Origin: Archangium sp.
GTDB lineage: Bacteria > Myxococcota > Myxococcia > Myxococcales > Myxococcaceae
Reading direction: 5' to 3'
DNA: 64,000 bases
Assembly (NCBI GenBank): GCA_022843845.1
Contig: JALHMW010000027.1
Span: 1-64,000 of the forward strand
Part shown: positions 1-64,000 of the stretch, in pieces
How positions within the stretch are numbered: the stretch's first letter is position 1
How the letters are laid out: the number at the start of each line of letters is the position of its first letter
Position numbers and translations under genes: made by a program
Notes under the pieces: model-generated
The model's input: the letters and a program-made list of their open reading frames with translations, nothing else
The model's database searches: none
Told to the model about the DNA's origin: nothing

Positions 1-89
1 CGATCGCCACGGGGCCTCCGCTGCAAGGTCTGCAGCGAAGAGATCATGTCGCCCCCAAAGCGTCGATCCTCGCTAAGCGATCAACTCTC

Positions 90-1427
90 CTACTGATTCA
101 AAGCGATCGGTGTCCTAGCGATGAGCGCCTTCAACGCCGGGTCTTCGGAAGCAGCTGGTGGCTCGATGTCATCTTCGGTCAGCGAGTCTGAGGCGCCGTC
201 GAACAGCCGGTCTTGTAGGTCGTCTTCGGCTTCGGTCTCCTCGACGCCTGCTCGAGTACGAAGCGCGCGGAGCGCCGCGTGTGGACTCGAGGCGACGCAG
301 CGCATGAGCGCCAACGTTCCCCAGAAATTGAGGCGCTGTCGCTTACCGTCACCATTCGCTGACTCGACCACGCTGGCGCAGTAGTCGAGCACCGCCTCGA
401 AGAAGCGCTCCCACTCACCGGTGAGCTTGTAGGTGAGCTCGCCTGTCTGCCGGTCAGGGAAGATGGAGCCTTCTTTCCACTCTGCGATGTCTGGGCGACG
501 GCGCTGAACGAAGTGGAGCCCCAGCCGTTCGCGCAGCTTCGTCCGCTCATCACCTACGGCCGACTCGATGCTCGCGAATGCGGGGTCGAGCAAGCCGAGG
601 AGCCGGTAGAACGCTGCGTCGTCGCCTGAGTGTGGCGTCGCGGTGAGGAGCACCAGGTGGCGACTCGGCTCGGCGGCGAGTTCCTTGAGCAGCGAGTACC
701 GTTGATGGCGACCCTGACCAGTGGCTGCGCAGGTGTGGGCCTCGTCGACGATGACGAAGTGGGGGCAAGCGCGGACGAAGTCGGCTCGCCGACGGTCGCT
801 CTTGATGTAGTCGAGGCTGACCACCGTGTACGGGTACTGCGTGAAGATGCTCTCCGTCGGGGGAAGCCCGCGCTCGAGTCTGGTCGCGCTCGATGCGGTC
901 ACGGCTACCGCGTGGAGATGAAAGCGGTTCTCGAGCTCGGTCACCCATTGGTCAACCAGGTGCGGTGGGCAGAGCACCGCAACGCGCTCGACATCTCCGC
1001 GATCAATGAGCTCGCGGGCAATGAGCGCCGCCTCGATGGTCTTTCCGACACCGACGTCGTCAGCGATGAGCAGTCGCACCGTGTCTTGCTTGAGCGCCAT
1101 CAGCAGCGGCACCAATTGGTAGGCGCGCGGGGTCACCGAGATTTGCCCAAAGCCACGGAACGGACCGGCTCCACGCCGCATCGACAACAGCAGCGCGTCC
1201 CTCAGGAGCAACGCCCCGTCGTGCCCTGACTTCTGTTGTGGGGACGGCTGGGGGAAGGTGGCCTCTGTCACCGGCACCGGCTCGATGCCCAGGTTCAGCC
1301 AGGTCGTGTCTTCCTCGGAGCCCGACAGAGGCCGCACCTTGATGGTCTCCGCGGTGCTCCCCGTCAGTACGATCCACTCGCGGCCCCGCGCTCGAACGAG
1401 GCTTCCAGGAGAGAACGTCGTCGTCAT
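90..1427 (-). CDS. DrmD-like SNF2-family helicase, C-terminally truncated
   Basis: This 445-residue protein carries the first lobe of an SF2/SNF2 helicase: Walker A ADDVGVGKT (residues 122-130), a typical CPPHLVDQW stretch near 153, and the DEAH box in VIVDEAHTC (228-231). These blocks resemble DrmD, the SNF2-like helicase of DISARM phage defence. Family members run to about 1000 residues with a second lobe ending in an arginine-finger motif; here the reading frame stops at base 90 with no second lobe, and no other minus-strand frame in the remaining 89 bases continues it convincingly. It is therefore likely a truncated remnant or a frameshifted gene cut by the window edge. The start lies one base after the stop of the upstream helicase gene, so the two are translationally coupled. 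DNA-dependent ATPase function is known for the family; whether this form is active is doubtful. Confidence 0.75.
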   Translation of the reverse strand: MTTTFSPGSLVRARGREWIVLTGSTAETIKVRPLSGSEEDTTWLNLGIEPVPVTEATFPQPSPQQKSGHDGALLLRDALLLSMRRGAGPFRGFGQISVTPRAYQLVPLLMALKQDTVRLLIADDVGVGKTIEAALIARELIDRGDVERVAVLCPPHLVDQWVTELENRFHLHAVAVTASSATRLERGLPPTESIFTQYPYTVVSLDYIKSDRRRADFVRACPHFVIVDEAHTCAATGQGRHQRYSLLKELAAEPSRHLVLLTATPHSGDDAAFYRLLGLLDPAFASIESAVGDERTKLRERLGLHFVQRRRPDIAEWKEGSIFPDRQTGELTYKLTGEWERFFEAVLDYCASVVESANGDGKRQRLNFWGTLALMRCVASSPHAALRALRTRAGVEETEAEDDLQDRLFDGASDSLTEDDIEPPAASEDPALKALIARTPIALNQ

Positions 1428-1428
1428 G

Positions 1429-4400
1429 TCAGTGCCCCAGGATCTTGGTCAGACGAGCGAACGCGTCGCTCCACGTGCTCTCGTCGGTGCCGAAGTGAAT
1501 GTGTTCGAAGCCCTGGTCAGCGAGCTTCGAGGTGTCGGCCGATTCGAGCGTCGCCAGCACGTAGTGGTCGCGCCACACGAGCGGCAGGTTGTTCAGAAGC
1601 TGTGCATCGGGCCGAGGCAACTTCCGGGCGTCGGCCTGCGCAAGCCAACGGGCCAGCACGTCGTCGTTGCTCTGCGACGGCAGGGGCATCGGCGGCGTTG
1701 CTGAGGCGGGGTGCACCGTCGCCTGCGACAAGCGGAGCAGAATGTCTCGTGCCTTCGGATCTCGCCGGTCGAGGAGCTCGTGCTCCGGCTGGTTAAAGTA
1801 CGACATCAGGCAGCGGTAGCACGCGGCCACACACTCATTGCCCGGCGCATCTTCGAAGGCAGGCAGCTTCTCGGTGTCGAAGTGCAGCAGCTTGAGGGCC
1901 CGCTTCGCCACGATCGCCAGTGCGCCGGGGTCGGCAATCAATCGGCTCAACACACCAGCGCCACCCTCGGTGGCCTCGTAGAAGAGGAAGCCGAGCCGGT
2001 CTTCTTTCGTCGGCATCGGCTCGCCGAGCAGCTCGCTCTCTTCGACCTGGTACTCGGTCTGAATGCCTCGCAGCAGCGCGTGCTGCACCGTCGCCATGGT
2101 CTTCAGCTCGAGCTCTTCCTCGTGGAGACGCAGATGCAGCGCGTTCTTCCGATCCTCAACGCTGGGGACAATGAGCTGCGGCTTGACGCGCGTGTCGTCG
2201 CCTCCCGGCTCCGTGTCTTCCTTCGCCCACGTGCCGGTGAGAGGGTCGATGTAGAAGCCGTAGACCTTCTTGTGCGCCCGGCGACGGAGCCCGAGGTTGA
2301 GCCTGGTGATGGTTGCGCCGGCGCCGTAGACAAGCGTTGCCGCCGGCCCATCACTCGTACTGGCGGTCCCATCGCGGCGGTCATAGTTCGGCCCACGCTT
2401 CGCCCACTCGAAGGTCGTGCGTAGGTCAAAGCCGCGTCGCTGCCGTTCCTCGTCGTTCGCGGTGATGCGTTCGGCTGGCTTGGTCGCAACGTTCTCGATG
2501 CGGAAGATGTCGTTGACGTTCTCATCGCCCAGCGGTGCCTTGCAGTGATGGCACAGCGAAGCATCGGGACTGAAATGACCTGCGCCACATGCAGCGCAGA
2601 GCCGAGCGTGTTGCGTGGGGAGCTTCGCTTCCGAGGTGTTTCGGTCGGGCCCGAGGGAGAGCAGGGCACGCACGACGCGGTACGCACGACCCTCGTGATA
2701 GACGAGACTGTTCGGTCCAAACTCCGACAGCCCGAGGAACCGCGGGCGCTGAAGGTACGCATCTTTGCTCCGCGCCTCCGAGCCTGGGATGAACGCCATC
2801 AACGGCAGACGCGGGAAGTTGTACCCAGGGAGGAAGCCCTCGGTCGCGAGGTAGCGGTACGTGTAAAAGTCGCTCGAGTTCTTCTCTGAGCCCTGCTCGA
2901 GGAGCTTGATCTGGTTGAAGGCCTGGTTGTGGCGCGTCCGAGCCGCGTCTTTGTCGATGGGCCTTGCGGAGTGGTCATCCATCACCCTGCGGGCGTCGTC
3001 GCGCTGCTTCTCAGCGGCGAGCATGAGGTCTCGCCACCGGTTGAACGCGCGGTTGAAGGCCTCGTGGGCGCTCTTGGCGATCGCGCGCGCGAACTCTGGC
3101 GTCGACGTGAACCAGGGCGCAGCTGCAGGGGTCAGGTCACCCTCGAGCATCTCGAGCACGTGCTCGATGCGGGGAATCGCGTCGGTGGCAACCTGTGGGA
3201 GCACCAGCGCCGCCGCGAGGTCGTCGCGGAGTGGGCGGTTCGGTTGTCCCAGTTGAAGGAGCTTGGCAATTTCAGGGGAGAGGACCTGACCGCTGGAGGC
3301 GAGCCAGATGGCGTGAAGGTGACTCTCGACCAGGTCCTGGTTCGCGAGGTCGAGCACCGGCGCACGCACGTGCCCGTGCACCATGCCCCGCGGCTCTCGG
3401 AAGAAGTACTGGTCGTGAGGGCTCTGGGCTGAGCAATACGTGACGACCAACGCCGCTTGGCCGCTGCGTCCAGCTCGGCCGCTCCGCTGGGCGTAGTTCG
3501 CTGGCGTCGGCGGTACGTTGCGCAGGTACACCGTGTTGAGCGCGGAGATGTCGACGCCGAGCTCCATCGTGGGGCTGCAGAACAGGACTGGGAGGAACCG
3601 GGCCGGTTCGCCAATCTCCATGAGCCGCGCCTTGTTCTCCGCCAGCTCGCCCGTGGCCTTGTCGTCGAAGCGGAAGCGCTTCTCGCGGACGACGCGCTTC
3701 TCCTGATCGACCTGCGCCGTGTGCTCGCGTGCCTCGTAACCGAAGAGTGGGTGGCCAGGTTGGCGCAGCACCTTCGCCAAGGTCTCGTACAGCGCCTGGA
3801 AGTACGCGTTGGCGCGGGTCGTCACCGCGTTGGCCCGCTTGAAGAGCACCACGTCTTCGTTCAACCGCCAGCCCATGGAGTCTTCGAACGCGGTCGGTTC
3901 CTGGGCCACGAACCCATAGGCCCCGCCGGCGGCTTCGAGCATCCCCTTGATGAGCTCGTCGATGTCCTTGCCCTTCAGGTTTCGGACGCCGCTTTGGTCG
4001 CCCCACACTGCGTTCGACTTGAGCGTGCGCCCGAGAAGGCTGCGCGAGCCACCCCGCACCAACAGGTCCTCATCGCGCAACGTGTTGCTGCGGCGCTGCG
4101 GGGCATCCACCATCATCCATCGGGACCGGCGCGGCTTCTCGTCGAGGCTGAAGCCCCACGGCGCTCGCAGTCGGGTGTGGGAGCTACTCAGCAGTTGCTC
4201 GACCGTCGTCGACTCCAGCACGCGGCTCTTCACCGCCATGCCCTGCCGGAGCGTGTCGAAGAGAATTCGATAGGCCTTCTCGCGAACCTCGGGGCTCGCC
4301 TTCTGCAAGAGGTCCGGGGCGTTCGTGAACTCCGCTTCATCTGCGCAGAACGCCGCGAGTTCGATGTAGTCGACCTTCATGAGGCCGAGCTGCTCGAGGT

Positions 4401-6621
4401 TCGGGTTGGTGTAACGCCAGCCCCGCCGTTGGTCGAACCACACGCGATAGGCGAGCACGTCGCGAAGCGTCGCGCCGGCGTCGAGCAGAGGGGCGCCCTT
4501 GAGGCCGACGTCCTGGAGCCATTCGACCTTCACCTGTGGAGAAGGCAGGTCGAAGCCGAGCGACTGTTGCTGCGCCTGGCCCAACTCGCTGCTGCGCAGG
4601 CCCTTCGTGCCAGCGGCGTCCAGCGCACCAAGGAACCCAGCGCGCACGAGGCTGACGAAGAGGAAGTCGTTGAAGTGACCAGCCTGGAGCGCGGCGTCCT
4701 GTCGGTTGTCGGTGAAGCCGAGGAGCTTGCGTTGGTGCTCCTTGAGCTCTGCATCCGCACCGTGCATCCACTGCAGCACCGAGTGGGTGAGCACCGTCGT
4801 CGCAGAGCTGCGACCTTCTGCAGAAAGGGAGGCGAGCCGGTTTCTGTCGCGTGCTGAGCTCGAGATGGTGTCTCGGCAGCGCACGCAGAAGCGAAACTTG
4901 CCGGGCAGAAACCACGCGGTGTGCCCTGAGCCGGTGACGCCGCTGGGCTCGACGTCGAACTTCTGTGCGCGTGCGGGCCGCCAGTTCGACTTGAGTTTGC
5001 CTTTGCCCTGCGCATCGAAGTCGAGCCAGGTCTCGGGGTACTGCTCGTCGAGGTCCGCGAAGTCGAAGTCGTCGTTCGAGTGGAGTGTGAGGAAGCCAAC
5101 TTGCACACCGTCGTCGGCGGCTTTCGTGTCAGTGGTGTCTTCGTCGTCGGGCTTTCCGGGCGGCACGTCGTCGATGGTGCGCGCCTTGAATTGCCATCGC
5201 CCCTCTTCTGAGAGGTACTTCACGGGGTGATATTCGTGACCGCAGGTGCGACAGAAGTGGAGCGGGTAGAGACGCTTCGTTGCGTCCTTCGGAAGAAACT
5301 GCTGCCCGTCGATCGTGACGACGCGATGGCCTGCAGGCTCGAGTGTCGAATAGGCGAGTCCTGCGCCAGAAATGAACTGGTGCAGCTTGAAACCGAAGAA
5401 GCTGCGCTCATTTCCTTTGCCGGTGCGGTGATGCTCAGGAGTGCTCGAGACGAGCAGGAGGTCTCGGAGTGCGGTCGTGCAAATGTCGACGGGTCGTCCT
5501 GATGCTTTGCTGAGCCGCTCCGCCGCGTCGGTAAGCGTCGAGGGCCGTGCACGCACCCACTGCTTGTCGGTTTCTGAAGCGGGCGTGACACCGAGGTTGG
5601 TCTCAACCCAAATCGCCAGTGGGTGCTCTGCGATTTCGGCATCGGTGCACGTCGGCGAGAGCGGCTTCTCGAGCGACTTGGCCAGGAGCGGGACGACGGT
5701 TTCGGCGTTGAGCTTTCGGTTGGTGGCCCGGTCGAGCGTCTCGCTCACCACGCTCAGTGGCGAGATATCTGCGGCAAAGAGCCGGGAGGCGACGTGCGCG
5801 ACCACCGCGTTCTTGTCTTTCTGGCTGCCCTCGCTGGCCATGGTTGCCGAGGTGCCGACGCATTGGAGTCGATCCGGTGACAGGCGCTCACGGACGCGGC
5901 GGACCAGCAGCGCGACGTCAGCTCCCTGGCGGCCGCGGTAGGTGTGGAGCTCGTCGAGCACGAGGAACCGAAGCCCCGCGCAATTCGCCATCACCTTGCG
6001 GTCGACTTCGTCCTGCCGAGTCATCAGCAGCTCGAGCATCATGAAGTTGGTGAGCAGGATGTCGGGCGGGTTGTCGGCGACCTTCTGGCGGTCGTCTTCC
6101 TCGTCGTTACCGGTGTAGCGCGCGTACGTGACGGGGGCGCCATCGGCCTTGCCAAGGTACTTCTCGAGCTCCTCGAGCTGGCTGTTGGCCAGCGCGTTCA
6201 TCGGGTACACGACGATGGCGCGCGTGCGCTTGCGCGGGTCTTTCTTCTTCTCCGCGAGCGCTGCGTTGATGATGGGAATGAAGAAGCAGAGCGACTTGCC
6301 GGAGCCAGTGCCGGTGGTGACGACGTAGCTGCCTCCCTTGCTCGCGAGGGCGATGGCTTGCTCTTGGTGTTTGAAGAGGGTGAGCCCTTTGAAGATCTTG
6401 GCGCACTCGGGCTCGAGATCGCCGGCAGCGACGAAGTCAGAGACCCCGCGGCTCTTCAGATAGTTGGGGTTGATCTGAATGAGCGGCTCAGGCCAGTACC
6501 GCTTGCTGTCGTAGATCTCGCGGATCTGCGTCGCGATGTCCGGAGCGTGAATCGTCGTGAACGACGTCGCGAACTTCTCGTAGTCCTCAACGACGGTGTC
6601 TCTGAGCGAAAAAACGTCCAT
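1429..6621 (-). CDS. DEAD-type helicase with DUF1998 domain (DrmA/DrmB- or DruE-like defence helicase)
   Basis: A 1730-residue defence-type helicase. Visible features are Walker A GTGSGKS near residue 105, a DELH box in LVLDELHTYRGRQGAD near 225, a second lobe with SPTMELGVDIS and QRSGRAGRSG, several paired-cysteine zinc sites (FCRTCGHEYH, FCVRCRD, LCAACG with CHHC), and a C-terminal DUF1998 region with EGGAGVL and CYRCLMSYFNQPEH. In DISARM these activities are split between DrmA (helicase) and DrmB (DUF1998); here they are in one chain, an arrangement also seen in Druantia DruE and MrfA-type helicases, so the subfamily is not certain. I chose the ATG at 6621 over the GTG at 6633 because it has GGAGG and GGGAGGG upstream. 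It follows mcrC after about 80 bases and leads into the DrmD-like gene. Confidence 0.85.
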   Translation of the reverse strand: MDVFSLRDTVVEDYEKFATSFTTIHAPDIATQIREIYDSKRYWPEPLIQINPNYLKSRGVSDFVAAGDLEPECAKIFKGLTLFKHQEQAIALASKGGSYVVTTGTGSGKSLCFFIPIINAALAEKKKDPRKRTRAIVVYPMNALANSQLEELEKYLGKADGAPVTYARYTGNDEEDDRQKVADNPPDILLTNFMMLELLMTRQDEVDRKVMANCAGLRFLVLDELHTYRGRQGADVALLVRRVRERLSPDRLQCVGTSATMASEGSQKDKNAVVAHVASRLFAADISPLSVVSETLDRATNRKLNAETVVPLLAKSLEKPLSPTCTDAEIAEHPLAIWVETNLGVTPASETDKQWVRARPSTLTDAAERLSKASGRPVDICTTALRDLLLVSSTPEHHRTGKGNERSFFGFKLHQFISGAGLAYSTLEPAGHRVVTIDGQQFLPKDATKRLYPLHFCRTCGHEYHPVKYLSEEGRWQFKARTIDDVPPGKPDDEDTTDTKAADDGVQVGFLTLHSNDDFDFADLDEQYPETWLDFDAQGKGKLKSNWRPARAQKFDVEPSGVTGSGHTAWFLPGKFRFCVRCRDTISSSARDRNRLASLSAEGRSSATTVLTHSVLQWMHGADAELKEHQRKLLGFTDNRQDAALQAGHFNDFLFVSLVRAGFLGALDAAGTKGLRSSELGQAQQQSLGFDLPSPQVKVEWLQDVGLKGAPLLDAGATLRDVLAYRVWFDQRRGWRYTNPNLEQLGLMKVDYIELAAFCADEAEFTNAPDLLQKASPEVREKAYRILFDTLRQGMAVKSRVLESTTVEQLLSSSHTRLRAPWGFSLDEKPRRSRWMMVDAPQRRSNTLRDEDLLVRGGSRSLLGRTLKSNAVWGDQSGVRNLKGKDIDELIKGMLEAAGGAYGFVAQEPTAFEDSMGWRLNEDVVLFKRANAVTTRANAYFQALYETLAKVLRQPGHPLFGYEAREHTAQVDQEKRVVREKRFRFDDKATGELAENKARLMEIGEPARFLPVLFCSPTMELGVDISALNTVYLRNVPPTPANYAQRSGRAGRSGQAALVVTYCSAQSPHDQYFFREPRGMVHGHVRAPVLDLANQDLVESHLHAIWLASSGQVLSPEIAKLLQLGQPNRPLRDDLAAALVLPQVATDAIPRIEHVLEMLEGDLTPAAAPWFTSTPEFARAIAKSAHEAFNRAFNRWRDLMLAAEKQRDDARRVMDDHSARPIDKDAARTRHNQAFNQIKLLEQGSEKNSSDFYTYRYLATEGFLPGYNFPRLPLMAFIPGSEARSKDAYLQRPRFLGLSEFGPNSLVYHEGRAYRVVRALLSLGPDRNTSEAKLPTQHARLCAACGAGHFSPDASLCHHCKAPLGDENVNDIFRIENVATKPAERITANDEERQRRGFDLRTTFEWAKRGPNYDRRDGTASTSDGPAATLVYGAGATITRLNLGLRRRAHKKVYGFYIDPLTGTWAKEDTEPGGDDTRVKPQLIVPSVEDRKNALHLRLHEEELELKTMATVQHALLRGIQTEYQVEESELLGEPMPTKEDRLGFLFYEATEGGAGVLSRLIADPGALAIVAKRALKLLHFDTEKLPAFEDAPGNECVAACYRCLMSYFNQPEHELLDRRDPKARDILLRLSQATVHPASATPPMPLPSQSNDDVLARWLAQADARKLPRPDAQLLNNLPLVWRDHYVLATLESADTSKLADQGFEHIHFGTDESTWSDAFARLTKILGH

Positions 6622-6700
6622 GGTCCCTCCCACCTCCTCGAGCGTAACCCAGCGTCCTCACTGGGAGTTCACTTTCCTCCGGACGCTATGAACTCACGTG

Positions 6701-7897
6701 TCACACCCGTCGTTCGTGATCATCGCGCCTGAGGTTCTCCGCGAACGCGATGCCGTTCAACCTCCAGTTTGCGAGGCTTCGACCGGACGTCTCGAACTCC
6801 ACGAGATGCACGTGCACCGTGCGGCCCGTCGGGCTCGGAAGCGCGAAGGTTCGAAGGTCACGCACCTGCCCAGCGGGAAAGACCAGCACGGCCTGGGTGA
6901 CGCCCGTGAGATGACAGTACGCGAGCATCTGATCGATGTTCGAAGGCGAAACGTCGCTCTTGTACTTGGCGTCGATCACGACGCCTTCGAGCCCGGGTCG
7001 GCGGAGAAAGCAGTCGAGGATCAGCTGGCCCCGAGTCGACGGTGCGTTGTGGCCGGCAAGGCGTGTGTACATGACGGGCACCTTCGCCTCGGCGTCGAGG
7101 CCTGCGTCCCGGAGAGCCTTCACCACCGCCTTCTCGAACAGCGAATCGAGCCGAACGAGGAATCCCAGGCCCCGCTCGTCTTCGCCAGTGCTGACGCCGG
7201 CCTCGTGCAGAATCAGCCGCGCGAGGGCGCACGCCGAGCCGAATGGGAGTTCGTCACGCTCGAGTGGTCGCCGTCCTGCCAAGAGATCTGGGTCGATCGC
7301 TGGAGGCACCTCGGCGAACACGGCCTCGAGGTCGCCGTGCACGCCGCCGACCGCGCGTCGCATCAGCTGATCTCGTCGAATGAGCTGAAGTGCCGCTGCG
7401 AAGAGTTGGTTCAGTGGCGTCTTTGGCAGTCGCTCCCAGACGACACACGGAGTGCGAGACAGGTCACCGCCGGCGCGCGACAAGGCCGCGAAGTCGATCG
7501 ACCCCCGAATGGTTGAGGAGCGAGTCGGCACCCGTCGGTAGCGTCGACGAATCCCGTGGGCTCCTGCCACCGCCAGGAGCTCACGAACGAAGAGAACTGC
7601 GAGGGCCTCGCCAACATCTCCATCGTCGCCCACGTCGTCGAGCTGGCGAACGTTCTTCAGGTCCGAGAGCGAGGGGTCCACGTAGCTCGCCCACGAGAGC
7701 AGGCACGCCGCGGGCGCCTTCTTCGAACGAATGGCGAGCGTGGTTCCAGACGGAAGTCGGAGATGACCGACCACACCCCAGACGGCCACGCCGGCCTCCC
7801 GCCACTGAAGGCTGCCTCGAAGCAGGCGCGCGAGGTGTGCGCGATCCTCGCCCGTGATCTCAAAGGGTGTGCCTTCCTCGACCACGCGAACCGTCAT
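6701..7897 (-). CDS. mcrC: McrC-like nuclease subunit of a McrBC-type restriction system
   Basis: A 398-residue McrC-family protein. The N-terminal half has the McrC-type beta-rich segment with LPSGTTLAIRSKK; the C-terminal half has the PD-(D/E)XK nuclease core, with LILDCFLRR supplying the acidic residue and VVIDAKYKS the D-x-K element. McrC is the endonuclease that is driven by the McrB GTPase ring and cleaves DNA carrying modified cytosines. The start codon overlaps the stop of mcrB by four bases (ATGA), the normal McrB-McrC arrangement, so the pair is almost certainly co-expressed. The length is within the usual range for McrC and no disruption is seen. Target modification cannot be told from the sequence. 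Confidence 0.9.
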   Translation of the reverse strand: MTVRVVEEGTPFEITGEDRAHLARLLRGSLQWREAGVAVWGVVGHLRLPSGTTLAIRSKKAPAACLLSWASYVDPSLSDLKNVRQLDDVGDDGDVGEALAVLFVRELLAVAGAHGIRRRYRRVPTRSSTIRGSIDFAALSRAGGDLSRTPCVVWERLPKTPLNQLFAAALQLIRRDQLMRRAVGGVHGDLEAVFAEVPPAIDPDLLAGRRPLERDELPFGSACALARLILHEAGVSTGEDERGLGFLVRLDSLFEKAVVKALRDAGLDAEAKVPVMYTRLAGHNAPSTRGQLILDCFLRRPGLEGVVIDAKYKSDVSPSNIDQMLAYCHLTGVTQAVLVFPAGQVRDLRTFALPSPTGRTVHVHLVEFETSGRSLANWRLNGIAFAENLRRDDHERRV

Positions 7898-9567
7898 TCC
7901 GCGGTTTCCTCATCTTCGGAAAGCGCCATCGCGACGGCTGCCTTCCACTGCGTGGCCGCCTCTTTCAGCGCGTCAGCGTCGCCAAAGAAGTACTCCTCGA
8001 GGAGAGGGCGAACGTCGAGAGACCACACCTGGTCGAAGGTGCCTGTCGAATTCGGGTCCAGCGTTCCTCCGAGAAAATAGCTGTGGCCGAGGACATGTTC
8101 GCGGTCGAGGCGTTTCGCGAGCCAGTCGTTGAACTCGGCAAGCACGATCGCGCCGCCGTTCCCCAGCGTCGTGTCGCCGTGAACCTGCTCGATGATCTCG
8201 GGATTCGGATCCACGCGAACGAACCCGAACCGACGCCGGAGCGCGTAGTCGACCAGAGCAACGCTGCGGTCCACGGAGTTCATCGTGCCGATGATCACCA
8301 GGTTCGACGGCACGACGAGCTCGCCGCCTCCAGGCAGCGTGACCGGCTCGTCGCGGTACTCGAGGGCGTACAGCAGCTCGCCGAAGATCCGGGCGGGGTC
8401 GCCACGATTCACCTCGTCGATCACCAACACGTAGAACGAGTTCGGGTCGTTCTTCGCGTCCTCGACGATCCGCAAGAACGGCCCCTTGCCAAGTGCGTAG
8501 CGGAGCTCGGTCTTCGTCAGGTCAGGCTTGAGCCCCTGAATGAAGTCCTCGTAGCTGTAGCTCGGGTGGAACTGCACGATGCGGAACTGGCCTTCGCTTC
8601 CGCCCTCGTTGTCTCCGGTGAGTACCCGTGCGACTGCCTTCGCGACGTGCGTCTTCCCCGTCCCGGGCGGGCCGTAGAGGATGAGGTTTCGCTTCGTCGA
8701 GACGGAAGGCGTCGCGCCCAGGTCAGGCCTGATGCGCTCGTGGAGGGCGTTGACGAGGGTGTCGCCCAACAAGCGCCGGAGTGGGTCAAGAGTCACTGGC
8801 CCGGTCCGCACGACCGGCGCTGACGGTCTGGGCGTGGTCGCGGCACCCTCGACCACCACGTCTGCGTAGGAGGAGGGGAAGCTCTTGATGTCCCACGTTG
8901 GTTTCTCTTCCTTCAGACGCTGACGACCCGCGTCCGTGATGCGCCACTGACCCGAGTCGACGTTCTGGGCGTGACCGTCCTTGCTGAGCTCCGAAAGCGT
9001 CCAGTTTGCGCGGAACTTCCAGACCACCATTCCCGAGGGTACCTTTCGGAAGTCCCCGGGCAGCAACTTGTCTTTCAGTAGCTCTCCAACCACCTCCAGG
9101 AGTTCCTTGCGTCGAGACTTGCCGGTGGCAAGAGCCTCGAGCATCGGTAAAACGAGCGCGCGCATGGGGGTGGCGCTGACACGCTCCGTTGGTACCAGCG
9201 GGTCGCCATGCTCTCGAGCGGGGGCCAGGGTGAACGAGGGGATCTCGATCGCATCGTTCACATGCGCCGTCATGTACGTCTTGCCAAGGGGCGTGAGCGC
9301 CCAGGTGCCGGACTCGCCCTCGATGAAGCCACGTGCCTTCAGCTCGTAGCGCGAGAACCCGAACCGCCCCCGGCTCTTGAGCTGGTCGAGGTCGTCCTTC
9401 GAGATCTTGCCGTCGACGAGCCTTCGCACCTCGGCTTCGACATCCTTCTTCTTCGCTGAGCCGCCGAGTCGGTGGACCGCCAGGAGGATCGGAAACGCCA
9501 GCAACCGGTGCGCGGCGCTCATTCCCTGAATGCGCTGATGGAGTTTGTCGACGGTTGGGTCGGCCAT
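7894..9567 (-). CDS. mcrB: McrB-like AAA+ GTPase with N-terminal winged-helix (Mrr-N-like) domains
   Basis: A 557-residue AAA+ motor of the McrB family. The C-terminal half contains Walker A GPPGTGKT (299-306), Walker B VLVIDEVNRGD (390-400), the McrB sensor-type motif MNSVDRS (429-435; the usual form is MNTADRS) and RRRF (444-447). The N-terminal 230 residues lack a DUF3578-type cytosine reader and instead look like two tandem winged-helix units (about 10-100 and 130-220), similar to the Mrr N-terminal domain, so target recognition probably differs from E. coli McrB. It is the first gene of the four-gene defence block and has its own short upstream gap of 55 bases after the recombinase module. 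The role is a DNA-translocating GTPase partnering McrC. Confidence 0.9.
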   Translation of the reverse strand: MADPTVDKLHQRIQGMSAAHRLLAFPILLAVHRLGGSAKKKDVEAEVRRLVDGKISKDDLDQLKSRGRFGFSRYELKARGFIEGESGTWALTPLGKTYMTAHVNDAIEIPSFTLAPAREHGDPLVPTERVSATPMRALVLPMLEALATGKSRRKELLEVVGELLKDKLLPGDFRKVPSGMVVWKFRANWTLSELSKDGHAQNVDSGQWRITDAGRQRLKEEKPTWDIKSFPSSYADVVVEGAATTPRPSAPVVRTGPVTLDPLRRLLGDTLVNALHERIRPDLGATPSVSTKRNLILYGPPGTGKTHVAKAVARVLTGDNEGGSEGQFRIVQFHPSYSYEDFIQGLKPDLTKTELRYALGKGPFLRIVEDAKNDPNSFYVLVIDEVNRGDPARIFGELLYALEYRDEPVTLPGGGELVVPSNLVIIGTMNSVDRSVALVDYALRRRFGFVRVDPNPEIIEQVHGDTTLGNGGAIVLAEFNDWLAKRLDREHVLGHSYFLGGTLDPNSTGTFDQVWSLDVRPLLEEYFFGDADALKEAATQWKAAVAMALSEDEETAE

Positions 9568-9622
9568 TGCCGGAGGCTATTTCAGGGACACCTCGTTGAC
9601 TCGCCTTCTCGTCTGGGGCGCG

Positions 9623-10054
9623 TCAGGTTGGCGCGAGCAGGTTCGAGAACTCAGTTCGTTGCGAGGCCCACACCGCTTCGTGCGCGATCCGTCGTAGCGG
9701 TCGCTCGCTCGTCGGCTCAGTGCCGTCCACCGCCTCAAGCTTCAGAACCTGAAGCTGAAGGTCTGGCGCCAGCAGGAGCAGGTCGAGGAGCTGCGTCACT
9801 CTCGCTCGTGTCAGCCCCAGCTTCCGCGCCACGGCGGCCCGGTCGGCGACGAGCCCCTTGTCGATCGCCCGTTGCAGGTGGTGGGCGAGGGCCAACATGT
9901 GCGCCACGTGAGCGGGGCGCCGCACGGGCTCACGCTTCGGGGGAGTCGGCGTGCTCGAGAACGTCACCGCCTTGCCCGTTCGCTGGCGCAAGAAGGCGCC
10001 CTTCAGCACCAGGCGCTTCGGCTTCCCCTCGCCGGCGGAGGTCTCGAGCGTCAT
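9623..10054 (-). CDS. HTH protein of the serine recombinase module
   Basis: A basic 143-residue protein with a helix-turn-helix stretch (AAVARKLGLTRARVTQLLDLL, roughly residues 73-93) after a conserved RPAHVAHMLALAHHLQ segment. Such small HTH proteins are recurrent companions of large serine recombinases. Its start overlaps the recombinase stop by four bases, so it is the last gene of the operon. It may act as an accessory DNA-binding or directionality factor; this is inferred from position only. Confidence 0.75.
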   Translation of the reverse strand: MTLETSAGEGKPKRLVLKGAFLRQRTGKAVTFSSTPTPPKREPVRRPAHVAHMLALAHHLQRAIDKGLVADRAAVARKLGLTRARVTQLLDLLLLAPDLQLQVLKLEAVDGTEPTSERPLRRIAHEAVWASQRTEFSNLLAPT

Positions 10055-11574
10055 GCGGCCACCACGCTCTCGAAGTCGACCATGCTGATGGACACCTCGC
10101 CCTTCTTGTCGTCGACCACGACCTCTTCGATCAGCGCGCCCATGAACCGCACGCGGTTCGCCGGGGTCATCACCGCCCAGACCTCGAGGAAGTTCTTGAG
10201 GGAGTCCAGGATCGGTCCGAACTCCTCCATCGCGGCGCGCACCTCGCGCTCACCGCGTTCTGCATCGGCGAGGCTCCGCTCGGCGGCCGCCAACTCGTCG
10301 GTCGTGGCGTTGAGGTTCTCTGCGGCAATGTCGTGTGCTCGCCCCTCGAGCTGCGTCAGCTCATCGACCAGCTTCGACGCGCGCGCCGAGTGCATGGCGA
10401 TCAGCTGCGGTGCTCGCGACTTGACGGTCGCGAACTCGGCTTCCTTCGCCTTGAGCCGCTTCATCATCGCCTGCTCGATCTCGCGCCGGAGGTTCTTGCT
10501 GTCCACGGCCTCGGCGATGCGCTCGATCACGTAGGTCTCGATCGCGCCTGCGGCGAGCGGGGAGGCGTTGCACTCGTCGCGCCCGTGTTTGTCGCGGTTC
10601 GAACACTTGTAGTACCGATAGAGCTGTCGGCCCTTCCTCGAGGACGCGGGGATCATCGGCCGCCTGCACTTCCCGCACTTCAGGAGCCCGCGGAGCACGT
10701 AGTCGAAGTTCAGCCCGTGGAACTTGAGGTTCCGCGAGCGGCTCTTCAGCAAGTGCTGCGCCCGCTCGAAGGTGACCTTGTCAATGATGGGCTCGTGCTC
10801 GCCGGCGTGCCGCTCGTCGAAGTAGGCGATGACGCCCCCGTAGATCGGGTTGCGCAGGAGCTTCGCCATCGTGTCTTTGCTCCACTTCGGCTGCTTGTCG
10901 TTGCGCTTCGACCTCTTGGGGAAGCGCCCGCGCTCGTTCATGAGCGTCGCGACGGTCGACATGCGGCCGTGCGCGAGGAAGAGCTCGAACGCTTCGCGAA
11001 CGACCGGCGCTTCGACGTCGTCAATGAACAGCCTCTTGTTCTCGACCCGGTAGCCGAGCGGGCGAGGGCCGCCGGTCCAGAGCCCCTTGCGACGGGTGGC
11101 GGCGATCTTGTCGCGGGTGCGCTCCGAGATCATTTCGCGCTCGAACTCGGCAAAGCTGGCGAGGAGGTTCATCGTCAGCCGGCCCATCGCGTCTGCGGTC
11201 GAGAAGTTCTGGGTGACGGACACGAACGAGGCGTGCGCCTTGTCGAGGCGCTCCATCACCTTCGCGAAGTCGAGGAGCGAGCGCGAGAGCCGGTCGACCT
11301 TGTAGACGACTACCACGTCGAGCTTTCCGGCCTCGACGTCGGCCATCAGCCGCTGAAACGCGGGTCGCTCGATGTTCGCGCCCGTGAAGCCGCCGTCGTC
11401 GTAGTGCTCGTCGACCAGGGTCCAGTTGGGTTGGCGCTTGATGTACGCGGCGCAGGACTCACGCTGCGCGTCGAGAGAGTTGAACTCCTGGTCCAGGCCG
11501 TGGGTCGTCGACTTGCGCGTGTAGATGGCGCAGCGACAGCGCGCGTCGGCAGCGGGGGTAGCCTTCTTCTTCAT
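10051..11574 (-). CDS. Large serine recombinase (phage-type site-specific integrase)
   Basis: A 507-residue large serine recombinase. The resolvase catalytic domain is at about 13-155, with the nucleophile Ser22 in IYTRKST, the conserved VYKVDRLSRS and the arginine-rich helix region. This is followed by the recombinase domain and a zinc ribbon (CGKCRRP with CSNRDKHGRDEC, about 310-345), then a long coiled coil rich in Glu, Ala and Arg (about 370-460), as in phage integrases such as phiC31. It catalyses attP x attB integration by double-strand cleavage and rotation. The start overlaps the stop of a 56-residue ORF (ATGA). It is the best candidate for the integrase of the adjacent prophage, although a passenger recombinase unit cannot be excluded. 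Confidence 0.92.
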   Translation of the reverse strand: MKKKATPAADARCRCAIYTRKSTTHGLDQEFNSLDAQRESCAAYIKRQPNWTLVDEHYDDGGFTGANIERPAFQRLMADVEAGKLDVVVVYKVDRLSRSLLDFAKVMERLDKAHASFVSVTQNFSTADAMGRLTMNLLASFAEFEREMISERTRDKIAATRRKGLWTGGPRPLGYRVENKRLFIDDVEAPVVREAFELFLAHGRMSTVATLMNERGRFPKRSKRNDKQPKWSKDTMAKLLRNPIYGGVIAYFDERHAGEHEPIIDKVTFERAQHLLKSRSRNLKFHGLNFDYVLRGLLKCGKCRRPMIPASSRKGRQLYRYYKCSNRDKHGRDECNASPLAAGAIETYVIERIAEAVDSKNLRREIEQAMMKRLKAKEAEFATVKSRAPQLIAMHSARASKLVDELTQLEGRAHDIAAENLNATTDELAAAERSLADAERGEREVRAAMEEFGPILDSLKNFLEVWAVMTPANRVRFMGALIEEVVVDDKKGEVSISMVDFESVVAA

Positions 11575-11741
11575 CGAGGCTCCTCGGGTGGCTTTGGGGC
11601 GGGGGAAGCAGCGCGTTCGATGGCGATGACCAGCCGTTCGAGGTTCTTGTTCAGGCGCTGCAGCTCAGTGACGAGCGCAGGAACTGTCGCCTCGATGAAG
11701 CGATGGCCCATGACGGTGCGGAAGAAGGGGACGTCACTCAC
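11571..11741 (-). CDS. Small conserved protein of recombinase module
   Basis: A GTG-started 56-residue ORF between DUF2924 and the recombinase. It contains PFFRTVMGHRFIE followed by an amphipathic helix (LVTELQRLNKNLERL). It overlaps the DUF2924 stop by eight bases and the recombinase start by four (ATGA), so translational coupling supports it as real. Similar short ORFs with the FF-T-MGHRF signature accompany DUF2924-serine recombinase loci in proteobacteria. The function is unknown; the helical tail could mediate pairing with the recombinase. Confidence 0.7.
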   Translation of the reverse strand: MSDVPFFRTVMGHRFIEATVPALVTELQRLNKNLERLVIAIERAASPAPKPPEEPR

Positions 11742-12354
11742 GGGCGGTCTCCTTCTTGAGCCCGAAGAAGAGGAACCCGTTCCACGGCGTGCCTGTGATC
11801 CGCCGCGCGACCGCGCTCAGCGACTTGAAGCGCTGCCCTCTGTAGACGAAGTCTTCGGCGCCCACGTGAACCTCGTGAGCGATGCCATCGAACATCCTCC
11901 GCAACACCGTGCCGGCCGGCGGCAGCCGTGGGTCGCGCTCAGATGACTCTTCCTCCTTCGGCCCTGCGAAGCGCATCCGCCAACTCTCGGGCAGCCTGTC
12001 GCCGTGCTTCGAGATGAGCTCGAGCGCCCCCGCGCTGAGCCCTCCGTAGGCGAGCTCCTGGATGCGCCAGGTCAGCCGCTTGATCAGGTACTGCCGGTTC
12101 CATGAATGCGTGGGCTCGCCGTAGAGCTCAAGGTACTTCTGCTCGAGGTCGGGCACGCGCATATCGCTGAGCGCGCGCACGTCCCGGTCGATCTCCGGCT
12201 TGTATGAGCGCGCGCCTGCTCGCGCCCGGACCGCGACTGATCCTTCAGTTCTCATCGTGTCTCCGATGTCTGAGGCGGGATGCCTTTCGACGTCGGTCAT
12301 GGACGCTCTGGCCCCGGAAGAAGACAAGTCGAGAAGCGGAGAACGAGTCGTCAT
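11734..12354 (-). CDS. DUF2924 domain protein of recombinase module
   Basis: A 206-residue protein whose C-terminal two thirds match DUF2924: a helical half with LYGEPTHSWNRQYLIKRL and a beta-rich end (LPPAGTVLRRMFDG, FVYRGQRFKSLSAVAR, ITGTPWNGFLFFGL) resembling a nucleic-acid-binding RAMA-like fold. DUF2924 genes are typically found directly upstream of large serine recombinases in prophages and genomic islands, as here. The N-terminal 50 residues look poorly conserved. The ATG at 12354 overlaps the stop of the preceding small gene (ATGA); an internal ATG near 12255 is a possible alternative. It probably assists the recombinase at att sites. Confidence 0.85.
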   Translation of the reverse strand: MTTRSPLLDLSSSGARASMTDVERHPASDIGDTMRTEGSVAVRARAGARSYKPEIDRDVRALSDMRVPDLEQKYLELYGEPTHSWNRQYLIKRLTWRIQELAYGGLSAGALELISKHGDRLPESWRMRFAGPKEEESSERDPRLPPAGTVLRRMFDGIAHEVHVGAEDFVYRGQRFKSLSAVARRITGTPWNGFLFFGLKKETARE

Positions 12355-12515
12355 CGCGCGGTCCCTCCGCGGGTCTGCGCGCGCTTCAGGAGCAGGTCGA
12401 CGAGCGTCTCGGCGAGCACGTCGATCACGTCTGCGCGCCTGCGCTGCGCGTCGGTCAGCTCGGTCGGTGGCGAGGGCTGCTGAGTCGGCGATGGCTGTCG
12501 GGGTTGGTCACTCAT
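12351..12515 (-). CDS. Small Pro/Gln-rich protein heading the recombinase operon
   Basis: A 54-residue ORF: a Pro/Gln/Ser-rich N-terminus followed by a helix, LTDAQRRRADVIDVLAETLV. It is coupled to DUF2924 by an ATGA overlap. I chose the ATG at 12515; an in-frame extension to 12554 is possible. It is the first gene of the minus-strand recombinase operon, divergent from the Xre operon. The function is unknown. Confidence 0.55.
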   Translation of the reverse strand: MSDQPRQPSPTQQPSPPTELTDAQRRRADVIDVLAETLVDLLLKRAQTRGGTAR

Positions 12516-12621
12516 GCTGTTGAAAATGCGGTTCGAGGAATTTCCGGAGGACATCTCTCTCGGCAGATCCGTGAAATCGCTGCGGAGGCGGCAAATCGGC
12601 CCTGCGTGAAACGCGGCGCTC

Positions 12622-12650
12622 TTGACGACTGCTCATTTGTTCAGTATCTC
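12622..12650 (+). promoter_or_regulatory. Sigma70-like promoter of the xre-immA operon
   Basis: TTGACG at 12622-12627 is followed after exactly 17 bases by TATCTC at 12645-12650, with the xre ATG 23 bases further on. The surrounding stretch (12628-12660) is AT-rich against the GC-rich background. It lies in the divergent region between the recombinase operon and the Xre gene, so Xre may regulate both. Confidence 0.55.
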
Positions 12651-12673
12651 GCAAACACGTGAGGGAGGGACCG

Positions 12674-13024
12674 ATGGCGAAGCGAGAACGTCTTGGAGAC
12701 CGAATCAAGCGACTCAGGAAGCTACGAGAGCTGGGGCTGCGCGAGACCGCGCTCAAGCTCGGCATCTCGGCGTCGTACCTTTCGTTGATCGAGACGGGGC
12801 AAGTGAAGACCCCGCCCGCCGCGAAGGTGATCGCCGACATCGCCGCGCTCCTCGAGGACGACTTCGACGAGCTCATGCTGCTCGCGGGGCGGGTGCCTGA
12901 GGACATCGAAGACAAGCTCGTCGCCGACCCGGAGCTGACCACCTTCCTTCGCACTGCGAGCGAGCAAGGCCTCAGCGGGAAAGACCTCATCAAGCTGCTC
13001 GAGACGAAGGGAGGGAAGCCGTGA
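12674..13024 (+). CDS. Xre-family HTH transcriptional regulator (ImmR-like)
   Basis: A 116-residue protein with a canonical Xre helix-turn-helix at residues 5-65 (LGLRETALKLGISASYLSLIETGQ, seen in pieces RETALKLGI and SYLSLIE) and an acidic C-terminal tail. I chose the ATG at 12674, which has GGAGG eight bases upstream, over the GTG at 12659. The stop overlaps the start of an ImmA/IrrE protease gene. This matches the ImmR-ImmA pairs of mobile elements, in which the protease cleaves the repressor after DNA damage or quorum signals. It likely represses its own operon and the divergent recombinase genes; this part is inference. Confidence 0.88.
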   Translation: MAKRERLGDRIKRLRKLRELGLRETALKLGISASYLSLIETGQVKTPPAAKVIADIAALLEDDFDELMLLAGRVPEDIEDKLVADPELTTFLRTASEQGLSGKDLIKLLETKGGKP

Positions 13025-13704
13025 TGCACGTCCGAGTTCCATTCCTGACGGTGAAAGAGATTGAGCGCTCTGCCGATGAGATCCTCGCTTGCTACTCGAC
13101 GGTGCGCGGCCCGTTGAATGGCGCCGTCGATGTCGACTTCGTCATCGAGCGCCTCCTCGGGCTCGACCTCGGCGTCATTGACCTGAAGGGCCTGCTGGGA
13201 AACCCCGATGTGCTGGGCGCGACCGTGGTCGACCAGAGACGGGTCTACGTTGATCAGTCCCTCGAGCAAACGCCCGGTCGCTTCGCGTTCACGCTCGCAC
13301 ACGAGGTTGGCCACTGGGTGCTCCATCGGCCCCACCTCGCGATGCATCCCAAAGGCAGTGCGCTGTTTGATGTGTCGGAACTCATCGAGCCACAGCCAGC
13401 CTTCGGGCCCGGCCGGAAGCCTCAGGTGGAGTGGCAGGCCGACCAGTTCGCCGCCTGCCTCCTGATGCCCGGCAGACTCGTCCGGGCGGCGGTTCACGAT
13501 GCGTTCGGCGGGCGGCTCCCGACCTGGGAAGGCATTCAGTCGCGCCTGCAAGCAAGGGTGCCCGACCCCACCTTCATCGACGTCGCCGCGCAGGTCATCG
13601 CTGCCGGCAGCTTCGACAACGTCTCCAACACCGCGATGCGCATTCGACTGCTCGACCTGAAGCTCGTCGTCGACGCGTCGGACCCTCAACGCTCGTTGTT
13701 CTGA
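13024..13704 (+). CDS. ImmA/IrrE family metallo-endopeptidase
   Basis: A 226-residue zinc peptidase with the HExxH motif in TLAHEVGHW (about residues 93-97) and the family's downstream EWQADQFAACLLMP, which provides the third zinc ligand. ImmA/IrrE enzymes cleave Xre-type repressors and thereby trigger element gene expression. It is coupled to the Xre gene (TGATG overlap; a GTG three bases upstream is an alternative start). A 74-base AT-rich gap separates it from the next gene, so the two downstream genes could be co-transcribed or have their own promoter. Confidence 0.9.
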   Translation: MHVRVPFLTVKEIERSADEILACYSTVRGPLNGAVDVDFVIERLLGLDLGVIDLKGLLGNPDVLGATVVDQRRVYVDQSLEQTPGRFAFTLAHEVGHWVLHRPHLAMHPKGSALFDVSELIEPQPAFGPGRKPQVEWQADQFAACLLMPGRLVRAAVHDAFGGRLPTWEGIQSRLQARVPDPTFIDVAAQVIAAGSFDNVSNTAMRIRLLDLKLVVDASDPQRSLF

Positions 13705-13778
13705 GTTGTCTTTGGGCCAGTCCCTTCTGACGTCTTCACTGTCTGCTGTTCAATAAACAATCAACAACGAGACCACGA

Positions 13779-14966
13779 ATGAGCCACCGTGAATGGAGTC
13801 CAAAGCCGTTCTTCCGCCACCTCACACCCGCGGCGCTTGCCGAGCTTCGTTCGTGGGCGGGCGTCGACCTGCGCAGCAATGGCGTCGGGCAGCCGTGGGA
13901 GCAGGTGTACCGCGGCTGGGTTGGTCTTCCTGCAGCCGAGCGCCTGCGGCTCGAGACGGAGTTGCTGCCGGTGAACGACCTCGCGGCGCCACAGGCGCGC
14001 AGTCGATTGAGCGAGCTCGCGGAGACGACATGGGGGCAGACACCGCTGCTCGCCGAGAGCCGCTCGTGGTCTTCACAGGACCTGGCGTTGCGGTTGTTCA
14101 TCGCCGCGCCAACAGCCTTCAAGCACCTCCACCAGGGCTGGCTCATCGACTCGTTCGAGCATCTGAAGGAGTACGCCGGCCGGTACCCCATCGCTCCCAA
14201 GCCCAGCGCGAAGGCAAAGGCGGCGTTGAAGGACGCGATGCGGGCGCACCTGCGAAATACCGAGTTCGGCCTCAGGTGCCACGTCGAGGACTTCGCCAAC
14301 GACGAGAAGTTCGCGCTCTTCGTCTTCCACGAGGACGAGCTCAAGCCGACCGATCAGTTCAACGAGTTCGATGAGCTCGAGCCCATGTGGGACCGCGACG
14401 TCGTGCAGCTCGCGGCGGTGTTTCACTTCGAGACGAACGTGCTGATGGTGAAGGCGGCGCGAAAGGCCGAGCGGGAGCAGCTGCGCGACCTCTTCGCCGA
14501 ACACATCCTGGGTGACCCGCTGTACTTCTATGACGCGCGCTCGGAGCCGCGCTTCTCGTTCAGACCGCTCCGAGACGAGTCGTTCCGGTTCCCGCCCATC
14601 TTCGGTGCGGGTGTCGTGGGCGTCGCCGTGCGGAAGCTCTTCGTCCGGCCGGCGGAAGGCGACGTGCGCCGCGTCTCGCTCGAGTTCAAGGAGGCCGTCG
14701 GGCTACCCGCCGTACATGACGCGCTTCGCGAGTTCGGCATCAACCTCGCGCGTGACCATGTCGAGGGCGTGCACCTGCGCTTCACCTTCGAGGGGAGCGG
14801 GCGATCTCGGACGCGGACGGTGAGCCTCTTCAATCCGAACTCGTCGAACCTGAGCGACACGCCTCGGGACCGCATCGTTCGACGTCACCTCAAGCTGTGG
14901 GGCTTCGATGCAAACGTTCGACGCGCGGCTGTGGCCGGTGCTGCTCTCGAAGCTGCGGCGCACTGA
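13779..14966 (+). CDS. Unknown 395-aa protein next to xre-immA
   Basis: I do not recognise this soluble 395-residue protein. It starts with SPKPFFRHLTPAALAELRSW, has a helical N-terminal half, a lysine/alanine-rich segment (PKPSAKAKAALKDAMRAHL, about 145-163) and an acidic patch (HEDELKPTDQFNEFDELEP, about 190-205). The C-terminal half looks alpha/beta with many basic residues. There are no membrane segments, cysteine clusters or nuclease motifs that I can point to. Its stop lies 59 bases inside the next gene, a long overlap that argues for a tightly linked pair. Membership in the ImmR-ImmA-like operon makes a role in element regulation or defence plausible but unproven. Confidence 0.75.
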   Translation: MSHREWSPKPFFRHLTPAALAELRSWAGVDLRSNGVGQPWEQVYRGWVGLPAAERLRLETELLPVNDLAAPQARSRLSELAETTWGQTPLLAESRSWSSQDLALRLFIAAPTAFKHLHQGWLIDSFEHLKEYAGRYPIAPKPSAKAKAALKDAMRAHLRNTEFGLRCHVEDFANDEKFALFVFHEDELKPTDQFNEFDELEPMWDRDVVQLAAVFHFETNVLMVKAARKAEREQLRDLFAEHILGDPLYFYDARSEPRFSFRPLRDESFRFPPIFGAGVVGVAVRKLFVRPAEGDVRRVSLEFKEAVGLPAVHDALREFGINLARDHVEGVHLRFTFEGSGRSRTRTVSLFNPNSSNLSDTPRDRIVRRHLKLWGFDANVRRAAVAGAALEAAAH

Positions 14967-16098
14967 TTCGCCGAGGTTCAGTTGGGCCGAGGCTCTGGCT
15001 GTTGGCGTGGAGCCCCAGGCGCTCATCGACAGCGGGTACTTCACGTACGCAGGGTTCGACTACGAGTCGCCAGACTGCGAGTGCGGCGTCGAGCCGAACG
15101 TCGAGGCAGGGCTCAGGGAGGGGCTGGTCAGCGTGTCGTGCGTCGCGGAGCCCGCCTGCTTTCGTGGGCGTGAGTGGGTCTCACGAGCCGACGTCGAGTG
15201 GCTGCGCACGACGGCTGCCGACGTTTTTCGCGCGCTCGCGCCGATGAACGGCCTCGTGGCGCTCGACCTCCCCGTGCCCATGCCCTTGGTGCCGGTGGGT
15301 TGGCTGCGTCGCCGAGGGCTGGAGGTCGCGGTCGTCTGGCTCGGCAATGGCGGCCCTGGTGGCGAGCTGCTGTGCCGTGGACTCAAGGCGCAGCTCGGGG
15401 CTCGCGCGCAGGCAGTGCTCGTCCTGACGCGCGGCTCGACGCCGGTGTTCGCGCCCGACGAGCGCATCGCCGCGCTTTCGCTTCCCGATGAACCGGGTCC
15501 TCGCCTTGGCTTGACCCGCGGCCTCGACATCTTCGACCCGGGCTATCGCGCGAAGGCGAGCTCGCGAGAACACCCAGAGCTCGACCTGGATTTCATCCAG
15601 CTCGGATTCTCGACCACCGCCGAGCGCCACGTGCTGACCATCAACGGCCACGAGTTCGACGGGTTCAAGCAGAGCGATGTGCTCTTCACCCAGCTGCTCA
15701 TGCTCGCGGCGAGTCGGAAGAACGGTCGTCGCGACGGCTGGCGGAGCAAGGCAACGCTGGTCGCTGACTTCGCCGCTCGCCCCAACGACGTCAGCCTCGC
15801 GAAGGGCACACGTGCCCTCGAGAACCTGCGCGCGGAACTGTCGTCCGGCGACGTGCCGGGTCTCACCGAAGACGAGGTCGACGCGATCATCAAAGTGGAG
15901 CGGGGCAGTGGGAAGGTCAGGTTCGGGGTTCCGCCCGAGAACATCACCTTCGATGGATCGTTGGCGGCGATCGAATGGAAGCTCCCGTCGATGGGCGGGA
16001 CGCAAAGGAGCCGGGGGCAGGAGGAAGGACTTGGCCGAGCTGGCGAGCTCATCTCTGAGGTTCGCCGTCTGGCACCCTTCGATTCATCTCAGCCCTGA
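14908..16098 (+). CDS. Unknown 396-aa protein with N-terminal Cys pairs and winged-helix-like C-terminus
   Basis: This 396-residue protein has four cysteines near the N-terminus (CECGVEP at about 57-60, then SCVAEPAC at about 76-83) that could bind zinc. The central part (about 110-200) is hydrophobic alpha/beta. Residues 235-340 (HVLTINGHEFDGFKQSDVL through KVERGSGKVRFGVPPENI) resemble the OmpR/PhoB type winged helix, where the last strand pair often reads R-G-x-G-Y. No receiver domain is present. It overlaps the previous unknown gene by 59 bases, so both products are probably made in fixed ratio. A sensor or DNA-binding role is an inference. Confidence 0.72.
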   Translation: MQTFDARLWPVLLSKLRRTDSPRFSWAEALAVGVEPQALIDSGYFTYAGFDYESPDCECGVEPNVEAGLREGLVSVSCVAEPACFRGREWVSRADVEWLRTTAADVFRALAPMNGLVALDLPVPMPLVPVGWLRRRGLEVAVVWLGNGGPGGELLCRGLKAQLGARAQAVLVLTRGSTPVFAPDERIAALSLPDEPGPRLGLTRGLDIFDPGYRAKASSREHPELDLDFIQLGFSTTAERHVLTINGHEFDGFKQSDVLFTQLLMLAASRKNGRRDGWRSKATLVADFAARPNDVSLAKGTRALENLRAELSSGDVPGLTEDEVDAIIKVERGSGKVRFGVPPENITFDGSLAAIEWKLPSMGGTQRSRGQEEGLGRAGELISEVRRLAPFDSSQP

Positions 16099-16245
16099 AT
16101 CACGCGAACATACTTGGCCAGACGTCGAGTAGTCCGTCGCGACCTTCAAGCGAACCAACTGAGATAAGCAACGGGGACAATTCTGGCCCTCGTGGAAGAT
16201 GGAGTACCCGGGCTATGTTCAAAGGACCGCCGTATCGGAGGTCCG

Positions 16246-16740
16246 ATGTCCGTCCGCTCCGTACTGATTGGACTGCAAGCGTCCCGCAAGGACGGCCGGG
16301 GAGTGACCTCCGCTGAGTTCCTCGCACCCCTGGACATTCAATCCGGTGAGGTAGAAGGCATCCGTGCCGACGGCGGGCCATGGGCGTCCGGCATGGTCTA
16401 CCTTGCCGTCGTCCATGACAGCGAGTTCGCCCACGTCGACACGAGGACCGATGCCGGGGCACAGTCCGAGGCATTCTCCATAGGCGTCGTGGAGGGGTTC
16501 CGGGCCGCCGGCCTGTTTCTCGACCAACGGCCAACCGAGGTCGTTGCCGCGATCCGAGCCGCCGGCGTCTCCCTACGGCTGTTCGTCGAGCTCCGCATGA
16601 ATCAGGACCAAATGGAGTTGGAGTTCCCGCCCGAGCTCTTGGCCGCGTGTGGACGTCACGGTCTCGGCGTGTACGTCATCTCCAACGACATCCCGGGAAG
16701 CGAGGTACCTGTCGCGCACATGCCTGAAGCTCCTCTGTGA
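16246..16740 (+). CDS. Hypothetical protein, 164 aa
   Basis: This is a 164-residue soluble protein starting MSVRSVLIGLQASRKDGRG. The ATG at 16246 follows GGAGG by four bases. It has alternating strand/helix patterns (SGMVYLAVVHDSEFAHVD, LRLFVELRMNQDQMELEFP) but no motif I recognise. It stands alone between the unknown pair and a 400-base non-coding stretch. Codon use is G+C-rich at third positions, supporting a real gene. Confidence 0.6.
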   Translation: MSVRSVLIGLQASRKDGRGVTSAEFLAPLDIQSGEVEGIRADGGPWASGMVYLAVVHDSEFAHVDTRTDAGAQSEAFSIGVVEGFRAAGLFLDQRPTEVVAAIRAAGVSLRLFVELRMNQDQMELEFPPELLAACGRHGLGVYVISNDIPGSEVPVAHMPEAPL

Positions 16741-17140
16741 TGTATTCGAAGTCCGCCATTGCATCGGGCATGTGTACCGACGTCTTGTTGCGCCCTCTTG
16801 TGACATCAAAAAAGCCGGCCATGTTCTGAAGATCGTCTTCCTCCGGCCTGTTGTTCAGACGTCCAGACGGTTTGAAGTATCGATTTGTCGAGACCAGTCT
16901 TGCGCGCCAATCGGGAAGTAGTGCGAGTGACTGATCCGTGATGTATTGCGTGCGGTCCTTGAGTGTGTGTTCAGGGGGTTTGCGTTGTTGGGGGGGGGGA
17001 TGGGTAGCTAGACTCTCTTGGCAACTTGATGAGTCGCTGCTGTATTGTCTTGGAGGCCGGAGGGTTGGCTATCCATCGCGGCCATTGCAGCTGGCTCCCT
17101 GTGCGGTCGGGCGCTGTGTTGCGACAAGGCCGGTCATGCC
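16741..17140. other. Non-coding stretch of atypical composition with a G10 tract
   Basis: No convincing gene lies in these 400 bases. The composition shifts to GT-rich (for example TGTTCAGGGGGTTTGCGTTG) and includes an uninterrupted run of ten G at 16990-16999. It lies between a plus-strand gene and the 3' end of the convergent primase gene, so it may hold transcription ends, but I see no clear hairpin-plus-T terminator. Confidence 0.5.
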
Positions 17141-20059
17141 TCACGAGGGCTCTCGCCAGGTCGGTTGGCGCGACGAACTCGCTCCTCTCCCGAAATCGTC
17201 GGGCGAAACGACCTTCAGTCGTGCCAAGTCAAGGACGATGGCCCGCCGGCGGGCGCCGGAGTTCCCGAAGCAGACGCGTTGGCTCTCGTCAAGCACGTAG
17301 CCTTGTTGCTTCCGGTTCTCGGAGATGAGGCGGCGCAGAGCCTTCAGGTCGACCACCTCACCCTGATAGTCGATGCGTTTGCAGTGAGCGCGGAAGGAGT
17401 CGTAGGCCGACTCGAGATGCACCGCGAGCTTGCCCTCGTCGAGCATCACGAAGTGTTGCTCTGGTCGCAGTTCCTCCTGCACCGCCATGACGCCGAGCAT
17501 CTCGAGGAAGTGGTCGAGTGCGTTCTTCACGCCATGATCGGTCTCGAGCACATCATCGAGCACCGCGTAGATCGCTGACTTCACCCCGAGGTCCTCGGGC
17601 AGTTCGACGTGGCAGGCCTTCGCGAACTCCTCGAAGAGGTGAATGCCGAGCAGCATGACGGTGAGGTTCTCGGCCACGCGGATGGGCACCGCGCGGTCCT
17701 TGAGCAGCTCGGATGCGACGGCGCGCGCGATCGCCAGGTCGGCATCGAAGTCGCGACCGAGGCAGAACTGGAGGTACCTCGGCGCGAAGAGCACCAGGTC
17801 GACCGCGCGCAGCTGTCGGTAGGCCGACTTGAACGAGCCGCGGGCGTCGAGGGTCGTCTTGTCAGGGTTCGCGGTGATGATGCGCTCGAGCAGCGCGGCC
17901 TCGGTCGGCCTCGTCTCGCCTGCGACGCAGACCGGCGCCTGCAGGTGGTAGGTGTTCACCTTCAGGTCTGGCCGGCCGCGCTCCTCGGTCTCCCCGCGGT
18001 AGAGGCGGCGCAGGTAGCGGTGCAACGCGTTCAGCCGGTGCTTCGGCATGTCGTACGGTTTGTACTCGTCGATGAAGACCGGCACGCCGTTGGTCGAGGT
18101 CAGTAGCTTGATGAGCGCGAACTCCGTCTCGGTCGCGCTGTAGGGCTCGGAGTCGCGCACACCGAAGAGCGGCCAGAACACGTCGATGCAGAGGCTCGAC
18201 TTGCCCGAGCCCTGGGTGCCCCAAACGAACAGTGATGGAAACGCGCCGACCTTCTTCATGATGCGCGGCTTCATGGGTGTCGCGAAGAACCAGCCCAGCA
18301 TCGGCAGCACCACCTGCGGTTGGTTCACCTTCGGCAGGCACTCGAAGACAACCTTCGCGATGGACTGAAAGGTGTCGTCGTCGGTCGGGAGGTAGTTGAG
18401 GCGCTTGGCGAGGGACGCTCCGTTCGGGACATAGGTGACGGGTGGGGTCTCCATGAAGCCGTTGGCGTCGATGGCGCCGTCGGGCGCGAGCCACAGCCGG
18501 TGTTCGCCGTGCTGGCACTCGCCCAGCATCGACGAGCCGGGCATTCGAGGGACGGGTCGGCGTGAGAGCAGGCGAAGCACGCCCTGCAGGTTGTTGTCGG
18601 TGCCGGTCCACTGGAGGTCCGCCGACGGAAGGTGCCGCATGAAGTCGCGCTTCGAGTGGAACGCCGAGAGCGGCAGGCGGAGCGGGGTGGTCGAGCCATT
18701 GTCGGCGTGCGCCTCCCCGATGATGAGCTCGCCTTCTTCCGTCGCGACCCGGCTCGTCGGCGTGATGGCGAACGAGGAGATGACCTTGGTCTCCCCTCGC
18801 GCCGAGATGGTGAAGTAGCAGCGGGCGTCCTCGTACACCTCGCCCTCGATGGCGTCGTCTCGTTGCTCTTCCTCCGCGTCGAGCTCGACGCGCGGGGGCG
18901 TGGGTGGAGGGCCTGGCGGCGCGGCGGGCGGGAGCTTCACCGGCAGCTGGGCGAGGTCGCATCGAACGGCAGCCTCCGCGCACAGCCCCAGCTTGCGCAG
19001 CGCCTGGCACGGTGGCGCCACCGCGCCGTCCTTGTCAGCCGTCGCCTGGACCTTCTCCCAGGCCTTCCGGACGTAGGCCGGCCCGTCGCGGCCGTTCAGC
19101 TTGCCCAGCCCTCGGCGGTCGTATTCGAGGATGAGCTCCGTCACCTCGTCGAGCCCCAGCCGCTTGTGCGCGAAGAAGCGCACCATGTTGAAGATGGCCA
19201 AGCTGCGGTCTGCGGCGCCCTCTTGCCAGAGCCGGCGAACGGCAGGGCACATGTCGACCGGGTTCGCCCAGTCGTACTGGCCGTTGGGCATGCGCCGGGC
19301 CTTCGCGAGCGCGCGGGCGGTGGTGAGGAGGGGCAAGGCGCTCGATGCCGTCTTGAGGCGCTCGAGCAGCTTCGGGTCCTCGAACCGCTCGAAGCCGGTG
19401 CGTGCCTCGCTCAGTCGGTGAGGGCGCTCACCGAGCCCATCGCCCTTGCGGCTCACCGTTCCGATGACCTTGATGATGCGCGAGGCGTCGTGAATCGAGT
19501 CGATGTGGACGCCCGCGCGCTGGAAGCGCCCACGCACGCCTGCCTCGAAGGTCTTGAGCCCGGACTGGAGCTCGTCGGCGATGCGAGTCGGCGGCACCGC
19601 GAACCAGAGCTGGGCCCCGTTGCCGCTCATCATGAGCCGCGGACGAGCGAGCCCCTCGTTCTCGCACCAGTCGGCTGCCTCGGTAGCGACCGCCATCGCG
19701 TGGTTCAGCTCCGCATCGGTGCTCGCGGTGTCCTTCGGTCGAACCGGGTCGAGGTCGATGACCGTCGCCGTCAGGACCTCGATGTCCTTCTTCGCCGCGC
19801 CCGACTTGAGCGACCGAACCGTGTTCCGCGCGGTCTCAAGCAGGCGGCGCGGCCGCGGCTGAATGCCGACGTACACGTTGCCCGTCGCGTTGACCCGCAC
19901 GCACTCGCGAACGAAGGCATCCTCGTCGTCGAAGAAGCCAATGCCGACGACGCCGCCCGAGGGGCGAATAGCGCGGACCTCGGAGACGCCGTGGGGCGCG
20001 TGCGCAAGCCACCGCCAGGTCGCCCGGATCGCCTCGGGGTTCGGTACCGGCGCGCTCAT
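17141..20059 (-). CDS. Phage primase-polymerase/helicase with PriL-like cysteine cluster
   Basis: A 972-residue replication protein. The N-terminal archaeo-eukaryotic primase (PrimPol) domain shows the metal-binding VIDLDPVRPKD (D102, D104), SGNGAQLWF (145-153) and the nucleotide-binding DASRIIKVIGTVSRKG (191-206). Next comes a helical segment with four cysteines, C271, C351, C360 and C367, spaced like the Fe-S cluster of the primase large subunit PriL. The C-terminal half is a phage-type ATPase/helicase with Walker A GTQGSGKS (614-621) and Walker B VPVFIDEYKP (659-668). A Pro-rich linker lies at about 375-390. It likely primes and unwinds phage DNA at the origin. The start overlaps the stop of the upstream XPB-like helicase by four bases. 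Confidence 0.88.
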   Translation of the reverse strand: MSAPVPNPEAIRATWRWLAHAPHGVSEVRAIRPSGGVVGIGFFDDEDAFVRECVRVNATGNVYVGIQPRPRRLLETARNTVRSLKSGAAKKDIEVLTATVIDLDPVRPKDTASTDAELNHAMAVATEAADWCENEGLARPRLMMSGNGAQLWFAVPPTRIADELQSGLKTFEAGVRGRFQRAGVHIDSIHDASRIIKVIGTVSRKGDGLGERPHRLSEARTGFERFEDPKLLERLKTASSALPLLTTARALAKARRMPNGQYDWANPVDMCPAVRRLWQEGAADRSLAIFNMVRFFAHKRLGLDEVTELILEYDRRGLGKLNGRDGPAYVRKAWEKVQATADKDGAVAPPCQALRKLGLCAEAAVRCDLAQLPVKLPPAAPPGPPPTPPRVELDAEEEQRDDAIEGEVYEDARCYFTISARGETKVISSFAITPTSRVATEEGELIIGEAHADNGSTTPLRLPLSAFHSKRDFMRHLPSADLQWTGTDNNLQGVLRLLSRRPVPRMPGSSMLGECQHGEHRLWLAPDGAIDANGFMETPPVTYVPNGASLAKRLNYLPTDDDTFQSIAKVVFECLPKVNQPQVVLPMLGWFFATPMKPRIMKKVGAFPSLFVWGTQGSGKSSLCIDVFWPLFGVRDSEPYSATETEFALIKLLTSTNGVPVFIDEYKPYDMPKHRLNALHRYLRRLYRGETEERGRPDLKVNTYHLQAPVCVAGETRPTEAALLERIITANPDKTTLDARGSFKSAYRQLRAVDLVLFAPRYLQFCLGRDFDADLAIARAVASELLKDRAVPIRVAENLTVMLLGIHLFEEFAKACHVELPEDLGVKSAIYAVLDDVLETDHGVKNALDHFLEMLGVMAVQEELRPEQHFVMLDEGKLAVHLESAYDSFRAHCKRIDYQGEVVDLKALRRLISENRKQQGYVLDESQRVCFGNSGARRRAIVLDLARLKVVSPDDFGRGASSSRQPTWREPS

Positions 20060-21474
20060 TGCTGCGCCCTCAAGGCCGAGGCCGGAATGCCCAGCACCTC
20101 GGAGTAGAGCTTTCGACGCTCGAGATGGTGCCGACGGAGAATCGGGACCCCCTTGTCGACGAAGTCGAACAGCACCGCGGTCTGCTTCGATGGGTGCGGC
20201 CGCATCAGGCGCCCGAGCCGCTGGATAGTCCGACCTCGGGATCGCCCTGGGAAGGCGAGGAACACGCGCGAGAGCCGGGGCAGGTCGAGGCCCTCATCGG
20301 CAAGGCTGGTCGCCACCAGGACCTGCAGGTCGCCAGCGCGGGCGTCATCGAGCAGGGCCTTCCGCCGGCTGCGGTCGACCGCGCCAGTCAGCGCCGCGGC
20401 AGAGAGGCCACTCGCTCGCACCGCCTCAGCGAGGAACTCGCAGTGCTCGACCCTCCCCGAGAGAACGAGGCAGGTGTGCCCGGCTCGCGCCTCGGCCACC
20501 ACGGCGTCGACGATGGCGCGGTTCCGCGGGGCATCATTGGCGACCGCGTTCAGCAGTTGCGCGTAGTCTTCTGCGCCGCGGTACCGGTGGTTGAAGTCGG
20601 TCGTGATGATGCGAATGGAAGGCACGGTCAGGACGCCCGCCGCCACGAGCTCATCGTGGGTGACGAGCAGCAGGCGGTTGCCGAGGAACAGTTCGAGCAG
20701 CGGAGTCAGCCCGTCTTCGCGCTCGGGCGTCGCGGTGAGGCCGAGCCGGTACCTCGCGGGGCAGTGGTCGACGATGGCGTGAAAGGTGTTCGCCGCCACG
20801 TGGTGTGCCTCGTCGAGAATGAGCAGGCCGAAGCCTGCGAGGAACGCCTTCAGCTCGGCCCTCGGCCAGTGGGCCAACGCCTGGATGAGAGCCACCGTCA
20901 CCTGCGCCGCAGACACCTCGCCAGCACCGACAAGGCCGGCCTCGAGCTGCAGCTGCGTTCGAAGCTCCGAGCGCCACTGCTCTGCGAGGTCGAGCGTGTG
21001 CACCAGCACCAGCGTGGGCGTCTTCAGACGCGCGATGGCGCCGAGGGCGACTCTGGTCTTGCCACCTCCGCAGGGAAGGATGACGGTCCCCTGCGTCACC
21101 TTGGCGAGCGCGTCGACCGCACGGGCCTGGTAGTTCCGGAGCGCGACGTCGGGCACCTGGAGCTGCTCGCTTGGCAACACGCGCGCGTCGTCGAACACCA
21201 GCGTCACTCCCTCTCGATGCGCCTCGCTGCGAAGGAGATGGACCGCCCCGCGAGGGAGCCGCAGCAGGCCGTTCGCCTCCTCGAGAAAGCAGAGCGTTTC
21301 GTCGGCTGTCCTCCTCAGTCCAAGGCGCTCCCTCGCGCGCACCTGAGGGTTCTCGAACGACAAAGCCCGACGCAGGCGCTCGACGAACTTCGCCGAGACC
21401 TGGCCGGACTCGAAGGTGAGACCCGCGTCGACTCGAACTCGCACGGGCCTCACCGGCTCAGGCAAACGGGTCAA
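20056..21474 (-). CDS. SF2 DEAD-like helicase (XPB/Rad25-type)
   Basis: A 472-residue SF2 helicase. The N-terminal ~115 residues form a small accessory domain; motif I is PCGGGKTR, motif II LLILDEAHH, motif III LTATPE, and the second lobe ends with QRLGRLMRPH (motif VI). The short length and GGGKT form of motif I fit XPB/Rad25-like phage helicases. It overlaps the ssDNA-binding gene by 17 bases and the primase gene by four, so it belongs to one replication operon. It probably assists DNA unwinding in replication or recombination of the phage. Confidence 0.9.
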   Translation of the reverse strand: MTRLPEPVRPVRVRVDAGLTFESGQVSAKFVERLRRALSFENPQVRARERLGLRRTADETLCFLEEANGLLRLPRGAVHLLRSEAHREGVTLVFDDARVLPSEQLQVPDVALRNYQARAVDALAKVTQGTVILPCGGGKTRVALGAIARLKTPTLVLVHTLDLAEQWRSELRTQLQLEAGLVGAGEVSAAQVTVALIQALAHWPRAELKAFLAGFGLLILDEAHHVAANTFHAIVDHCPARYRLGLTATPEREDGLTPLLELFLGNRLLLVTHDELVAAGVLTVPSIRIITTDFNHRYRGAEDYAQLLNAVANDAPRNRAIVDAVVAEARAGHTCLVLSGRVEHCEFLAEAVRASGLSAAALTGAVDRSRRKALLDDARAGDLQVLVATSLADEGLDLPRLSRVFLAFPGRSRGRTIQRLGRLMRPHPSKQTAVLFDFVDKGVPILRRHHLERRKLYSEVLGIPASALRAQQ

Positions 21475-22180
21475 CCTCGACCGGCGTGGTGGCCGGCGCG
21501 TCGAACTCGGCGACGAGCTTCTCGACGAAGGCCTTCGCGCGCTCCCACTGCGCTGCCGGGAGGTCCTTGATGCGCTTGATGCCGAACTGCTCGAGGAAGC
21601 GGTCGACCGCCTGCTGCGGCATCGCCTTGAGCTGGGTGACGATGGCCATCGCCAGCTTCGGGTCGATGGGGCCGGTGGGGGCGGGCTCCTCGGTCGCGGT
21701 CGCGGCCTCAGCCTCGCCGGCGTAGAGCTTGGGCAGGTCGAGCAGCTCGATGGACTGGAACGTCTTTCGCTCCTCCGCGGTCAGCTGGCGCTCGGGGAGG
21801 ATCGAGTAGGTCGTCTTCGGGTCCTTGGCGGCGCCGTGCCGCTTCACCTCGAAGGCCCACTTCTCCAGGCCGTACTTCCCGCGCACCTGGACGAGGTCCT
21901 TGAAGAACATCACCCCTTGCTCGAGCACCTTCATCTCGCCGGTGTCGGGGACGACGACGTTGTAGGCGACGCGGAGCGACACCTTGTGGCCGGCCGCGCG
22001 CACCGCGTCGTCGGCCGGCACGTACTTCCCGTCAACGAAGCTGACCTCGCGCGGGTACGGGTCGCCGAGGAACACCACCACTGCGGTGTCCTGGTCGTTC
22101 GCGAGCTTGAGCCAGGTGCTCGAGTCCGCGTCGTGCTTCTTCGCCATCTCTTCGGTCTGCTCCCACATGTTCGTTGCCAT
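21458..22180 (-). CDS. Probable phage single-stranded-DNA-binding protein
   Basis: A 240-residue protein with an N-terminal beta-rich core containing STWLKLANDQDTAVVVFLGD and YPREVSFVDGKYVP, a pattern reminiscent of T4 gp32-like and other phage ssDNA-binding proteins. A flexible Ala/Pro/Glu linker follows at about 155-170, then a helical part and an acidic end (AEFDAPATTPVEVDPFA). The acidic aromatic tail is typical of SSBs that recruit partners. It lies immediately upstream of helicase and primase genes. The assignment rests on fold-like pattern and context, not on a diagnostic motif. Confidence 0.6.
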   Translation of the reverse strand: MATNMWEQTEEMAKKHDADSSTWLKLANDQDTAVVVFLGDPYPREVSFVDGKYVPADDAVRAAGHKVSLRVAYNVVVPDTGEMKVLEQGVMFFKDLVQVRGKYGLEKWAFEVKRHGAAKDPKTTYSILPERQLTAEERKTFQSIELLDLPKLYAGEAEAATATEEPAPTGPIDPKLAMAIVTQLKAMPQQAVDRFLEQFGIKRIKDLPAAQWERAKAFVEKLVAEFDAPATTPVEVDPFA

Positions 22181-22183
22181 GGT

Positions 22184-22393
22184 TCAGGTCTCCTTCGGGG
22201 TGAGGGGTTGGGTCTTGTCTCGGCGGTACACGGCGAAGAGGTGGGTGCCGTCGAACGACGTGCCCGCGCCTTCGATGTGGAACTCGGCGTCGGGGTCGAC
22301 GACCTGCTCGATTTCCCAGCGGCGGAAGAGGCCGGGGAGCCGAATGAAGTCATCGTCTTCGTCGACGCTCTGCGTGGTGCTGCGGTTGGTCAT
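22184..22393 (-). CDS. Small acidic phage protein, unknown
   Basis: A 69-residue ORF starting MTNRSTTQSVDEDDDFIRL; the middle part, FRRWEIEQVVDPDAEFHIEG, looks like a small beta domain. It is coupled to the sigma-like gene upstream (ATGA overlap) and lies three bases before the ssDNA-binding gene. The function is unknown; its position suggests a role in replication or its control. Confidence 0.6.
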   Translation of the reverse strand: MTNRSTTQSVDEDDDFIRLPGLFRRWEIEQVVDPDAEFHIEGAGTSFDGTHLFAVYRRDKTQPLTPKET

Positions 22394-23172
22394 CTCGTGG
22401 CTCCGGCGTTGCGGGTGGACACCTCAGAAACGCGAAATCGAGAGGCGCTGGAGGACAGCACCTGGCGCAGCCGTGCCTGCACGCGCGGGAACGCTCGGTA
22501 GAAGCGCTTCCGGGCATGCCACTTCGTCATGCCCAGCTTCAGCCCCGCCTCGCCCTGCTCCTCACCGAGCACCAGCACGCGGAACAGCAGGTCTCCGTCC
22601 TGGCCACCGACGAGGCGGAGGAGCCGCGCGACGTTCGCCAACTCGGCCGGATCCTCTGGCTGAGGTGCGCTGAGCTCGGCGTCCACGGGATCGGGCACGA
22701 CCTCGACGTGCCGTTGCTCGAACCAGGCTGTGCGGCGCTCGCTCAGGAGGTCTCGCTCCGTGCTTCGGACGAGGAGGGCGGCGACACGCGACACCCTCGC
22801 GCGGCTCATCGACGAGACGAGGCGGAGGAAGACGTGCGTGAAGGTCGAGATGAACTCGTCGACGCCATCGAAGAGGCGAGCGCGGCGGCGGAAGATGCCG
22901 TCGAACCCGGGCCACAGGCCGAGCAACAACATCTTGAGCGCGAGCCCGTTGTCGCAGCGGGACTGCACGACATCGACGAGGAGCCCGAGCAGCTCGTTCT
23001 TCTGTTCGGGGCTCCCTTCCGGCGTTGCGAGGAAGGCCACCACGTCGGCCGGCGCGTCGAAGACGTTGAGCGGGGCGTGGAGGCGACGGAGGACTTCGAA
23101 CTGCTGGGACGAACCAAGCTCCTGAATGGAGCGGAGCAGGCCCTCTCGGACCTGACCCCAGGTGGTGCGCAT
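22390..23172 (-). CDS. Phage sigma-70-like protein (replication operon)
   Basis: A 260-residue helical protein organised like a sigma factor. A region-2-like stretch is seen at about 75-130 (LLLGLWPGFDGIFRRRARL, then an acidic DGVDEF and a long helix), and a region-4-like HTH near the C-terminus (GEAGLKLGMTKWHARKRFYR, about 208-227). It lacks an obvious -10 recognition consensus, so it could be a divergent phage sigma factor or a regulator built on the same fold. It is upstream of the replication genes and coupled to the 69-residue ORF. A second protein of similar plan lies at 28377-29156. Confidence 0.6.
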   Translation of the reverse strand: MRTTWGQVREGLLRSIQELGSSQQFEVLRRLHAPLNVFDAPADVVAFLATPEGSPEQKNELLGLLVDVVQSRCDNGLALKMLLLGLWPGFDGIFRRRARLFDGVDEFISTFTHVFLRLVSSMSRARVSRVAALLVRSTERDLLSERRTAWFEQRHVEVVPDPVDAELSAPQPEDPAELANVARLLRLVGGQDGDLLFRVLVLGEEQGEAGLKLGMTKWHARKRFYRAFPRVQARLRQVLSSSASRFRVSEVSTRNAGATR

Positions 23173-23261
23173 GACGCGGTTTCGTTTCCCGGCCGGCGTC
23201 AGTGCGCTCGAAGGGGCCGAAGCAGGGCGTCAATGCGCTCGGTGGTTGGTGAAGGGGGCGA

Positions 23262-23453
23262 CTACGCAGCGCGCGGCGGTGGGGTGGGGCGCATCACGTT
23301 GAGCGTCGAGCAGCGGTAGCAGGTGACGGAGACCGTGGTGTCGGTGCCGGTGATGGTGGCCTGGAGCGCGCCACGGCGGATCGACAGGCCGTCACGGTCC
23401 TGCTTGGCGAGCAGCGTGTTGCAGTGTTTGCAGCGGAGGTCAGTGGTGCTCAT
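23262..23453 (-). CDS. Com-like zinc-finger protein
   Basis: A 63-residue protein with two CxxC knuckles, LRCKHCNTLLAK and VTCYRCSTLNVMRP, the layout of the Com family (phage Mu Com activates translation of the mom mRNA by binding RNA). I chose the ATG at 23453, which places MSTTDLRCKHC at the N-terminus, rather than the longer ORF from 23546. It is the first gene of the minus-strand early operon. No mom-like modification gene is next to it, so the RNA target may differ. Confidence 0.7.
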   Translation of the reverse strand: MSTTDLRCKHCNTLLAKQDRDGLSIRRGALQATITGTDTTVSVTCYRCSTLNVMRPTPPPRAA

Positions 23454-23572
23454 CGGTGGGTCCCCAAACGCGCGGGTCATCCGCGAATGGGACGCACAGT
23501 CGGTGAGCCACCCATGGGGGAGAGAAGGGGTGGAGTCGAAGCCCACGCCGGGGAGGTTTGGCCCTCAACTCC

Positions 23573-23593
23573 GGGGAGGGTGGGCAGGGTGGG
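23573..23593 (+). other. Potential G-quadruplex in the divergent intergenic region
   Basis: Five closely spaced G runs (GGGG, GGG, GGG, GGG, GGG with one- or two-base loops) occupy 23573-23593 on the plus strand, in the 186-base region between the divergent com-like and 23640 genes. This satisfies the simple four-run G-quadruplex pattern with very short loops. It sits about 50 bases before the start codon at 23640. Confidence 0.5.
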
Positions 23594-23639
23594 CAGATCG
23601 CTGCCAATCAGGAGCGGAAGGCGGTGGTAAAGTCGCGGT

Positions 23640-24821
23640 GTGACGACGGCGATCGGGCGTTTAGAACGGGGGGAGTTGGGTGTTCGGGTCGCGCTGCGCG
23701 ATTGCGAGCTGCTCGAGGAGAGGTCCCACAACTTCGTGTTTCGCAGTTCGGCTCACAAGACGCTCGTCCAGGTCGCTCTCATGCCTTGGCGGACAAGTCT
23801 TGAGCCCCCTGAACTCGTTGCCGAGGACGTGGAACGCGCAATACGGGCACTGTTTGAACGCAGCTGGTTCGAGACGCCCTTGAGCGAGTTGGAACGCAAC
23901 CTTGGCCGTACCGTGCCCTTGGGTCGTGAGCATGGGTTCTCGCCAGTAGTGTCTTGTGACCGGGTTTCGCTCCCGGGCGGCGACGGATTGAGCATCGTGT
24001 ATCGCTCGTCGTACCGGCCAGGCTCCGAAGTGGTCACTGGGCGGCTGCTGGTACCGGTCAAAGAGGGCACGTTCGAGCTTTCAGTTACCGCGATGGATCA
24101 GATGACTGGCGTGCGGGAGGCGTTGGCCCTTTCGACCTCCTCCTCCGGCACGACGCCCCCAAACTTCCGTCAGATCGTTGACGACGTTGAGCGCGACGCG
24201 GATTTCCCCGAGCACTGCTTGAGTCGCGTCCGCGCGGAGATGCGCTCCGTGTTGGCGACTGTCGAAGTGACCGAGTCAGCGCTCCTGCCGCCTCAGCAAC
24301 GTGTTTCGCTCCCTCACTCAGGGGTGAGCGTCGTCCCTCCGCCACGCTTCGGCCTCCTCTCTCCGGGGACCCTTCCAATGCCGGCCCGCCATGCGAGTTT
24401 CTCTCGCGTGGGGTTTTCGGTGAACGAGGCACCGTGGCTGTTCGAGGTTCTGCGCCTTCCCTACGAAGGCACGGAGTTCGAAGGGAGTGCTCGCGCCTTC
24501 TACGGGTCGTGGGCTCGCCAAGGGGTTATCCAGAAGTCGCTGCTGCTGACGCCAGGTCCGGCCATGGGCTCGAAGCGGACGCTTCGTGCGAGTTTTGAGG
24601 GGGCGCTGGGCGACGGCAGCTCACTCCAATCACGTGCGAGGTGGATCGACCGTGGCGGCGAGGCAGTCATGCTCGCGATGAACGTCGAGTGGGCGAGTGC
24701 AGAAGAGTCCGCCGCGCTGGTCGACAGCGCGGCCGAGAGCATTGAATGGCTAACTGTTCCGGCGCCAGCTTCACAAGCACCAACACCAGCACCAGCCAGG
24801 CCGTGGTGGCGCTTCTGGTAG
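23640..24821 (+). CDS. Hypothetical protein, 393 aa, Trp-rich C-terminus
   Basis: A soluble 393-residue protein of unknown function from a GTG start. It has two similar alpha/beta halves (for example SIVYRSSYRPGSEVVTGRLL with TFELSVTAMDQMTG in the first and MPARHASFSRVGFSVNEAPW with ALGDGSSLQSRARWID in the second), separated by a Pro-rich region near 225, and ends APARPWWRFW. It may be a duplicated domain. It stands alone, divergent from the early operon, with lower third-position G+C than the replication genes, which suggests late-acquired cargo. The start is uncertain because no good ribosome-binding site is visible. Confidence 0.6.
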   Translation: MTTAIGRLERGELGVRVALRDCELLEERSHNFVFRSSAHKTLVQVALMPWRTSLEPPELVAEDVERAIRALFERSWFETPLSELERNLGRTVPLGREHGFSPVVSCDRVSLPGGDGLSIVYRSSYRPGSEVVTGRLLVPVKEGTFELSVTAMDQMTGVREALALSTSSSGTTPPNFRQIVDDVERDADFPEHCLSRVRAEMRSVLATVEVTESALLPPQQRVSLPHSGVSVVPPPRFGLLSPGTLPMPARHASFSRVGFSVNEAPWLFEVLRLPYEGTEFEGSARAFYGSWARQGVIQKSLLLTPGPAMGSKRTLRASFEGALGDGSSLQSRARWIDRGGEAVMLAMNVEWASAEESAALVDSAAESIEWLTVPAPASQAPTPAPARPWWRFW

Positions 24822-24859
24822 CTGAGGAAATGTTCGACGGCTCGATTGGTCGGACGGAG

Positions 24860-25147
24860 GGACAGCTGCAACCTGTCCCTGTCCATCAACTGTCCATCGT
24901 TACATTTTTGATCTCTTTGAAGAATCTCTCTCTGGACAGCTCGGACAGTCAGTTCTGAAGCAGGTCTATTGAAGACGACGTTGGTGCTTATGGCGCTGGT
25001 GTCGAGCATCAGCGCGTGGCCTCCTACTCAACGATGCATTGCGCCTTTCAGCCGTCCAACTGGCCACGGCTCGCAAGCTCGCGAGCCCGCTGAGGAATCA
25101 CCTGGACAGGCTGGGGACGCGGACAGGGTGGCGCTGTCCTGTTGTCC
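24860..25147. repeat. Cluster of TGTCC/GGACA repeats in an AT-rich island
   Basis: Nine copies of TGTCC or its complement GGACA lie in 288 bases: GGACA at 24860, 24934, 24943, 25104 and 25121; TGTCC at 24874, 24880, 24891, 25135 and 25143. Several are extended (CTGGACAG at 24933 and 25103; CTGTCC three times in 25 bases). The middle (24900-24930) is the most AT-rich stretch nearby. No gene is apparent between 24822 and 25180. The layout suits a regulator operator array or a replication origin feeding the operon that starts at 25181. Confidence 0.5.
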
Positions 25148-25180
25148 TCTGGGCCCGTCAGGAACCGCATTTCTCTGGGC

Positions 25181-25636
25181 ATGGAACCCCACGCTGATGA
25201 CCTCGCCGAACTCGCTCGCTCGTTGGCTCCGCTGGTTCAGTCGGGTCGTCTCGCTCGCGCGGGGGCCGACCGCGTCACCAGGACGCTAAGGGCCGAACTG
25301 CAACGCACTGACTTACTCGCGGGCACGTTGGTCGCGGTGCTCGACGCGGTGGTGATGGCCGTCGATCGCCGCCAGCTCGAGCTGCGCCGGCACGGGCTTC
25401 ATGACTACTTCCACCTCGAGACGCTGCTGCAGGTGGTGGACGAACTCAGACTGCTGGGCCGGCGGAGCGCCCACGATGCGCTCCTTCTCGCGATTGCGGC
25501 CCTACCAGCGGCCGGCGTCATCTCGGTCGGAACACGAGCTGCCTTCGAGGGCGTGTCCCGTCGGCGATACGTCGTCATCGATCTCGAGCGGGTGAGGGTG
25601 TTCCTCATTCGTCGACGGCCTGTCCTCTCGCGCTGA
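25181..25636 (+). CDS. Hypothetical phage protein, 151 aa
   Basis: A 151-residue protein starting MEPHADDLAELARSLAPLV, helical at the N-terminus, with a C-terminal half resembling a winged helix (FHLETLLQVVDELRLLG, ALPAAGVISVGTRAAFEGV). It is the first gene after the TGTCC repeat cluster and heads the plus-strand recombination operon. A DNA-binding role is possible but unproven. An in-frame upstream start at 25142 is less likely. Confidence 0.55.
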   Translation: MEPHADDLAELARSLAPLVQSGRLARAGADRVTRTLRAELQRTDLLAGTLVAVLDAVVMAVDRRQLELRRHGLHDYFHLETLLQVVDELRLLGRRSAHDALLLAIAALPAAGVISVGTRAAFEGVSRRRYVVIDLERVRVFLIRRRPVLSR

Positions 25637-25689
25637 GCGAATTCGCGTTTCTCCTGTGCGGGCCATGAACGGCGCCGCGCGAGGAACCG

Positions 25690-25926
25690 ATGGCGCTGAA
25701 GGACCTCATTTCCCCGACACCGACGCCAGCCGCAGAGCGTCCGCCAGGCATCACCTGCGAGAAGTACCTGCGCTCGGAAGGCCGCCGCTGCGCGCACTAC
25801 CTGCCGAGCGGTGCCTGCGCGCTGACCTCGGAGTTCATGTGCGTCGAGTGGCTGAAGCTGAACGGCCCCGACGCCGACCGGCTTACCAACCCTGAGCGCC
25901 GAGAGCGCCTTCCGAGGCGCTCATGA
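25690..25926 (+). CDS. Small four-cysteine protein
   Basis: A 78-residue protein with four cysteines, C23, C34, C43 and C50, in ITCEKYLRSEGRRCAHYLPSG and ACALTSEFMCVEWL. The spacing suggests a zinc or iron-sulphur site. The stop overlaps the start of the RecB-like nuclease gene (ATGA), so the two are translationally coupled. It could be a partner or cofactor-binding accessory of the nuclease; this is inference. Confidence 0.65.
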   Translation: MALKDLISPTPTPAAERPPGITCEKYLRSEGRRCAHYLPSGACALTSEFMCVEWLKLNGPDADRLTNPERRERLPRRS

Positions 25927-27104
25927 CTCCAGAGACGAAACGAAACGCCCATCTGTCCTTCAGCAGGCTCTCGCGGTTCGAGACCTGCCCGCTCTCGTAC
26001 CGGTTCCATTACATCGACCAGCTTCACGCAGAGCCCGGTGTTCCGCTCCGGTTCGGCAAGCTCGTCCACGCTGTCCTCGAGAACCTGGTTCGCGAGGTCA
26101 TCGAAGACGAGCTCACTGGCCCGCTCTCAGAGGAGCGCGCGCTCGAGCTGCTCCGCGAGGCCTGGCATGCGAGCGAGCTCGTCGGGGTCGAGGTCTTCCA
26201 GGAGGCGCTCCGCATCGTCCGCGACTTCGTTCGCGCCCAGGGCGTGCTCGACCACCGCAGTGTCCTCGCGGTCGAGAAGGAGTTCCGGCTCCCTGTCGGC
26301 GAGTTCGAGGTTCTCGGCTTCATCGACCGCGTCGACTGGGTCGACGACGAGACCATCGAGGTCATCGACTACAAGACCAACCGCCAGCTCTTCACGCGCG
26401 AGGAGGTCGACACCTCGCTGCAGCTGAGCCTCTACGCCGCGGCGGTGAGGCGGCTCTGGCCGTGGGCGAAGAAGGTGAAGCTGACCTTCCTCATGCTCCG
26501 GCATGGCGTCCGGCTCGAGACGACGCGCACCGAGGAGCAGCTCGCCGACGCGCTGGCCTACGCCGAGTTGCTCGGCAAGCAGACCGAGACCGCGACGGAG
26601 TTCCCGCCGCGCCTCAACGCCAACTGCAGCTACTGCGACCACCGCCAGCACTGCCCCGCGTACGCCGACGCGCTCAAGGGGAAGCGCGAGTTCATCTGCA
26701 TCAACCTCGACGACCTCGAGTCCGTCGCACGCGAGCGCGAGGAGGTCGCTCACCTCACGAAGGCGCTGTCCGCTCGAAAGGCCGAGCTCGAGGGCATTCT
26801 CAAGACGCACCTCCAGCACCGCGAAGAGCTGGTGCTCGGTGGCGTGCGCTACCGGATGTTCAACACCACCAGCGTCGACTACCCGCTCGGGCCGACGCTC
26901 GACGTGCTCTCCGAGGCGACCGGTCGCTCGCGCGAGGAGCTGACCTCCCAGCTCGGCGCCGTCGACAGGAAGGCCCTCGAGGCTGAGCTCAAGCGACTGG
27001 GCAAGACGCTCGACCGCTCACGAGTCGCGCTGCTCAAGGCCGAGCTCGAGGCGCGCGCCGACAAGACGCACTCCCCGCGGTTCTGGGCGAAGGAGGTGGC
27101 GTAA
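25923..27104 (+). CDS. PD-(D/E)XK nuclease of the RecB/Cas4/AddB-C-terminal type
   Basis: A 393-residue RecB-like exonuclease. The N-terminus has the family's LSFSRLSRFETCPLSYRF (first Fe-S cysteine at about C21), FGKLVHAVLENL with the catalytic His, the nuclease core with GFIDRVDWVD and EVIDYKTNRQ (D-x-K), QLSLYAAAVR, and the remaining cysteines in NCSYCDHRQHC. This is the full set of a Fe-S containing RecB-family nuclease. The C-terminal 130 residues form a helical extension with a charged region. It probably degrades or resects DNA ends in phage recombination, working with the DnaQ-type exonuclease whose start overlaps its stop. Confidence 0.9.
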   Translation: MTPETKRNAHLSFSRLSRFETCPLSYRFHYIDQLHAEPGVPLRFGKLVHAVLENLVREVIEDELTGPLSEERALELLREAWHASELVGVEVFQEALRIVRDFVRAQGVLDHRSVLAVEKEFRLPVGEFEVLGFIDRVDWVDDETIEVIDYKTNRQLFTREEVDTSLQLSLYAAAVRRLWPWAKKVKLTFLMLRHGVRLETTRTEEQLADALAYAELLGKQTETATEFPPRLNANCSYCDHRQHCPAYADALKGKREFICINLDDLESVAREREEVAHLTKALSARKAELEGILKTHLQHREELVLGGVRYRMFNTTSVDYPLGPTLDVLSEATGRSREELTSQLGAVDRKALEAELKRLGKTLDRSRVALLKAELEARADKTHSPRFWAKEVA

Positions 27105-28045
27105 TGGAACGCGCGACCGAGCTGGAGCGCGCTGTCCTCGCGCTCGTTCCTCCTCCCGCGCCGGTGACGCCCACGAAGCGGGTGCCCGCTTCGGCCATCA
27201 CGTTCGTCGACCTGGAGACGACCGGGCTCGACTTCCGCAGGCACGAGATTCTCGAGATTGGCGTCATCCGCGCAGATGCGAGGACGCTCGAAATCGTCGC
27301 GCAGTGCGAAGTGCGCGTCTGCCCTGAGCGTCTCGAGAACGCGTCCCCCGAAGCACTCGCAATCGCCGGGTACTCACTCGCTGATTGGGTCGAGGCCTCG
27401 ACGCTCGAGGTCGCGCTCTGCCGGGTCGCTCCGCTGTTCGAGGGTGCGCTCGTCGCTGGACACAACGTCGGCTTCGACTGGGCGTTCCTCGAAGAGGCCT
27501 TCCGCCGCGAGGAGCTGCCACTCCCCGAGGTCGACTACCACCGGCTCGACACCGCAAGCCTCGCCTGGCCGCTCGTCGCATCGGGTGAGCTGACGTCGCT
27601 CTCGCTCAACTCGGTCGCGGCGCACTTCGGCCTGGAGCGACCGAGCCCGCATCGCGCTCTGGCTGATGCTCGGTGCTCGCTGGAGGTCGCTCGTCGGCTC
27701 TCGCACCGCATGCGCCAGGCAAGTCCCGTGGGACGGCTCAAGCGCGTCTACGTCTGCCATCCCTTCAGCGATGGACCCGCGGCGAACATCGGCCGAGTTC
27801 ATCGCATCAGTCGGGCGCTCATCGCTGAAGGCGTGCTGCCCATCGCGCCGCACCTCTACCTGTCGCAGTTGGTCGACGAGGCCACGCAACGCGAGCGCGC
27901 GCTCAACCTCTGCGCCGAACTGCTCGGAACCTGCGACGAGGTGCGCGTGTTCGGCGGGCGCATCACGTCGGGCATGGAGCGAGAGCTCCAGTACGCGGCC
28001 CGCCACGGCATCCCGGTTCGCTTCGAGGGGAGGACGCCCGCATGA
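27104..28045 (+). CDS. DnaQ-like 3'-5' exonuclease fused to a DUF7768/DUF4406-like domain
   Basis: A 313-residue fusion. Residues 30-205 are a DEDDh exonuclease: FVDLETTGLD (D36, E38), HNVGFDWAFL (D125) and HRALADAR (H183, D188). Residues 212-310 begin KRVYVCHPFSDG and contain ISRALIAEGVLPIAPHLYL and ITSGMERELQYAARHGIPV, the pattern of the nucleoside 2-deoxyribosyltransferase-like DUF4406/DUF7768 group common in phages. An exonuclease releasing dNMPs joined to a nucleotide-handling domain suggests linked DNA degradation and nucleotide processing, but this is inference. It overlaps the RecB-like gene by one base and the next gene by four. Confidence 0.85.
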   Translation: MERATELERAVLALVPPPAPVTPTKRVPASAITFVDLETTGLDFRRHEILEIGVIRADARTLEIVAQCEVRVCPERLENASPEALAIAGYSLADWVEASTLEVALCRVAPLFEGALVAGHNVGFDWAFLEEAFRREELPLPEVDYHRLDTASLAWPLVASGELTSLSLNSVAAHFGLERPSPHRALADARCSLEVARRLSHRMRQASPVGRLKRVYVCHPFSDGPAANIGRVHRISRALIAEGVLPIAPHLYLSQLVDEATQRERALNLCAELLGTCDEVRVFGGRITSGMERELQYAARHGIPVRFEGRTPA

Positions 28046-28380
28046 GTGGCGCTCGCTCACGAAGGAAGGGCGCGGAGTTCGAGCGCCTGCTCGTGCACCG
28101 CTTCCGCGACATCATGCCGGACGCGGGGATTCGCCGCGGGCTCCAGTACCGCTCGGGCGACGAGTTTCCCGACGTCGAGGTGCCGTGCTTCTGGCTCGAG
28201 GCAAAGCACCACCAGCGGGTCAACATTCGCGAGGCGATGCGCCAGGCCATCGCCACCGCCCCTCCCGGCAAGTGGCCGCTCGCCGTCTGCAAGGACGACA
28301 ACCAGCCAGCCCTCGTCACCATGCAGCTCGAAGACTTCCTCGAGCTCACCCGCGAGTGGTGGGAGCGGAGGCCGCGATGA
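28042..28380 (+). CDS. Putative Holliday-junction resolvase-like PD-(D/E)XK nuclease
   Basis: A 112-residue protein with RRKGAEFERLLVHRF at the N-terminus, a conserved acidic residue in DEFPDVEVP, and FWLEAKHHQRV giving the E-x-K element. This is the arrangement of small phage and archaeal Hjc-like resolvases. It likely resolves branched DNA before packaging, consistent with its position between exonuclease genes and the terminase small subunit. The start overlaps the exonuclease stop (ATGA). Confidence 0.75.
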   Translation: MSGARSRRKGAEFERLLVHRFRDIMPDAGIRRGLQYRSGDEFPDVEVPCFWLEAKHHQRVNIREAMRQAIATAPPGKWPLAVCKDDNQPALVTMQLEDFLELTREWWERRPR

Positions 28381-29156
28381 GCACGCTCAAGCTGCTCATC
28401 GAACAGCTTCGCCAGCAGGTCCTCCATGCACCGAGCAGCGTGTTCGAGCACGGGCGCAACCAACACCCGCTCCTCGCCGTGCACCCCGATGCCGCTGCGG
28501 TCCTCGCAACCCTCGCCGATGAGAGAGAGGCCAGCTACCCAGCACGTGACGCGCTCGCCAACGCGCTCCTCTCGATGCATCGGACGACGAAGACTCCGTT
28601 CTGGTCGTCGGTGTTGGCGGTCGCCTTCTTCCCGATGCTGAGCCGCCTGCGGAACCGCATCGTTGGCGACGTCGTTCCGCGCGACGAACTCGACCAGCTC
28701 GTCCTGGCCTCGTTCTGGTCGGCCCTCTCTGAGATTCCAGTGACGGGTCGAGGGAGCGACCGGCTCCCGATGCGCCTGCGTCAGCGCACGCAGAGGCTCG
28801 TGTTCCAAAGCCTTCGTCACGAGCGCGAGCAGCAGCACCCGAGCCTCGATGACGACCAGCGTGGTGACGAACTCGAGCGCGTCATCGGTGCTCGCGTGGA
28901 CCGGTCAAACTTCGAGGACCGGGTCGAGCTCGCACACCTCTTGGAGCGAGCTGCAGCCGACGGTGTGCCGCGCGCATCGCTCGAGGTCCTTGCTGCGACG
29001 ACGCTGCGATCTGAGCTGCTCCGGAACTACGTCACGCGCGTCGGGCCAATCGACGTCGAGGAATCGGAGCGCCTCTACGAGCGCCTCAAGCGGCAACGCA
29101 CACGCGTGGTGCAGCGGCTCCGCTCCATCGCCACCGGGAAGACGCTGCCGAACTGA
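28377..29156 (+). CDS. Second phage sigma-70-like protein
   Basis: A 259-residue helical protein starting MSTLKLLIEQLRQQVL (ATGA overlap with the resolvase-like gene). Residues 80-150 resemble sigma region 2 (FWSSVLAVAFFPMLSRLRNR followed by DVVPRDELDQLVLASFWSAL), and the C-terminus (ASLEVLAATTLRSELLRNYV with a final basic helix) resembles region 4. It has the same plan as the product of 22390-23172. As the gene directly before the terminase and late genes, it is a candidate late-gene activator. The sigma activity itself is inferred. Confidence 0.6.
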   Translation: MSTLKLLIEQLRQQVLHAPSSVFEHGRNQHPLLAVHPDAAAVLATLADEREASYPARDALANALLSMHRTTKTPFWSSVLAVAFFPMLSRLRNRIVGDVVPRDELDQLVLASFWSALSEIPVTGRGSDRLPMRLRQRTQRLVFQSLRHEREQQHPSLDDDQRGDELERVIGARVDRSNFEDRVELAHLLERAAADGVPRASLEVLAATTLRSELLRNYVTRVGPIDVEESERLYERLKRQRTRVVQRLRSIATGKTLPN

Positions 29157-29159
29157 CGC

Positions 29160-30191
29160 ATGGCCAAGCGCGAGCCAGCACCCAACGGCAAGCGGGCTGG
29201 TCGGCCTCGTCGAGAGGCTGGCCCGAAGATGCCGTACCTCGAGGTCGACCGGCTCCTCGTCGAAGGAGAGCTGGTCGAAGGCGTTCGCGTGTGGCCGTCA
29301 CAACGGGAGCTCGCTCGCCGGTACGACGTCGCGCCGAGTCTGGTCGCCAACTTCGCGAGCCAGCACGAATGCGCGAGACGTCGCGAGGAGTTCAAGGCGC
29401 GCGGCGAAGTCCCCTCCGAAGCGCCCGCCGTCGAGCCTCCAGCGCCTCCCGAGCCAGCGCAGACCGAACCGAAGCCCCGTCGGAAGCCAGGCCGACCGCA
29501 CAAGGCCGACGCTCCGCTCATCCCCTTCGAGGAGCTCGACCGACTGCTGGTGTTCGGCGAGGTGAAGCAGCTCGACGACGACTCCTCGACGACCGTCTAC
29601 CCGACCCATCGTTCGCTGGCAGAGCGGTACAGCGTCGCCCCCAGCGTCATCGCCAGCTACGCGAAGAGCCACAACTGCACGCGCCGGCGGGAAGAGGCGG
29701 TGGCGCGCATCTCCGCCCGAGCCGACGAGAAGCTCATCGAGGCGCGGGCCAGCGCGCTCGCGGTGTCGAAGGACGACACGGTCCGGATGATCGACGGCTA
29801 CCTCCTCAACTACGAGAAGGCGCTCCTCGAGGGGCGCGTCCGCTTCGACAACCCGACTGACTTCAACACGATGGTCCGGCTCAAGGAGTACGTGCTCGGC
29901 GGGCCGGACTCGCGGCAGGAACTCCACGCAGCGTTGTCGCTCGAGAGCCTGCAACAGCGGCACGCCCGGATGCTCCGCGAGCTGAACGAGGCCACGCCGG
30001 AGCTCACGGGCGTCGTCGAAACTGAGCGGCCATCGGACCCCGCTCAATTCTCGGCCGGCCGCTCAATTGACGATCCCCCGCCGCTCACTTTCGAGGCCGC
30101 CGCCAAGAAACCGATGGCTGCCGATCGCGACGGAAAGGCCCCCGCGGTGGCCGACGTTGGCCCACGTGGCGCGAACGGAGGCGAACCGTGA
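29160..30191 (+). CDS. Terminase small subunit-like protein with duplicated HTH unit
   Basis: A 343-residue protein made of two tandem copies of a DNA-binding unit: EVDRLLVEGELVEGVRVWPS with RELARRYDVAPSLVANFA (about 25-80), and EELDRLLVFGEVKQ with RSLAERYSVAPSVIASYA (about 120-175), each ending C-x-RRREE. A Pro/Lys-rich linker joins them, and the C-terminal half is helical (DGYLLNYEKALLEG). Tandem HTH plus oligomerising helices is the plan of phage small terminase subunits that recognise pac/cos DNA. The large subunit at 35498 would normally follow directly; a recombinase locus and RIT element now separate them. Assignment is by architecture and context. Confidence 0.65.
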   Translation: MAKREPAPNGKRAGRPRREAGPKMPYLEVDRLLVEGELVEGVRVWPSQRELARRYDVAPSLVANFASQHECARRREEFKARGEVPSEAPAVEPPAPPEPAQTEPKPRRKPGRPHKADAPLIPFEELDRLLVFGEVKQLDDDSSTTVYPTHRSLAERYSVAPSVIASYAKSHNCTRRREEAVARISARADEKLIEARASALAVSKDDTVRMIDGYLLNYEKALLEGRVRFDNPTDFNTMVRLKEYVLGGPDSRQELHAALSLESLQQRHARMLRELNEATPELTGVVETERPSDPAQFSAGRSIDDPPPLTFEAAAKKPMAADRDGKAPAVADVGPRGANGGEP

Positions 30192-30715
30192 CGTGCGCCC
30201 AGCACCAGGGAGAGGAGAACGTCGCCGCGGAAGCACACGCCGACACGGGCACCGCGTCGGAAGTCCGCGGAGATGCGTGCGGTGTGACCTCACAGTGCTC
30301 GAGGAGCTCGAGCTCGTCAGACCTGGTGAGGATCGCCACCGCCGCCGCGGCACGAACGGCCGGAAAGAGAGAAAAGTGGCCGTTCGCGCGAGAGACGACG
30401 CGAGGATTCGCGAGGTTGCTGGCTCGATTCGGGCCCTCGGTTCGGGTCGCGAACGGCCGCTTTCCCTGCGAACGCGCCCTTCCTCGCCCCTGGTGCACGA
30501 GTGACGGCCGAACACTTCCCCAGTCCGCCCCAGGGAGGGGGGCGGGTCCGATTTTCGTCGCGCGGTCGCCCTCCCTGACGGGTTCCCAGGCCCGACTTCG
30601 AGTGGATCAATTCCGAGAAACTGAGCAGCCCGGGATTCAGGAACGGCTCGCCGCAGAAATTGAGCAGACGCCGCTGTTCGATTTCGAGCTGCAGGTGGCT
30701 CCGCGGGGCCATCGC
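30192..30715. other. Non-coding region with long imperfect inverted repeat
   Basis: No credible gene is seen in these 524 bases; all long frames are uninterrupted only by composition. An inverted repeat of about 18 bases (16 matching; GGCCGTTCGCG at the core) has arms at 30371-30388 and 30448-30465. The stretch follows the terminase small subunit gene and precedes the 3' end of a split recombinase gene; it could hold packaging or attachment signals. Confidence 0.45.
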
Positions 30716-30865
30716 TCAGCAGATCAACGACTGGACGGAGCGCAGAAGGTCCTCGTCCGACGGGTGTGTGTAGATGGCGGTCGACAGCACCGACTTGTGG
30801 CGGGCGAAGCGCTGCGTCAGCCGGATGTCGCGGCTCGCCCGGTACACGTTCGTGCACGCGCAGTG
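30716..30865 (-). pseudogene. 3' fragment of a tyrosine recombinase gene split by the RIT element
   Basis: Read on the minus strand this piece encodes [20 protein letters not shown] and continues [20 protein letters not shown] to a stop at 30716. It contains the second catalytic His/Arg region and the Tyr nucleophile of a tyrosine recombinase. It has no start of its own. The 5' part lies at 34978-35447 on the other side of the RIT element. Removing 30866-34977 plus one copy of a flanking TG restores one open frame, reading ...[14 protein letters not shown]..., so this is an insertional disruption. Confidence 0.88.
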
Positions 30866-30893
30866 CCTCTAATGCCGAGCGCGGCATTAACGC

Positions 30894-30920
30894 CATTATG
30901 CCGACCTCCCGGTAATGCCG
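30894..30920 (+). repeat. RIT left inverted repeat (27 bp)
   Basis: The 27 bases from CATTATGCCG to GGTAATGCCG, with ACCTCCC between, are the exact reverse complement of 34953-34979. It lies 28 bases inside the inferred left boundary and 116 bases before the first recombinase start. Confidence 0.95.
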
Positions 30921-31036
30921 ACGTGGGCGACCAGGCCGACGATCTGCCGAGGGTGCCGCGCCGGTCGGATGCTTGGGCACGCGGCATAATCAGGGTGACT
31001 TCTCCGAGCGGCACTCGCGCCGCCAAAGGAGAAGCC

Positions 31037-32275
31037 ATGTTGGACGACTACTTCGATCTGCCGGAGATCCTCAGACGCCACCGCGCCGGGTTCTTTGGCG
31101 CGTACCTCGACGAGTACACCTCCATCGAGAAGGCGCAGGGCTACCCGCGCAACACGGTGCGAAATCACTGCTACGTATTTCGGATCTTCGGATGCTGGCT
31201 GGATCGCCGCGGGCTGGCGATCGCCCACCTCGACGATGACGTCATCGCTGAGTTCTGGAGGAAGCAGCGGTGCGTGCCCCGAGTACGGCACACCGGCACC
31301 AAGCCGCTGCGACGGCTTCTCGAGCACCTGCGAGGCAAGGGCGTAGTGCCTGCGCAGAAGGCCGCGGTCCGCAGCGAGGCCACCGCACTCGCGCACCGCT
31401 ACGGCGAGTACCTCCTGCGTCACAGGGCGCTCGCCGCCGACTCCGCGTCTCGTCAGATCCCGGTGATCGAGCATTTCCTTCGGCTGAGCTTTGGTCGTGG
31501 GCCGCTTCGTCTCCGGGCGCTGGGGGAGAAAGACATCACTCGCTTCGTGTTGGGGACAGCCGCTGATGTCTCGCCCCGCACCCAGCAGACGCAAATGAGC
31601 GCGCTGCGGTCCTTCTTCAGGTTCTTGCTCGAGCAAGGAGAGATCGAGTTCGACCTTGCCGGTGGCGTCCCCGCCGTCGCTGCATGGAGACACGCGGGCG
31701 TGCCGAAGTACCTCTCGCCCGACCAGGTCCAGCAGGTGCTGGCCTCCTGCGATCGGAGCACCCCGATGGGCCGACGCGACTTCGCAATGCTGTTGATGCT
31801 CGCGCGGCTCGGGCTGCGGGCCTGCGAGGTGGCGCACCTCGACCTCGATGACATTCGCTGGAGGACCAGCGAGGTCATCATCCGGGGCAAGGGGAGTTCC
31901 ATCGAGGCGCTGCCCTTGCTCGACGAAGTTGGCAAGGCGTTGGCGGCGTACATCAAGAGAGACAGGCCCAAGTGCCAGACACGCAAGGTCTTCACGAGGG
32001 TGCGCGCCCCGCTGACAGCGTTGGCCCGCAAGGGATCGGTCACGACCGTCGTGCGTGCGGCCATGTCGAGGGCCGGCCTCGACGTGCCGATTCGCGGCGC
32101 CCATGTGCTGCGCCACTCGCTCGCGACCAGCATGCTGCGTGACGGCGCGTCGATGAGCGAGATCGGCGTGGTGCTGCGTCACCGCAGCCCCGCCACGACT
32201 GAGATCTACGCGAAGGTCGACCTGACTTCACTGCGGCGGCTCGCACTGCCCTGGCCCGTTGGCGGTGCCCAATGA
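31037..32275 (+). CDS. RIT tyrosine recombinase 1
   Basis: A 412-residue tyrosine recombinase. The N-terminal half is helical and contains the SAM-like core-binding region (SALRSFFRFLLEQGEIEFD, about 188-206). The catalytic domain shows the first Arg in RLGLRACEVAHL, HVLRHSLATSML (HxxR), a His in VLRHRSPATTEIY, and the Tyr nucleophile in TEIYAKVD. The ATG at 31037 has AAGGAGAAG upstream; the same frame runs open further upstream, but that part reads as non-coding and crosses the repeats. The stop overlaps the next gene by four bases. Confidence 0.9.
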   Translation: MLDDYFDLPEILRRHRAGFFGAYLDEYTSIEKAQGYPRNTVRNHCYVFRIFGCWLDRRGLAIAHLDDDVIAEFWRKQRCVPRVRHTGTKPLRRLLEHLRGKGVVPAQKAAVRSEATALAHRYGEYLLRHRALAADSASRQIPVIEHFLRLSFGRGPLRLRALGEKDITRFVLGTAADVSPRTQQTQMSALRSFFRFLLEQGEIEFDLAGGVPAVAAWRHAGVPKYLSPDQVQQVLASCDRSTPMGRRDFAMLLMLARLGLRACEVAHLDLDDIRWRTSEVIIRGKGSSIEALPLLDEVGKALAAYIKRDRPKCQTRKVFTRVRAPLTALARKGSVTTVVRAAMSRAGLDVPIRGAHVLRHSLATSMLRDGASMSEIGVVLRHRSPATTEIYAKVDLTSLRRLALPWPVGGAQ

Positions 32276-33219
32276 GCGATCTGCAGAAGTCATTGGACGA
32301 CTACCTCAAGCTTCGTCGCACCCTCGGCTTCAAGCTCACGACCACGGAGTGGTGCCTCCGCGGGTTCCTCGACTTCCTCGACTCCAAGGGCGCGAAGCAC
32401 ATCACCACCGAGCTGGCCCTGCAGTGGGCACGAAGACCGGCCAATGGAGAGCCGTCCACGTGGGCACAGCGGCTGTCTCGCATCCGCCTGTTCGCGGCGT
32501 GGTACCGCTCTCGAGATCCGCGCACCGAGGTTCCTGCCGAGGGGTTGCTGGCAGCGTCAATCCAGCGAAAGCCGCCCTTCATCTTCAATGAGAAGCAGAT
32601 CGCCGCCCTGGTTCGAGAGGCCGAGAAGCTGCCGTGCCGCCGAGGCATGCGTGCGCGCACGTTCTCGACGATGTTCGGGCTGATCGCCGTCGCAGGTCTG
32701 CGCATCAGCGAGGCCGTCCGACTGGACCGCGCCGACCTCGACCTGGGCGAGCAGATGCTCACCATTCGAGACACGAAGTTCGGCAAGACCCGCCTGGTCC
32801 CTCTGAGCAAATCCACCATGGTCGCACTGCGCCGGTACGCGAAGCAGCGCGATCAGACGTTGCCCGGCGCGGCGACGCCTGCGTTCTTTGTCTCGGAGCG
32901 AGGCTGGCGCATCACCCACTGGGCCGCGAGATACAACTTCGCGCTGGTCTCGCGTGCCGCAGGACTCCGCGGCCCGGTGAAGGGCTACCGACATGGCCAT
33001 GGGCCCCGAGTGCACGATCTTCGGCACAGCTTCGCGGCGCGCACGATGGTCGGTTGGTACCGCGCGGGCGTCGACGTCGAGCGCGAGCTGCCCAAGCTCT
33101 CGGCCTACCTGGGGCATACGCACGTCAATGACACCTACTGGTACATCGAGGCCGTGCCCGAGTTGCTGCAACTCGCGACCGAGCGCGTGACCGACCAGCG
33201 AGCAGGAGGACGGCGATGA
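32272..33219 (+). CDS. RIT tyrosine recombinase 2
   Basis: A 315-residue tyrosine recombinase, second of the trio. It has the N-terminal core-binding helices (SLDDYLKLRRTLGFKL), the first Arg in GLRISEAVRLDRADL, HDLRHSFAARTMV (HxxR) and a terminal GHTHVNDTYWYIE block carrying the nucleophile tyrosine. ATGA overlaps at both ends couple it to its neighbours. In RIT elements the three proteins are distinct, conserved in order and thought to act together. Confidence 0.9.
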   Translation: MSDLQKSLDDYLKLRRTLGFKLTTTEWCLRGFLDFLDSKGAKHITTELALQWARRPANGEPSTWAQRLSRIRLFAAWYRSRDPRTEVPAEGLLAASIQRKPPFIFNEKQIAALVREAEKLPCRRGMRARTFSTMFGLIAVAGLRISEAVRLDRADLDLGEQMLTIRDTKFGKTRLVPLSKSTMVALRRYAKQRDQTLPGAATPAFFVSERGWRITHWAARYNFALVSRAAGLRGPVKGYRHGHGPRVHDLRHSFAARTMVGWYRAGVDVERELPKLSAYLGHTHVNDTYWYIEAVPELLQLATERVTDQRAGGRR

Positions 33220-34211
33220 GTGCCGCCACGTTCCCAGCTTTGCTCCAGTCGTTCTTCACTGAGAGGCTGCTCGCGCAACGACGCGCCAGCTCGCACACCG
33301 TCGCCAGCTACCGCGACTGCTTCCGGCTCTTGCTGGGCTTCGCCTCGAAGCGCCTGGGCAAGGAGGTCAGCGCGCTGGTTCTCGAAGAGCTCGATGCCGC
33401 CCTCATCAGCAAGTTCCTCGACCATCTCGAGCGCGAGCGCGAAAACAGCGTGCGCTCGAGAAACGTGCGGCTTGCCGCGCTCCACTCCTTCTTCCGCTAC
33501 GTCGCGATGAATGAGCCCGCGTACCTGCTCCAGTGCCAGCGCGTCCTCGCGATCCCAAACAAGCGCCACGAGCGGAAGCCGGTGGGCTTCCTCGACGAGG
33601 GCGACATTGACGCGCTGTTGAAGGCTCCCGATCTCACCACATGGATTGGTCGCCGAGATCGAGCGCTCCTGCTGGTGGCGGTGCAGACGGGCTTGCGCGT
33701 GTCGGAGCTCATCGGGCTACGTCGCGAGGACATCAGCCTCGACGCCGGTGCGCACGTCCGTTGTCGGGGCAAGGGCCGCAAGCATCGCGCGACGCCGCTG
33801 AGGAAGGACGCGGTCACCGTGTTGAAGGCGTGGCTTGCCGAAAACGACGAGCCAGCTTCAGCGCCGCTGTTTCCCAGTTCGCGCGGAGGAGTCCTCAGTC
33901 GCGACGCCGTCGAGGCCCTGGTCGCACGGCACCTCGCGATCGCCGGGGCACAGCGCCCGTCGCTCAAAGCGAAGAAGGCCACGCCGCACACCTTGCGGCA
34001 CAGCACCGCGATGGCGCTCCTGCAGCACGGCGTTGACCGTTCCGTCATCGCTCTGTGGCTCGGCCACGAGTCGGTTGAGACCACGCAGATCTACCTGCAC
34101 GCGGACATGGGCATGAAGGAGAAGGCGCTCGCGCACACCACCCCGACGAAGCAGACGCCCGCGCGGTACCGGCCTGGCGATCAGCTTCTCGCGTTCCTCG
34201 AGGGGCTGTAA
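33216..34211 (+). CDS. RIT tyrosine recombinase 3
   Basis: A 331-residue tyrosine recombinase, third of the trio and the most XerCD-like: an N-terminal SAM-like domain (SYRDCFRLLLGFASKRLG), GLRVSELIGLRREDI, a lysine beta-hairpin CRGKGRKHRATPL, HTLRHSTAMALLQHG, LGHESVETTQIYLHAD with the nucleophile Tyr. It ends 12 bases before the stop of the convergent fourth recombinase gene. Confidence 0.92.
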   Translation: MSAATFPALLQSFFTERLLAQRRASSHTVASYRDCFRLLLGFASKRLGKEVSALVLEELDAALISKFLDHLERERENSVRSRNVRLAALHSFFRYVAMNEPAYLLQCQRVLAIPNKRHERKPVGFLDEGDIDALLKAPDLTTWIGRRDRALLLVAVQTGLRVSELIGLRREDISLDAGAHVRCRGKGRKHRATPLRKDAVTVLKAWLAENDEPASAPLFPSSRGGVLSRDAVEALVARHLAIAGAQRPSLKAKKATPHTLRHSTAMALLQHGVDRSVIALWLGHESVETTQIYLHADMGMKEKALAHTTPTKQTPARYRPGDQLLAFLEGL

Positions 34212-34222
34212 CCGTGCTGCCA

Positions 34223-34837
34223 TCAGCACGGCAGTTCCTGCACGGCCCGAAGCAGCGCCTCGTCGGTGGGGTGTGTGTAGATCTGGGTGGTGATGATCGA
34301 CTTGTGGCGCGCGAAGCGCTGCGCCAGTCGGATGTCGCGCGTGCCCTCGTAGATGTTGGTGATGGCCGAGTGCCGAACGGAATGAAACGAGAAGCGTCGC
34401 TCGAAGCCGGCGCGCTCCTGCCAGAGTTGAAACGCGTGGCGGACCTGCCGCGTCGACAGCCGGTTGCCCTTTCGACTCATGAAGAGCGGCGCGTCGGCTG
34501 CCAGCGTCTCAGCCTGTTGACGCTTCCACCGGAAGTACTTCTCCAGCTTCGCCTGCACGCCAGACGACAGCATCACCTCCTGTCCCTGCGCGTCTTCGCT
34601 GCTGCGCTTGAAGACCCGCAGCCGGACGCAGCGACGCGCCTTGGCGTCGTCGGAGAGCACGTCTCCGACGTTCAGTGCCACCAACTCGTGCTCGCGCATC
34701 CCAGTGGCGAGGGCGAGCGACAGGAGCACATGGTCTCTGTACCCGTCGAAGCGCTGCCCCGTCGTGCGCAGGAGCAGGAGTTGTTCGTACCTCGTCATCG
34801 TTCGCGGCGGCTTCGTGGTGTCGGCGTACATCGTCAT
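34223..34837 (-). CDS. Short tyrosine recombinase carried inside the RIT element
   Basis: A 204-residue tyrosine recombinase consisting of little more than the catalytic domain: [16 protein letters not shown] (Arg), [12 protein letters not shown] hairpin, [16 protein letters not shown] (HxxR) and [16 protein letters not shown] with the Tyr. The N-terminal core-binding domain is absent or reduced to about 30 residues. It is intact and is a clear paralogue of the recombinase gene that the element has interrupted (30716-30865 plus 34978-35447). It may be element cargo, or a remnant of an earlier host copy captured by the element. Confidence 0.88.
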
Positions 34838-34952
34838 GGTCGTCTCCTTGTGAGACCAATGACGCTCCTTCCGCGCGCACCAGCAAGTCGTCGCGGCGCT
34901 TCGGCTTATGCCGCATGCGGCAGCGAGTTCTCCTCAGTGAACCCGCTGAACA

Positions 34953-34979
34953 CGGCATTACCGGGAGGTCGGCATAATG
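34953..34979 (-). repeat. RIT right inverted repeat (27 bp)
   Basis: These bases, CGGCATTACC through GGCATAATG, are the exact reverse complement of 30894-30920. Unlike the left copy, this one sits directly at the inferred element boundary. A further TTATGCCG-CATG-CGGCA block lies about 45 bases inside. Confidence 0.95.
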
Positions 34980-35447
34980 ACGAAGCGTGTGAAAGCTGAA
35001 GTGCCGGTCGAAGCCACAGCGCTTCTGCCAGACGCTGAAGGCTCGACGCAGCTGCCGGGTGGAGAGACGCCGACCCAGCCGGCTGACGAAGATCGGCGAA
35101 TCGGGCGTCAGGACCTCTCCTGCGTACCTCCGACTGGCGATCAGCTTCTCGAGCTTCGCGCGCACGAGGTCGGGGAGCATCACCTCCTGCGGCGCCGGGT
35201 CCTCGCTGGCCCGCTTGAACACGCGGAGTCGAACTCGGCGCCTGGCGTGACCGGCCTCGTCGAAGACGTCGCCAAGGTTGAGGGCCAGAATCTCGTGCTC
35301 TCGCAGGCCGGCTCCGAGGGCCACGCTGTAGATGACGTGGTCTCGGAAGCCGTCGAGCCGCTGCCCTGTGACCTTCAGCAGCAGGCGTTGCTCGTTCTCA
35401 GTCAGCGTGCGCGCGGGGCGGGAGATGGAGTCGGCGTAGGTCGTCAT
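34978..35447 (-). pseudogene. 5' fragment of the tyrosine recombinase gene split by the RIT element
   Basis: The minus-strand frame from ATG 35447 encodes about 155 residues of a short tyrosine recombinase ([16 protein letters not shown] with the first Arg, [13 protein letters not shown] hairpin, FSFHTLRH with the HxxR motif), then enters the right inverted repeat immediately after the catalytic RH codons. The frame continues by chance to 34509 across element DNA and the fourth recombinase gene in another frame, so the apparent 312-residue product is a chimera. The missing C-terminus with the Tyr is at 30716-30865. Confidence 0.88.
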
Positions 35448-35497
35448 GTCGAGCCATACACGCTTCGTTCTCGCGAGCAGGCAAGCGGAGGAACGCG

Positions 35498-36931
<1,434 letters not shown>

Positions 36932-36956
36932 TGTGGAGTCCGGTATCATTCGGTGC

Positions 36957-37355
36957 GTGCACGTTTCTCCAGCGCTCGTGCGTGGGCTCCAAGCGGCCAT
37001 CGACGGGGTGAGGGCTCCTGGGCTCGGTCTGCCGACGTGGGGCTACCTCTTTCTCTGGTCGCCGATCGCGCAGCCCAACACCGGGTTGGCGGACGCTCGG
37101 CTGATCGAAGGCTGGTTCCACTCCCCCCGCGGAATAGCGAAACTTTCGAATCCCGAGAGGTGCGCAGCCCTGACTCGTTCGTTTCGCGGGCTGCCGATGG
37201 GCGAGGCGCCTTTCGTCTTGTTCGATGTCGCGCCGATCGTTGGTGCCGATGCGCTGTACTTTGGCTTCGCGCGTGGGCCCATGGCTGCGGGCGCCTCATT
37301 GATCGAACTGCGAGCTGACGGGCTGGTTCAGGTCGCCGGACTCTGGAGGGCGTGA
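36957..37355 (+). CDS. Hypothetical protein between terminase and portal genes
   Basis: A 132-residue soluble protein of unknown function from a GTG at 36957 (VHVSPALVRGLQAAIDGV). Its middle contains WGYLFLWSPIAQPNTGLAD and GEAPFVLFDVAPIVGADAL. The N-terminal extension of the open frame overlaps terminase and is unlikely to be used. Base composition is lower in G+C at third positions than in flanking structural genes, suggesting cargo. Confidence 0.55.
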   Translation: MHVSPALVRGLQAAIDGVRAPGLGLPTWGYLFLWSPIAQPNTGLADARLIEGWFHSPRGIAKLSNPERCAALTRSFRGLPMGEAPFVLFDVAPIVGADALYFGFARGPMAAGASLIELRADGLVQVAGLWRA

Positions 37356-37443
37356 GCGGCGTCAAAATAGCCATACTGGTTCTTCAACCGCTGCCGCACA
37401 GCCGTGCTGCAAGAGCTGCCCGTAGCAGCCGACGCGACGAGGA

Positions 37444-37895
37444 TCACTGCGACCTCGCGACGCCGCACTCGGCACAGTGCTTTGCCCTGGGCGTGCGCAG
37501 CGGCTTCCCGCAACTCGAACAAGGTGGCCCGAACAGGCTCAGCCTGTGGTGCCACAGCGCGTTGACGTTCGTCTCAACGAAACCTGTGAGCTCGCGATAG
37601 CGATGAAGAGCGTCGAGCCCCGCCTGTTCCCTCGCATCGGCCAGTGAGAGCCCCTTCTCCTCCCGGACCTTCTTGATCCGCCCGATGAAGTCATGGAGGA
37701 ACGCAGCGAGCTCGTCCCATTCGTGTTCTTCCAGCATCGGGATGACTGCCCTGCATCGCCAGCAATAGAGAGACTTCGGCACGGCGGCTCCCGTTGATCC
37801 GAACTCTGTCTTGAATCGAACCTCCCAGAACCTACCTCGCGTCGCGTCCCCTTCGACAAGGCGGAGTCGCTCTGTCCGTTCGTGCGAGGCCCTCT

Positions 37896-37905
<10 letters not shown>
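37444..37905 (-). CDS. Antisense cargo: double zinc-ribbon protein
   Basis: A 153-residue minus-strand protein with two cysteine sites: YCWRCRAVIPMLEEHEWDEL in the middle and PCSSCGKPLRTP...HCAEC at the C-terminus. A helical linker with KVREEKGLSLADAREQAG joins them. It overlaps the portal start by ten bases in opposite orientation. The function is unknown; such zinc-ribbon proteins of this type occur as stand-alone bacterial genes. Its reverse orientation within the late operon marks it as an inserted accessory gene. Confidence 0.7.
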
Positions 37906-39690
<1,785 letters not shown>

Positions 39691-39704
<14 letters not shown>

Positions 39705-40731
39705 GCTCCACGACGCCCGGGTGTTCGCCGACGAACTGCTCGAGCAGGTGCTGAGGCTGCCAGTCGAGAAGGCGATGGACCTTGGGAGTCCAGCCGGCTT
39801 CGACCGCGCCTCGACAATCCTGGCTGCGAGGCTGAGGCGCTCGGCGGCACCGGCTGAGGCAGAAGCCCTTCGCGAGGCCATTGCAGTGCTCGACGTTGAC
39901 TGGGGACGCACGACCGCTGCGCAGCGTCGACGGTTGGTCACTGAGTCCCTCGTCGCCGCCGGCCGGTCGACCGCCCTCATTCCGCAGCGAATTCAGGCTC
40001 CGCTCGGCGAGGCGGCCACCGCGGTGATCAACGCCACTCGCACGCACTCACGCCAGGTCCAGGAGTTGGCCATCGGCGCGAAGTTCAACGCGCTCGACCA
40101 CCGCGTGGCGCGGCACATCGTGAACGCCCAGGGGCTCTTCGTCCGCGACGAGTACGGGCGGCGGCTCGACGTGTTTGGAAGGGAGGCGAGGCAGGTGGTC
40201 GCCTCCGGGCTCGAGCGCGGCCTGGGGCGGGTCGACATCGCCAGCGAGCTCCAAGCAGCAGCCCGAGCGGCGCTCATCGACCGTGCCCCGTTCTATTGGG
40301 AGGTCGTCGCCAGCGCCTTCGTCGGCCAGGGGCGCTCCTTCGCGCAGGTCAGCAGCTACGCGGAGGCCGGTGTTCAGCGGTACCGCATCGAAGCAGTGCT
40401 CGATGAGCGGACGACCCACATCTGCCGCTTCCTGCACGGGAAGACGTTCGCCGTTGCCGACGCACTCCGGAAATTCGAACTGGCCGAGCGGCTCGAGCAG
40501 CCCGAGGACATCAAGCGGCTGCTGCCATGGGTCCGAGAGCGACTCGACGGAGGCATGCTGATGCTCACGGGCGCGGGTGTGGCCATCGCCGAGGTGACGC
40601 GCTCAGGCCTTGGCACTCATGATGATGTCGGCGAGTTCCGACCGCGGCTTACCGACGCCCAGCTCGGCGAGGCGGGGCTCGGGTTCCCGCCGTTCCATGG
40701 CTTGTGTCGCTCGACAACCTTGGGGGCATGA
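39691..40731 (+). CDS. Phage minor head protein (Mu gpF / SPP1 gp7-like)
   Basis: A 346-residue head morphogenesis protein from a GTG at 39691 that overlaps the portal stop. The diagnostic segment is RYRIEAVLDERTTHICRFLHGKTF (seen in pieces VLDERTTHICRF and LHGKTFAV, about 245-265), a cysteine/His block conserved in Mu gpF-type minor head proteins. The N-terminal half is helical. It is thought to enter the capsid with the portal at assembly initiation. Confidence 0.88.
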
Positions 40732-40823
40732 GTTCGTGCCGCGGCGGAAGACTCCGCGTTCGGTCAGCCTTCGCGCAGCGCCACGTCATCTCTGAGCCCG
40801 CACGCGAACCGCTGGGAGAGCCA

Positions 40824-41201
40824 ATGTTCGTCGCCCAGTACATCGTTGCCCGTCGCGACATCATCGAAAAGCACGGCTTCGGGTTCATCGCTGCGCAGCT
40901 GTGTCACGCGTCGGTGGCTCCAGTATCCAATCAACTGCGGGTCAACTTCAGCCAAGCGGCTGCAGCACTCCTCGATGACGACACGCGCGCGTGGCTGAAC
41001 GGAACGTTCGTCAAGTACGTGTACGAGGTCCATGATCTGCCGGGGCTTCTCGGGCTGACGCAGCGCCTCGATGCAGACGGCATCAAGTACGCCTCCATCA
41101 TCGAGAGCAAGATCGGCGAACTGACGTGCATTGGCTTGAAGCCCTACAACAAGGGACGCGTGGCCCCTTATTTCAGGTCGATGAAGCTGCTCGGCGGATA
41201 G
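40824..41201 (+). CDS. PTH2-like (peptidyl-tRNA hydrolase 2 fold) protein
   Basis: A 125-residue protein from ATG 40824 (GGGAGAG upstream). The pattern FVAQYIVARRD, FIAAQLCHASVAPV, FVKYVYEVHDLPGLLGLTQR and a final CIGLKPYNK...SMKLL follows the peptidyl-tRNA hydrolase 2 fold (family form: AAQ-x-x-H-A in the first helix). The usual DAG-x-T active-site motif is replaced by ESKIGELT, so activity is uncertain. PTH2 proteins are mainly archaeal and eukaryotic, with scattered bacterial and phage relatives. It lies between the minor head and holin-like genes. An unrelated fold cannot be excluded. Confidence 0.55.
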   Translation: MFVAQYIVARRDIIEKHGFGFIAAQLCHASVAPVSNQLRVNFSQAAAALLDDDTRAWLNGTFVKYVYEVHDLPGLLGLTQRLDADGIKYASIIESKIGELTCIGLKPYNKGRVAPYFRSMKLLGG

Positions 41202-41296
41202 CTTCGACCCTTGCGCGTCCCCCACTTGGGCGAGGTGCCGCTTTGGTCCAATTCGTGGCGGGCCGCACTTCGCGGCTCGCCGACGACGAGGGCTCC

Positions 41297-41572
41297 ATGA
41301 CGAGAATCCTGACCGCGCTTCACCTGAGTGACCCGAGCTCACTCAAGCGTGCGCTGACCACCGGCATCTCGGCGGTCATGCTCATCATCATCAACCCGTT
41401 CCTCCTGAAGGTCGGCCTGGCCCCGCTCTCCGATGGCGTCATCGCCTCGGTCGCCGGTGTCGTGGCCATCTACGTCCTCCAGAGCGGCCTGAAGTCGCGC
41501 GCGATCGCTGGCTCGAGCCACACCGCACACGACGCCTCGAGCGCGACCAAGCCGAAGACCCCGGCCCGCTGA
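41297..41572 (+). CDS. Small membrane protein with two TM segments (holin-like candidate)
   Basis: A 91-residue protein with two hydrophobic segments, TTGISAVMLIIINPFLLKVG (about 21-40) and GVIASVAGVVAIYVLQSG (about 47-64), joined by a short turn and followed by a basic, hydrophilic tail. Size and topology resemble class II holins or small phage membrane proteins. No endolysin is adjacent, so lysis function is a guess. The ATG at 41297 is preceded by GAGGGCTCC. Confidence 0.55.
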   Translation: MTRILTALHLSDPSSLKRALTTGISAVMLIIINPFLLKVGLAPLSDGVIASVAGVVAIYVLQSGLKSRAIAGSSHTAHDASSATKPKTPAR

Positions 41573-41577
41573 ACGCC

Positions 41578-42873
41578 ATGCACGGACTCCAGACCGCTAT
41601 CGCGCGTTCGCGTGCCGTCCTTCGTGCCGCAACGACCGAGGACGTCGAGAAGACCATCTGGGGTTCGCCCGCGGGCAAGAAGCGGCTCTCGAAGCGCCTC
41701 GCGGCGATGCTCCCGGCGCACAAGACGTACGTCGAGCCGTTCGCTGGCAGCGCCGCGGTGCTCTTCGCGAAGGAACCCGCTCCGGTCGAGGTCATCAACG
41801 ACGCCGACCCGGAGATCGCCGAGGCGTACAAGCTCCTCAAGAAGCTCACCCCGGCCGACCTCGCGCGCCTCAAGAAGCTGCCCTGGGTCGGCGACGAGAA
41901 GACGTTCAAGGGGCTGCTCGACGCCAAGCCGAACTCCGACGTCGAGCGGCTCCATCGCTTCCTGTACCTGACGCACTTCTCGTACGGGAAGATGCGCGGC
42001 CGGAGCTTCAGCCCCTCGGTCGTCGGCGTCGAAGCGAAGACCATCAAGCGCATCGAGGAGTTCGCGCCCCGCCTGAAGAAGGTGAAGGTCTACGGCGGCG
42101 ACTACGAGAAGGTCGTCCGCAAGTACGACTCGAAGGACACCGCGTTCTTCCTCGACCCGCCGTACCCTGGGTACAACGTCGACGTCGGCGAGTCGGACTT
42201 CGACGAGGAGCGCTTCTTCAAGCTCCTCACGACGCTCAAGGGCCGCTTCCTCATCACCTACGGCATCCGCGGGAAGTTCCCCGCGATGGTGAAGGAGTCC
42301 GACTTCTGGGTGAAGCGCATCCGCACGCCGCGGAGCATCGGCTCGATGCGCGGGGTCGGCGGGCCTTCGGTGCTGACGCAGCTCCTCGTCGCGAACTACG
42401 AGCCGACCACGAAGGCGATCGACGATTGGCTCTGCGCTCCCGACGAGTCGGAGTTCGACAAGCCGACGAAGCTCATCAAGGGCGCCGACCCGAGCGACGA
42501 GCGGTACGTGCTGGGCATCGTCCTCGAGCCCGAGGTGATCGACGCACAGGGAGACATCTACTCGGCCGACGAAATCCGTGAGGCGGCGCACCGGTTCATG
42601 GAGGAGTTCGGTGGCCTCGGTCTGATGCACCGGCTCCGGGTCAACGACGAGGTGAAGGTGCTCGAGAACTTCCTCGCGCCGACTGACTTCACGCTGGGCG
42701 ACACGCCTGTTCGCAAGGGCACGTGGCTGCTCGCGGTCCGAGTTCTCGGAGACGAACTCTGGGAGAAGGTTAAGTCCGGCGAGCTCACGGGCTTCTCGAT
42801 CGGAGGCTCTGCCCGCCGAGTTCCGGAAGCGGTCCCAGGGAACGAGCCGGCGACTGCACAAGCCGATCCGTGA
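41578..42873 (+). CDS. Dam-like adenine methylase fused to XkdF-like prohead protease domain
   Basis: A 431-residue two-domain protein. Residues 25-285 are a D12-class adenine-N6 methyltransferase: TYVEPFAGSAAVLF (50-63, SAM binding) and FLDPPYPGY (191-199, catalytic DPPY). Residues 308-413 match the XkdF/Peptidase S78_2-like phage protein: YVLGIVLEPEVIDAQGDIYS, GLMHRL (H351), RKGTWLLAVRVL and TGFSIGGSA (404-412). XkdF-type proteins are linked to prohead maturation. The frame is continuous with no internal start that would separate the parts (residues 286-307 are a linker). The fusion ties DNA modification to a capsid protein precursor and is unusual; expression as one chain is inferred. Confidence 0.85.
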   Translation: MHGLQTAIARSRAVLRAATTEDVEKTIWGSPAGKKRLSKRLAAMLPAHKTYVEPFAGSAAVLFAKEPAPVEVINDADPEIAEAYKLLKKLTPADLARLKKLPWVGDEKTFKGLLDAKPNSDVERLHRFLYLTHFSYGKMRGRSFSPSVVGVEAKTIKRIEEFAPRLKKVKVYGGDYEKVVRKYDSKDTAFFLDPPYPGYNVDVGESDFDEERFFKLLTTLKGRFLITYGIRGKFPAMVKESDFWVKRIRTPRSIGSMRGVGGPSVLTQLLVANYEPTTKAIDDWLCAPDESEFDKPTKLIKGADPSDERYVLGIVLEPEVIDAQGDIYSADEIREAAHRFMEEFGGLGLMHRLRVNDEVKVLENFLAPTDFTLGDTPVRKGTWLLAVRVLGDELWEKVKSGELTGFSIGGSARRVPEAVPGNEPATAQADP

Positions 42874-43681
42874 CCAGACCCAACGCGCTGACTTCGGACA
42901 CTCGTGCAGCTGGCGACCGCGAGACGCGCGTGAAGAGAACCCGGACGCGCCCTTGCCTGAGCGCGACACGTACGCGCCAACCTGCGATCCACGCGACTGC
43001 GCCTGCAGCGGCAAGAATGAACAGGGCGCTCACGCCTCGGAACGCGAGGAATCCCTGACTCAGGGCGACGAGCGCGAAAACGACGAACACATCCCAGGCG
43101 CCGACATGCACGGAGCGGCCCCGCGCCAGTAGGAATCGCACGACGGAGGCAACGACAAGCCCGGCGAAGAGAATCGTCGCCAACCCATGAAATGGGCGCT
43201 CCGCCCCGGCTCGCACGAAAGCAGCGCCAATCTTGTCGAGGGGCCCGCTCCAGGCACTGACAAGGCTGTTGAGGAACACGAGCGCGACGATGGTGCTGAC
43301 CAGCGTCGCAAACAGCTCGAAGCAGCCCGACAGGTTGCGGAACCGGTCAATTGCTGCCGCGAGGAGCGTGATGGCAGCGAGGACCGTCAGGCACTGTCCC
43401 GAGTAGCGCATCAATCCCTGTTGCGATCCGATCTCCGCGTAGTCGCGAACGAATGCGACGAAGAGCACGACCGCAATCGTTGACCCTGCGGCGACCAAAT
43501 CGCTGAGGAGCGCCAGCCCCAGCCTGCGTTGTGGCCAAAGTTGAATGCCCAGTCTTGCGTCGAGTCGCCACCCCACCATGCAGATGACGGCGAGCACTTC
43601 TCCGCTGAGGATGAGCTTCCGGGCGAACAGAGCGAACGTCGTGTTCAGGGCCTCGGACGCAACGGCAAGAAGTTCGACCAT
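42785..43681 (-). CDS. Antisense cargo: polytopic membrane protein
   Basis: A 298-residue integral membrane protein with about six hydrophobic segments (for example LILSGEVLAVICMVGW, LVAAGSTIAVVLFVAFV, CLTVLAAITLLAAAI, FATLVSTIVALVFLNSLV, VFVVFALVALSQGFLAF and ALFILAAAGAVAWIAGW), then a basic cytoplasmic tail. It is encoded on the strand opposite to the capsid genes and overlaps the end of the methylase-protease gene by 89 bases. No family is recognised. Its position makes it a lysogenic-conversion or superinfection-exclusion candidate; that is inference. Confidence 0.7.
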   Translation of the reverse strand: MVELLAVASEALNTTFALFARKLILSGEVLAVICMVGWRLDARLGIQLWPQRRLGLALLSDLVAAGSTIAVVLFVAFVRDYAEIGSQQGLMRYSGQCLTVLAAITLLAAAIDRFRNLSGCFELFATLVSTIVALVFLNSLVSAWSGPLDKIGAAFVRAGAERPFHGLATILFAGLVVASVVRFLLARGRSVHVGAWDVFVVFALVALSQGFLAFRGVSALFILAAAGAVAWIAGWRVRVALRQGRVRVLFTRVSRSPAARVSEVSALGLVTDRLVQSPARSLGPLPELGGQSLRSRSP

Positions 43682-43752
43682 GTCCGGCAGACATTAGGGC
43701 TGAAGCGAAGCGCACGTCCCCGAACCCGCCGGCGATTCGCTCTGTCCCAGCA

Positions 43753-44472
43753 ATGCCTGGCCCGACCAACGGCGTGCACCGGCTCATCGACATGGTCGTC
43801 GAGGAAGTCTCCCTCGTCGACCGTGCCGCGAACCTGCGCCGCTTTCTCATCGTGAAGAGGGACGACTCCATGGACGACACCGAAGACACCACGAAGGCCG
43901 ACGTGCCGGCCGACTCCCCGCTCGGCATGGCGCTCGCCGCCCTGGAGAGCCTGACCGACATCGTCGAACTCCTCGGCTCCGACATCGACGACGCCGACCC
44001 GCGCATCGCCGCGCTCGCCGAGCAGCTCCGCACCACCGGCGAGCAGCTGCTCTCTCAGGCTGGCCTCTCGGAAGAGGAGGACGGCGACGAGACCGAGAAG
44101 GCGCGCTCCATCGCTGACAACCTCGTCGCGACCAAGGCCGCCGTCGCTCGCCTCCGCCGCGGGAAGAAGCCTGCTCCCAAAGAGGATGCACCAGCCGACA
44201 AGGAAGAGGACGACACGAAGAAGGTCGACCTCGCGCCGATCACCGACGGGCTCGCGAAGCTCAACGACTCGTTCAAGGCGCTCTCCGACTCGGTCACTGC
44301 CCAGGCGCAACGTCTCGGTCGCGTCGAGAAGCAGTTCGGCCTGCCCAACAGCATCCCCACCCAGCCGCCGGCGCCGAAGCCCACCGAGCACGACGTCGCG
44401 TGGCCGCTCGACCTCAACAACCCCCTCGACCGCGACAGCGTCGAGAAGTCGCTGTCCTTCCACGAGTCCTGA
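43753..44472 (+). CDS. Phage scaffold-like protein with XkdF-type N-terminal segment
   Basis: A 239-residue acidic, coiled-coil-rich protein. It begins MPGPTNGVHRLIDMVVEEVS and continues LVDRAANLRRFLIVKRDD, a signature that in other phages follows the XkdF-like domain. The rest is Asp/Glu/Lys-rich helices (LAALESLTDIVELLGSDID, DGLAKLNDSFKALSDSVT). Placement between protease-like and major capsid genes matches a scaffold. The membrane protein gene on the opposite strand separates it from the protease fusion, probably by insertion. Confidence 0.7.
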   Translation: MPGPTNGVHRLIDMVVEEVSLVDRAANLRRFLIVKRDDSMDDTEDTTKADVPADSPLGMALAALESLTDIVELLGSDIDDADPRIAALAEQLRTTGEQLLSQAGLSEEEDGDETEKARSIADNLVATKAAVARLRRGKKPAPKEDAPADKEEDDTKKVDLAPITDGLAKLNDSFKALSDSVTAQAQRLGRVEKQFGLPNSIPTQPPAPKPTEHDVAWPLDLNNPLDRDSVEKSLSFHES

Positions 44473-44484
44473 GAGGAGCCGCAC

Positions 44485-45423
44485 GTGAGCTACACCTCGA
44501 ATCGAACCCTCCTGGAGAAGGCCGACCTCGCGCTGGCCGACCTCACCGCCGGTGGTGGCGTGCTCCTGCCGGCCCAGGCCCAGAAGTTCATGCGGCTGCT
44601 CATCAAGCAGTCGGTGCTGATGCAGATGGCAACCGTGGTGCCGATGGCGTCACCGAAGCATCAGATCGCCAAGATCAAGTTCGGCAGCCGCATTCTCCGT
44701 CGTGGGAGTGAAGCCACCGCGCTCCCCGTCGCCGACCGGTCTCGGCCAGACATGTCGTACCTCGAACTCGACGCGCAGCTCGTGAAGGCGGAGGTCCACC
44801 TCTCCGACGAAGTGCTCGAGGACAACATCGAGCGCGGCGAGCTGCGGCAGACCATCCTCGAGATGATCGCCGAGGCCGCGGGGCGCGACATGGAGGAGGT
44901 CATCATCAACGGAGACACCGCCTCCGCCGACCCCTTCCTCGCCACGCTCGATGGGCTGCTCAAGCAGGCCACCAGCCACATCGTCGACGCGGGCGGTGTC
45001 GCGCTCAGCAAGAACTTCCTGCGCGACCTGCTCAAGTCGCTGCCCAACGAGTACCTCCGCGACAAGAAGCAGATGGCGTTCCTGACCAGCGTCGACGCCG
45101 AGCTCGACTACCGGAACTCCCTCGCTGACCGCGCGACGGTGGGAGGCGACCGCTTCATCGAGGAGGACACTCCCGCGCTGTACTCGGGCGTGCCGGTGAA
45201 GCCGGTGCCGCTCTTCCCCGAGAACCTGGGGGCCGGCGGCAATCGCACCGTCGCCCTGCTGTGCAATCCGAAGAACGTGCACGTGGGCATCTGGCGGCAG
45301 ATTCGCCTGGAGTCCTTCCGCGACGTATCGGCGGGCGTGCTCCGCGTGGTGGCGACGATGCGGTTCGACGCGAAGTTCGCCGAAGAGGCCGGCGTCGCGA
45401 AGCTCATCAACATTCAGCTCTGA
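44485..45423 (+). CDS. Major capsid protein (HK97 fold)
   Basis: A 312-residue HK97-like capsid protein. It has the N-terminal arm, [17 protein letters not shown], an E-loop region ([19 protein letters not shown]), the spine-helix [18 protein letters not shown], a P-domain with [18 protein letters not shown], and an A-domain end ([14 protein letters not shown]). It has no long N-terminal delta domain, which fits a separate scaffold gene. The GTG at 44485 is preceded by GAGAGGAG. Confidence 0.92.
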
Positions 45424-45434
45424 GGAGACCGTCG

Positions 45435-45779
45435 ATGGAGACCATGCTGGTTCGGCTCAAGTCGTTCGACCCGCGGCGCGGGCACATCGTGCGGCGCTTC
45501 ACGTACGCGGGCATCAAGTTCCACGAGGAGCGTGGCTGGTATCGCGTCGACAAGAACGTCGCGGAGTACCTGCGCGGGGTCAGGGAGGTGGCGGGCGACG
45601 AGGTGTCGCAGCTGGCCTTCGACGTGTGCACCGAGGAGGAGGCGAAGGCGCTCGACACGCGGGAGGAGAGCGAGGCGAAGGTGCGCAAGGCGGCGGCGGA
45701 TGACGTGCGGCTGAGCCCCGCGCGGGGAGAGGTGACGACCGACCTCGCGAAGGCACCTCGAGTACGGAAAGTCTCCTAA
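45435..45779 (+). CDS. Small phage structural-region protein
   Basis: A 114-residue protein starting METMLVRLKSFDPRRGHIVR. It has a small beta domain (TYAGIKFHEERGWYRVDKNV) followed by a charged helical tail. The ATG at 45435 has GAGGAG upstream, 11 bases after the capsid stop. Position right after the capsid gene suggests a decoration or head-completion protein; no family is recognised. Confidence 0.65.
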   Translation: METMLVRLKSFDPRRGHIVRRFTYAGIKFHEERGWYRVDKNVAEYLRGVREVAGDEVSQLAFDVCTEEEAKALDTREESEAKVRKAAADDVRLSPARGEVTTDLAKAPRVRKVS

Positions 45780-45961
45780 CTCGTCAGTCGGCGTGAAAAC
45801 TGGCCATCTTCTTCGCGCGCAGTCTCGTGGTGGCGCCGCGTAATCGTCCGACGATCGACGTCTTGTTCCGACCCAGGCAGGACGGCGAATGACGTGCGTC
45901 TGCGCTGGTGGCCGACGTATGGTCGGTGGTTCCGGCACCTGTTGGGACCGAAGAGGGCTCT

Positions 45962-46402
45962 GTGGCTTCGTCGATTCCGAAATCTGCAGTCGAAATCCAA
46001 GGCCTCGAATACGACTGGCTTGGCTGCGATTCGGTCGGGTGTGTTGCTTTGTTCAGCACGGCTGGCGCCGGCTACGCCCCTGCCGAGTTCCTTCGCGACA
46101 CCGACGCACACGACGCTGCGATTCAGGCTCTTCTGGCCCTTCCGGTAAGGACGGAGGCGCGGTTCTTCCCCGAGGTCGCAGCGGGGCTGGTCAACACGTG
46201 GCAGCTCGCCGCTGAGCGCGGCTTGTTCGCCTACGACTCTACGCCGACCGGCGGGCCGTACCGTTTGGTCGCCGCGCCCCTCGTTCCGGCTCGTACGAGC
46301 GAACTTCCACTTGCAGTCGCAGACGTTGCGACAAGGGTCAGGTGCCGCACAGAGTTCGGGAGCCAAACGGTCGTCACGCAGGAGCTACTCGCCCCGTCCT
46401 GA
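45962..46402 (+). CDS. Cargo: myxobacterial-type conserved hypothetical protein
   Basis: A 146-residue protein from GTG 45962 (GAAGAGGG upstream). It reads VEIQGLEYDWLGCDSVGCVA, then FSTAGAGYAPAEFLRDTDAH and RGLFAYDSTPTGGPYRLVA. I have an impression of similar stand-alone proteins in myxobacteria but cannot name a family; the layout resembles small immunity-type proteins. It lies after the capsid block together with other non-phage genes and has lower third-position G+C than the structural genes. Confidence 0.6.
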   Translation: MASSIPKSAVEIQGLEYDWLGCDSVGCVALFSTAGAGYAPAEFLRDTDAHDAAIQALLALPVRTEARFFPEVAAGLVNTWQLAAERGLFAYDSTPTGGPYRLVAAPLVPARTSELPLAVADVATRVRCRTEFGSQTVVTQELLAPS

Positions 46403-46548
46403 GCGCAAACGGCTAGCGCGGGACCGATTTGCGCGGAGTCAGCGGTTGGGCGGTGCCGCCTCAGAAGGCGAGCCGCCGATTGCAGAGCGCGCGTCACTCA
46501 CCTGTTGGTCAGATCACGCGAACGGCGGCAGGCGAATGGAGCTACTGC

Positions 46549-47763
46549 TCAGCGGCCCAAGCGTTCGAGCGCCGGCCCCGCGCTCGGTGGGCTGACATCG
46601 GCATGGCGGTAGCGCAGTGCGACCCCAGGAAGAAGGAGGTGCACGAGGAAGTGGCCCAGCCCAAGCCGACTCGGAAGTACCAACTCGAGGTTCTCCAATC
46701 TCACGGTGGGGAATCGCTGAACTCCGGCTGGCTGCCTGGAAAGCACCTCGTGGAGGTTCTCAATGTCTTCCGCGTGACACGGTGCAACGGTGATCGAAGG
46801 AAGGTCTCGGCCGGTGCTCCACCGCTCCATTGACTGGAGGCGGAGTCGATAGGTCTCCACGGCGCATTCGAGCTGCGGCGGCAGCTTTAACCGGGCGAGC
46901 GACTCGCATCCGTCGGTGCACAACAATGCGACGGAGCGCTCATACGCCAGAACGGCAGCAACCTCGGCTGCGCTCGCAGGGCCGAGCTTCTCGTATCCGG
47001 GTTCGTGACCGATGAGCCGTTCTTCGCGCCCCAGAATGCTGAGGGCCATCGTGACGGCAGTTTCTTCCTGCGTCGTGAGAGCGAGCCAGGCAACCTGCCT
47101 GACGCGGAGGCTTGCGGTCGCGACCGTTCCTGCGCGGCGGGCCTGATGCAACTCGGCAGTAGTGAGACGTTCAAGGTCGTAGAAGAGCGGTAGTCGAACG
47201 GCGGGGAACTCGCGCGTTTCGAGTGCTGGGCTCGCGTCGTAAAGGTTCCAGCGGCTGAAGCGGAACAGCTCATCGAGGCGAGAGGTGTCAACCGCGTACA
47301 CCACGTCGGGAACGCCAGCGTCCCATCGTTGAGAGAACGCCCTCGCCTCGACATCGCTCAATGCAAACGGGGGGCGCTCGCCGGCAACAGGCCGTGCCTT
47401 GAGCAACTCCCAAAGGCGGCCGTCGCGCTGTGCGGCCACAATGTCGTCCATGCCCTGCTCCCACCGAAGGCGTGGATTGAGGAACGCAGCTGCGTCCGCT
47501 CCGGTGTCGGTGTCACGACGGTAGAATTCGGTCTTCCAGACCCGTTCCACTCGCTCCTGGTGGCCCAACGCGTGCGCACGTAACAGGTCGAGTTCAGTCT
47601 CGCGGTCACGTCGAGTCATCGACTGCTCGTGCTCGACCCAGGCGGGGATACTCCAGGCCATCAAGCCAGTCAGCGTGATGAGCAAGCCAAAGACCCAGTT
47701 CCGCACAGAACGAAGGCCAGCAGGAGCCTCGAAGCGGCGACGGAGCAGGTCTCCAAGAAGCAC
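46549..47763 (-). CDS. Antisense cargo: membrane-anchored hypothetical protein
   Basis: A 404-residue protein from GTG 47763 (GGAG-less context but a good hydrophobic N-terminus). One transmembrane segment, NWVFGLLITLTGLMAWSIPAW (about 23-41, written in part), is followed by a large domain rich in Arg, Glu and Leu (RRDRETELDLLRAHALGHQE). No catalytic motif is recognised. It is probably anchored in the inner membrane with its bulk on the periplasmic side. Its opposite orientation within the late gene block marks it as accessory. Confidence 0.6.
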   Translation of the reverse strand: MLLGDLLRRRFEAPAGLRSVRNWVFGLLITLTGLMAWSIPAWVEHEQSMTRRDRETELDLLRAHALGHQERVERVWKTEFYRRDTDTGADAAAFLNPRLRWEQGMDDIVAAQRDGRLWELLKARPVAGERPPFALSDVEARAFSQRWDAGVPDVVYAVDTSRLDELFRFSRWNLYDASPALETREFPAVRLPLFYDLERLTTAELHQARRAGTVATASLRVRQVAWLALTTQEETAVTMALSILGREERLIGHEPGYEKLGPASAAEVAAVLAYERSVALLCTDGCESLARLKLPPQLECAVETYRLRLQSMERWSTGRDLPSITVAPCHAEDIENLHEVLSRQPAGVQRFPTVRLENLELVLPSRLGLGHFLVHLLLPGVALRYRHADVSPPSAGPALERLGR

Positions 47764-47933
47764 GAGCGAACAATAGCAAGAGAATGATGGTCGACACGCT
47801 CGAGCGCGGCGATGTGAACGTGCGCAGGGCGACGTGACGACCGACCTCCAGCCAGCACGTTCTGCAAGCAACGCCACCTGGCTCGCGGGACCGCGGCGTT
47901 TGCTACGGTGTGCTCTCAGCGTCGGAGCCTCGC

Positions 47934-48349
47934 GTGGACAACAGCAAAGGCAGCCAGGGTGTCTTGTTCGGCTTCATGGTTCCTTCGGAGGAGGAGATCG
48001 CACGTCTTCGAGACGCGATTCGAGCGCGCGTCGTCGCTCATGTCGGTCCTGACTGTCAGGTCGTCTATGACGCGTTCCCGTTCGACGATGCCGGCCGACC
48101 GCTCGACAACCTGGACGAAATCGCCGTCAACGGCCCATGCGAGTTCGAGCAGAAGCGGGACCCAGAGTGGGGCGAAGGGAGCGACTATCGGAGCGGCGTC
48201 GTTCGAGCCCCACATGGCTCCAGGTCGCCGCGCTGGCTGACGCCATGATTCGCACCACGGGCGACCGCGCTCATCGATTCCTGGAGAGCGTTGCGATCGT
48301 CGGCTCGCACAAGGGTGTTCATCTCGTCGAGTTTTCGATGGGAAGCTGA
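47934..48349 (+). pseudogene. Frameshifted hypothetical gene
   Basis: Two adjacent frames look like one gene. From GTG 47934 one frame reads KGSQGVLFGFMVPSEEEIAR through GPCEFEQKRDPEWGEGSDY. After about 48190-48215 the coding signal moves to another frame reading TWLQVAALADAMIRTTGDRA to a stop at 48349. The original frame ends at 48248 with low-quality sequence. A one-base loss (or two-base gain) would explain it. It is either a decayed gene or a sequencing error. The next gene starts six bases later. Confidence 0.5.
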
Positions 48350-48354
48350 GCACC

Positions 48355-48852
48355 GTGTCTCAGGTCGTTCACATCCGAATCCCCGTGTGGAGCGCCGAGG
48401 GCTGGCTTGGGCCTGAACTTGTCGAAGCCCGTGAGGCGGCAGGTGGGCGCTTCGTCATCCTCTGTCCGCCCCGCTTCGCCTATGGGCTCGCCGTTGGCGA
48501 CGAGATCGAACTCGACGCCACGCGGCCTGCGGGCTTCCGGGTCACGCGCCACAGCAGGAATCTCACCATCTGGGTCTACTGCCAGACAGACGCCTCGGCT
48601 CGGGCCCTCGCTTCTGCTTCCGCAACGCTCCTTTCGGAGATCTCCGCGACGCTCGAGGGCGTCCCAAACGGGATGCTCATCATCACCGCACCGCTCGCCG
48701 CGGGCTGGTCGGCGATCGAGGCGGTGATGAACCAGCTCGTTGCACGCGATCCCACGGCCTGCTGCGAGTACGCGAACGTGTACGACGTGGAGGACGGGGT
48801 CACGCCACTGAACTGGTGGCTCGAACCGACTGGTCCCACTTCGAAGACCTGA
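48355..48852 (+). CDS. DUF4265-like protein
   Basis: A 165-residue protein from GTG 48355. The N-terminal half follows DUF4265: VHIRIPVWSAEGWLGPELVE, then GRFVILCPPRFAYGLAVGDE and a basic TRHSRNLTIWVY. The C-terminal half (ATLEGVPNGMLIITAPLAAG) differs from typical members. DUF4265 proteins are widespread in myxobacteria and actinobacteria with no known function. It is co-oriented with the late operon but is likely cargo, paired with the upstream frameshifted gene. Confidence 0.7.
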   Translation: MSQVVHIRIPVWSAEGWLGPELVEAREAAGGRFVILCPPRFAYGLAVGDEIELDATRPAGFRVTRHSRNLTIWVYCQTDASARALASASATLLSEISATLEGVPNGMLIITAPLAAGWSAIEAVMNQLVARDPTACCEYANVYDVEDGVTPLNWWLEPTGPTSKT

Positions 48853-48868
48853 GCGCCTTTGGCCTGAC

Positions 48869-49510
48869 GTGTACGCGAGTGTTGCCGAACTTCGAGCTGA
48901 GGGCGTCGGCGTAGCCTCTGCCACTGACGCGAGGCTCGTCGCCCTCCTCGACGAGGCCACGAGCACCATCGACCGGGTCACGCGACAGTTCTTCGAGCCG
49001 CGTCAGATGACGTTGCGCCTCGACGGCCGGGGGACCCCGACGATCGAACTGCCGGTTCCGCCGATCGAGCTCGTGAGCATTGGCGTCGGCACCGAGGGCG
49101 CGTTGGGGCTCGACCTCGATGCACTGCTGATCGTCGGCTCGCCGATTGGCCCTGGCTATGACGGCGCCAGATTCTCCCTGCGGCACGGCCTCGTGTTCCC
49201 GAAGGGGCGCGGGAACGTCATCGCCGAGGGGCGCTGGGGCTACACCGAGGACAACGGCACTCCAGACGGGCGCACGCCACTGGCTGTGAAGAGGGCCTGC
49301 ATCCTCCTCGTGCTGCGCGGCCTGCACCCGCTCGCTGATGACGCGGCGTTCGAGGCGCGCAGTCGGTGGCGCATCATCGAGGAGCGAACGCGGGACCAGA
49401 GCTACCGGCTCGACCCGAATCGCGGAGGTGGGGTCGGTCTCACCGGCGACGCGGAGGTCGACGCGCTCCTGACTCCCTATGTCCGAACTTCGCCTGTCGG
49501 GGCGGCGTAA
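48869..49510 (+). CDS. Phage head-tail connector (gp6-like) protein
   Basis: A 213-residue protein with the layout of gp6-like head-tail connectors: an N-terminal helical part (SVAELRAEGVGVASATDARL, DEATSTIDRVTRQFFEPR), a beta module in the middle (PTIELPVPPIELVSIGVG), and a C-terminal helical part (VKRACILLVLRGLHPLAD). The segment from base 49034 to the stop recurs at 51853-52328 as a decayed second copy. The frame here is intact, so this is the functional gene. Confidence 0.8.
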   Translation: MYASVAELRAEGVGVASATDARLVALLDEATSTIDRVTRQFFEPRQMTLRLDGRGTPTIELPVPPIELVSIGVGTEGALGLDLDALLIVGSPIGPGYDGARFSLRHGLVFPKGRGNVIAEGRWGYTEDNGTPDGRTPLAVKRACILLVLRGLHPLADDAAFEARSRWRIIEERTRDQSYRLDPNRGGGVGLTGDAEVDALLTPYVRTSPVGAA

Positions 49511-49519
49511 GTCAGGCGC

Positions 49520-50020
49520 CTACGGTTCGATCCTCAGCCAGAGGGCACCGTTCACCGTGCTGGCTGCCCGAGCTTCCTTCCGCATCCCATCGAGTTCCTC
49601 GACCAGGGTGTGCGGCTCGCGAAGGGCCCAGCCCGCTTCAGCGCACAGGAGCGCGTGCCACTCTTCCGCGAGGGGTCTCATTCGGTCCTCGGAGATTCCG
49701 GCGAGCGCCGTGGTGAAAGCGGCAGGCACTTGGCCAACCTGCGTGTCGCCTTGCGGCTCCTCCCATTCGACGTCGTCGTAGTCGTACTCGACGCCGACGA
49801 GGATTCGGCCCAGCAGCGCAACCTGCTCCCAGGAGATTGAGCCGAGCATGTGACCCCAAGTGGTCCACGTCTCGGCGTCCGCCTGGCGTGCGGCAGCGAG
49901 GAGAAAGAAGTCCGTCACCCGGTCACCACACACGGCTGCGTGAACCAAGGTCCATTCTGTCGCTACCCCTGAACCCGGTTGCGGAGGATCCGCGAACGTG
50001 ATCTTCCCGGCGGATGGCAC
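49520..50020 (-). CDS. Hypothetical cargo gene with 5' end replaced by IS630 DNA
   Basis: A 166-residue frame of unknown function. Its core, ATEWTLVHAAVCGDRVTDFF through EEWHALLCAEAGWALREP, looks like a real soluble protein. The first 19 codons (MPSAGKITFADPPQP...) lie within the IS630 end (from 49964), so the native start was probably lost or replaced when the IS inserted. It may be non-functional or expressed from an IS-derived start. Confidence 0.5.
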   Translation of the reverse strand: MPSAGKITFADPPQPGSGVATEWTLVHAAVCGDRVTDFFLLAAARQADAETWTTWGHMLGSISWEQVALLGRILVGVEYDYDDVEWEEPQGDTQVGQVPAAFTTALAGISEDRMRPLAEEWHALLCAEAGWALREPHTLVEELDGMRKEARAASTVNGALWLRIEP

Positions 50021-50965
50021 TGGACCAGCGAACGCGTCGGGCTGTCGTGCGGCTGCGCAACAAGGGCATGCGGTACTCGGACATCGCCGAGGCGCTCGAC
50101 ATCAGCCGAACATCGGTCAGCAGATTGCTCACGACGTGGCGAACCAGGCGAACGCTGAAGCCGCGCAAGCCAGGTGGAGGCAACAAGTCGCCGCTGCGGG
50201 CGGTCGAGCGGGAGTTCAAGGCGCTGGTGCATGAGTTCTCCGACGCGACAGCTGAGGAACTGGCTACGCTGGTTGGCGAGAAGCTCGACGTGCAGACGAG
50301 CCGGTCCTCGGTGCTGCGTTTTCTCTCGGGCATGGGCTTCACGCTCAAAAAAAGAAGTTCGTCGCCGAGGAGCGGAGCCGACCGGATGTCGTCTGGCGAC
50401 GCAAGGTGATGAGCGCGCTGCTCCTGCAACTCGACCTGACGAAGGCGGTGTTCCTCGACGAGTCTGGTTGTCGAGTGGGCATGCGGCGCGAGCGCGGCTG
50501 GGGCCCTTCGGGAGCGCGAGTCATCGGCAGCAGACCTGCGCGACACTGCAAGAACATCTCGATGCTGGGCGCGATTGCACTCGGTCGGCGACCGCTTCTG
50601 ATGACTCACAAAGGCGGGGTGGGCACCGAAGTCTTCGCGGACTTCGTCAGGAAGCGATTGGTGCGATGGCTGCGCCCGGGAGACGTCGTGTTGATGGACA
50701 ATCTGCGCGCACACAAACGCCCCGAGGTCATCGACGCGATTCTGGCGGCGGGCGCGCTGCCCTTCTACCTGCCGCCCTACAGCCCAGACATGAACCCCAT
50801 CGAGTACTGGTGGGCGGACATCAAGCGGCAGCTCCGAAAGCTCGCCATCGACTCCGAGGCCGACTTGCTCGTCGCCATTCGCCGTCTTCGCGGTCGGCTC
50901 TCCAACGCCAAGGTTGCGGGCTGGTATCGTCACGTTCAGGCTCAGCTCAAGTGATCACTGGGGTA
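49964..50965 (+). mobile_element. IS630-family insertion sequence
   Basis: A unit of about 1.0 kb around a two-frame IS630 transposase. The ends read TACCCC (49964-49969) and, at the other side, GGGGTA (50960-50965), each beginning with the TA dinucleotide expected of IS630/Tc1 targets. The inverted repeats beyond these six bases are poor, so the exact ends need comparison with other copies. It abuts the 3' end of a TonB-like gene on one side and truncates a cargo gene on the other. Confidence 0.65.
50014..50954 (+). CDS. IS630-family transposase made by -1 frameshifting
   Basis: Two overlapping frames make one DDE transposase. ORF A (50014-50409) has an HTH: RYSDIAEALDISRTSVSRLL and a second DNA-binding helix set. 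ORF B continues in the -1 frame after a run of seven A followed by G at 50347-50354; read through, the join gives TLKKKKFVAEERSRPDVVWR. The DDE catalytic residues are in VFLDESG, VVLMDNLRAHK and MNPIEYWWAD. Programmed -1 slippage on A-runs is established for some IS630 elements. The total is about 313 residues, normal for the family, so it is probably intact. Confidence 0.85.
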
Positions 50966-51355
50966 GTCCAGGTACCAGCTGTAGCTGTACTTGATCATGG
51001 CTGGTACTGGCTTCCCATCCTTCGTCGCCGGCCTGAACTTGAACGTCTTGATGGCGGCGACGGAGGCCTCGTCAAGGCCGTAGCCGAGGCCTTCCAGGAC
51101 CATCACGTCAGTCACGTTCCCGCCATCGTCAATCTGCACACGGAGCAGGACCACCCCTTCGACCTCATTCGCCTTGGCCTCTGCCGGGTAGGGCACACGC
51201 ACCTCATGCTCATTCGCGACTTCCGGTAGCCAATCGGGGGCATTCTGCGGGACGCCCTTTGGAGCACGCTGCGCTTTCACGTCCACGATCGCCGCCCGGG
51301 GGCAGGCCATCGCGGCGACGGTCCACAGCCAAAGCACACGTCGCATACGGAACAC
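50942..51355 (-). CDS. TonB-like C-terminal domain protein
   Basis: A 137-residue protein. An N-terminal hydrophobic signal (RRVLWLWTVAAMACPRAA) is followed by a TonB C-terminal domain: VRVPYPAEAKANEVEGVVLL, VQIDDGGNVTDVMVLEGLGY and TFKFRPATKDGKPVPAM. Energy-transducer TonB proteins of this short, secreted type are frequent in Myxococcota. The last eight codons lie in IS630 DNA, so the native C-terminus may be slightly altered. It is a bacterial rather than phage gene, acquired as cargo. Confidence 0.75.
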   Translation of the reverse strand: MFRMRRVLWLWTVAAMACPRAAIVDVKAQRAPKGVPQNAPDWLPEVANEHEVRVPYPAEAKANEVEGVVLLRVQIDDGGNVTDVMVLEGLGYGLDEASVAAIKTFKFRPATKDGKPVPAMIKYSYSWYLDYPSDHLS

Positions 51356-51852
51356 TTCTCCAGGCGAACTCTCGAATCGATGACGACGAAACCGGCAGAG
51401 GCGTCCTGTGTCAAAGCACCTTCTTGAACAGGTCGAGCGAACGCGAAGAAGAACAAAGCAGGGAACGGGGCGAAGGGTCGAGTGCCGACGTTGCGCGCGA
51501 GGCCCAGAGACGTCGCCGTGAGTGGGCGGGACGGGCGCGCGGAAGGGACAGGGATAAGCGATTCAAAGCGCGAAACCGAAACTCGGCCAAGTATCCGACA
51601 GTGAAGTCAGGGGCTTGCGAGGTCAGCCGCTCGCCCCAATTCTTCCAGCAACGTTGCAATCCTGAACCTGCGGCAGACCTTGCGGAAGGCTCGTCGGTGC
51701 TGGCGAGCCGATGGACGAGGCCGAGCGGTTTGCCGTCGGGGTCGGTGAGCTCGTGCGCCGCGTGCGCTCCCGCACACGCCTGCGCCATCAGTCCGACGAC
51801 GACGCATGGGGAAGGGCCGGCCCTGCTGAATCGCGGCGCGCAGCAGCTCGGC
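51356..51852. other. Non-coding stretch before the decayed connector copy
   Basis: About 500 bases without a convincing gene. All open frames look like compositional artefacts. The sequence mixes Arg-rich pseudo-coding regions with an abrupt join to the connector copy at 51853, so it probably contains the debris of an older recombination or insertion. Confidence 0.4.
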
Positions 51853-52328
51853 ACCCCGACGATCGAACTGCCGGTTCCGCCGATCGAGCTCATGAGCATT
51901 GGCGTCGGCGCCGAGGGCGCGTTCGGGCTCGACCTCAATGCACTGCTGATCGTCGGCTCGCCTATTGGCCCTGGCTACGATGGCGCCAGATTCTCCCTGC
52001 GGCACGGCCTCGTCTTCCCGAAGGGCGCGGGAACGTCATCGCCGAGGGGCGCTGGGGCTACACCGAAGTCGACGGCACTCAAGACGGGCGTACGCCGCTG
52101 GCAGTGAAGCGGGCCTGCATCCTCCTCGTGCTGGGCGGCCTGCACCCGCTCGCTGATGACGCGGCGTTCGAGGCGCGTAGTCGATGGCGGATCATCGAGG
52201 AGCGCACCCGCGACCAGAGCTACCGCCTCGAAGCGACTCGCGGCGGTGGGCTCATGCTCACCGGTGACCCCGAAGTCGATCAGTTGCTCAGTCCCTATGC
52301 GCGCACCTCAAGGCTTGGCGCGGCGTGA
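51853..52328 (+). pseudogene. Partial, frameshifted second copy of the head-tail connector gene
   Basis: These 476 bases repeat 49034-49510 (477 bases) with scattered changes. The 5' third of the gene is missing, and one G is lost in a G run (GGGG at 49204-49207, GGG at 52023-52025), which shifts the frame after FPKG. Without the loss it would encode TPTIELPVPPIELMSIGVGA through [12 protein letters not shown]. The two copies differ by clearly more than sequencing noise, so they may come from two related phages rather than a very recent duplication. Confidence 0.85.
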
Positions 52329-53042
52329 AACCCTCGAAGCTCGAACCTTGGCGGCTGGTTTCACGCGCGCTCTCACGTCGACGCTCAGCGCAGCGAACAT
52401 GTCTGACAGCTCAAGGCGCAAGTGGATCGTGGTCCGCGGAAAGTTCCACTGAGTCTTGCCGTCCGAGTCGATCCTGGCGGGCTTCCCCCAGGCCTTGGAG
52501 AGGGACGCGACTGTGCCGGTGTAGAGCTGGCTGATCCTGGACTGGATCTCATCCCGCTCGTCGTGGCGATCGTCATCATGCCATTCGAGAGCGAGGCTGG
52601 CCGACGCTTCCTCGACGGGGCATCTTGTTCGAACACTCCAACTGGCGCCACTCGCCGCGAGACTCATCGTGCGGCTGCCGTCTTCGTTGAGCGCCTCGTC
52701 GAGGAGAACAGCGCCGCCCTCCGTCAGCCCCCGGGCGGAGAGAACCTGGCCCTCGCGGAGCCCGAACTCCTTCACGAATCGAGTGATCAACGTGGCATTG
52801 ACTTGCACGGCCACCTTCGGTCGACGACGCAATCGGGGCTCTCGCCAAAGAGTGACGCCGTTCTGAGCAGCGAAAGTTTGGAGGCGCTCAGCCGCCGCCT
52901 TCGTCATGCCCGTGACGTACAACGCGCTTCGGGAGGTTTCGTTCGCAACTCGCTTGAATGCGAGTAACCGGCGCGCCACGGCCGGTGAACCAACCCGGCG
53001 GTCGGACCCGTAGAACAGTCGCAAGTCGTTCAGTTCGGCCAT
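52308..53042 (-). CDS. Antisense cargo: hypothetical protein, 244 aa
   Basis: A 244-residue soluble, basic protein: [20 protein letters not shown] at the N-terminus, then [20 protein letters not shown], a middle beta-rich part ([20 protein letters not shown]) and a basic C-terminus. No family is recognised. It overlaps the decayed connector copy by 21 bases in opposite orientation. It is one of several minus-strand genes inserted among structural genes. Confidence 0.6.
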
Positions 53043-53127
53043 CGGCGTCGTGCTCCTTTGCGATTCTCATCCAAGGATGGGGTGTTCTCGGATCCCTCGA
53101 CCCCCTCGTCCAGCGCTTTGGAGTCTC

Positions 53128-53628
53128 ATGCGCGGACGCATCATCTTCCCGTTCCTCGCAGAACTCCGCCGGCTCGATACCGAAGCGATGGCGTCTCAGG
53201 CGCCGGGCTACGACGAGGACTTCAAGGAGCCGGCGCTCCTCGACACCGACGGAGACGGCGCCGGTGAGACGTATCGACGTGAACACCCTCCGGTGCGCGT
53301 GCCCTGTCAGGTCGAGCCGCAGACCGTCGAGGCGCTCCGCATGACGGCCGCGGGGAACACGCCGCAGTCGAGCCTCGACCTCGTCTTCCATTTCAAAGAC
53401 CTCGAGCGACTGGGGCTGGTCGATTCGCAGACCGGCGAGGCGCTCATTCGCCCCAGCGACCGTCTCAGCGGGCTGTTCGACACCGAGGGCAAGCTGGTGT
53501 GGGCGGTTCGAACTCCGCCCGGTCTCTACGTCACGGAGGCCCGCCCATCAGGCTTCGGGCTGTTCCGTCTGAGGCCACGACGGAACCTCCTCATCGTGTC
53601 GTTCAACGACCGGCCCGTGGGTCGCTGA
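53128..53628 (+). CDS. Phage head/tail completion-like protein
   Basis: A 166-residue protein from ATG 53128 ([17 protein letters not shown]). The middle has [20 protein letters not shown] and [17 protein letters not shown]. It ends with a basic tail ([17 protein letters not shown]). Similar proteins sit between connector and tail genes in myoviruses as head-tail joining components. The assignment is by position and size. Confidence 0.65.
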
Positions 53629-53764
53629 GGGTCGAGCCGAAGTCAGCCGAGAAATGCGGCGTCCCCGGCTCGGTCGAGCGCCGACTTTGGAGCAGGCGCT
53701 TGGCGGAAGACGCGCGGGCTCTCGCCGCTCCGAAGTTCCACTCGACCCGCAGCATGGAGTCCCG

Positions 53765-54025
53765 ATGAAGAACCTGATCCTGATGACCTTCCTGATGATC
53801 GCGGTGGTCGGCTGCACCGAGCCGCCCTGCGACCCCGGCGCGTCGCGCTGCCTCGGCAACACGGTCGAGGTGTGCAACGAGAAGCAGGCGTGGCGCTCGC
53901 TGGCCGACTGCGGGGAGCTGAGCCGGCTCGCGCGCCGCCCGCTCGTGTGCGCCTTCGTGACGGCCGACGACACCGGCGTCGTCGATGGCAACACGTGCAT
54001 CCCGGAGCCCCCGGCGAGCCCGTAG
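53765..54025 (+). CDS. Small lipoprotein, Cys-rich
   Basis: An 86-residue lipoprotein: signal MKNLILMTFLMIAVVGC with lipobox VVGC (Cys17 as the lipidated residue), then a small domain with five cysteines (CDPGASRCLG, EVCNEKQAW, DCGELSRLA, LVCAFV). The lipid-anchored disulphide-rich domain resembles host myxobacterial lipoproteins. In a late operon it could be an Rz1-like spanin partner or a surface conversion protein. No Rz partner is seen nearby. Confidence 0.65.
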   Translation: MKNLILMTFLMIAVVGCTEPPCDPGASRCLGNTVEVCNEKQAWRSLADCGELSRLARRPLVCAFVTADDTGVVDGNTCIPEPPASP

Positions 54026-54032
54026 CACCGCG

Positions 54033-54626
54033 ATGGCGATCTCCCGCACCGGCGACTGGGCTCGCGCGCGAGAGCTGCTCTCCAACACCTCGGGGAGACT
54101 CCAGGGCGCAGTCGAGCGGGCGATGAAGCAGGAGGCGCATGCCCTCCGAAACGAAGTCGTGAGCGGGTTGACGGCGCAGGCGCCGGGTGGCGAGCCCATC
54201 CGACCGCCTGCGCCGTTGACGTTGGCAGCGCGACAGCTCCAGGGATTCGGTGGCACCAAGTCGCTCCTGGTGCGCGGCGACCTTCGCAACGCGATCTCGG
54301 TGATCGCTGATGGCGACGAGGTGTTCATTGGAGTGCTCCGGAGCGCGAAGAGCAGCACGGGCGAGTCGCTCGCCGACATCGCGCAGATCCAGGAGTTCGG
54401 CGGGCCACCGGTGATCATCCCCATCACGCCGAAGATGCGCCGGTACCTCGCGGTCCTCTTCAAGCGAGCGGGGCAACCTCGACGCCCCGCGAGCGGGCGC
54501 GGCGTGGTCGTCACCCAGGTTCCCGCTCGCCCCTTCTTGCGGCCTGCGTTCGAAAAGCTCCGAGGCAGCGCTCAACGACGCATGCTCCAGCGGATCGCAG
54601 CCCAACTCGGCCTCGACGTGTCTTGA
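54033..54626 (+). CDS. Phage tail/virion morphogenesis protein (HK97 gp10-like)
   Basis: A 197-residue protein from ATG 54033. It has helical N-terminal half (RELLSNTSGRLQGAVERAMK, EAHALRNEVVSGLTAQAPG) and the family's DIAQIQEFGGPPVIIPITPK followed by VPARPFLRPAFEKLRG, characteristic of gp10/virion morphogenesis (tail completion) proteins. It joins the head connector to the tail tube. It is preceded by the lipoprotein gene with a seven-base gap. Confidence 0.8.
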   Translation: MAISRTGDWARARELLSNTSGRLQGAVERAMKQEAHALRNEVVSGLTAQAPGGEPIRPPAPLTLAARQLQGFGGTKSLLVRGDLRNAISVIADGDEVFIGVLRSAKSSTGESLADIAQIQEFGGPPVIIPITPKMRRYLAVLFKRAGQPRRPASGRGVVVTQVPARPFLRPAFEKLRGSAQRRMLQRIAAQLGLDVS

Positions 54627-54629
54627 GAC

Positions 54630-55064
54630 CTATTCGCGGAGCCGTTCTCGCAACTCCATCAGCAGCCGCCCAAGCATGTTGCGCCCCTTGCCATCGCTGC
54701 CGCAGCCCCAGAAGGAATCGGTGTCAGTCTCTTCGATGAGCTCTTCGTCGCCCGTCGACAGAAGAAGCGCTCTCAGCTTGTCGTGCTGGCGGAACTTGGC
54801 GTCGATCGCGCGTCGCATCACGTCGACCTTCACGGACTCCCAATCAGGTCGAAGTCGGAACCTGCGAGAGCGGCCAAGCTTCGCAGCGAGGCCGGGCGTG
54901 CGAGCCTTTCGGATCTCTTCAAACTGAGGTGTGCCCGGAAACTTGTTCGCCTGGAAATAGTGCTCGCTCGTCGGCCACGTTTGCCCGCCAAGCTTGAACG
55001 CGTACGCGGCGAAGTTGGAGAAGGCGCCGTAGTCGCCGGTCACCGAGTAGAAACGGATGGCCAT
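54630..55064 (-). CDS. Antisense cargo: NADAR-domain (YbiA-like) protein
   Basis: A 144-residue NADAR protein. It shows the hallmark N-terminal FYSVTGDYGAFSNFAAYAF, the central TSEHYFQANKF and the C-terminal DSFWGCGSDGKGRNMLGRLL. NADAR enzymes act on NAD-derived ADP-ribose compounds; some remove ADP-ribose from guanine and neutralise DarT-like toxins, and YbiA is an N-glycosidase in riboflavin side-product breakdown. In a prophage it could counter or be part of an ADP-ribosylation-based defence. All core residues of the family appear present. No toxin gene is directly adjacent. Confidence 0.85.
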   Translation of the reverse strand: MAIRFYSVTGDYGAFSNFAAYAFKLGGQTWPTSEHYFQANKFPGTPQFEEIRKARTPGLAAKLGRSRRFRLRPDWESVKVDVMRRAIDAKFRQHDKLRALLLSTGDEELIEETDTDSFWGCGSDGKGRNMLGRLLMELRERLRE

Positions 55065-55108
55065 GGTTTGAGTCGGGACGACTCTGAGAAGCAGTGCCTG
55101 ACGGCGGC

Positions 55109-55432
55109 TCAGTGCTGCGCTTCGAAAAGCAGGTGGAGTGCCGGCTCGCCTTCGACTCCGGCCAGCGCGAGCTTGCTGCGGGTGTCTCTCACCAGGCCGG
55201 CGTGTTGCTCGTCAGTCAAGGTGACCTGAACGTCGCGTCCCTCGACGCCCAGATCGCCAACCAGAATACCCACCACCACGTAGTGCACGTCGCCGTCGGT
55301 TGTCCGGCCAGACCACGTCCTGAGGCCTGCGCGCCGGGCGGGCACCCGCCATCGCTCCTCGAACGATTCCATCGTCGCTTGAGGAACCTCGGTCTTCACT
55401 CCGTAGATCGCGACGAATCTGTCTGAGCCCAC
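55109..55432 (-). CDS. Antisense cargo: small hypothetical protein
   Basis: A 107-residue protein from GTG 55432 (GAAGAGG upstream). It reads SDRFVAIYGVKTEVPQATME, then FEERWRVPARRAGLRTWSGR, and ends EPALHLLFEAQH. The pattern of short beta strands and a conserved Arg-rich loop suggests a compact domain, but no family is recognised. It is convergent with nothing and lies 44 bases from the NADAR gene on the same strand, so the two may be co-transcribed. Confidence 0.6.
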   Translation of the reverse strand: MGSDRFVAIYGVKTEVPQATMESFEERWRVPARRAGLRTWSGRTTDGDVHYVVVGILVGDLGVEGRDVQVTLTDEQHAGLVRDTRSKLALAGVEGEPALHLLFEAQH

Positions 55433-55487
55433 GAGCGCCTCTTCCGTTGAGTCCCCATCCTCGCACGCGGGGTGCCTTTGTCCTCGT

Positions 55488-56360
55488 GTGGCAACTCCCA
55501 CCCTCAGCGCGGTCTCTCCTTCATTCGGGCCGACGAGTGGCGGAGATCTGGTTCGGATCGAGGGTACCGACTTCGGCGCTCGACCGCAGGTCCTGCTCGG
55601 CGGTCGATTGGCCGACATCGTTTCCGTTCGACCCACGCTCATCGAACTCAGAACGCAGGCGCACGAGCCGGGCGTCGTTGACGTTGAGCTGACCAATCTC
55701 GACCCGGACGGGCAGCCGATTCCTGGGGAGCGTGCCGTACTGGCGCTCGCCTACCGGTTCGAGCGGCCCGCCATCGTGCGCGAGGCGGACCTCACTCGCG
55801 TCATCCGCCAGCTGCTTCGTGAGATGAAGCGACAGGTCGTCGCGAACGTCAGCACCTCGGTCTCGGTCGACTACGACGACACCGCCGACGGCCAGAGCGT
55901 CATCGCGATGGCGAAGCTGCCGTCGCTCGTGTTGACGGGCCCGACGCTCCGACAGAACCGCTTCTACTCAGCGAACGAGCCCCACTTCGACGTGGTGGGC
56001 ACGCCGACGGGCCTGCAGGCGGTCCGACGCAAGCCGCCGCTCACAGTCGATCTGGTGTTCGGCCTCACCGTCGCGTCCTCCCGCACGGCCGAGCTCTTCA
56101 ACCTGATGGGCTCGATCGCGACCTTCCTCAACCGAAACCGATGGCTCGAGCTGCCCCGCGACCCGAGCGTTCCAACCCTCGGGACCGTTCGCTGGGAGTT
56201 CGAGGCCGACGGCGACTTCCGGACCCAACTCGCGAGCCGTGACGACCTGCGCGTCTTCACCTGTGGCTTCGTCGTACGAGGCTTCGACGTCGACGAGGGC
56301 CTGCCCCTCGACCGCAACCCGCTGGTCGAGCGCCCCGAGCTCGAGACGGAGGGAATGTGA
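55488..56360 (+). CDS. IPT/TIG-domain phage tail-associated protein
   Basis: A 290-residue protein from GTG 55488. The first 90 residues are an IPT/TIG immunoglobulin-like domain (LSAVSPSFGPTSGGDLVRIE, GTDFGARPQVLLGG). The remainder resembles a tail-completion/connector protein (VREADLTRVIRQLLREMKRQ, RFYSANEPHFDVVG, TAELFNLMGSIATFLNRNRW). IPT domains in phage tails are usually accessory binding modules. It is coupled to the next small gene (GTGA overlap) and lies right before the sheath gene. Confidence 0.7.
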   Translation: MATPTLSAVSPSFGPTSGGDLVRIEGTDFGARPQVLLGGRLADIVSVRPTLIELRTQAHEPGVVDVELTNLDPDGQPIPGERAVLALAYRFERPAIVREADLTRVIRQLLREMKRQVVANVSTSVSVDYDDTADGQSVIAMAKLPSLVLTGPTLRQNRFYSANEPHFDVVGTPTGLQAVRRKPPLTVDLVFGLTVASSRTAELFNLMGSIATFLNRNRWLELPRDPSVPTLGTVRWEFEADGDFRTQLASRDDLRVFTCGFVVRGFDVDEGLPLDRNPLVERPELETEGM

Positions 56361-56592
56361 GCATCTCCCTCACCAACACCAGCCGGCGCTGTCTCGTCTT
56401 CGTGCTCGCCCATGACGTGTTCTGCGTCGCGAACGGTCGATGCCGGTGTGCACCCGGCGCTCGACTCGTTCCCACGTCCCTGACGCTCGCGACCGGTGTC
56501 ACCGTCGATGGGCTCGACGACGCGGTTCTCGCCCTGCCGGAGGTCATTCGAGCGATCCGAGACGGCGCGCTCGCTGCCAATCGAGGTGCTCC

Positions 56593-56596
<4 letters not shown>
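56357..56596 (+). CDS. Small phage protein preceding sheath
   Basis: A 79-residue ORF from GTG 56357, coupled to both neighbours by four-base overlaps (GTGA at the start, GTGA at the end). It has two halves: [20 protein letters not shown] and [20 protein letters not shown]. The function is unknown; it probably belongs to tail assembly. Confidence 0.6.
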
Positions 56597-58797
<2,201 letters not shown>

Positions 58798-58808
58798 AGG
58801 AGTCAGCC

Positions 58809-59270
<462 letters not shown>

Positions 59271-59283
59271 CGCGGCGTGCGCC

Positions 59284-59775
59284 TCAGTTCGTGAAGAAGG
59301 CCCTGCGGAGCGCGACCAGCGTTTCGTCAACGCCAACTCGGAGGTGACGCCGGTCGAGAACCAGACTCAGCGCCTCACGTGCGGGCGGACGCGAGACGTG
59401 ATTCTCACGTACGAGCGCTACCGCTGCCTCCATGAGGGCATCGCCAATGAGGCCCATCTCGCAGTAAGCGATCGCCAGGTCGATGTGCGTCTCGGCATCC
59501 GCCACTGCTCCATCCAGGCGTTGCGTCAAATCGACGAACACCTCCCTCAGATCGAGGACGCGGTCAGCAACAGGTTCGTCGACCTGAATGCGGAGGGGTG
59601 TGTGATTCGCGGGCTCCGCCTCAAGGGCCGGCCACAGGCCAGTGCGTCCAGGGCCGTTCGACACGAATCGTCCGATGGCTTTCAGGCAGTTCGTGCAGAA
59701 GGAACGGGTGCCGTCGCCAATCCATCGCTCATCGCACGAGTGCTGGCACAAGGAGCAGGCCGGTCGGTGGTCCAC
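59284..59775 (-). CDS. Antisense cargo: zinc-finger/TPR-like protein
   Basis: A 163-residue protein. An N-terminal ClpX-type zinc site ([10 protein letters not shown]...FCTNC, about 7-30) is followed by helical repeats ([20 protein letters not shown], resembling a TPR). No catalytic motif is seen. It ends 14 bases from the tube stop in opposite orientation. It forms, with the HigA-like gene, an accessory block between tube and tail assembly genes. Confidence 0.6.
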
Positions 59776-59802
59776 TGCTGGACTCCTTCAATGCAGTCAG
59801 TT

Positions 59803-60141
59803 TCAGGCCGTGGTCGCCTGACGCCGAGCGCCCGCGCGAGGGCTGGGTACGGCATCGACGAAGCCGATGGTCTTCTTCACGGACTGCGCGATCTGCTGCA
59901 GGGTGCGAAACGTCGGATTGGCCTGCCCACGTTCGATCCGGCTGATCTCGCTCTGCTGAACTCCGGAAGCCTTCGCGAGCTGCTGCTGGGTCCAGTTCCG
60001 CTCCTTCCGCAGACGAATGACCTGCGTCGCGAGGCGAAAGTGCTCGCCGTATGCCTCGAATGCAGCCGTCTCGCCCGCAGCGGCGCTCTCCTTCTCCACG
60101 TCCTTCATGAACTCGTCGAACTCGTTCTTGCGCTTCGCCAT
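59803..60141 (-). CDS. HigA-like Xre antitoxin
   Basis: A 112-residue protein with a helical N-terminus (KRKNEFDEFMKDVEKESAAA) and an Xre HTH (VIRLRKERNWTQQQLAKASG, then SEISRIERGQANPTFRTLQQ). It lies directly downstream of a HigB-like toxin gene, the toxin-first order typical of HigBA. I chose ATG 60141 because a longer start at 60180 would put the inverted repeat at 60164-60182 inside the gene. It probably binds the toxin and represses the operon. Confidence 0.8.
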   Translation of the reverse strand: MAKRKNEFDEFMKDVEKESAAAGETAAFEAYGEHFRLATQVIRLRKERNWTQQQLAKASGVQQSEISRIERGQANPTFRTLQQIAQSVKKTIGFVDAVPSPRAGARRQATTA

Positions 60142-60163
60142 GTGCCAACCTCGTCCTGAAGGG

Positions 60164-60182
60164 TTATGGGTAAAGCCCATAA
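60164..60182. promoter_or_regulatory. Inverted repeat upstream of the antitoxin start
   Basis: TTATGGG (60164-60170) and CCCATAA (60176-60182) form a perfect inverted repeat with a five-base spacer, in the 55-base gap between toxin stop and antitoxin start. It could be an operator bound by the HTH antitoxin, giving a second, antitoxin-only promoter. Confidence 0.5.
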
Positions 60183-60196
60183 TGTCAAGGTGACGG

Positions 60197-60679
60197 CTAA
60201 TCCTGCTGGAGTTTCCAGCGCTTCAGACGAGCCCTCGCTTCTTCGATCTCGGAGTTCTGGCGTTTCTTGCTGGGGTCCTCGCCTTTGTCGTAGCCGCCCA
60301 GCAGCAAGACGATGTGGTCGCCGTGCGCGTGACAGAAGACGCGGAGGAGGATCTCTTCAGGGGGCAGCTTCTTCCCGCCCTTCCCGGTACCCACCTCCCC
60401 GACCTTCTGACGCAGCCGGAACTCGAAGAGCCCCTGTCCGAGTTGCTTGCCGAACTGGGTCTCGCAAACGCCGATGCCAAGCTCCTGAAGCACCGCGTTC
60501 ATCGCCTGGCCCAGCACCTGCTTCTTCGTCAGGCTCAGGCTGCGCAGCCAATCGCGCACGAGGTGCTTGCCGTCATCGTCGACGAAGAACTCCAGCGTGA
60601 ACTTCGGCGAGCGCGGCACCGGTGGCTTCGGTTCGCTGCTCGCGTCTTTCGGCTTCTTCTCCGCTCGTGCGTTGGCCAC
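60197..60679 (-). CDS. HigB/RelE-like toxin (phage Gp49-like family)
   Basis: A 160-residue protein from GTG 60679. The core (FTLEFFVDDDGKHLVRDWLR, QAMNAVLQELGIGVCETQFG, GQGLFEFRLRQKVGEVGTGK, ILLRVFCHAHGDHIVLLLGG) follows the HigB/Gp49 family: an N-terminal strand, two helices and a beta sheet with a basic C-terminus (KKRQNSEIEEARARLKRW). RelE-superfamily members cut mRNA in the ribosomal A site. An N-terminal Lys/Pro-rich stretch (about 1-25) is extra. The antitoxin gene follows on the same strand. Confidence 0.8.
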   Translation of the reverse strand: MANARAEKKPKDASSEPKPPVPRSPKFTLEFFVDDDGKHLVRDWLRSLSLTKKQVLGQAMNAVLQELGIGVCETQFGKQLGQGLFEFRLRQKVGEVGTGKGGKKLPPEEILLRVFCHAHGDHIVLLLGGYDKGEDPSKKRQNSEIEEARARLKRWKLQQD

Positions 60680-60833
60680 GGAACTGAAGGGTATCTCGTA
60701 CGTCAGGGGACCAGCGAACTTCGTCTGTCCCTCGAGGGAGGGACCGGTTTGCGGGACCGACTCGCACACCGCCGACCAGTCCTCGTCGAAGGCCCGTCGC
60801 AGCACGCACCCGAAGGCGCTAGACCGCCCCGAG

Positions 60834-62030
60834 ATGAGACTCTTTCGGCTTGCTCTTCTCTGCCTGACCGTCGGCTGCAAAGCCGAACCGACCGAGAAAC
60901 GGCAGCTCGCTCCACTCGAACGCGTACAACCCATGAACCCATTTTCGACTGGCAAGCTCGTCGTCTACCCAGGGCAGGGCATCGTGCAGATCGAGGGGAC
61001 AGAGCAACGAGAGGGCAAGTCGTTCGTCCGGCTGAAGCACTCGACAATGACAATTCACGTACCCGTCGAGAGCCTTGCGAAGGCCGTGCGGCAGCCGATC
61101 GCAACGGCGCAGGCCGAGGTGTTGCTCGCCCGGCTGAGGAGCAGGGATGGCGAGCCCGACATGCGGCACTTCGCTCATCGCCACCGCGACGTCATGCGCG
61201 TGTTGGCGAAGGGAACCCTCGAGCAGCAGACAGAGGCGCTACATCGCCTCTATTCGTCGCCGTTCACGCCGACCTTCGGCGAGCGAAAGCTCATGACGAT
61301 GCTCGAGGACATCGTGCTTGGTGAACTGGTGCTCGCGACTTCGGCCCCCGCGACGCTCGACGCGCTGGAGCAGCAGCGGGATGCGCTCGCAAGCGCGCAG
61401 CGTGAGAGCCAGCCGGTGTTCTCGGCAACCAAAGAGCGGCCGCGGGATCCACCACTCGAGCCCAACCGCCCCAGGGATCCGTTCGGCCTCAGCCACGTCG
61501 AGTACCTGGGCACATTCAACGTGGGCTCGGAGATGATCGCCGCGGGCGATCCGGCAACGGTCGGCCACGAGGAACCAGGTGCTCCCGAACGCGCTTCTTA
61601 CATCGTGTTGGATGCGGTGAAGGGGAAGTGGCACGGCTACGTGCGGGCCGGCGACGACGGGATCGAGCTGCTCTTCGCCTTCGCCGATCCGTCGCTGACC
61701 AGGGGCGCGGTCAGCAAGCCCAGCCGCAGCCAGGTCGGGCGCCTCTGGGTCGACTCGGGCCAGATGTCGATTGTCGACGGGGCGATGCGGGCGGACGACC
61801 AGACCCGCGACGCGATGCTGTTCCCGCTCTTTCAAGAGACGCTCGTTCTTGATCGGGGGTGCATGAGCCGCTCGGGGTTCGGCGACGGAATCTACCCAGT
61901 CTTTGCAACCACAGAGGCCGGCAAGGTCTCCTGGCTCGGCGTCGACTTTCACGACGAGGAAGGCGGGGATGCGACCTCGACGCGCAAGTTCATGGAAGAG
62001 ATGGAGAAGAAGATCCGGCTGGGGCGCTGA
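60834..62030 (+). CDS. Cargo: lipoprotein with CarD-like domain
   Basis: A 398-residue lipoprotein: signal MRLFRLALLCLTVGC with lipobox LTVGC. Residues 39-105 resemble the CarD/CdnL/TRCF RNA-polymerase-interacting domain (KLVVYPGQGIVQIEGTEQRE, TMTIHVPVESLAKAVRQPI). A helical middle follows, then a C-terminal beta-rich domain (ASYIVLDAVKGKWHGYVRAG, VDSGQMSIVDGAMRADDQTR). CarD domains normally act in the cytoplasm, so a lipid-anchored version must have another role or be a structural look-alike. It starts after the TA pair on the opposite strand. Confidence 0.7.
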   Translation: MRLFRLALLCLTVGCKAEPTEKRQLAPLERVQPMNPFSTGKLVVYPGQGIVQIEGTEQREGKSFVRLKHSTMTIHVPVESLAKAVRQPIATAQAEVLLARLRSRDGEPDMRHFAHRHRDVMRVLAKGTLEQQTEALHRLYSSPFTPTFGERKLMTMLEDIVLGELVLATSAPATLDALEQQRDALASAQRESQPVFSATKERPRDPPLEPNRPRDPFGLSHVEYLGTFNVGSEMIAAGDPATVGHEEPGAPERASYIVLDAVKGKWHGYVRAGDDGIELLFAFADPSLTRGAVSKPSRSQVGRLWVDSGQMSIVDGAMRADDQTRDAMLFPLFQETLVLDRGCMSRSGFGDGIYPVFATTEAGKVSWLGVDFHDEEGGDATSTRKFMEEMEKKIRLGR

Positions 62031-62198
62031 CCATCGCGAACGCGCACCGCGGTTCAATGCAGCCGCGCGGTGGAGCTGAGTCGGGTCGCGGAGTTCATCG
62101 CGTCGAACTCGGAGCCAACTCCGAAACGGCTTTGGAGCCGCCCGCCCAGATGTCCCGAGGCTGCTGCCCCGGGCACTTTTCACTGAGCGGAGGCAGCC

Positions 62199-62966
62199 AT
62201 GGCGACGGTCATCCAGTGCCCTTCAGGGGTCGTGGGCCGAATCAGAGGCATGAAGGTGCGCGAGGAGCGCGTGCTCTCCGACCGCAAGCTCGCGAAGGCC
62301 GGCTCGCAGCTCGAGGAACTCCTGGGCGCCTGTTGGGAGACGACCGTCGAGCAAGGGCCTTACGACTTCGGCGACAAGCCCATCGACTGGAGCTCGGTGC
62401 TGCAGGGCGATCGGTTCTTCACGCTGCTCAACATCCGGGCGCTGACCTACGGGGCCGACTACGGCTTCGCGGTCTCGTGCCGAAACTGCCGGGCGCGCGT
62501 CGAATGGGAGGTCGACATCACGAAGCTTCCGGTTCGGCCGCTGTCACCTGAGAGCCGCGCCGCGTTCATGGCCGGGAACCGCTTCGAGACGACCCTCCCC
62601 GACGCGGGCAAGAGAGTCTGGTTCAAGCTCCTCACTGGCGACGATGAGCGGAAGTGGCCTGCGCTGCAGCGTGCTGCTCCCGACCGGTTGCTCTCCTCGG
62701 TGCTCGCCTACCGCGTGCTCGAGATCGAAGGCGTCGACCCGAAGGACAAGCGCGCCTTCCTCGAAGATCTCACGCTGCGCGACGCCGACTTCCTCGTCGA
62801 CGAGTTCGATCGCGTCGACTGCGGCGTCGACACCACCATCGAGGTCGAGTGCCCGGAGTGCCGCGAGGTCCAGGACGTCGACCTCCCTTTCGACAGCGCC
62901 TTCTTCCTGCCGGGGAAGGAGCGCACGGCGCGTCGGAAGGCCCGGAGCGCCTCTTCCCCGAAGTGA
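62199..62966 (+). CDS. Baseplate/tail assembly protein with zinc ribbon (T4 gp26/gp51-type, tentative)
   Basis: A 255-residue protein starting [20 protein letters not shown]. It has [20 protein letters not shown] and a split zinc site, [10 protein letters not shown] (about 92-95) with [14 protein letters not shown] (about 224-227), typical of proteins annotated as T4-like baseplate hub assembly in myoviruses. The position between tube and tape measure genes is where tail assembly chaperones usually lie. A 168-base gap upstream contains no gene. Assignment is moderate. Confidence 0.7.
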
Positions 62967-63154
62967 GCCTCGACGCCTGGCGCGAGGGGCTCTTCCACCT
63001 CTGCTGGCACCAGCACGGAGGCTCGGGGCTTCAGCTCTCGTTCGCCGACGCGCTCGAACTCCCCGTCAGCGACCGCGACTGGTTCCTCGAGCGCATCGGA
63101 GAGCAGCGCACGCGCGAGGCACGGGAACTCGAGAAGGCCGCCCGTCGGAGGTGA
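62963..63154 (+). CDS. Small tail assembly protein (second chaperone candidate)
   Basis: A 63-residue ORF from GTG 62963 overlapping the upstream stop by four bases. It reads [20 protein letters not shown], then [20 protein letters not shown], and ends in a Glu/Arg-rich helix. A small gene between tail assembly and tape measure genes is usual in myoviruses. A reading-frame fusion to the upstream product by slippage is possible but no slippery run is seen at the junction. Confidence 0.65.
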
Positions 63155-63157
63155 CGC

Positions 63158-64000
63158 ATGTCGCTCAACAACCTCGGCCTCGGCTTCGTCTTCACCGCGC
63201 GCGACCTGGCCTCGGGCGCCATCCAGAACCTCGAGCGGAACTTCCTCAGCCTCGACCGCAAGGTCGGACTCGGCGCCGAGCGAATCCAGTCGAGCTTCCA
63301 GCAACTCGGCGTCGGGCTCGCGGTGTTCTCAGCCGGCGCGGGCGTGGTCGCCGGAGCCTTCTCGCTCGCCAACGCCGCCGGTCGCTTCGAGCAGAGCATC
63401 GCCGCGGTGGGCGCCATCTCCGGAGCATCGGCGCTCGAACTTCAGCACCTGCGTGACGCCGCCATCGCCGCGGGCATCGCGACGCAGTTCTCTCCGACCG
63501 AGGCGGTTCTCGGGCTCCGCGAGCTCGCGCAGGCGGGCTTCAACGCGGCGGAGTCGATGGCGCTGCTGACGCCGGTGCTCGACCTCGCAGGTGGCTCACT
63601 CGGAGAGCTCTCTCCGCAGCAAGCCGCCGGCCTCGCCGCCCAGGCGATGAAGGCCTTCGGGCTTTCGGTGGACGAGGCCTCCGTCTCGGTCGACCGGATG
63701 CTCCAGGCGGTCAACGTGTTCGCCCTCAACGCGAGCGAACTGCCCATGGCGCTCGGCGTGGCATCGCGCGGCGCGCAGGCGCTGCACCAGTCACTCTCCG
63801 AGACGCTCATCACCCTCGGCCTGGTGAAGAACGTCATCCCCGGCGTCGAGCGCGCCTCCACCGCGGCCGCCGTCGCCATGGAGCGAATGGCCGACCCCGA
63901 AGTGCAGAAGAAGCTGCGCGGCCTCGGCGTCAGCGTGGTCGACGCGCACGGGAGCTTCCGCGGGTTTCTCGACGTGGTGGGCGAGATGGGCCCGCGGCTC
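63158..64000 (+). CDS. Phage tail tape measure protein (5' part)
   Basis: The first 281 codons of a gene that runs off the window, from ATG 63158 (TCGGAGG upstream). It shows the TP901-type tape measure core: [60 protein letters not shown] and [20 protein letters not shown]. Tape measure proteins set tail length and form the inner tail channel. No stop is reached before base 64000. Confidence 0.9.

Follow-up and report, generated by a model that had tools for sequence, protein, structure and literature searches.

RIT (recombinase-in-trio) elements, with the genes ritABC, are known from Cupriavidus metallidurans CH34 and plasmid pHG1 (Van Houdt, Ricker). As described in the available sections of the literature, their three tyrosine recombinase genes overlap one another and an overlapping palindrome accompanies the inverted repeats of ~28 bp (PMC3414803), RitA having two core-binding domains and RitC an extra C-terminal helix (PMC8138268). 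Insertions are already on record for radC in two species and for one IS66 tnpA gene as well (PMC2864759), and the available part of a 2023 paper lists RIT target specificity as not tested. Two other groups of elements come close. The strand-biased circularizing integrative elements (SEs; Tn6283, SE-6945) have a 6-bp spacer and keep the target's 6 bp at one end, with the 6 bp they carried in at the other (PMC10214605, PMC5991714); in the sections available they are reported from Gammaproteobacteria only and use a fixed site such as bcp. The GInts (ginABCD), as far as the available sections describe them, combine three recombinase-type genes with staggered cuts of 6 nt, are frequently located at the end of ssb, require a fourth, non-recombinase gene, ginD, and have poorly conserved ends (PMC5385486).

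We analysed a stretch of 64,000 nucleotides from Archangium sp. (hereafter the window), in which positions 30870–34977 are, by their sequence, a RIT element of 4108 bp with an extra recombinase gene. As the preliminary description had claimed, a recombinase trio lies between perfect 27-bp inverted repeats (30894–30920 on the plus strand, 34953–34979 on the minus strand). The plus-strand genes ritA (31037–32275, 412 aa), ritB (32272–33219, 315 aa) and ritC (33216–34211, 331 aa) all match PF00589, follow one another in the order A-B-C and overlap by 4 bp in short ATGA overlaps; relatives of RitB likewise occur in trios. Pfam places one SAM-like domain in RitA (residues 121–201) and leaves its N-terminal part unmatched. 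The cargo gene (34223–34837, minus strand) encodes an intact 204-aa recombinase of the family of the gene that the element splits, with 59% identity to the 5′ piece of that gene over 159 residues, which bears out the paralogue reported earlier. Because of this cargo the element exceeds the typical RIT length of ~3.5 kb. Compared with known RIT elements, it thus adds a fourth recombinase gene and splits a prophage recombinase gene at its HxxRH motif. It shares three recombinase-type genes with the GInts, but its fourth gene is an opposite-strand recombinase rather than ginD, and there is little room between genes and repeats. By gene content it also differs from the SEs, lacking the set intA-tfp-intB-srap; the likeness to SEs described below is one of working, not of membership.

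The two minus-strand pieces of the split gene run from 35447 to 34978 (5′ piece, ending in HTLRH) and from 30865 to 30716 (3′ piece, including the stop codon), and they do belong to one recombinase gene, as first proposed. When the flanks were joined with one TG kept, they formed a continuous frame with 90% DNA identity to the relatives L010 and L011. An uninterrupted relative, asked for as a check, was found: in related prophages of the same genus the gene is unbroken across the exact insertion point. On two longer contigs of this genus, window bases 30865 and 34978 map to adjacent positions (3980 and 3981 in G001; 504 and 503 in G005), the flanks overlapping by TG alone, and in G002 the site is nearly empty likewise. 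The in-frame rejoining held, but the break interrupts the codon for the second His of HTLRH instead of following the motif. Similarly, deleting 30866–34977 does rejoin the gene, whereas the element proper begins at 30870 and the TG is part of a 6-bp spacer.

These limits follow from the anatomy of the ends. As in other RIT elements, a repeat of close to 28 bp comes with an overlapping palindrome, and the left end exceeds the 27-bp repeat by a 20-bp palindrome, TAATGCCGAGCGCGGCATTA (30870–30889), with 6-bp spacers flanking it on both sides, all outside the repeat. A palindrome of this kind is common to 54 elements, and its combination with 6-bp spacers at one end is the anatomy shared by the RIT elements examined. 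We rejected an element drawn from repeat to repeat (30894–34979), since the palindrome and the spacer pattern set other outer edges. The target's reading frame continues straight into the plain end, the palindrome end being the other.

Three spacers can be read in the window: s1 at the plain end (34978–34983, TCGTCA on the minus strand), made up of the target gene's Arg codon and CA; s2 in the gap between palindrome and repeat (30890–30895, ACGCCA on the plus strand); and s3 between palindrome and flank (30864–30869, GAGGCA on the minus strand). The site spacer comprises one base followed by the Arg codon of HxxRH and bases 1 and 2 of the motif's second His codon. All three spacers encode x-Arg-His, each through its own Arg codon, as if they were a record of earlier HxxRH sites. 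The bases of s1 are identical in the unbroken L010 and L011, and s3 differs, which is the arrangement seen in SEs; because s1 and s3 differ, simple duplication is absent. Across elements, s1 equalled s3 in 30/53 cases versus 18/2756 cross-pairs, five palindrome calls judged wrong by eye being left out. With the count restricted to palindromes whose gap is exactly 6, and with the apparently mis-anchored L066 s3, L088 s1, L132 s3, L087 and L093 retained, the internal s2 read Arg-His in 8/9 HxxRH elements versus 0/18 HExxH elements; in L103, L109, L132, L089, L101, L119, L176 and L183, s2 is identical to s1 and no independent witness there.

The element appears to have moved in the past, as implied by the empty sites together with a copy of 96.6% identity in another genus. 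The copy in G023 also carries the cargo gene; beyond a weak 28% match, G023 yielded no other relative of the split gene. Its 4085-bp contig ends without overlap, and a circular form of it was unsupported. A search of the source genome with up to 3 mismatches allowed found no further copies of the 27-bp repeat, only the two element ends, and the assembly showed no excised form. In viral contigs we obtained zero exact matches to the repeat and, with RitB alone as query, no RitB relatives; the cargo protein has four viral relatives there.

To the preliminary suggestion that the HxxRH codons are the target, a survey of 148 RIT trios (genome loci being the best 80 of 585) gave a broader answer. Seventy-five loci were labelled by motif and by eye, with 40 pieces scanned by Pfam, and about 20 elements with readable ends remained unclassified; the near-identical pairs L159/L163, L165/L168 and L150/L153 were counted separately. 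The labelled loci include 22 in the HxxRH motif of tyrosine recombinases, 26 in the HExxH motif of ArdC-type proteins and eight in IS66 transposases (3/8 by Pfam), others lying in phage portal, terminase-like, methylase, RadC, Walker-B and rve-like genes. With exact anchors, HxxRH stood at the insertion point in 24 ends from 19 loci, the labelled loci L048, L088 and L129 having failed and been excluded; the tyrosine recombinases concerned are unrelated and broken at the same codons, and no pair of broken proteins is > 80% identical. HExxH stood at the anchor in 27 ends from 26 loci. An automatic count over 72 open-frame plain ends gave HxxR[HQ] in 12/72 and HExxH in 19/72, against a background of 315 (0.05%) and 34 (0.005%), respectively, among 624,889 open-frame flank positions. 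Pfam placed the breaks consistently: of 17 scanned upstream pieces in the HxxRH class, 15 matched PF00589, 14 of them ending at profile position 131–135 of 172, and all six ArdC metallopeptidase pieces ended at position 52–53 of 126. Some classes do not coincide with a known catalytic motif: portal insertions lie about 27 residues past the matched Pfam domain, and in 2/3 methylase genes the match stops 65 and 115 residues short of the junction. Sequence comparison thus supports HxxRH codons as the insertion target of some RIT lineages, other lineages using other conserved motifs, so that the rule is wider than first proposed.

Placed on the RitA, RitB and RitC trees (with the invading trio for L048, a locus that holds both invading and victim trios), nine target classes required 8 changes, the minimum possible, compared with about 41 after shuffling. 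At the level of these gene trees, target class is shown to follow RIT phylogeny. The HExxH lineages may derive from HxxRH ones, with the His-x3-His codon spacing kept and the gene family changed. In a hold-out set fetched after the test was fixed, from plasmids hand-picked non-randomly from two lists, HExxH was found at 9/13 and HxxRH at 1/13 of the resolved ends; the HxxRH class was tested once (L190), and two IS66 labels were assigned afterwards. A widened end search covers left ends beyond cargo and also resolved the hold-out loci L180 and L186. The motif rule, 6-bp spacers at all junctions and inheritance of target class were not found in the RIT literature as far as covered, which lies outside the main RIT paper.

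We consider it quite probable that strand exchange by tyrosine recombinases, acting across a 6-bp spacer, brought the RIT element, cargo included, into the prophage recombinase gene. The Rit recombinases would recognize the DNA of the conserved-motif codons, and the element would travel as a circular or figure-eight form with 6 bp from its last site. At insertion, the plain end would keep the target's 6 bp next to it, and those brought along would land beyond the palindrome. The carried 6-mer would derive from another gene's copy of the motif and encode the same Arg-His, so that leaving a site would not have to alter the protein. Sequence from the last site is likewise brought along by Tn916-type elements, as coupling sequences; these elements use one integrase plus an excisionase and have low target specificity. 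Inteins and homing endonucleases also enter a gene's most conserved codons, but an intein's product splices out, whereas the RIT element leaves its gene split. Coupling sequences are mentioned in the available part of PMC5991714.

More tentatively, and at somewhat less than an even chance, RIT elements could be active-site homing transposons: each lineage would be specialised for the DNA of a single invariant motif, mostly in genes of other mobile elements, with the 6-bp crossover inside invariant codons and the swapped bases coding for the same residues. A quite plausible rival, to which we would not give even odds either, is that the Rit recombinases respond to a plain DNA word made of arms and spacer, the conserved codons being merely the commonest recurring words in mobile genes and protein meaning and residue-keeping irrelevant. 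DNA is what recombinases see, some classes (portal) have no known catalytic motif, and CA, T, G and CA are near-invariant in the 24 HxxRH ends (24, 23, 24 and 24 of 24), partly through their motif-based choice. Because the arms vary considerably among targets of one class, such a word would have to be loose, which speaks against it.

Other explanations fare worse. Regulated, reversible interruption, as with elements that leave genes in development or at prophage induction, with the broken gene destined to be restored, would suit a target that loses nothing and class spacers that encode the same residues; we regard it as unlikely, given sites spread over many genes and hosts, the failure to see an excised form in the source assembly, and the statement, in the available text on SEs and some GInts, that these leave no empty site (PMC10214605, PMC5385486). 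Recombination between the cargo recombinase and the split gene, with the RIT genes arriving through that homology, draws on their relatedness (72% DNA identity over 152 nt ungapped, about 67% over 466 nt), yet is very improbable: the junctions lie at the RIT repeats and spacers, outside the homologous stretches, many cargo-free elements occupy the same codons, and the G023 copy has the cargo too. Finally, one copy only with a known site in this genus would allow random landing with HxxRH as a coincidence, but the automatic count, exact anchors, Pfam stop positions, target-class trees and s2 codons are all contrary, and we give this almost no credence.

The safe site of the preliminary description goes further than the sequence shows, the gene being split here. 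As an intact homologue of the lineage's target, the cargo gene may compensate for the gene that was split, whose function could perhaps be spared, either by excision or by the cargo. The idea that the cargo gene was recoded to escape insertion is unsupported; its own site has those bases that hardly vary among the 24 HxxRH ends.

If RIT elements are indeed active-site homing transposons, any member of a huge protein family would serve as a site, other RIT elements included, and such a parasite could depart without harm. The elements gain a simple, testable insertion rule, which offers a reason for the split recombinase, ArdC and IS66 genes beside recombinase trios. Their 6-bp spacers may record an element's past sites, and a single family with different targets is a natural panel on DNA choice by tyrosine recombinases.

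The window belongs to a tailed-phage prophage, with a terminase (35498-36928), a portal (37896-39701) and a tail sheath (56440-58794) recognized by PHROGs; the source genome spans 4.95 Mb in 54 contigs and is 85.8% complete. The RIT (recombinase-in-trio) element proper (30870-34977) has a perfect 27-bp inverted repeat, ritA, ritB and ritC genes overlapping by 4 bp, and an opposite-strand cargo recombinase (34223-34837, minus strand). It is flanked by two pieces of a small minus-strand recombinase gene (35447-34978 and 30865-30716), which is broken within HTLRH, its HxxRH catalytic motif, at the second His codon. A 16-bp inverted repeat (94%; 30373-30388 and 30448-30463) lies downstream of the split gene. 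Three same-genus genomes (G001, G005 and G002) contain the same prophage region with no element in it. Positions 30865 and 34978 of the window correspond to 3980 and 3981 in G001 and to 504 and 503 in G005, TG being the overlap; G002 is likewise continuous, its alignments ending ∼10 bases before the junction on either side. DNA identity of the joined flanks was 90.4% for locus L010, 90.2% for L011, 81.8% for L009 and 72.2% for L004. Thus, gene trio, 27-bp repeat and same-genus empty sites confirm the preliminary description, which had placed a RIT element between two pieces of one recombinase gene, and the uninterrupted relatives that it called for exist, continuous across the junction in G001 and G005 and nearly so in G002.

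For a wider sample, an alignment of ten RitB proteins served as query. The best 80 of 585 confirmed species-genome loci and 35 viral-contig loci, with plasmid and genome loci fetched earlier, made up 129 loci and yielded 126 complete trios. Five contigs (L072, L090, L104, L120 and L027) consist of one RIT element and end at, or a few bases from, its repeats, as expected for multicopy elements or circles. Among IMG/VR viral contigs, RIT-like trios split phage portal or terminase-like genes (L150-L154, L157, L159-L166, L168 and L170).

The two ends of these elements differ in structure. At the plain end, the open frame of the target continues directly into the repeat; the opposite end carries a 20-bp palindrome with arms resembling those of the repeat. 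An inverted repeat with overlapping palindrome was already noted by Van Houdt 2012 (PMC3414803). There are three 6-base spacers: s1 between the plain-end repeat and its flank, s2 between repeat and palindrome, and s3 between palindrome and flank; before trimming, the palindrome-end gap was exactly 6 in 45/54 elements. s1 equalled s3 in 30/53 elements, versus 18/2756 pairs across different elements, a pattern reminiscent of how SEs and GInts exchange 6 bp. Some elements have the upstream half of the gene at both ends and no palindrome: L059, L068, L079 and L081 (HxxRH), L096 (HExxH, the motif of ArdC-type proteins) and plasmid pHG1 (L048:6620-6900 and 9997-10237). In pHG1, the flanking sequences are two RitC halves, identical at 599/603 nt and both ending at HTLRH. 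Such elements are perhaps products of recombination between two RIT insertions, and L084, which has palindrome-like sequence at both ends, is perhaps the reciprocal product.

Target classes, i.e. the kind of gene or motif split, were assigned to 75 loci by motif and by eye: HExxH (26), HxxRH (22), portal (10), IS66 (8), terminase-like (3), methylase (3), and RadC, Walker B and rve-like (1 each). In the two largest classes, an exact-anchor rule yielded 24 HxxR[HQ] ends from 19 loci and 27 HExxH ends from 26. An automatic count took in 101 elements whose repeats measure 20 bp or more. They supplied 110 plain ends with sufficient flank, of which 72 were open-frame, including 12 HxxR[HQ] and 19 HExxH, compared with 315 and 34, respectively, among 624,889 open-frame positions when flanking DNA was put to the same test. 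The proposal that HxxRH codons are the target is supported for some RIT lineages; others use HExxH, IS66, portal and other sites, and the rule is wider than proposed.

Pfam searches located the cuts within domains. PF00589 matched 15 of 17 scanned recombinase-class pieces, ending at profile position 131-135 of 172 in 14 and at 116 in one. All six HExxH pieces scanned were ArdC-type; their matches to the metallopeptidase model, 126 positions long, broke off at 52-53. Three IS66 pieces ended at 259 of 284, the remaining five loci being assigned by eye; the split lies at HNHPSG in RadC (76 of 121) and at LLID in an AAA ATPase (91 of 130). Both portal genes scanned were entered ∼27 residues past the matched domain. 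Of three methylase genes, L144 is cut at the end of the match; the junction lies 115 residues beyond the match in L158 and 65 beyond it in L167. The terminase-like DPSGGDY and rve-like DVFSR sites had no Pfam match. No label was given to an amidoligase gene (L149) or to approximately 20 elements with readable ends (e.g. L046, L052, L056, L084, L099, L112, L124, L140-L142, L148, L161 and L193). Within the HxxRH class, no pair of broken recombinases exceeded 80% identity. Of the 24 HxxRH pieces, 16 matched a Rit protein: five, at 48-69% identity, are themselves Rit proteins (RitB-like in L049, L058, L074 and L086, RitC-like in L190), and the other matches were at < 40%.

On FastTree trees of RitA (75 rows), RitB (74) and RitC (75), the nine classes need 8 changes on every tree, the minimum possible; shuffling gave means of 41.0, 40.7 and 41.1 and a count as low in 0/200 shuffles, a test that near-copies among the rows inflate. 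HExxH and portal each occupy one side of a branch, and HxxRH is scattered over several. As these sequence trees depict it, target class is inherited along the RIT phylogeny. The test was fixed in writing before a hold-out set (20 plasmid loci, 4 genome regions) was retrieved; this set contributed 22 further trios, and the motif rule held there as well. Plain ends were resolved in 13 (9 HExxH, 2 IS66 labelled afterwards by eye, 1 unclear, L193, and L190 as the single HxxRH representative); among the other nine, L177, L182 and L188 show the palindrome end alone. A 2010 genome paper (PMC2864759) reports RIT elements inside radC in two species and inside an IS66 tnpA gene, and a 2023 paper on SEs (PMC10214605) gives the target specificity of RIT elements as not tested. 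A literature search, itself short of the full RIT literature, found no paper stating the motif rule, which is new only as far as that search extends.

A second copy of the element, with the same cargo and 96.6% identical to the element in the window (3946/4084), occurs in G023, a genome of another genus of the family. It fills its own 4085-base contig, whose ends are the repeats. At its left repeat, the four outer bases and the CA of the repeat give TCGGCA; this agrees with an Arg-His target but is too short to count. Apart from the cargo, nothing closely related to the split gene was found in G023. Between the two copies, dN/dS came to 0.067 in the cargo, where 3 codons differ nonsynonymously and 13 synonymously, and to 0.10 in ritC, 0.19 in ritB and 0.27 in ritA; on these small numbers, all four genes look to have been kept by selection. 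The right repeat lies 771 bases from ritC in the window and 766 in G023 (median of 100 elements measured, 99). Elsewhere, cargo lies on the ritA side, e.g. a carbon-nitrogen hydrolase (L186) and an NlpC/P60 protein (L184), and is therefore not rare; RIT elements carry varied cargo. Extra genes between left repeat and ritA were seen in L089, L096, L111, L118, L121, L180, L184 and L186. Among the cargo looked at, a member of the target's own recombinase family was met only in the window and G023 pair, and it might possibly make up for the split gene. Four genomes (G052, G022, G015 and G028) have two or three intact members of this small recombinase family.

The spacers may record earlier sites. 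s2 lies within the element and outside the present target; it codes Arg-His in 8/9 HxxRH elements versus 0/18 HExxH elements (P = 4e-6), and it ends in CA in 25/27 elements of these two classes versus 0/19 of other classes; s2 equals s1 in eight of the 27, so these are no independent cases. The spacers in the window, TCGTCA (s1, belonging to the target itself), ACGCCA (s2) and GAGGCA (s3), present three different Arg codons, each before His. The simplest reading of these sequences is that s2 and s3 derive from earlier HxxRH sites. If so, the encoded residues would stay unchanged at every site of the class, whether the element takes a 6-mer with it or leaves one in place, and a split gene might work again after excision. 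We infer the mechanism, and any benefit, from sequence.
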